This document shows positions 1 through 21,677 of a stretch of 21,677 bases of DNA, one piece after another. The notes under the pieces are model-generated. The model worked only from the letters and a program-made list of their open reading frames with translations, made no database searches and was not told the DNA's origin. How positions within the stretch are numbered: the first letter of the stretch is position 1; the number at the start of each line of letters is the position of its first letter. The translations under genes were made by a program, and so were the position numbers. Source of the DNA: Actinomycetota bacterium (GTDB taxonomy: Bacteria; Actinomycetota; Actinomycetes; Mycobacteriales; Micromonosporaceae); assembly GCA_005885115.1 (NCBI GenBank), contig VAXX01000095.1, positions 1-21,677 of the forward strand, given 5' to 3'.

Positions 1-35
1 GGAACCCCGACAACCCGCGTGGCCTGATGCGGAAA

Positions 36-482
36 CTAGCTCAGCCGGGAGATCGCGGCCAGGAAGGGTTCCGGTTCGGGTGGCGGGCCGGCGCCGTGGT
101 TGACGTGGATCCCGGCATCCGTCCATTCGCCGAGCACGGTGTACCGGGCGCCGTCGACCGGCCGGTACGCGTCTTCGAGGGTGAAGTACCGGAGCGCGGG
201 TACGACGATGGCCGCGAAGTACGCCTCGGTCGGCGCCTGCGGCGCGGGCAGTGTGACCAGCAGTACGTCCCGGTCCTGGAGCCGGCGACAGCTCACCGAA
301 AGCCCTTCAGGCGCCAGCCGGTCCGGTTCCGGTAGCCCCTCGCCGACGCGTACCCACACGGTGTCGAGGGTGAGCCGGCCGTCCCGGGCGGCGCTCACCA
401 GGTCGGCACCGAACCGGAACGCGGCCGACGGGAGCTCCCGGTGGGCGAACAGGTAGTGGTGGCGGCGTGGCCGGTCCAGCAT
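36..482 (-). CDS. Hypothetical protein (148 aa), end of response-regulator/TadG-like run
   Basis: A 148-residue protein of unknown function. I chose the ATG at 482 because it lies 20 bases past the stop of the TadG-like gene (503). The longer open frame upstream is only the shadow of that gene. No Shine-Dalgarno is visible, so translation may be coupled to the gene before it. No signal peptide or membrane segment is seen. The protein looks like a compact alpha/beta domain, with a basic start (MLDRPRRHHYLFAHRELP), a strand-rich middle (DRDVLLVTLPAP) and a C-terminal GEWTDAGIHVNHG stretch. I do not recognise a family. Its position as the last gene after a LuxR-type regulator and a surface protein is the only functional hint. 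The reading frame is well supported by GC-rich third positions; the function is open. Confidence 0.7.
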   Translation of the reverse strand: MLDRPRRHHYLFAHRELPSAAFRFGADLVSAARDGRLTLDTVWVRVGEGLPEPDRLAPEGLSVSCRRLQDRDVLLVTLPAPQAPTEAYFAAIVVPALRYFTLEDAYRPVDGARYTVLGEWTDAGIHVNHGAGPPPEPEPFLAAISRLS

Positions 483-502
483 GCCGGCGACGGTAGCAAG
501 GC

Positions 503-1591
503 TCAGCCAGCGGTCTTCAGGATCGAAACGCCCAGGTTGGGGCCGCCGCTGAACTGGCCACTGCTCAGGAGCTGCGTGGTGAAGTACCCGTACAGGCAGC
601 GCGTCGAGCCGGTGCAGTAGCTGGCCGCCGGCCGCGGGGCGACGTGCCCGGCTGGGATGCTGGAGGCCATGGCCGTACCGCTCAGGGTCCAGCCGGTCAC
701 GATGAAGGCGCCGAAGCCGATGACGTGGTACGTCGTGTTGTTGCCGGTACCGGAGACGCTGTCGTAGATCGGCAGCGGGATCGGCTTGCCGCCGCTGCGG
801 TCGGCGTTCAGCGGGGTCTGGCAGCCGTTCGGGTCGTTGCCGGTGTCCCCGGCCCAGTTCGTCGCGGCGGAACCGGTCGCCGAGCAGATGCCGGCGTTGG
901 CGGACAGGAACCCGAACCCGCCCGGTGCGGTCTTGCCGCTCGGGTCCTTGGGACAGGTCGCCGAGTCCGGGTCGGCGCTCTGCGGGTCGTGCAGGTAGAT
1001 CACCCGCTCGTCGGTCGGCAGGGCGGCTCCGTTGCCGGTCATCACCTGCCAGTTGCACTGGGACACGGCGATGGCCAGGCCCGTCACGTTGGCCGGCGGA
1101 CCCCACGCCACCCGGGCGCAGGCGTGCACCGTCGAGCCCTGGTAGTTCTGGTTTCCGGCCAGCGCCCGGCCGAACGTGGGGGGCAGCAGGGTGGATCCGT
1201 TGGCCAGGCGCGTAGCCGTACGTACCTCGGCGTACGGCACCCCGACCGGGGGGTCGCCGATGCAGGCGCTCAGGTTGCCCGGCTCGGCCGGGCAGGCGGG
1301 CAGGCCCGGGCCGGTACCGCAGACGACCGGTACCGCCGAGGTGCCGTCCTTGGCGTTGCTGTTGGCGTAGGTACCCGCGATGGAAGCCGCCTGGCCGGCG
1401 CACGCACCGGCGTTCGTCGCGCAGATCCGGGCTACCGCGAGGGCGGCCGCGTCGGCACCGCTCTGCAACTGCTCGCGCTCGACCTTCAACTGCCCGACGT
1501 CCACGACCAGCGCACCCATGCCGAGCAGGACGGACCCGCCGAGCAGGACCGCGACGATACTGCTGATCGCACCTCGGTCCCCGCGCAGCAC
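503..1591 (-). CDS. TadE/TadG-like Flp pilus-assembly / surface protein
   Basis: A 362-residue membrane-anchored exported protein. It starts at GTG 1591, which shares its G with the TAG of the regulator upstream (TAGTG), so the two are translationally coupled. Residues 1-12 contain the RGAISSIVAV start typical of TadE/TadG-like pseudopilin proteins. A single hydrophobic segment runs from about 9 to 32 (VLLGGSVLLGMGALVVDVGQ). It is followed by the family's VEREQLQSGADAAALA signature at about 36-51. The rest is a long extracellular region, rich in Gly, Asn, Thr and Pro, with about a dozen cysteines, presumably disulfide-bonded. In the family this N-terminal domain is linked to tad/Flp pili or to secreted surface proteins. 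No tad ATPase, prepilin or secretion gene is present here, so its partner machinery must lie elsewhere, or the protein acts alone. Family assignment is good for the N-terminus; the C-terminal part is unrecognised. Confidence 0.75.
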   Translation of the reverse strand: MLRGDRGAISSIVAVLLGGSVLLGMGALVVDVGQLKVEREQLQSGADAAALAVARICATNAGACAGQAASIAGTYANSNAKDGTSAVPVVCGTGPGLPACPAEPGNLSACIGDPPVGVPYAEVRTATRLANGSTLLPPTFGRALAGNQNYQGSTVHACARVAWGPPANVTGLAIAVSQCNWQVMTGNGAALPTDERVIYLHDPQSADPDSATCPKDPSGKTAPGGFGFLSANAGICSATGSAATNWAGDTGNDPNGCQTPLNADRSGGKPIPLPIYDSVSGTGNNTTYHVIGFGAFIVTGWTLSGTAMASSIPAGHVAPRPAASYCTGSTRCLYGYFTTQLLSSGQFSGGPNLGVSILKTAG

Positions 1592-2229
1592 TACGCCGCC
1601 TCGGCGTCGACCGCCAGCAGCCCGTGGTTCAGGGCCGCCATCAGCGCCTGCGCCCGGTTGTTGACCTTGAGCTTCTCGTAGATCCGGCCGACGTACGTCT
1701 TGACGGTCGACTCGCGTACCCCCAGGCGGCCGGCGATCGACGGCAGGCTGGTGCCGTCGCGCATCAGCCGCAGCACCTCGTGCTCGCGCTGGCTGAGCAG
1801 GCCGGTGTGCTCGCGCCGGGCGCGCAGCGCGACCGGCAGCGCCGGTGAGGTGAACGCGTGCGGGGCGGTCGCGGCGTGCCGGATGGCGGCGATCACCGCG
1901 CCGGTATCCGCGGACTTGCTCAGGTACGCCGACAGTCCGGCATCCAGCGCCCGGTAGAGCACGCCGTCCTCGGCCACCGCCGACAGGAGCACCACACCGA
2001 GGTCCGGTACCCGCTGCCGGAGCCGGGCGGCCAGCGCCAGCCCGTCGCCGTCGGGCAGCAGCAGCCCGGTGCTCACCACCGTCGGCCGGTACCGGTCCAC
2101 CGCGGCCAGCGCGGCGGCCGCGCTACCGGCCTCGCCGACCAGCGTGATGTCGGGACAGTCCGCGACCGCGCTGGCCATGCCGAGCCGGATCAGCGCGTGC
2201 TCGTCCACGACAAGCAGTCGGATCGTCAC
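1591..2229 (-). CDS. LuxR/NarL-family response regulator with non-canonical receiver (no phospho-Asp)
   Basis: A 212-residue two-domain regulator. It starts at GTG 2229 with GGAGG eight bases upstream. An N-terminal receiver-like domain (about 1-120) is joined to a C-terminal LuxR helix-turn-helix (about 145-205: LLSQREHEVLRLM, then STVKTYVGRIYEKLKV). The acidic pair (VVDEH) and the late Lys (AYLSKS) are kept. The phospho-acceptor site, normally Asp in the ...DLxMPGxDG context, reads VVSTGLLLPDGDG, so the Asp position is Gly. Such receivers are generally not phosphorylated and work constitutively or through other ligands; for this protein that is inference. No histidine kinase is adjacent. 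The downstream TadG-like gene overlaps its stop, so the regulator may control its own surface-protein operon. Confidence 0.85.
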   Translation of the reverse strand: MTIRLLVVDEHALIRLGMASAVADCPDITLVGEAGSAAAALAAVDRYRPTVVSTGLLLPDGDGLALAARLRQRVPDLGVVLLSAVAEDGVLYRALDAGLSAYLSKSADTGAVIAAIRHAATAPHAFTSPALPVALRARREHTGLLSQREHEVLRLMRDGTSLPSIAGRLGVRESTVKTYVGRIYEKLKVNNRAQALMAALNHGLLAVDAEAA

Positions 2230-2280
2230 GGGTTCGTCCTCCGGAAGCCGGGAAGCGGGTACTTCGAGGCTGCCTGTTCG

Positions 2281-2304
2281 GCGCCGCAATTCCAAGCGCC
2301 GCAA
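2281..2304. repeat. Short direct repeat upstream of the LuxR-type regulator
   Basis: GCGCCGCAA occurs at 2281-2289 and again at 2296-2304, a 15-base period. It lies in the 104-base gap between the DUF2334-like gene and the regulator start, 52-75 bases before that start. This gap is less GC-rich than its surroundings. Spaced direct repeats of this kind can be operator half-sites, but I see no further support. No clear -10/-35 pair or terminator stands out in the rest of the gap. Confidence 0.3.
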
Positions 2305-2333
2305 GGCTTTGCACCCCAGATGCACCCGACCCG

Positions 2334-3191
2334 CTACCGGCGCGGCCGAGCCGGCGGCGGGACCGGGTACAACTCGCTCACCACCGCCCGGAGCCGGGCC
2401 GGGTCGGCGTCCTGCCCGACGTCGTGCTGGCTCAGCAGCGCGGCGTGCCGGGCGGCCCGGTCCGGGGCCAGGACGTCGAAGATCAGGTCGGCGAAGGCCA
2501 GGGACCGGTCGGTGGGGCTGCGGTAGGACAGCGGTACCTCGCCGACGTACGTGAGGTTGCCCGAGCGTACGGCCCACGGGAAGGTGCTGCCGTCGGGCCG
2601 GACCGCGGCACCCAGGACGGTCGCCTTCGCCGGGTCGGTGACGAGTTCGTCCATGATGCCGGCCGGGTTCGCCGGGTCGCGGGTCAGCGCGGTGCCCCGG
2701 TACACCACGTGCGCCACGGGGGCGAAGTCCAGGCGCTTCCAGGTGTACCCGTACCGGTGGGCGAAGCCGGCCGTACGCGCGGCCAGTTGCCAGATGTTGT
2801 CGCCGGCCCACAGCACCGGTACCCGGGTGGACAGCACGTCGTCGAGGAAGGCCGGCGGGATCGGCTCGTCGTACGTCGAGCCCAGGTAGACCACGCCGGC
2901 GTACCGGTTCACCTCGCCCGGGACGTACCCGGTGACCGGATGGGCGACCCAGGCGCCGAGGTGCCCGGTCAGCTTGACCAGCTCGGTGACGTAGGTACCG
3001 CCCAGCGGGCCCCACGGGCCGGTCGTGTCGTAGAGCACCAGCGCCCGGGGGGCGATGGGGGTTTGGGCCGGCGCGGGACGCGGCGCGGCTTTGGCGGTCG
3101 CCGTCGCGCCGGCGGCCGGGCCGAGCAGGGCGACCAGGCTCAGCAGCGCGGTGCCGGCCAGCAGGCGGGCGGGGGTCAGGGGACGGCGCAT
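2334..3191 (-). CDS. Secreted DUF2334-like protein, N-terminal half only
   Basis: A 285-residue exported protein. The ATG at 3191 has GGAG seven bases upstream and opens a signal peptide (MRRPLTPARLLAGTALLSLV, with a cleavage-like AGA/ATA region near 28-34). The mature part (ALVLYDTTGPWGPLGGTYV, then VVYLGSTYDEPIP, VLWAGDNIWQL, FPWAVRSGNLTYVGEVPLSY) resembles, from memory, the front half of actinobacterial DUF2334 proteins. In those, a polysaccharide-deacetylase-like domain normally follows at a 'RIEDVGPDADP' junction. Here the corresponding stretch is LLSQHDVGQDADPARLRA and the protein stops about 20 residues later, so the expected catalytic half is missing. No remnant is visible in the 104 bases before the next gene. 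It may be a truncated gene or a stand-alone binding domain. Confidence 0.7.
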   Translation of the reverse strand: MRRPLTPARLLAGTALLSLVALLGPAAGATATAKAAPRPAPAQTPIAPRALVLYDTTGPWGPLGGTYVTELVKLTGHLGAWVAHPVTGYVPGEVNRYAGVVYLGSTYDEPIPPAFLDDVLSTRVPVLWAGDNIWQLAARTAGFAHRYGYTWKRLDFAPVAHVVYRGTALTRDPANPAGIMDELVTDPAKATVLGAAVRPDGSTFPWAVRSGNLTYVGEVPLSYRSPTDRSLAFADLIFDVLAPDRAARHAALLSQHDVGQDADPARLRAVVSELYPVPPPARPRR

Positions 3192-3226
3192 GCGGACTCT
3201 CCGGGCGGGGGGTCGGTGGACCCCAA

Positions 3227-3256
3227 ACGGTAGAGCCGGCATATCAGACAAAACAA
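3227..3256 (-). promoter_or_regulatory. Candidate housekeeping-type promoter for the DUF2334-like gene
   Basis: On the minus strand TTGTTT (3256-3251) and TACCGT (3232-3227) are separated by 18 bases. The TANNNT hexamer is the usual actinobacterial -10 form. A start near 3220 would give a leader of about 28 bases to the ATG at 3191. The pair sits in the only AT-rich patch (about 3239-3264) of an otherwise very GC-rich 252-base divergent intergenic region. No equally good pair was found for the plus-strand protease. Confidence 0.35.
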
Positions 3257-3443
3257 GCGAAGTACCAGCACTGGCGGGCGACCTCGACCGGCCGCCCGAC
3301 ACCAAACCCGGCATCCCGCGCCGGACCGGACAGCGCCGGGAGCGACTCGGGAGCGGGCCGGTGGCGTCTGGGTGCGGCGCTCAGCCGGCCCGGTCGGCGG
3401 GCCGATGGGACGGGTCCGAACCGGATCGTCCTGGAGGCAAAGC

Positions 3444-5363
3444 ATGCGCGTACGACCCGCGACGCTCGTCCTGTTCGTCACCGTGGCCTCGGTCGCCGGT
3501 GGCCTGTGGAGCGCCGGTCCGGCCGCCGCGCAGACCCCCACCCCGACCGTCGCCCGCTCCTGCGCCGCGCCGGTGGCGGCCGGCCAGGCGACCTGCTTCG
3601 CCCTGCACCGCAAGAACGGCCAGGCCACCGCCGCGGCGACCGCGGCGGCGGTACCCGCCGGGTACGGCCCGGCCGACCTGCACTCGGCGTACAAGCTGCC
3701 CACCACCGGGGGTACCGGGGCCACCGTCGCCATCGTCGACGCGTACGACGACCCGACCGCCGAGTCCGACCTGGCCACCTACCGCAGCCAGTACGGCCTG
3801 ACCGCGTGTACCACCGCCAACGGCTGCTTCCGCAAGGTCAACCAGAACGGCGCGGCCAGCCCGCTGCCGGCCGCCGACCCGGGCTGGTCCGGCGAGATCG
3901 CGCTGGACGTCGACATGGTCTCGGCGGCCTGCCCCAACTGCAAGATCCTCCTGGTCGAGGCCAACTCCTCGTACGACACCGACCTGTTCGCGGCGATCGA
4001 CCGGGCCGTCGCGCTCGGCGCGAAGTACGTGTCCAACAGCTGGGGCGGCTCGGAGATGTCCAACCAGACCACCACCTACGACGCGCACTTCAACAAGCCC
4101 GGCGTGGTCTTCACCGCGGCGACCGGCGACAACGGTACGGGCGCCGAGTACCCGGCCACCTCGAAGTACGTGACCGCCGTCGGCGGCACCTCGCTGACCC
4201 GGGCCGGCAACGCCCGGGGCTGGACCGAGAGCGCCTGGAACAGCGGCGGCTCGGGCTGCTCGGCGTACGACGCCAAGCCGACCTGGCAGACCGTGGCCAC
4301 GGGCTGCGCCAACCGGGGGGAGTCCGACGTGTCCGCGGTCGCCGACCCGAACACCGGCGTCGCCGTGTACATCGGCGGCTGGCAGGTGTACGGCGGGACC
4401 AGCGCCGCGTCGCCGATCGTCGCCGCCGTGTACGCCCTGGCCGGTACCCCCGGCGCGACCGACTACCCGGCCGCCTACCCGTACGCCCACCAGAGCGCTC
4501 TGTTCGACGTCAGCGGCGGTACCAACGGCACCTGCGCCCCGCCGATCTGCACCGCCGGCACCGGGTGGGACGGGCCGACCGGCCTGGGCAGCCCGAACGG
4601 TACGGCCGCCTTCGCCGCCGCCACCGCACCCGCCCCGGCACCGGTCACCGTCACCGCGCCCGCCAACCAGACCGGTACGGTCGGCACCTCGGCCAGCCTG
4701 ACCCTGCACGCCTCCGGCGGCACCGGCACGTACACCTGGACGGCGTCCGGGCTGCCCGCCGGCCTGGTCCTCAACGGCAGCACCGGGGTCGTGTCCGGTA
4801 CCCCGACGGCGGCCGGTACCAGCACGGTCACGGTGACCGCGACCTCGGGTACCGCCTCGGCCAGGGCCACCTTCACCTGGACCGTCGCCGCCGCTCCCGC
4901 GCCGACCTCGTGCCCGGCCGCGCAACTGCTGGGCAACACCGGCCTGGAGTCCGGGACCGCACCGTGGACGACCTCGCCGTACGTGGTCTCCGCGACCGGG
5001 GACGGCGAGGTGGCCCACGCCGGTAGCCACTACGCCTGGCTGGACGGCTACGGCACGACCCACACCGACACCCTGGCCCAGAGCGTCACCATCCCGGCGA
5101 CCTGCAAGAGCGCGACGCTGACCTTCTGGCTGCGGATCGACTCGCAGGACACCGGTACGGTCGCCCAGGACACGCTGACCGTGAAGGCCGGCTCGACCGT
5201 CCTGGCGACGTACTCCAACCTCAACCGGTCCGGGTACACCCAGAAGTCGGTCAACCTCGCCGCGTACGCCGGGCAGAAGGTGACCCTGACCTTCACCGGG
5301 GTCGAGAACGCCTCGCTGGCCACCTCGTTCGTGGTCGACGACGTGGCCCTGACCGTCGGCTAG
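3444..5363 (+). CDS. Secreted sedolisin-type (S53) serine-carboxyl peptidase with Ig-like and C-terminal domain
   Basis: A 639-residue exported protease. The ATG at 3444 has GGAGG six bases upstream. A signal peptide (about 1-29) ends at AGPAAAQ. The catalytic domain runs from about 75 to 392. Sedolisin signatures are visible: GEIALD with Glu151 and Asp155, the oxyanion Asp at TGDNG (Asp229), and the nucleophile in GGTSAASP (Ser320). [14 protein letters not shown] stretch near 373-386 resembles the family's calcium-site end. It lacks the large N-terminal pro-domain of classical sedolisins, so it matches the short actinobacterial secreted forms. A putative Ig (He_PIG-like) domain at about 400-487 contains [19 protein letters not shown]. 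The last 150 residues form a beta-rich domain (LESGTAPW ... [11 protein letters not shown]) like carbohydrate- or matrix-binding modules. Substrate unknown. Active-site residues look intact. Confidence 0.85.
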
Positions 5364-5365
5364 CC

Positions 5366-7201
5366 ATGCCACGCTCCGCGCTCGGCCGGGCGGTACGGGA
5401 TCCCGTACTGCTCGGCCTCGCCGTGGGTACCGCCGTCCTCGTCGCCGGGTACCTCGCCGGCGTCGGTGACCGGGCCGACCGGGTACGCACGCTCTGGGCC
5501 GCCCAGCCGGTCCTGGACGCGCTGCTGGCCCGGGTCACCTGGCGGATCGCCCGGTCCGGCAGCACCCCGGCGCCCGCCCGCCGGTTCTTCCACGCGTTCA
5601 CGGTGGCCGGCTGCTCCTTCGCGGTCGGCGACGGGTACCAGACCGTCCTGGAGTTGCGCGCGAGTACCCCGACCAGCGCCGCCGGTACCGTGCAGAGCGC
5701 CTTCTTCGTGGTCGGCGTGATGGTCCTGCTGATCGTGATGCTCACCTACCCGGCCGCGGTGGACAGCCCCCGGCAGCGGCTGCGGTTCTGGCTCGACGCC
5801 GGTACGGTCCTGGTCGGCGCCGGTGGCCTGGTCTGGGTCCTGACCGCGGTGCCCGGCGTTCATCTGGGCAGCACGCTGCTCAGCGCCGGGCTGCTGATGG
5901 TGGCCGCGTTCGCGGCGGTGAAGCTGCTCCTGAGCGGGCAGGCGCCGATGACCCGGGCCGGCGCCTGTCTGTGTATCGTCGCGACCGCCCTGCAGGGTGT
6001 CGCGGTCTCCCTCGCCGGGCGCGGGGACGACGGGCTGGGCCTGGCTCTGCACCTGCTGCCCTCGGTCCTGATCGTGGTCGGACCCCGGGTGCAGGAGCTG
6101 GAGATGCGCGCCGATCCCCGCTGGGCCGGCCGGTACCGGCGGCGCTCGTACAGCCTCCTGCCGTACCTGATGGTCGTCGCCGCCGACGCCGCCCTCGCGT
6201 ACGCCCTGCGGGGCCACGCCGACGTGAAGGTCTGGGGCAGCCTGGGCGCCGTACTGGTGATCACTGCCCTGGTCGTGCTGCGGCAACTGGACAGCTTCGT
6301 GGACAACCAGCAGCTCATCGGCCGGCTGGACGTGAGCCTGGCCGAGCTGGGCCGGCACGAGCAGCGGTTCCGTTCGCTGCTCGCGCACTCCTCGGACATC
6401 ATCCTGCTGCTCGACGCGGCCGGGACCGTGACGTACACCAGTCCGGCCGCCCAGCGTGTACTGGGCCTGCCGCCGGAGCGGCTGGTCGGTCGGCGGGTCG
6501 GCGACCTGGTACACCCGGACGACCTGGCCGAGACGGTGACCCGGTTCCGGCAGGCGCAGGACCGCCCGCACGCGACCGTGGTCCTCGAAGCGCGGCTGCG
6601 CCACGCGGACGGGAGCTGGCGGCGGCTGGAGGCGGTCGGCACCAACCTGCTGGACGACCCGAGCGTGGCCGGCATCGTCTGCAACGCCCGCGACGTCACC
6701 GAGAACCGCGAGTTCCAGGAGCGGCTGCGTTACCTCGCGCTGCACGACTCGCTGACCGGCCTGCCCAACCGGGCGCTGTTCACCGAGCGGCTGACCGCCG
6801 CGACCGGCGGCGTCGCGCTGCTGCTGATCGACCTGGACGATTTCAAGATGGTCAACGACACGCTCGGGCACGCGGCCGGCGACGCGGTGCTGTCCGCGGT
6901 GGCGCAGCGGCTGCGCGGCTGCATCCGGCCCGACGACACGGCGGCCCGGCTGGGTGGGGACGAGTTCGCGGTACTCCTGCCCGGCGCCTCGGCCGCGGTC
7001 GCGGCCCGGGTGGCCGACCGGCTACGGGCGGCGCTGGCCGAGCCGGTACTCGCCGAGGGTGCGCTGATCCCGGTCCGGGCCAGCATCGGGATCGCCGAGA
7101 CGGTGGCCGGCGACGGCGAGGTGCTGCTGCGCCGGGCGGACTCGGCCATGTACGCCGCCAAGCAGCGTGGCAAGAACGGACGCCAGCGGGTACCCGGCTG
7201 A
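5366..7201 (+). CDS. Membrane PAS-GGDEF diguanylate cyclase
   Basis: A 611-residue inner-membrane enzyme predicted to make cyclic di-GMP from two GTP. It starts at ATG 5366, two bases after the protease stop. No ribosome site is evident, so coupling is likely. Residues 1-305 carry about eight hydrophobic segments forming an unnamed membrane sensor region. A PAS domain covers about 332-445 (FRSLLAHSSDIILLLD ... ARDVTENREF). The GGDEF domain covers about 452-605 (LALHDSLTGLPNRALF). The active-site motif GGDEF is at 530-534. An RxxD inhibitory (I-site) motif, RPDD at 521-524, lies the canonical five residues before it. Both suggest an active, product-inhibited cyclase. The ligand sensed by the membrane part is unknown. 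Its stop lies 4 bases from the convergent methyltransferase stop. Confidence 0.9.
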   Translation: MPRSALGRAVRDPVLLGLAVGTAVLVAGYLAGVGDRADRVRTLWAAQPVLDALLARVTWRIARSGSTPAPARRFFHAFTVAGCSFAVGDGYQTVLELRASTPTSAAGTVQSAFFVVGVMVLLIVMLTYPAAVDSPRQRLRFWLDAGTVLVGAGGLVWVLTAVPGVHLGSTLLSAGLLMVAAFAAVKLLLSGQAPMTRAGACLCIVATALQGVAVSLAGRGDDGLGLALHLLPSVLIVVGPRVQELEMRADPRWAGRYRRRSYSLLPYLMVVAADAALAYALRGHADVKVWGSLGAVLVITALVVLRQLDSFVDNQQLIGRLDVSLAELGRHEQRFRSLLAHSSDIILLLDAAGTVTYTSPAAQRVLGLPPERLVGRRVGDLVHPDDLAETVTRFRQAQDRPHATVVLEARLRHADGSWRRLEAVGTNLLDDPSVAGIVCNARDVTENREFQERLRYLALHDSLTGLPNRALFTERLTAATGGVALLLIDLDDFKMVNDTLGHAAGDAVLSAVAQRLRGCIRPDDTAARLGGDEFAVLLPGASAAVAARVADRLRAALAEPVLAEGALIPVRASIGIAETVAGDGEVLLRRADSAMYAAKQRGKNGRQRVPG

Positions 7202-7209
7202 CCGGTCAG
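7198..7209. other. Perfect 12-bp palindrome spanning two convergent stop codons
   Basis: CTGACCGGTCAG covers the TGA of the diguanylate cyclase (7199-7201) and the reverse-strand TGA of the methyltransferase (7206-7208). It has no loop and no T-tract, so it is a weak terminator candidate at best. It may simply result from two stops meeting in mirrored context. Confidence 0.3.
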
Positions 7210-8012
7210 GGCCTGCGCGCCACCGCCGCGAGGGTGGCAAGCTTGCCGACGTCGCCCGGCGGCGGGTCGCCCGGATCGGGCCGCCAGTCGGCACCCTGGG
7301 ACAGTCCCGGCTCGACCAGCTCCCATCCCTCCAGCAGGTGCGAGAGGTCACTGCGGGAGCGCGGGACCAACGGCTGGCTCACCTTGGTGTACAGGTCGCT
7401 GACCTTGGCGGTCGGCACCGGCTCGCTCTCCGCGGTCGCGTGCGAGATGACCAGGTAGCTGCCCGGTGCCAGGGCCCTGCGGTAATGCTCCAGGGCACCG
7501 AATAGCGCCGGGCTGTCCGGGAGGAAGTGCAGCACCGCCACCATGAGCAGGCCGACCGGCCGGTCGAGGTCGAGTAGGGCGGTGACCGCCGGATCGGTGA
7601 GGATCGCCCCGGAGTCCAGCAGGTTCGCCTGTACCACCTCGGTGTTCGGGTCGCCGGCCAGGATGCTCCGGCTGTGGATCACCGCGACCGGGTCGACGTC
7701 CACGTACACCACCCGGGCGTCCGGGCGTACCTGCCGGGCCACCTCGTGCACGGTGCCCTCGGTGGGGATACCGGCGCCGAGGTCGAGGAACTGGTCGACG
7801 CCTTCCCCCGCGATGTACCGGACGGCCCGGCGCAGGAATGCCCGGTTGGCCCGCATGATCTCGGGCAGCTGCGGCATCGCCGCGACGGCCTGGGCGGCGA
7901 CCGCCCGGTCGGCGGCGAAGTTGTGCGTACCGCCGAGGTAGCAGTCGTACACCCGGGCCGGGCTGGGCCGGTCCGGGTCGATGCCCTTCGGTGGCGTCCA
8001 GGACTCGGTCAT
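7206..8012 (-). CDS. DUF574-family SAM-dependent methyltransferase
   Basis: A 268-residue protein starting at ATG 8012 (MTESWTPPKGIDPDRPSPAR). It has the actinobacterial DUF574 (Methyltransf_19) layout: a substrate/dimer signature YDCYLGGTHNF at 22-32, the SAM-binding loop FLDLGAGIPT around 75-84, and the acidic strand-2 end VYVDVDP at 102-108. A later LLMVAVLHFLPDS motif and an ISHAT strand complete a Rossmann-type methyltransferase. The family is greatly expanded in Streptomyces and Micromonosporaceae, but its substrates are mostly unknown. No Shine-Dalgarno is seen before the ATG (ACAATAGACACATG), so the transcript may be leaderless. The gene is divergent from the hybrid kinase across only 52 bases, so the two promoter regions must overlap. 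Confidence 0.88.
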   Translation of the reverse strand: MTESWTPPKGIDPDRPSPARVYDCYLGGTHNFAADRAVAAQAVAAMPQLPEIMRANRAFLRRAVRYIAGEGVDQFLDLGAGIPTEGTVHEVARQVRPDARVVYVDVDPVAVIHSRSILAGDPNTEVVQANLLDSGAILTDPAVTALLDLDRPVGLLMVAVLHFLPDSPALFGALEHYRRALAPGSYLVISHATAESEPVPTAKVSDLYTKVSQPLVPRSRSDLSHLLEGWELVEPGLSQGADWRPDPGDPPPGDVGKLATLAAVARRP

Positions 8013-8064
8013 GTGTCTATTGTGCGGTTTTTGCGCCGACTGTCGTGGCCAGTTCGTTAGCCTC
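8013..8064. promoter_or_regulatory. Divergent promoter region, methyltransferase / hybrid kinase
   Basis: Fifty-two bases separate two divergent starts. This patch is less GC-rich than the genes around it. On the plus strand TAGCCT (8058-8063) fits the TANNNT -10 form but lies almost on the ATG at 8065, so it would serve one of the GTG starts just downstream. On the minus strand no convincing hexamer pair is seen. The site is therefore inferred mainly from gene arrangement. Confidence 0.3.
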
Positions 8065-10074
8065 ATGAGAGCGGGGGTGATCGTGGAGTCGGGCGGCAAC
8101 GTGGATCGGAGCCCGGCGGGCGGGGCCGGGCCGGACACCCAGGCGCTGCTCGCCTCCATCGTGATGTCCTCGCACGACGCGATCGTGAGCATGACGCTGG
8201 ACCGCCGGATCCTGTCCTGGAACCACGGCGCCGAGATCCTCTACGCCTACCCGGCGCGGGAGATGATCGGCCGGTCCGCCGACGTCCTGGTCCCCGAGGA
8301 CCGGCGCGGCGACGACCAGGAGATCATCGCGCTGGTCGGGCAGGGCGCCCGGTTGGAGCGGTTCCAGACCCGGCGGCTCCGCAAGGACGGCACCGTGATC
8401 AGCGTGTCGCTGGCCGTCTCCCCGCTGACCGACCCGACCGGCCGGATCATCGGCGTCGCCTGGACCGCACGCGACTTCAGCGAGCGGGAACGGGCGCAGG
8501 CCCGGTTCCAGGCCGTCCTCGAGGCGGCCCCGGACGCGATCGTCGGGGTGGACCGGGCCGGCGACATCGTGCTGGCCAACACCCAGACCCAACGGATGTT
8601 CGGGTACGCCCGGCACGAGCTCACCGGCCAGCCGGTACACCACCTGGTGGCCAAGGGCCTGCCCGACGACATCTGGCAGGCCCGCGGTACCGGTCGGGTG
8701 GTACCGGCCCCGGGCGCGGAGCCGGCGCTCGCCCGGCGCAAGGACGCGAGCACCTTCCCGGTCGAGATGACGATAAGTGGCCTGGAGACCGAGGACGGGC
8801 CGGTCGTGTGCCTGGTGATCCGGGACATCTCCGAGCGGCTGGCCGCCCAGGCCGAGGCCGAGCGGCTGCGCGCCGAGGCCGAGCAGGAGCGGGTCGAGGC
8901 GCGGATGCACCGTACCCAACGGTTGGAAAGCCTGGGCCAGCTCGCCGGGGGAGTGGCTCACGACTTCAACAACCTGCTGGCCGTGATCCTCAACTACGGC
9001 ACCTTCGTGATCGAGTCGACGCATGACCCGGATCCCGATCTCGCGGCGATCGGCCGCGACGCCGAGCAGATCGTCCGGGCCGCCAAGCGCGGCACCGACC
9101 TGACCCACCAACTGCTCGCGTTCGCCCGGCGGGAGGTGATCCGGCCGCGGGTGCTCGACCTGAACAAGGTGATCGTGGACGTCGAGCAGATGCTGCGCCG
9201 CTCGATCGGCGAGCACATCGCGCTGGCCACGGACCTCGCGCCGGTGCTGCCGCCGGTGACCGCCGACCCGGGCCAGATCGAGCAGGTGCTGGTGAACCTC
9301 GCCGTCAACGCCCGGGACGCGATGCCGACCGGGGGCCGGCTGACCATCGAGACCGGGGTGGTCGAGGTCGACGTCGCGGACAGCGCCGGGCGGTCCGGTC
9401 TGGAGCCGGGGCGGTACGCGCGGATCCGGGTCAGCGACACCGGTACCGGCATGACCAAGGAGGTCGTGGACCGGGCCTTCGAGCCGTTCTACACCACCAA
9501 ACGCAGCGGGGAGGGTACCGGCCTGGGCCTGGCCACGGTGTACGGCATCGTGACGCAGGCCCGGGGCAGTGTCCACCTGTACTCCGAGCCCGGCCTGGGT
9601 ACCACGGTGAGCGTCCTGCTGCCGGCGACCGAGGAAGCGGGACAGTCGGCGCCGGCGGCGCTACCCCGGGCGACCCCGGCCGCCGCCGGGAAGGGCGAGA
9701 CGATCCTGGTCGCCGAGGACGAGCCGGCGCTGCGTGACCTGGCCTGCCGGATCCTCACCGGAGCCGGGTACCAGGTGCTCGCCGCCGACAACGGCGCAGC
9801 GGCGCTGGAGCTGGCGCGGGCCCATCACGGCCAGATCGACCTGCTGCTGACCGACGTCATCATGCCGGGCATCCTCGGCAAGGAACTGGCCGAGCGGCTG
9901 CACGCCCAGGATCCGGCGGTACCGGTGCTGTTCATGTCCGGGTACGCCCAGCCGATCCTCGCCTCCCGGGGCACCCTCGACCCCGGCGTCATGCTCATCG
10001 AGAAGCCGTTCGGCAAGACCGAGCTGCTCGCGGCGGTCCGGCACCAGCTCGACCAGCCCGCCGCCGCTGAGTAG
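8065..10074 (+). CDS. Soluble PAS-PAS hybrid sensor histidine kinase with C-terminal receiver
   Basis: About 669 residues from ATG 8065. GTG codons at 8077, 8083 and 8101 are alternative starts, and no clear ribosome site decides between them. No membrane segment is present, so sensing is cytoplasmic. In order: PAS1 (about 27-140, SSHDAIVSMTLDRRILSWN), PAS2 (about 144-259, EAAPDAIVGVDRAGDIVLAN), a short coiled linker rich in Glu/Arg, the phosphorylated His in LAGGVAHDFNNLLAVI (His299), the N-box VNARDAM (Asn415), DTGTGM (458) and GEGTGLGLA (about 482), then a receiver domain (about 545-665). The receiver has LVAEDE, Asp597 in LLLTDVIMP and a Lys in IEKPFG. All kinase and receiver residues look intact. 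The HDFNN type resembles NtrB/CckA-like hybrids. The output is unknown: there is no phosphotransfer protein or DNA-binding partner adjacent, though two c-di-GMP genes flank it. Confidence 0.9.
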   Translation: MRAGVIVESGGNVDRSPAGGAGPDTQALLASIVMSSHDAIVSMTLDRRILSWNHGAEILYAYPAREMIGRSADVLVPEDRRGDDQEIIALVGQGARLERFQTRRLRKDGTVISVSLAVSPLTDPTGRIIGVAWTARDFSERERAQARFQAVLEAAPDAIVGVDRAGDIVLANTQTQRMFGYARHELTGQPVHHLVAKGLPDDIWQARGTGRVVPAPGAEPALARRKDASTFPVEMTISGLETEDGPVVCLVIRDISERLAAQAEAERLRAEAEQERVEARMHRTQRLESLGQLAGGVAHDFNNLLAVILNYGTFVIESTHDPDPDLAAIGRDAEQIVRAAKRGTDLTHQLLAFARREVIRPRVLDLNKVIVDVEQMLRRSIGEHIALATDLAPVLPPVTADPGQIEQVLVNLAVNARDAMPTGGRLTIETGVVEVDVADSAGRSGLEPGRYARIRVSDTGTGMTKEVVDRAFEPFYTTKRSGEGTGLGLATVYGIVTQARGSVHLYSEPGLGTTVSVLLPATEEAGQSAPAALPRATPAAAGKGETILVAEDEPALRDLACRILTGAGYQVLAADNGAAALELARAHHGQIDLLLTDVIMPGILGKELAERLHAQDPAVPVLFMSGYAQPILASRGTLDPGVMLIEKPFGKTELLAAVRHQLDQPAAAE

Positions 10075-10082
10075 CCGGCGGC
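10060..10082. terminator. Candidate hairpin between convergent genes
   Basis: GCCGCCG (10060-10066) pairs perfectly with CGGCGGC (10076-10082) around a nine-base loop that contains the kinase stop codon. It lies where the hybrid kinase and the GGDEF-EAL gene converge (stops at 10074 and 10086). No T-tract follows, as is common for actinobacterial terminators. The left arm is still coding, so the structure could be coincidental in such GC-rich DNA. Confidence 0.3.
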
Positions 10083-10085
10083 CGG

Positions 10086-12431
10086 TCAGACCGGGACGGC
10101 GCGCAGCGGGCGGTTCAGGTACTCGCCGACGGCGAGCGCCGGCAGCGGCGGCGAGAACAGGTAGCCCTGGACGTACCGGCAGCCCATCTCGCGCAGCCGG
10201 CGCTCCTCGGCCGGGGTCTCCACGCCCTCGGCGACGGTCTGCAGGTTCAGACTGCGCCCGACGTCCAGGATCGCCCGCAGGAACGCCGTACGCCGGCTGT
10301 CGGAGTGCTCCGGGGCGGACAGGTACCCGGTGAACATCCGGTCGATCTTGAGTACGTCCACCGGGAGCTGCCACAGGTACGACAGCGACGAGTACCCGGT
10401 CCCGAAGTCGTCCACCGCGATCCGGATCCCGTGTTCGCGCAGCCGGTTCAGGCACTGGTTCACGCTCGGGTCGTCCCCGGTCGCCTGGGTGATCAGGACG
10501 CTCTCGGTCAGCTCCAGCATCAGCCCCTCGCCGGGGATGTCGTTGCTGGCCAGCGCCTCCAGTACCCGGTCGGCGAAGTCCGGCGCGGACAGCTGCAACG
10601 CCGAGACGTTCACGCTGATCGCGACCTGGTGCCGCTCGTACCAGCCCCGGCCCTGGCGCAGCGCCCGGTCCAGCGCCCAGCCGCCGATCGGGACGATCAG
10701 CCCGGTCTCCTCGGCGACCGGGACGAACTCGCTCGGCGACACCGGGCCGAGTCCGGCGGGGGACCAGCGCAGCAGCGCCTCGACCGCGCGTACCCGGCCG
10801 GTCACCAGGTCGACGATCGGCTGGTAATGCATGCTCAGCCCGTTGTCGGCCAGCGCGCGGCGCAGCCCGGTGGCCAGGCGCGCCCGTTCGCTCCGGGCCC
10901 GGCGCAGGGCGGCGTCGAAGACGACGATCTGGTTCTTGCCGGCCGACTTGGCGGCGTACAGGGCCAGGTCCCCGTCGCGCAGGGCGTCGCCGGCGGCGCG
11001 CCGCCGGCCGTCCCCGGCCAGGACACCGATGCTCGTGGTCAGGTACAGCTGCCGTCCGGCGACCAGGTACGGGGCCCGGACCGCGGCGAGTACCGCCTCG
11101 GCCAGGTTCGTCGCGGTCGCCCGGTCGGCACCGGGTACCAGGATCGCGAACTCGTCGCCGCCCAGCCGTACCACGGCTCCGTCCGGCGCCACCGACCGCA
11201 GCCGCCGGGCCACCTCGACCAGCAACTCGTCGCCGGCCGGGTGGCCGAGCGTGTCGTTGATGTCCTTGAACCCGTCCAGGTCCAGCATCAGCAGGGCGAA
11301 CACCGACCCGGTAGCGGTGGCCAGCCGCTCGGCCAGCAGCGCCCGGTTACCCAGGCCGGTCAGCGGATCGTGCAGCGCCCGCTGGGTGAGCTGCTCCTGC
11401 AGCTCCTCCTGGACCCGCAGCGCCCCGGCCAGCGCCTCGGCCCGGCTGTTCACGGTACGCAGCAACAGTCCCAACCGCAGCACCAGCAGCACCGACAGCG
11501 CCATCAACAACAGCGCGGGTACCAGATCGTCGGCCCAGGCGTGGGCGCCGACGTTGCGATGGGACAGCAGTTCGACGGCCGCGCCGATCACCGGGTCCAC
11601 GACGGCCAGGACCACGAACGTGACCACCCGCGCCGTCGACGTACCGGACGCCGGGTTGGGTCGGCCGATGGCCGGTACGGCCGGGTGCAGGGCCGCGGCG
11701 CCGATCAGCACGGCGGCGCCCATCCAGCACAGGAGTGAGCCCCGGGCGGGATCGGTCGGGTGCCCGCCGGCCAGCGTGACGCAGTACCCGCCGTCGCCGG
11801 CCAGCAGCGCGACCACCCCGGCGACGAACAGCCCGGCCGCGCGGGTGGGTCGGCCCGTGGCGAACAGCAGCCGGGTCAGGGTGGCCAGGACGAGCAGGTC
11901 GATCACCGCGTACGCCAGGGCGGTGGCCGTGGTGAGGTGGCCGAACCGGCCGCTGTGCACCAGCGGGCGGCCGACGAACGTCCAGAGGGCGACCGCGGAA
12001 CCGGTGGCGATGATGATCCCGTCCAGCGTCGCGTCCGACCAGCGCCGGTCCGGGTCCCGGGGTACCAGCCGGACCAGCCCCACGCTGAGCAGCACCTGCT
12101 TGGACAGGTAGAACAGGGCGACCACGGTGACGAAGGGTTCGTCGGCCCGCAGCCGGGGAGCCAGGGTCCAGGCCGCGTCGGCGGCGACGGCCAGGACGCA
12201 GCCGAGCGCCATCAGCCGCCATGCGGTGGCCGCGGCGGGCCGGTGCCGGCGTACCCCGACCAGGACGGCGACCACGCCGGTGAGCTGGACGAGGGTGAAC
12301 AGCAGCCGTCCGGTGGCCCCGTCGGCGGGTACGGCCAGGGCGGCGCCGACCAGTCCGAGCAGCAGGTACCCCGTCCAGGCGCCGGGTCGGCGGGCTGGAG
12401 CCGCAGCGTGCAGCGCAGGCGTGGAGTACAC
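10086..12431 (-). CDS. Membrane GGDEF-EAL c-di-GMP turnover protein
   Basis: A 781-residue bifunctional-type protein starting at GTG 12431. Residues 20-325 hold about eight hydrophobic segments (a membrane sensor like that of the cyclase at 5366). The GGDEF domain is at about 350-507, with GGDEF at 424-428; the usual RxxD inhibitory site is absent (APDG precedes the spacer). The EAL phosphodiesterase domain is at about 515-770, with EALLRW at 551, SVNVSA, ELTES at 640-644, DDFGTGYSSL at 674, LKIDR, EGVET at 735 and a QGYLF end. All catalytic and metal-binding residues I can check are present. Net activity (synthesis or breakdown of c-di-GMP) cannot be told from sequence. It is divergent from the chemotaxis operon and has its own sigma-28-like promoter candidate, which suggests a role in motility control. 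Confidence 0.9.
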   Translation of the reverse strand: MYSTPALHAAAPARRPGAWTGYLLLGLVGAALAVPADGATGRLLFTLVQLTGVVAVLVGVRRHRPAAATAWRLMALGCVLAVAADAAWTLAPRLRADEPFVTVVALFYLSKQVLLSVGLVRLVPRDPDRRWSDATLDGIIIATGSAVALWTFVGRPLVHSGRFGHLTTATALAYAVIDLLVLATLTRLLFATGRPTRAAGLFVAGVVALLAGDGGYCVTLAGGHPTDPARGSLLCWMGAAVLIGAAALHPAVPAIGRPNPASGTSTARVVTFVVLAVVDPVIGAAVELLSHRNVGAHAWADDLVPALLLMALSVLLVLRLGLLLRTVNSRAEALAGALRVQEELQEQLTQRALHDPLTGLGNRALLAERLATATGSVFALLMLDLDGFKDINDTLGHPAGDELLVEVARRLRSVAPDGAVVRLGGDEFAILVPGADRATATNLAEAVLAAVRAPYLVAGRQLYLTTSIGVLAGDGRRRAAGDALRDGDLALYAAKSAGKNQIVVFDAALRRARSERARLATGLRRALADNGLSMHYQPIVDLVTGRVRAVEALLRWSPAGLGPVSPSEFVPVAEETGLIVPIGGWALDRALRQGRGWYERHQVAISVNVSALQLSAPDFADRVLEALASNDIPGEGLMLELTESVLITQATGDDPSVNQCLNRLREHGIRIAVDDFGTGYSSLSYLWQLPVDVLKIDRMFTGYLSAPEHSDSRRTAFLRAILDVGRSLNLQTVAEGVETPAEERRLREMGCRYVQGYLFSPPLPALAVGEYLNRPLRAVPV

Positions 12432-12468
12432 GGGCGTCCCGGGTCAGCTCGTCGGGTGGGCACACCTC

Positions 12469-12496
12469 CCATCGGCCACCGGGGGACACGGCATTA
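12469..12496 (-). promoter_or_regulatory. Candidate sigma-28/WhiG-type promoter for the GGDEF-EAL gene
   Basis: On the minus strand TAAT (12496-12493) and GCCGATGG (12476-12469) are separated by 16 bases. The known sigma-28/WhiG consensus is TAAA-N15-GCCGATAA, so 3 of 4 and 6 of 8 positions match. A start near 12462 would leave a leader of about 30 bases to GTG 12431. Confidence 0.4.
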
Positions 12497-12535
12497 GCGA
12501 TTTCGCCCCACACTGCCCCGGTTTCCGGCTTTGCT

Positions 12536-12561
12536 TAGAAGGGTGCCGCCGGTGCCGATCC
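12536..12561 (+). promoter_or_regulatory. Candidate sigma-28/WhiG-type promoter for the chemotaxis operon
   Basis: TAGA (12536-12539) and GCCGATCC (12554-12561) are separated by 14 bases. They match 3 of 4 and 6 of 8 positions of the TAAA-N15-GCCGATAA consensus used by flagellar and sporulation sigma factors. Transcription starting near 12569 would give a leader of about 28 bases before GTG 12597. The -10 part lies inside a palindrome, so the match might instead come from that structure. Confidence 0.4.
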
Positions 12562-12576
12562 GGATCGGCGGCACCC
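12541..12576. repeat. Large inverted repeat just upstream of cheA
   Basis: GGGTGCCGCC (12541-12550) is repeated inverted as GGCGGCACCC (12567-12576). Nested inside is a perfect 16-base palindrome, GCCGATCCGGATCGGC (12554-12569). The two structures compete for the shared bases 12567-12569. The repeat ends 20 bases before the cheA start and overlaps the promoter candidate. It could be an operator for a dimeric regulator or an mRNA leader hairpin. Confidence 0.5.
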
Positions 12577-12596
12577 TGCCCGGCGAAGGGGGATCG

Positions 12597-14848
12597 GTGG
12601 ACGACCTCGGCGACATCATCCAGGAGTTCCTGGTCGAGAGCCACGAGAACCTGGACCAGCTCGACCGTGACCTGGTGGCGCTGGAGCAGCAGCCGCAGTC
12701 CCGGGAACTGATCTCCAGCATCTTCCGCACCATCCACACCATCAAGGGCACCAGCGGCTTCCTCGCCTTCACCAAGCTGGAGGCGGTGACCCACGTGGGC
12801 GAGTCGCTGCTGGCCCGGCTGCGCGACGGTACCCAGGCGGTGACCGCCGACACGATCAGCACGCTGCTGGCGATGGTCGACGCGGTGCGGTCGCTGCTGG
12901 CCGCGATCGAGAAGAGCGGTGGCGAGGGCGACCTGGGCATCGAGGGCGTGGTGGCCCTGGTCAACCGGCAGCTCGCCGTGGGCGGGGCGGCGCCGGCGGC
13001 CGAGGCGACGGAGCCGCCCGTACCGCCGAAAAAAGCCCCGCGCAAGCGGGCGCCCAAGCCCGCGCCCGCATCCTATGAAGCTCGCCGGCCGGTCGGTGAG
13101 CTGCTGGTCGAGCAGGGCTCGGCGGAGTCGGCGGATGTCGCGTCGGCGTTGCGGCGCCAGGTCGAGGGCGACGAACGCCAGCTCGGCGCGATCCTGCTGG
13201 ACGAGGGCAAGACCACGGCGGGCGCGGTCGACGACGCGCTGTCCGCCCAGGGCCGGCGCGGCGTCGCGGACAGCGCCATCCGGGTCGACGTGGACCTGCT
13301 CGACTCGCTGATGAACCTGGTCGGCGAGCTGGTGCTGGTCCGCAACCAGCTCATGCGCAGTTCGGCCGACGCGCGCGACCCGGTGCTGAGCCGGACCACC
13401 CAGCGGCTCAACCTGATCACCAGCGAGCTGCAGGAAGGGATCATGAAGACCCGGATGCAGCCGATCGACCAGATCTGGTCGAAACTGCCCAGGGTGGTAC
13501 GCGACCTGAGCCAGCAGTTCGGCAAGCAGATCCGGCTGGAGATGGAGGGCCGGGAGACCGAGCTGGACCGGTCCCTGCTTGAGGCGGTCAAGGATCCATT
13601 GATCCATCTGGTACGCAACGCCGTCGACCACGGCATCGAGCCGCCCGAGGAGCGCCGGGCGGCCGGCAAGGACCCCCAGGGTACGTTGACCCTGCGCGCG
13701 TACCACGAGGGCGGCCACGTCACCGTCGAGGTGGCCGACGACGGTACCGGCATCGACGTCGAGCGGGTCGCGCAGAGCGCGGTGGACCGGGGCCTGGTCC
13801 GGCCGGACGAGGTGGCGCAGATGAGCCCGCGCGAGCTGATGATGCTGGTGTTCCAGCCCGGCGTCTCCACCGCCCGCGCGGTCACCAACGTCTCCGGGCG
13901 GGGCGTCGGGATGGACGTCGTGAAGACCAACATCGAGCGGATCGGCGGCGCGGTCGAGGTGGACTCGGTCCCCGGCGCCGGTACGACCTGGCGGTTGTCC
14001 ATCCCGCTGACGCTGGCGATCATCCAGGCGCTGACCGTGGAGTGCGCCGGGGAGCGGTACGTCATCCCGCAGGTCGCCGTGCACGAGCTGGTGTACGTCG
14101 ACGGCCGGACCACCCGGATCGAGTACGCCGCCGACGCCCCGGTGTACCGGCTGCGCGGCAAGCTGCTCCCGCTGGTCCGCCTGGACCGGACCCTCGACCT
14201 GGACAGCGGGGGCCGCGACGAGGGCGTGTACCTGATCGTCCTGTCAAGGACATCGGGCTGTACGCCGGCGCCACGATCCTCGGCGACGGCAAGGTCGCGC
14301 TGATCCTGGACGTCGCCTCGCTGGCCCGCCGGTCCCACCTGGGCCCCACCACGACCGCCGACCGGACCCGCGTCGCCGGGACCGAGGGCACCACCACCGG
14401 CGCCGGCCCGACCCAGCGGCTGCTGGTGACCGGGGTCGGCGACCGCCGGGTGGCGATCCCGCTGGACACCGTGACCCGGCTGGAGGAGTTCCACCGCGAC
14501 CGGATCGAGCACTCCGGCGACCGCGAGGTGGTGCAGTACCGGGACGCGATCCTGCCCCTGGTCCGGCTGGCCCACCTGCTCGGCGCGGTACCCGAGGACA
14601 CCGGCGAGACCGTAGCGGCGGTGGTGTACACCGAGCACGGGCGCAGCGTCGCCCTGGTCGTGGACAAGATCATCGACATCGTCGAGGAGACCGCGACGGT
14701 CCGCTCGGACCTGGCCGGGGAGGGGTCCGCCGGTACCGCCGTCATCCAGCAGCGGGTCACCGAGCTGCTGGACGTACGCCGGGCGATCCTCGCCGCCGAC
14801 CCCAACTTCTACGCCGAGACGACCGACGAGTACCTGGTGGAGGCGTAG
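12597..14848 (+). pseudogene. cheA: Chemotaxis histidine kinase CheA, disrupted by internal deletion/frame change
   Basis: CheA phosphorylates CheY and CheB in response to receptor signals. GTG 12597 was chosen because AAGGGGG lies just upstream. The HPt domain has the phospho-His in RTIHTIKGTSGF (His47). Two tandem short repeats (VGELLVEQGSAESADVASAL, 166-; LGAILLDEGKTTAGAVDDAL, 197-) form a linker. Dimerisation and ATPase domains follow (HLVRNAVDHGIE with Asn341, DDGTGID 381, GRGVGMDVV 434), then a CheW-like domain from about 475. The frame runs to YLIVL (CTG 14241-14243) and would stop at 14303. Homology resumes two bases later in another frame (KDIGLYAGATILGDGK) and ends at 14848 with a second CheW-like domain. 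About 29 residues usual at this point are absent. Read without shift, the product is 568 residues and lacks the end of the first and all of the second CheW-like domain. Real mutation or assembly error cannot be distinguished here. Confidence 0.85.
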
Positions 14849-14850
14849 CC

Positions 14851-15288
14851 ATGGGGACCGGTCAGTACGCCACCTTCGAGGTGGCCGACCAGCTGTTCGG
14901 GGTACCGGTGGAGGCGGTACAGGAGGTGCTGTCCTTCCACGAGTACACCGCCGTACCGCTGGCCTCGCCCGCGGTCGGTGGCCTGTTCAACCTGCGCGGC
15001 CAGGTCATCGCGGCGGTCGACCTGCGGGTCCAGCTCGGACTGCCCCGGCGCAGCCTGTCCGGGCCGGTGCTGAACGTGATCCTGCGCGGCGACGACGAGC
15101 CGGTGAGCCTGCTGGTGGACCGGATCGGTGAGGTGATCGACCTGGACGACCGGGAGTTCGAACCGCCGCCGCAGACGCTGACCGGGCCCACCCGGGAGCT
15201 GGTTACCGGCACCGTCAAGCTGGCCGGCCGGCTGATGCTCGCGGTCGACGTCGCCCGGGCCCTCGACACCGGCCCCCGCGCCGCCTGA
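14851..15288 (+). CDS. cheW: Chemotaxis coupling protein CheW
   Basis: A 145-residue single CheW domain that links chemoreceptors to CheA in the signalling array. ATG 14851 follows the cheA stop by two bases. Family features: YATFEVADQLFGVPVEAVQE at the start, the conserved GLFNLRGQVIAAVDLR stretch at about 44-59, LLVDRIGEVIDL at 88-99, and the closing KLAGRLMLAVDV. Its length is slightly short of the usual 150-160 residues but no block is missing. No receptor (MCP) gene is in the window, so receptors must be encoded elsewhere. Confidence 0.93.
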   Translation: MGTGQYATFEVADQLFGVPVEAVQEVLSFHEYTAVPLASPAVGGLFNLRGQVIAAVDLRVQLGLPRRSLSGPVLNVILRGDDEPVSLLVDRIGEVIDLDDREFEPPPQTLTGPTRELVTGTVKLAGRLMLAVDVARALDTGPRAA

Positions 15289-15294
15289 GCCGTC

Positions 15295-16170
15295 ATGTAC
15301 AGCCTGGTCAGCACGCCCGTGCTCGGCTTCGACCTGACCCGGCTCGGGGGCGGGTCGGCCACCGCGGAGGTACTCCTGCGGGGGCTGTGCCTGAGCGAGT
15401 GGGACCTGCCGATCCTGGCCCGGCGGCTGCCCGGCGAGGACGTCCGCGGTCCGCTGTGGCTGGAGGTGGAGGCGGCGGGACGGCAGTTGACCACGGTACG
15501 CACGGCGGCCACCGTCGAGGACGCGCTGCGCGCCATGGCGATCGTGGAACGGGCCCCCATCGGTACGGTCGACGGGCTGCTGCACTGCGTACGGCACGAC
15601 GTGCTGGCGTGGACCTGGGTGACCCGGGAGGGGGTGGCCCGCCAGGCCCCGGTGGCGGAGAAGGCGGCCGGGGTGCTGTGTGACGCGGCGGTCAGCTCGT
15701 ACCTGCGCGACCAGCTCCCCGACCCGGTGCGCCGGGGGCTGGCCGCCGCCTGGGTCGGCGCGCTCCGGCAGCTACCGGCCAGCCAGCCGATCGACCTCGG
15801 GCCGCATCACCACACCGTGACCGCCCTGCTCGACCGGGTACGCACGGTGTCCAGCCACGAGGTGCACCGGCTGCTGCGGGCCGCCGACGACAGCCGGACC
15901 GCCCCGTCCGGCTGGGCCAGTGCCGTGCACTCCGCCTCGTGGGGGGCGTACCTGTCCGGGCGGACCCGTACCGCCGCCGCGGCCCAGCTCCTGCTCGTCC
16001 AGGCGGTGGACACCGGTGCGGTACCGCTGGCCGACCGGGCCGCCGGGGTGTGGAACGTGCTGAGCGGGGCGGTACAGGCACTGGTCGTCCGGGACCTGCT
16101 GGACGGCGCGACCGCGCACCGGCTGCTCGCGCCGGTACTGGCCGCGCTCGGCCCCGGCTGGCTCCGGTAG
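15295..16170 (+). CDS. Uncharacterised 291-aa protein inside the chemotaxis operon
   Basis: A 291-residue cytoplasmic protein of no family I recognise, placed between cheW and cheB. ATG 15295 lies six bases after the cheW stop and has no good Shine-Dalgarno, which implies coupling. The sequence has no signal peptide or membrane segment. The N-terminal third appears alpha/beta (STPVLGFDLTRLGG, GPLWLEVEAAGRQLTTVRTA). The rest is mostly helical and rich in Ala and Leu, with His clusters (LGPHHHTV, SSHEVHRLL) and a WASAVHSASWGAYLSG stretch. No receiver, CheW, CheD or phosphatase motif is visible. Codon use is like that of its neighbours. Operon position suggests an accessory chemotaxis role; anything beyond that is speculation. 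Confidence 0.8.
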   Translation: MYSLVSTPVLGFDLTRLGGGSATAEVLLRGLCLSEWDLPILARRLPGEDVRGPLWLEVEAAGRQLTTVRTAATVEDALRAMAIVERAPIGTVDGLLHCVRHDVLAWTWVTREGVARQAPVAEKAAGVLCDAAVSSYLRDQLPDPVRRGLAAAWVGALRQLPASQPIDLGPHHHTVTALLDRVRTVSSHEVHRLLRAADDSRTAPSGWASAVHSASWGAYLSGRTRTAAAAQLLLVQAVDTGAVPLADRAAGVWNVLSGAVQALVVRDLLDGATAHRLLAPVLAALGPGWLR

Positions 16171-16210
16171 AACAGCTCACCTGCCGGCCGGCCGAACCGA
16201 TGGGAGCGAC

Positions 16211-17272
16211 GTGATCTCAGTGCTGGTGGTGGACGACTCCGTGGTCGTACGGCGGCTGATCGCGGCTGCCGTCGAGGCGGAGCCGGGCATCCGGGTGGCC
16301 GGTACCGCCGCCAACGGCCGGATCGCGCTGAACAAGATCGAGCAACTGGCCCCCGACGTGATCACGCTCGACATCGAGATGCCGGAGCTGGACGGCCTGG
16401 GTACGCTGCGCGAGCTGCGCCGGACCAACCGTACCCTCCCGGTGATCATGTTCAGTACGCTCAGCGTCGCCGGCGCTGCCGCGACCCTGGAGGCGCTGGC
16501 GGCCGGCGCCACCGACTTCGTCACCAAACCGGCCCACGCGGGCAGCTTCGCCGAGTCCCAGCGGATGGTCCGCGAGCAGCTCATCCCGAAGATCCACTCG
16601 CTGGGCGGCGGGCGTCTCCGGCCGACGCCGGCGCGCGTCCCCGCGCCCGCGCCGCGCCGCACCGGCCGGCTGGCGGCGCTCACCATCGCCTCCTCCACCG
16701 GCGGGCCGGACGCCCTGACCAAGGTGCTCGGCCGGCTGCCGGCAACCCTTGCCGTACCGGTCCTGGTCGTCCAGCACATGCCGCCGGTCTTCACCAAGAT
16801 GTTCGCCGAGCGGCTGGACCGCGCCTGCGCGATCAAGGTGGTGGAGGCGGTGGACGGCATGCCGGTCACCCCGGGCGTGGCGTACCTCGCCCCGGGCGAC
16901 TACCACCTGACCGTGGTCGGCCGGCCCGGCGCGGCCACCACCCGGCTCACCCAGGAACCGGCGGAGAACTCCTGCCGGCCCGCCGCTGACGTGCTGTTCC
17001 GGTCGGTCGCCCAGGTCTACGGCGGGGCCAGCCTCGCCGTCGTGCTGACCGGGATGGGGCAGGACGGGCGGCACGGGGCCGAGCGGCTGCGCCAGGCCGG
17101 TGCCGAGGTGGTGGCTCAGGACCAGGCCAGCTCGGTCGTGTGGGGCATGCCCGGCGCGGTGGTCGCGGCGGGACTGGCCGATGCGGTGCTGCCGCTGGCC
17201 GAGATCGGCGGGTACCTGGCCCTGCGCGCGACCACGGCCGCCCCGGCCCAGACCAGGGCGGTGGCGTCGTGA
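16211..17272 (+). CDS. cheB: Chemotaxis response regulator / protein-glutamate methylesterase CheB
   Basis: A 353-residue two-domain enzyme that removes methyl groups from chemoreceptors and is activated by phosphorylation from CheA. GTG 16211 has GGGAG six bases upstream. The receiver (1-120) has VVDDS, the phospho-Asp54 in ITLDIEMPELDG, and Lys106. An Ala/Pro/Arg linker covers about 136-153. The methylesterase domain (about 155-340) contains the catalytic triad: Ser162 in ASSTGGP, His189 in VVQHMPP, and Asp285 in LTGMGQDG. All are intact. It lies 40 bases after the unknown gene, and its stop is followed by the 80-base repeat that separates it from cheR. Confidence 0.95.
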   Translation: MISVLVVDDSVVVRRLIAAAVEAEPGIRVAGTAANGRIALNKIEQLAPDVITLDIEMPELDGLGTLRELRRTNRTLPVIMFSTLSVAGAAATLEALAAGATDFVTKPAHAGSFAESQRMVREQLIPKIHSLGGGRLRPTPARVPAPAPRRTGRLAALTIASSTGGPDALTKVLGRLPATLAVPVLVVQHMPPVFTKMFAERLDRACAIKVVEAVDGMPVTPGVAYLAPGDYHLTVVGRPGAATTRLTQEPAENSCRPAADVLFRSVAQVYGGASLAVVLTGMGQDGRHGAERLRQAGAEVVAQDQASSVVWGMPGAVVAAGLADAVLPLAEIGGYLALRATTAAPAQTRAVAS

Positions 17273-17354
17273 GCGAGCGTCAGCGAGCGAACCACGGGCT
17301 CAGCGCCTCGGTGCCGCACGGCGACGGCGAGCGAAGCGGGGTGTCGTCGTGAGC
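17261..17354 (+). repeat. 80-base inserted unit with near-perfect duplicated ends between cheB and cheR
   Basis: The 14 bases at 17261-17274 (GTGGCGTCGTGAGC) recur with one mismatch exactly 80 bases later at 17341-17354 (GTGTCGTCGTGAGC). The interior carries repeated GAGCGAGCG/CAGCGAGCGAA words. It resembles a dispersed AGCGAGCGAA-type element that I recall at many gene boundaries in Micromonosporaceae (recollection, not checked). Deleting one 80-base unit would make the cheB TGA and the cheR GTG overlap directly as GTGA, so the unit looks like an insertion into a coupled junction. Confidence 0.55.
17269..17352 (+). CDS. 27-codon minicistron created by the cheB-cheR repeat
   Basis: GTG 17269 overlaps the cheB stop (GTGA, 17269-17272) and opens a 27-residue frame beginning VSERQRANHGLSASVPHG. 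It ends at TGA 17350-17352, which overlaps the cheR GTG start in the same GTGA form. The peptide is hydrophilic and resembles no family. Its likely effect is to carry ribosomes across the inserted repeat and keep cheB-cheR translation coupled. Whether the peptide is made is unknown. Confidence 0.3.
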   Translation: MSERQRANHGLSASVPHGDGERSGVSS

Positions 17355-18194
17355 CTGTCGGAGGCGGACTTCGCATACGTGGCTGGCCTGGTCCGGCGGG
17401 AGTCCGCGATCGTGCTCAGCCCCGGCAAGGAGTACCTGGTGGAGGCGCGGCTGCTGCCGGTCGCTCGACAGGCCGGGGCGGCGAGCCTCGCCGACTTCCT
17501 GGACGCCCTCCAGCGCCGGCCCGACCCGGCGGTACACCGGTGCGTGGTCGACGCGCTGACCACCAACGAGACGTCCTGGTTCCGGGACCGGGAGCCGTAC
17601 ACCGCGCTGAGCGGGACGGTGCTGCCCGAGCTGGTGTCCGCCCGTACCGCGACCCGGACCCTGCGGATCTGGTCGGCGGCCTGCTCCAGCGGTCAGGAGC
17701 CGTACAGCCTGGCCATGACCGTGCAGCAGGACCTGCCGGCGGGCTGGCGGTACCACGTCACCGCCACCGACATCAGTACCGAGATGATCGGGCGGGCCCG
17801 GTCCGGCGAGTACAGCCAGGTCGAGGTCAACCGGGGGCTGCCGGCGCCGCTGCTGGCGCGTTTCTTCACCCCCAGCGGTACCGGCTGGCGGATCAGCCCC
17901 GCGCTCCGCGAGAACGTCACGTTCCAGCAGATGAACCTCGCCGCGCCGCTGCCCTCGATGGCGCCCTTCGACGTGATCTTCCTGCGCAACATCCTGATCT
18001 ACTTCGACGTCGAGACCAAGCGCACGGTGCTGCGTAACGTCGGCCGGCTGCTGCGCCCCGACGGGTACCTGTTCCTCGGCGCCGCCGAGACGACCATCGG
18101 GGTCGACGACAGCTTCGAGCGGGTGGCCATCGGGCGGACGTCGGCGTACCGGCCCCGGGTACCGGTGCCGGCCAACACGGGAGGCAACAGATGA
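17349..18194 (+). CDS. cheR: Chemotaxis protein methyltransferase CheR
   Basis: A 281-residue enzyme that methylates glutamates on chemoreceptors using S-adenosylmethionine, opposing CheB. GTG 17349 is chosen over the longer open frame because upstream codons are the shadow of cheB and the repeat. It also overlaps the minicistron stop. The N-terminal helical domain (about 1-75) leads into ALTTNETSWFRD, the family's TTNET-F motif. The SAM-binding core follows: IWSAACSSGQEPYSLAM, the acidic ATDIST, and FDVIFLRNILIYFD, with FLGAAET near the end. All key motifs are intact. Its stop overlaps the next start by ATGA at 18191-18194. Confidence 0.94.
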   Translation: MSLSEADFAYVAGLVRRESAIVLSPGKEYLVEARLLPVARQAGAASLADFLDALQRRPDPAVHRCVVDALTTNETSWFRDREPYTALSGTVLPELVSARTATRTLRIWSAACSSGQEPYSLAMTVQQDLPAGWRYHVTATDISTEMIGRARSGEYSQVEVNRGLPAPLLARFFTPSGTGWRISPALRENVTFQQMNLAAPLPSMAPFDVIFLRNILIYFDVETKRTVLRNVGRLLRPDGYLFLGAAETTIGVDDSFERVAIGRTSAYRPRVPVPANTGGNR

Positions 18195-18579
18195 CCGAGC
18201 CCGCTACTCCGACCGTCGAAGACCTTCGCCAGATCGCCGAACAGGTGTGGAAGGCGTACCTGGACCCGGAGGGCATCCGTCCGCTGGTGCCGGGGGACGT
18301 ACCGCCGGCGACCGAGGTGAGCGCCTCGGTCTCGCTGACCGGCGCGTGGCACGGGCACGTGGTCGTCGCCTGCTCGGCGCGGGCCGCCCGCCGGGCCGCC
18401 GCCGCGTTCCTGGCATGCTTCCGCCGGCAACCGCGGTGTCCCTGCCGCACGTGGTGACCGGGGCCAGCCACCGGTTCCCGACCACCCGGGAGATCTGCGC
18501 GCTGTCCGGGACCTGGGGGGACGAACCGTTCTCGATCAGTATGTGGCAGAGCCGGGACCGGGCGGGGGTACCGTCATGA
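18191..18579 (+). pseudogene. cheX: CheX-type CheY-P phosphatase, disrupted (active-site helix missing)
   Basis: CheX-family proteins dephosphorylate CheY. ATG 18191 overlaps the cheR stop (ATGA). The first frame (TVEDLRQIAEQVWKAYLD ... VSLTGAWHGHVVVACSARA) runs to AAAAFL (CTG 18410-18412). After two bases homology continues in another frame (MLPPATAVSLPHVVTGASHRF ... WGDEPFSISMW) and ends at TGA 18577-18579, which overlaps cheY by ATGA. From memory of the family, about 29 residues with the catalytic ExxN helix (ELANIVGGN-like) belong between these parts. Their loss removes the active site. Unshifted reading gives an 88-residue product. As with cheA, the change could be real or an assembly error. 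Confidence 0.7.
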
Positions 18580-18938
18580 AGATCCTTGTGGCCGACGACA
18601 GCCGGGTGATGCGGCAGATCGTCATCCGTACCCTCCGGCAGGCCGGTTTTGACGGCCACGAGGTGGTCGAGGCGGCCGACGGCCGGCAGGCCCGCGACGC
18701 CGTGCTGAGTGAAAATCCCGATCTCGTCGTTTCAGACTGGAATATGCCTGAAATGACCGGTATACAGGTACTCAGCGCCCTGCGCGCCGCCGGAAACAAC
18801 GTGCCGTTCGGCTTCGTCACCTCCGAGTGCACCGCGGAGATGCAGAACGCCGCGCAGCAGGCCGGCGCCCTGTTCTTCATCGTGAAGCCGTTCACACCGG
18901 AGCGTTTCCAGGAAGCGCTGAGCTCCGTCTTGGGGTGA
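18576..18938 (+). CDS. cheY: Chemotaxis response regulator CheY
   Basis: A 120-residue single receiver domain that, when phosphorylated by CheA, binds the flagellar motor switch. ATG 18576 overlaps the preceding stop (ATGA), with GCGGGGG upstream. Key residues are present: Asp7/Asp8 in LVADDSR, phospho-Asp54 in VVSDWNMPEMTG, Thr82 in FVTSE, and Lys104 in FIVKPF. The aromatic switch position (Tyr106 in E. coli) appears to be Phe101. The bases 18709-18770, around the Asp54 codon, are only about 45% GC, with codons such as GAA, AAT, TCA and ATA that are rare in the rest of the window. Confidence 0.95.
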   Translation: MKILVADDSRVMRQIVIRTLRQAGFDGHEVVEAADGRQARDAVLSENPDLVVSDWNMPEMTGIQVLSALRAAGNNVPFGFVTSECTAEMQNAAQQAGALFFIVKPFTPERFQEALSSVLG

Positions 18939-18945
18939 TAGCACC

Positions 18946-19431
18946 ATGACCACCATCGCACTGCCGGCCGCGCTGTCCATCCGCAACCTGCTGGAGGACC
19001 TGCTCGGCCGGGAGGTCACGGTGGCCGTCGCCAATCCACCGGTGGTGGACGACGTACCCCGGACCATCGGCGCGGTGTACGTCGACCCCGGCCTGACGAT
19101 GACCGCGGTCCTGGGCCTGGAGCTGCCGCTGGCCGCGTACGCCGGGGCGGCGCTGGGTCTGATGCCGGCCGGCGGGGCGGCGGACTGCGTCGAGGAGGGG
19201 CAGCTTTCCCCGGTACTGGCCGAGAACGTCGCCGAGCTGTGCAACATCCTGACCTCGCTGCTCAACCAGGAGGGCGGGCCGCACGTCAAGCTGTACAAGG
19301 TCTACGTGCCGCCGGAGCCGCTGCCCGGGGACGCGAAAGCCCTGCTGCTGGCCCTGGGCAACCGGATCGACCTGTCGGTCGAGGTCGCCCGGTACGGCAC
19401 CGGCCGGCTGAGCCTGTCGCTGACCTGGTAG
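18946..19431 (+). CDS. Putative CheC/CheX-like chemotaxis phosphatase
   Basis: A 161-residue cytoplasmic protein, last gene of the operon. ATG 18946 lies seven bases after the cheY stop, with GGGGTGA upstream. I do not match it confidently by overall similarity. However, residues around 88-117 read ENVAELCN ... YVPP, i.e. E-x3-E-x2-N followed 22 residues later by Pro. This is close to the (D/S)x3Ex2Nx21-22P signature of CheC/CheX/FliY phosphatases. The alternation of hydrophobic strands (TIGAVYVDPGLTMTAVLGLE, IDLSVEVARYGTGRLSLSLTW) also fits that fold. If correct, it dephosphorylates CheY and could compensate for the broken cheX. It could instead be a flagellar-switch-associated protein. Confidence 0.7.
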   Translation: MTTIALPAALSIRNLLEDLLGREVTVAVANPPVVDDVPRTIGAVYVDPGLTMTAVLGLELPLAAYAGAALGLMPAGGAADCVEEGQLSPVLAENVAELCNILTSLLNQEGGPHVKLYKVYVPPEPLPGDAKALLLALGNRIDLSVEVARYGTGRLSLSLTW

Positions 19432-19444
19432 CGCCCGGTAGCGG

Positions 19445-19705
19445 CTAGGAGTCCGGGGCCACCTCGTCGGGCTCCCGGACCTCCTTGTCCTCCGCCCGTA
19501 CCGGCGCGCTGGCGATCCGGTGCCGCGCGTACGAGGCGGTGACCGAGCGCAGTCCGGCCAGCATGAACGCGCTGACCGGTACCGCGATCAGGAAGCGCTC
19601 CAGCGCGCTGCTGGCGTCGAGGTCGTGCTGGACGAACGCGTGCCACAGCGCCGGTCCGCTGATCAGCGCGGCGAACAGCAGGGTGCCCGGGCGGATCAGC
19701 GCCAC
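19445..19705 (-). CDS. Small membrane protein of the flagellar run (86 aa)
   Basis: An 86-residue hypothetical protein. GTG 19705 is preferred over the longer open frame because it has GGGAG five bases upstream and overlaps the end of the FlhF-like gene by only 10 bases. Two hydrophobic segments are visible: PGTLLFAALISGPALWHAFV (about 6-25) and FLIAVPVSAFMLAGL (about 38-52). A charged tail follows (VRAEDKEVREPDEVAPDS). I recognise no family. The coupling to flhF and flhA suggests a membrane accessory of flagellar assembly. Its stop is only 13 bases from that of the convergent chemotaxis operon, with no strong terminator between. Confidence 0.65.
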   Translation of the reverse strand: MALIRPGTLLFAALISGPALWHAFVQHDLDASSALERFLIAVPVSAFMLAGLRSVTASYARHRIASAPVRAEDKEVREPDEVAPDS

Positions 19706-20931
19706 GGCGACTCCCGCTCGGTACCGGCCGGGGCGGCCCGCCGTTCGGACAGCCGGCGGGACAGCAGGGCGGCCCACTCGTGCGCACCGGCCGGGGCGCC
19801 GTCCAGCAGCGCCACCGGCGCCGGCAGCGCCAGGACGGTACCGGGGTCGGCGCAGATCTCGGCGTGGAAGACGGCCAGCGCGTCGATCCGGCCCAGCGCC
19901 CGGAGGTGGTTCGCGGTGTCGCCGGGCTTGCGGGTGGCGTCGACGGTGGCCCAGGTCGCCGTCGCGCCGACCGCGCGCAGGATCTCGTCCGCCCAGCCGT
20001 GGTCCACGCCGAGCGGGGCGTCGACCACGACCAGGTACGGGGTGTCCGCGCGTTCGATCTTGCGCGCCCGGCGTTCGGCGTCGGTCGGGCCGGTGATCCG
20101 CCGGGACGGGTGGATCGGGGTACCGGCGGTGGTCGGGCCGGCCAGCAGAAGCTGCGCCGGGTCCAGCCGCAGGCTCTTGGCGGCCCAGTCGGCGGTACGC
20201 AGGGCCGGGCCCAGCTCCCCGATGATCACGAATAGGTCGCCGGGGCGCGCGGGTGGGGCCGGCGGGATGGGCAGCTCGGCCAGGGCGGTCAGCACCGCCT
20301 GGTACGGGTCGTCGCCGGTGGCCCGGGCGGCGAGTTCGGTCGGGAAGCCCAGCGCGCGCAGGTCGGCGGTCAGCGGGGGCTCGGGCAGCGCCGGACCCCG
20401 GTACGAGCGGCGGCCGTTGCCGTTGACCGGCGCCTCGTGCCGGGCCGGTACGGGCGCGCCCGCGGACTGCCGGGCGTTGGCCAGATCGCCGTTCAGCCCG
20501 GCCATCACCTCGGCGAACGCGGAGCCGCTGGTCGACATGACCGAGGCCCGGGGGAGTACGGGTGCCGGTTTCAGCTCGACCGCGGTCGGCAGCACCGGGA
20601 TCGCCAGGGGCGTCACGGTGGTGTGGCCGGAGCGCATCGGCGCTACGGTCGGCGCCGCGGGTTCGGGGGCCGGTACCGGTTCGGCGGCCTCGAAGCGGTC
20701 CTCCCGCGAGTCGACCAGGTCCAGCAGGCTGTCCGGCGGCTTCGGCGGGGCCGAGTCGTCGTCGGCCACCTCGACGGACAGCTCGAAGCGCTCCTTGGCG
20801 AAGAACCCGCCGAGCCCGCCGGTACGCACCTTGTTCGCCGACACGATCGTGGCCCGGCCGCCGTAGTCGTCGCGTACCTGGGTCAGGAGCGGCTCAAGTT
20901 GGGGACCTTCAAGCACGATCCGCGTAGGCAC
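19696..20931 (-). CDS. flhF: FlhF-like flagellar protein with degenerate (pseudo) GTPase domain
   Basis: A 411-residue protein. GTG 20931 lies inside the end of flhA (23-base overlap). The first 55 residues match the FlhF N-terminal pattern (QVRDDYGGRATIVSANKV, then GGLGGFFAKERFELSVEV). Residues 58-190 are Pro/Ala-rich and probably disordered. The C-terminal part (about 195-400) keeps the layout of the SRP-type GTPase domain but not its motifs. GDLFVIIGELGPALRTADWA stands where GxxGxGKT should be. LVVVDAPLGVDH replaces the DTAGR loop, and LAVFHAEI replaces TKLDE. Nucleotide hydrolysis is therefore unlikely. FlhF normally places or counts flagella at a cell pole; here it may be a structural relic of that role. 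No frame breaks are seen. Confidence 0.75.
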   Translation of the reverse strand: MPTRIVLEGPQLEPLLTQVRDDYGGRATIVSANKVRTGGLGGFFAKERFELSVEVADDDSAPPKPPDSLLDLVDSREDRFEAAEPVPAPEPAAPTVAPMRSGHTTVTPLAIPVLPTAVELKPAPVLPRASVMSTSGSAFAEVMAGLNGDLANARQSAGAPVPARHEAPVNGNGRRSYRGPALPEPPLTADLRALGFPTELAARATGDDPYQAVLTALAELPIPPAPPARPGDLFVIIGELGPALRTADWAAKSLRLDPAQLLLAGPTTAGTPIHPSRRITGPTDAERRARKIERADTPYLVVVDAPLGVDHGWADEILRAVGATATWATVDATRKPGDTANHLRALGRIDALAVFHAEICADPGTVLALPAPVALLDGAPAGAHEWAALLSRRLSERRAAPAGTERESPWR

Positions 20932-21677
20932 CGCTCACCACCCCCATCGTCTCGATCCGGGCCGGGAAGCCCGCGATCTCCGGGTAGGACAGCACCGGGA
21001 TGACCTGACCCGCCGAGCGCATGAGCCGGTGCAGCGGCGGGCGCAAGGCGGGGGAGCAGGCCAGTACCGGTGTCACGCCGCGCTGCTCGGCTGCCGTGTT
21101 CAGGTGGGCGACGTTGCCGGCGACGGTCTCCATGAGGCCGCCGTCGATGGCCAGGTACGTGCCGTTCTCCGTCGGGCGTACCGACTCCAGCAACGCCTGC
21201 TCCAACTGCGGATCGAGGGTCAGTACGGGCAGCGAGCCGTGCTCGGCGTACTTGGTCGCGATGGCCGGACCCAGTGCAGCACCTTCTGGACCTGGCCCAG
21301 GGTGAGCAGCGCCGGGGTCAGCTCCTCGACCACGACGGGGTGCGACTTCTTGGTCAGCTCGGTCAGCGCGCGCACGTCCTCTCGGCCCAGCAGCCGGCTG
21401 GCGTTCTTGCGGACCACCTCGGCGAGGTGCGTGATGACCACGGACGCGCGGTCCACCACGGTCGCTCCGGCCAGCTCGGCCTGGTAGTGCAGCTCGGCCG
21501 GGATCCACTTGCCGGCCAGACCGAACACCGGCTCCTGACCGGCCCGACCGGGGAGTCCGTCCAGCCCGTCGCCGATCGCCAGCACCGTTCCGGGTGGCGC
21601 CTGCCCCCGGGCCGCCTCGACCCCGCTGATCCGGATCACGTACGTGGACAGCGGAAGGTCGAGGTCGTCGCGGGTGC
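20909..21677 (-). pseudogene. flhA: Flagellar export gate protein FlhA, C-terminal part, disrupted; 5' end outside window
   Basis: FlhA forms the membrane gate of the flagellar type III export apparatus. Only its cytoplasmic domain is present, entering from the right edge (STYVIRISGVEAARG, VLAIGDGLDGLPGR, EPVFGLAGKWIPAELHYQAE, GATVVDRASVVITHLAEVV, HPVVVEELTPALLTLGQVQK). This frame is conserved to VL (CTG codon at 21279-21277) and would stop at 21220. Two bases on, homology continues in another frame (LGPAIATKYAEHGSLPVLTL, then QALLESVRPTENGTYLAIDG) to TGA at 20909. About 40 residues that normally lie between (a 'GVPIRDLVTILEAL'-like helix pair) are absent. The neighbouring flhF-like gene starts within its end. 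As in cheA and cheX, mutation and assembly error cannot be separated from the sequence alone. Confidence 0.85.

Follow-up and report, generated by a model that had tools for sequence, protein, structure and literature searches.

The window, by which we mean the whole stretch of 21,677 nucleotides that was analysed, carries the genes cheB and cheR in the same orientation, with an 80-bp unit at their junction that contains a small reading frame of its own (Table 1). This 27-codon frame, here called a minicistron, opens with the GTG at 17269, inside the same GTGA (17269-17272) that holds the TGA stop of cheB, and closes with the TGA at 17350-17352, in the GTGA where cheR begins; the preliminary description of this DNA had read the arrangement in the same way, and the two flanking genes are recognised by Pfam. 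The length of the unit is counted from its own GTGA to the last base ahead of the next GTGA.

The preliminary description had also pointed to two near-identical 14-base ends lying 80 bases apart, and the sequence agrees (17261-17274 and 17341-17354, identical at 13 of 14 positions). It took them for the duplicated ends of an 80-base repeat. The unit does recur in the genome, but its ends are not a 14-base target duplication: that explanation was dropped because the bases ahead of DTGAGC (D being A, G or T) vary among copies of the unit, and because the cheB end of a same-genus relative (GTGCTGTCATGA) is unlike that of the window. What is repeated at both ends of the unit is DTGA alone, usually DTGAGC. 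A known RNA family was likewise considered and dropped, as Rfam gave no match to 17150-17450 at E ≤ 10.

Table 1. Features at the cheB-cheR junction of the window
Feature	Coordinates	Strand	Basis or remark
cheB (response regulator receiver and methylesterase)	16211..17272	+	Pfam PF00072, PF01339 (CheB_methylest)
First 14-base near-duplicate end, GTGGCGTCGTGAGC	17261..17274	+	cheB's own end plus GTGAGC
Putative mobile unit, 80 bp	17269..17348	+	dispersed in own genome and family; missing from 29 relatives
5' terminal hairpin, unit positions 1-24	17269..17292	+	pair counts; pair 1-24 covaries
Minicistron, 27 codons, VSERQRANHGLSASVPHGDGERSGVSS	17269..17352	+	GTGA overlap with cheB and with cheR
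3' terminal hairpin, unit positions 48-84	17316..17352	+	covariation over 63 units
Shine-Dalgarno-like GGGG	17338..17341	+	7 nt ahead of cheR GTG, from sequence
Second 14-base near-duplicate end, GTGTCGTCGTGAGC	17341..17354	+	unit 3' end plus cheR GTGAGC
cheR (CheR_N and CheR methyltransferase)	17349..18194	+	Pfam PF03705, PF01739; GTG start in GTGA

Copies in the genome and in Micromonosporaceae

Within its own genome, an incomplete assembly (3.47 Mb, 78% complete), six copies of the unit were found at E ≤ 0.001. These are the window unit, four further copies retrieved by BLAST (E values of 7.9e-23, 6.3e-17, 1.7e-11 and 1.5e-5), and one more retrieved by a covariance model (contig C385, E = 1.2e-11); at E ≤ 0.01 the model counts a seventh match. 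The C385 copy (5906-5989, minus strand, locus L370) had been missed by the first BLAST list, and its last DTG starts a frame that by eye resembles an ABC transporter ATPase.

Across the family, a pattern built on the 5' core of the unit, with up to three mismatches allowed, matched in 90 of 300 genomes belonging to 9 of 44 genera, reaching 49 matches in one genome, and the reversed pattern, used as a control on the same 300 genomes, gave 0 among the matches listed. A strict form of the whole unit retrieved 34 stretches from Micromonospora, Planosporangium and other Micromonosporaceae records. The existence of other genomic copies, on which the preliminary description had made its reading depend, is thus borne out: they are many, and they lie at gene starts.

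For the analyses below we used 187 distinct copies, defined as matches to the core pattern (up to three mismatches) that do not lie at the ends of their loci, 194 loci in all; 100 loci were chosen among the matches listed for the core pattern, 34 are the strict-form stretches and the rest are search results. As copies were picked by their 5' core, units whose 5' end has decayed or is of another kind, such as the MSERSERT type of L246, L247 and L249, escape the collection. At the 147 sites examined the units are 80, 77, 74 or 71 bp long. Neighbouring cores form 43 distinct pairs, of which 33 are spaced at 80 bp, four at 77 bp and four at 71 bp, values that are all 2 mod 3; spacings off this rule are 69 bp (L041) and 78 bp (L123), and at both of these the frames fuse. 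Genome G037 contains arrays with a 74-bp spacing and one with 75 bp.

Tandem arrays contain two to nine matches, and at one site nine matches follow one another 80 bp apart. The gene start of L176, found also in L246, L247, L249, L255 and L266, belongs to a conserved gene that is preceded by none to nine units, with two unit types or their remnants among Micromonospora species; it is a case of repeated or old insertion at one site.

Empty sites in relatives

The search with the cheB-cheR junction matched 106 of 121 genomes, many of them through the repeat alone. Thirty cheB-cheR loci were fetched, one being the window's own and the other 29 coming from relatives with cheR. The unit is absent from this junction in all 29 relatives examined. 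In 26 of them the two genes overlap directly by the four bases DTGA, the upstream frame being 100 codons long or more, in two the junction is TGATG, and in one the start is ambiguous; in a same-genus relative it reads GTGCTGTC followed directly by ATGAGCCTG. The unit is therefore not a spacer conserved in all relatives, the outcome that the preliminary description had set against its own reading. Regarding the start of cheR itself, this is GTG in the window (17349) and ATG in 27 of the 29 relatives, and in the window unit the hairpin partner of the first base of this GTG is C, which pairs with G.

Empty counterparts were also found for Micromonospora sites L062, L065, L066, L077, L083 and L078, where the upstream flank of the relatives runs directly into the start codon. 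Since the flanks are joined directly in these relatives, a single unit was inserted exactly ahead of DTGA. At L065 the target's ATGAAC is retained, so that the TGAGCG at the 5' side was brought by the unit. The 3' joint is less uniform: occupied ATGAGC stands against DTGACC in all five relatives of L083, in the single relative of L077 and in the nearest relative of L078 (L277), and the other L078 relatives have GTGAGC or ATGAAC. These differences may indicate that the 3' joint sometimes carries GC, or that TGAGC sites are preferred. Some occupied sites depart from their empty relatives in the sequence following the 3' TGA and, in certain cases, in the start base as well. TGAGC or TGAGT is present at the 3' joint of 121/144 sites as compared to 19/72 ordinary coupled junctions in the same loci.

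A further empty-site search covered ten sites, with 30 loci read of 51 matches listed. Here L002 and L092 had no other relative, the start of the relative was ambiguous at L004 and L005, and the relative of L003 has a related unit. The search from L168 returned the own genome as its sole match.

Gene context of the sites

The presence of genes around the units was judged from open length and GC content by codon position, without a gene finder. By the open-frame test, 144 of the 147 sites lead into a downstream gene, 142 of these at DTGA, with 4 of the 144 reaching the gene only via one further short frame. This test is lenient: 1657 of 2822 control words, which are DTGA occurrences elsewhere on the same strands, satisfy it too, mostly within genes. 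When the frame ahead of the start is additionally required to be non-coding, the stricter gene-start test is passed by 141/144 unit ends as opposed to 300/2822 control words. At 79 of the 144 sites the upstream gene also ends in the first TGA of the unit, forming a coupled junction (77/2822 control words resemble such junctions), and at 65 the frame test finds no upstream gene ending there.

The proteins encoded downstream fall into 109 clusters. This is the conservative count, as the sites are not independent: orthologous sites are included, and the merging of identical contexts has led to a double count of the L176 array. Nineteen different downstream proteins were scanned, and they include ABC transporter permeases, mycothiol synthase, an Mce protein and an NADH-quinone oxidoreductase or Mrp antiporter subunit. 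Together, the gene-context counts and this variety of proteins point to the start codon beginning a DTGA, coupled or not, as the target. The earlier proposal that the element enters GTGA junctions without breaking coupling was too narrow, since the unit enters start codons in general and 65 of the sites are uncoupled by our test.

An open frame without a conserved peptide

The base ahead of the first TGA, which lay outside the search pattern, is A in 162 of the 187 copies, G in 23, T in 2 and C in none. At the other end, 182 of the 187 frames terminate in DTGA and five do not, and 174 have the standard 24-27 codons, the other 13 being of non-standard length; copies thus keep an open frame. All 135 copies with a DTGA exactly 80 bp on are open throughout. 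In 103 distinct units of one type no in-frame stop was found, where placing the same base changes at random would give 24.3 stops, a figure that shared ancestry makes rough. A better control is frame +2 of the same units, for which the consensus is also stop-free and in which 27 of the 103 units have stops.

The encoded peptide shows a different picture. Base changes at codon positions 1, 2 and 3 number 336, 456 and 481 (402, 412 and 459 when permuted), and synonymous codon changes, at 208 to 760 against 249 to 819 permuted, are not in excess. Similar DNA modules in other lineages are read in other frames (MSERSERI..., ...PGAKRGRA, ...GEEVA), and the same-genus type of L246, L247 and L249, with a 5' loop one base shorter, reads MSERSERT and is still 80 bp long and open. 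As judged from these substitution patterns, the conserved feature is an open frame of the correct length and not a protein. Two of the units with a frame of non-standard length, at L032 and L164, have lost their stop, and their frame continues into the next gene as an N-terminal extension, the gene encoding by eye a ribD-like protein at L032 and a transporter-like one at L164.

Exit Shine-Dalgarno sequence and terminal hairpins

A Shine-Dalgarno-like 4-mer lies no more than 25 nt ahead of the downstream start at 140/144 sites, most commonly with a gap of 7 nt. Such 4-mers are also frequent ahead of the unit's own start (116/144 sites) because the genomes are G-rich; the mean anti-Shine-Dalgarno duplex energy at the 3' end of the unit is −9.6 kcal/mol, as compared to −7.3 kcal/mol when these bases are shuffled. 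All of the 3' end sequence types GAGCGAAGCGAGG, AAGGAGGAA and GAGCGCAGCGAGGAGC have this exit Shine-Dalgarno.

The 5' hairpin consists of GC pairs split by GA/GA internal loops, with a GNNA loop on top and the start of the minicistron at its base; positions 2-25 belonged to the search pattern, so that its conservation is partly due to selection. It is weak when folded alone as DNA, and it is the only structure in the RNAalifold consensus of 67 units, with 4 pairs. The 3' hairpin was first noticed in single folds and then in column mutual information, where five of the seven top column pairs fall on hairpin 48-84 and another is pair 1-24; some neighbouring columns with high values (58-76, 56-78) are non-pairs in the structure. 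In the window this hairpin keeps 11 of 13 outer pairs, has a GCGAAGC tip and holds the cheR start codon in its 3' arm, with a folding energy as DNA of −10.5 kcal/mol (z −2.2).

Pairs were counted in 63 ungapped units, L042, L071, L098 and L103, which were gapped by MAFFT, having been excluded beforehand. The units had been preselected for a DTGA exactly 80 bp on, AGCG in positions 58-71 and mutual identity below 90%, and the AGCG step makes statements on the GNA tip in this set partly circular. Over the 3' hairpin, 88.7% of the cells are paired (80.5% when shuffled), 70 cells are changed on both sides (21.8 when shuffled) and the covariation is 0.215, as opposed to 0.100 for shuffles, with 0/500 shuffles as high and a maximum of 0.066 with partners slid; shuffling leaves kinship in, and sliding removes kinship but is biased towards a structure that was derived from the very alignment it is tested on. 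A weak measure, how many pairs show changes on both sides, gave 10 vs 7.8, with 24/500 shuffles as high. Some pairs of the 3' stem are often broken, 60-72 failing in 31 of 63 units. Beyond this set, at least 8 of 10 outer pairs form in 91% of 80-bp units (n = 126; 6% with the middle shuffled), 81% of 77-bp units (n = 26; 5%), 25% of 74-bp units (n = 4; 9%) and 44% of 71-bp units (n = 9; 0).

Cells with G-U outnumber those with A-C (70 vs 18), so the folding sequence is that of the coding strand, whether in RNA or in single-strand DNA. GNNA forms the 5' loop of 61/63 units and GNA the 3' tip of 62/63, both partly as a result of unit selection; without preselection, GCGNAGC is found near the 3' end in 102/126 units of 80 bp, 8/26 of 77 bp, 2/4 of 74 bp and 8/9 of 71 bp. 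The energy of whole-unit RNA folds is ordinary (mean z −0.9 for 67 units with mononucleotide shuffling, z +1.2 for the window unit), so that the case for the hairpin stands on covariation and not on energy. With the next start codon in its arm, the covarying 3' hairpin may be a structure of the sort that RNA-unfolding coupling would need.

Distribution beyond the family

At E ≤ 0.01 the covariance model matched 59/394 Actinomycetes genomes from 22/138 genera and 12 families, some of them weakly; about four genomes would be expected by chance at this threshold, the E-values being rough. The context was read for 29 class matches outside the own genome. Of these, 28 are open over their full length, 28 (all but one, which runs into a further unit) are followed by a gene according to the downstream-gene test, and in 19 the upstream gene ends in the first TGA. 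The model includes the DTGA ends and the hairpins, so among these matches only the frame and the gene context count as independent observations. GCGNAGC stands at the 3' end of 11/29 units of other families and is missing from 18/29.

A scan of the phylum at E ≤ 0.001 matched 13/336 genomes, of which eight lie outside the class and match weakly. Five non-class loci were read: three (L364, L367 and L368) have a different repeat, without a minicistron and with the same GGAGCGNAGCGAGG-capped palindrome, and two start like the unit. In one of these two, L365 (GTGAGCGAGCTTGCGAGCGAACC...), an open frame runs from GTGA to a GTGA ahead of a further frame, which may represent the same design in a different class. 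L208 (family f15, genus g95) contains 32-bp tandem repeats that resemble the 5' module of the unit (GTGAGCGGTAGCGAGCGAAACATAGGCACA) and have stops.

Likeness to MIRUs and other short repeats

For comparison, we searched genus g45, which we take to be Mycobacterium, with a MIRU core. This core occurs in 104/218 g45 genomes, often in tandem at 50-53 bp. Twelve of the loci were fetched and eight of these were folded and read in detail; in six of the eight a frame ends in DTGA at the next gene, two different frames being used. By eye, the mycobacterial copies examined and our unit have an exit Shine-Dalgarno in common and a GAGCGNAGCGA core, its middle base being free, a motif too short to prove common descent. 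They differ in several respects. The mycobacterial copies examined have a single such module, at least two reading frames (MQSEAMRRSGA or AERSDEEERR) and a spacing of mostly 50-53 bp (46-57 bp seen) that is not always 2 mod 3, whereas the 5' TGAGCGAGCGNNAGCGAGCGAA hairpin and the 3' hairpin closing on the next start belong to the Micromonosporaceae unit, whose 5' half was not found in the mycobacterial copies. The 5' core matched 0/25 g45 genomes, and in three of the same 25 the whole-unit model gave weak matches (E of 3e-4 to 1e-3).

In the part of the literature available to us, MIRUs are described as seemingly mobile and inserting at start codons, with their own ORF coupled to the target gene at −4 nt and a likely minimal effect on expression (PMC12548453). 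The idea of a coupling cassette is therefore not new: the parasite-host compromise proposed for the unit is supported, but one of this kind had been described for mycobacterial MIRUs (PMC12548453, available part). MIRU lengths published as 77 and 53 bp in the accessible text of PMC4213456 are also 2 mod 3, as in our unit, and the 40-100 bp range quoted from the available part of PMC2734929 fits the unit, which is dispersed between genes at 147 sites. Both have a small co-oriented ORF overlapping the next gene at DTGA (182/187 frames of the unit), insertion at start codons (seen for the unit from the empty sites in relatives) and tandem arrays of varying copy number (two to nine matches). The unit would work like a MIRU, to which it may be related by descent. 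What is new is such a design outside mycobacteria, of which we found no account in the open-licence PMC literature, together with its Shine-Dalgarno-like exit and the covarying hairpin around the next start codon, whose tip is often a mini-hairpin loop.

REP/REPIN sequences with their RAYT (TnpA-REP) transposases provide another comparison, being described as short, non-autonomous, palindromic and dispersed (PMC3116915, PMC8266576, both in their available parts). The unit is likewise short, non-autonomous and dispersed, with imperfect palindromes that form hairpins, but it differs in having a reading frame, in sitting in frame at start codons, and in that the Y1 transposase does not track it. 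PF01797, the Y1 transposase family, is missing from 9/15 copy-rich genomes, including the richest (G174), and was found in 2/14 genomes without a pattern match; these 14 are zero-copy by the pattern only, as at least G003 (two model matches) and G204 (L246) have other types. The ends of the unit also recall the GNA and GNNA loops on at least two G-C pairs that form extraordinarily stable DNA mini-hairpins (PMC4686876, available part). Its GCGNAGC 3' tip and GNNA 5' loop fit these loop classes, although that work was on synthetic DNA (available part of PMC4686876) and most 77-bp units lack the 3' GCGNAGC. Mini-hairpins may have a role at the ends of the unit.

Discussion

We interpret the unit at the cheB-cheR junction as a small, MIRU-like mobile coupling cassette that brings a portable minicistron to the start codons of genes, and we put the probability of this interpretation at roughly 0.84. 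Comparison between genomes shows the dispersal of the unit, its insertion as a single unit at DTGA, its tandem arrays and an open frame without peptide conservation, as well as the exit Shine-Dalgarno and the covarying 3' hairpin. We infer, in addition, that ribosomes translate the minicistron, that access to the next gene is gated by the hairpin, and that the unit owes its movement to an enzyme.

In the mechanism that we propose, the unit would land at a start codon, which at about half of the sites is a DTGA overlap within an operon. Ribosomes would then reach the start of the unit from the upstream gene or through the ribosome-binding site that belongs to the target gene; they would translate the frame of 24-28 codons, terminate at the TGA that overlaps the start of the following gene, and move on to this gene aided by the Shine-Dalgarno sequence near the 3' end of the unit. 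The 3' hairpin (last 37 bases) would pair the next start with an upstream CAU or CAC and probably keep it shut until the minicistron has been translated, so that coupling would be preserved and not bypassed. Once at a site, units would multiply in tandem.

An unlikely alternative is that the unit serves the host as a regulatory device, in which a leader minicistron and a start-masking hairpin tune the next gene and the number of units acts as a dial. A covarying hairpin over the start codon would suit such a device, as would the variable number of tandem units, up to the nine matches at one site; for a repeat of M. tuberculosis, the available part of PMC2734929 reports higher mRNA of the next gene with longer arrays. 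Against this explanation, the downstream proteins fall into 109 clusters, the same sites are empty in relatives and amino acids are not conserved, which argues for a dispersed element and not a regulon. Some unit sites may nevertheless have been domesticated. We consider it highly improbable that the unit encodes a functional 27-residue peptide and was spread for its product. The common start MSERQRANH, which comes partly from the search pattern, and the intact frame of most copies could be taken that way, but the three codon positions change about equally without synonymous excess, and similar modules are read in other frames in other lineages; the peptide function was dropped on the codon-change statistics.

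The mode of movement and the origin of the unit bear on two other explanations. A REP/REPIN-type origin, with movement by a Y1 (RAYT, TnpA-REP) transposase, is improbable in our view: the two hairpins of the unit, its dispersal, the lack of a movement gene and the favouring of one strand, as seen in the G-U and A-C cells, would all fit, but its sites are start codons in reading frame, and the absence of Y1 from 9/15 copy-rich genomes argues against a REP-type mover, which was dropped on this ground. As for a mere local duplication, or a spacer left by gene decay, the near-identical 14-base ends are what suggested it, and the other genomic copies, their common structure and the relatives without a spacer refute it, leaving it practically no probability.

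The mobile coupling cassette could also be part of something broader. We tentatively raise the possibility, which we hold to be somewhat less probable than its converse, of one superfamily of mobile minicistrons throughout the Actinomycetes, with MIRUs as one branch, in which the ends would act as single-strand DNA mini-hairpins in transposition, the 3' hairpin would gate the next start as RNA, and the peptide would be meaningless. If so, one and the same structure would be both a transposon end and a translational lock, and selection would act only for an open frame, for a length that keeps the exit overlap and for an exit Shine-Dalgarno.

For the family, and for actinobacteria more generally, the MIRU idea is with these results no longer a mycobacterial curiosity but a wider actinobacterial design that is open to testing, and the terminal hairpins offer a concrete handle for seeking the mover. 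Models of translational coupling by unfolding and by re-initiation have both been described (PMC12548453, available part). The units amount to a large set of natural replicates in which one coupling cassette was inserted, with a matched empty site available for some, and such replicates are well suited to the question of unfolding versus re-initiation.
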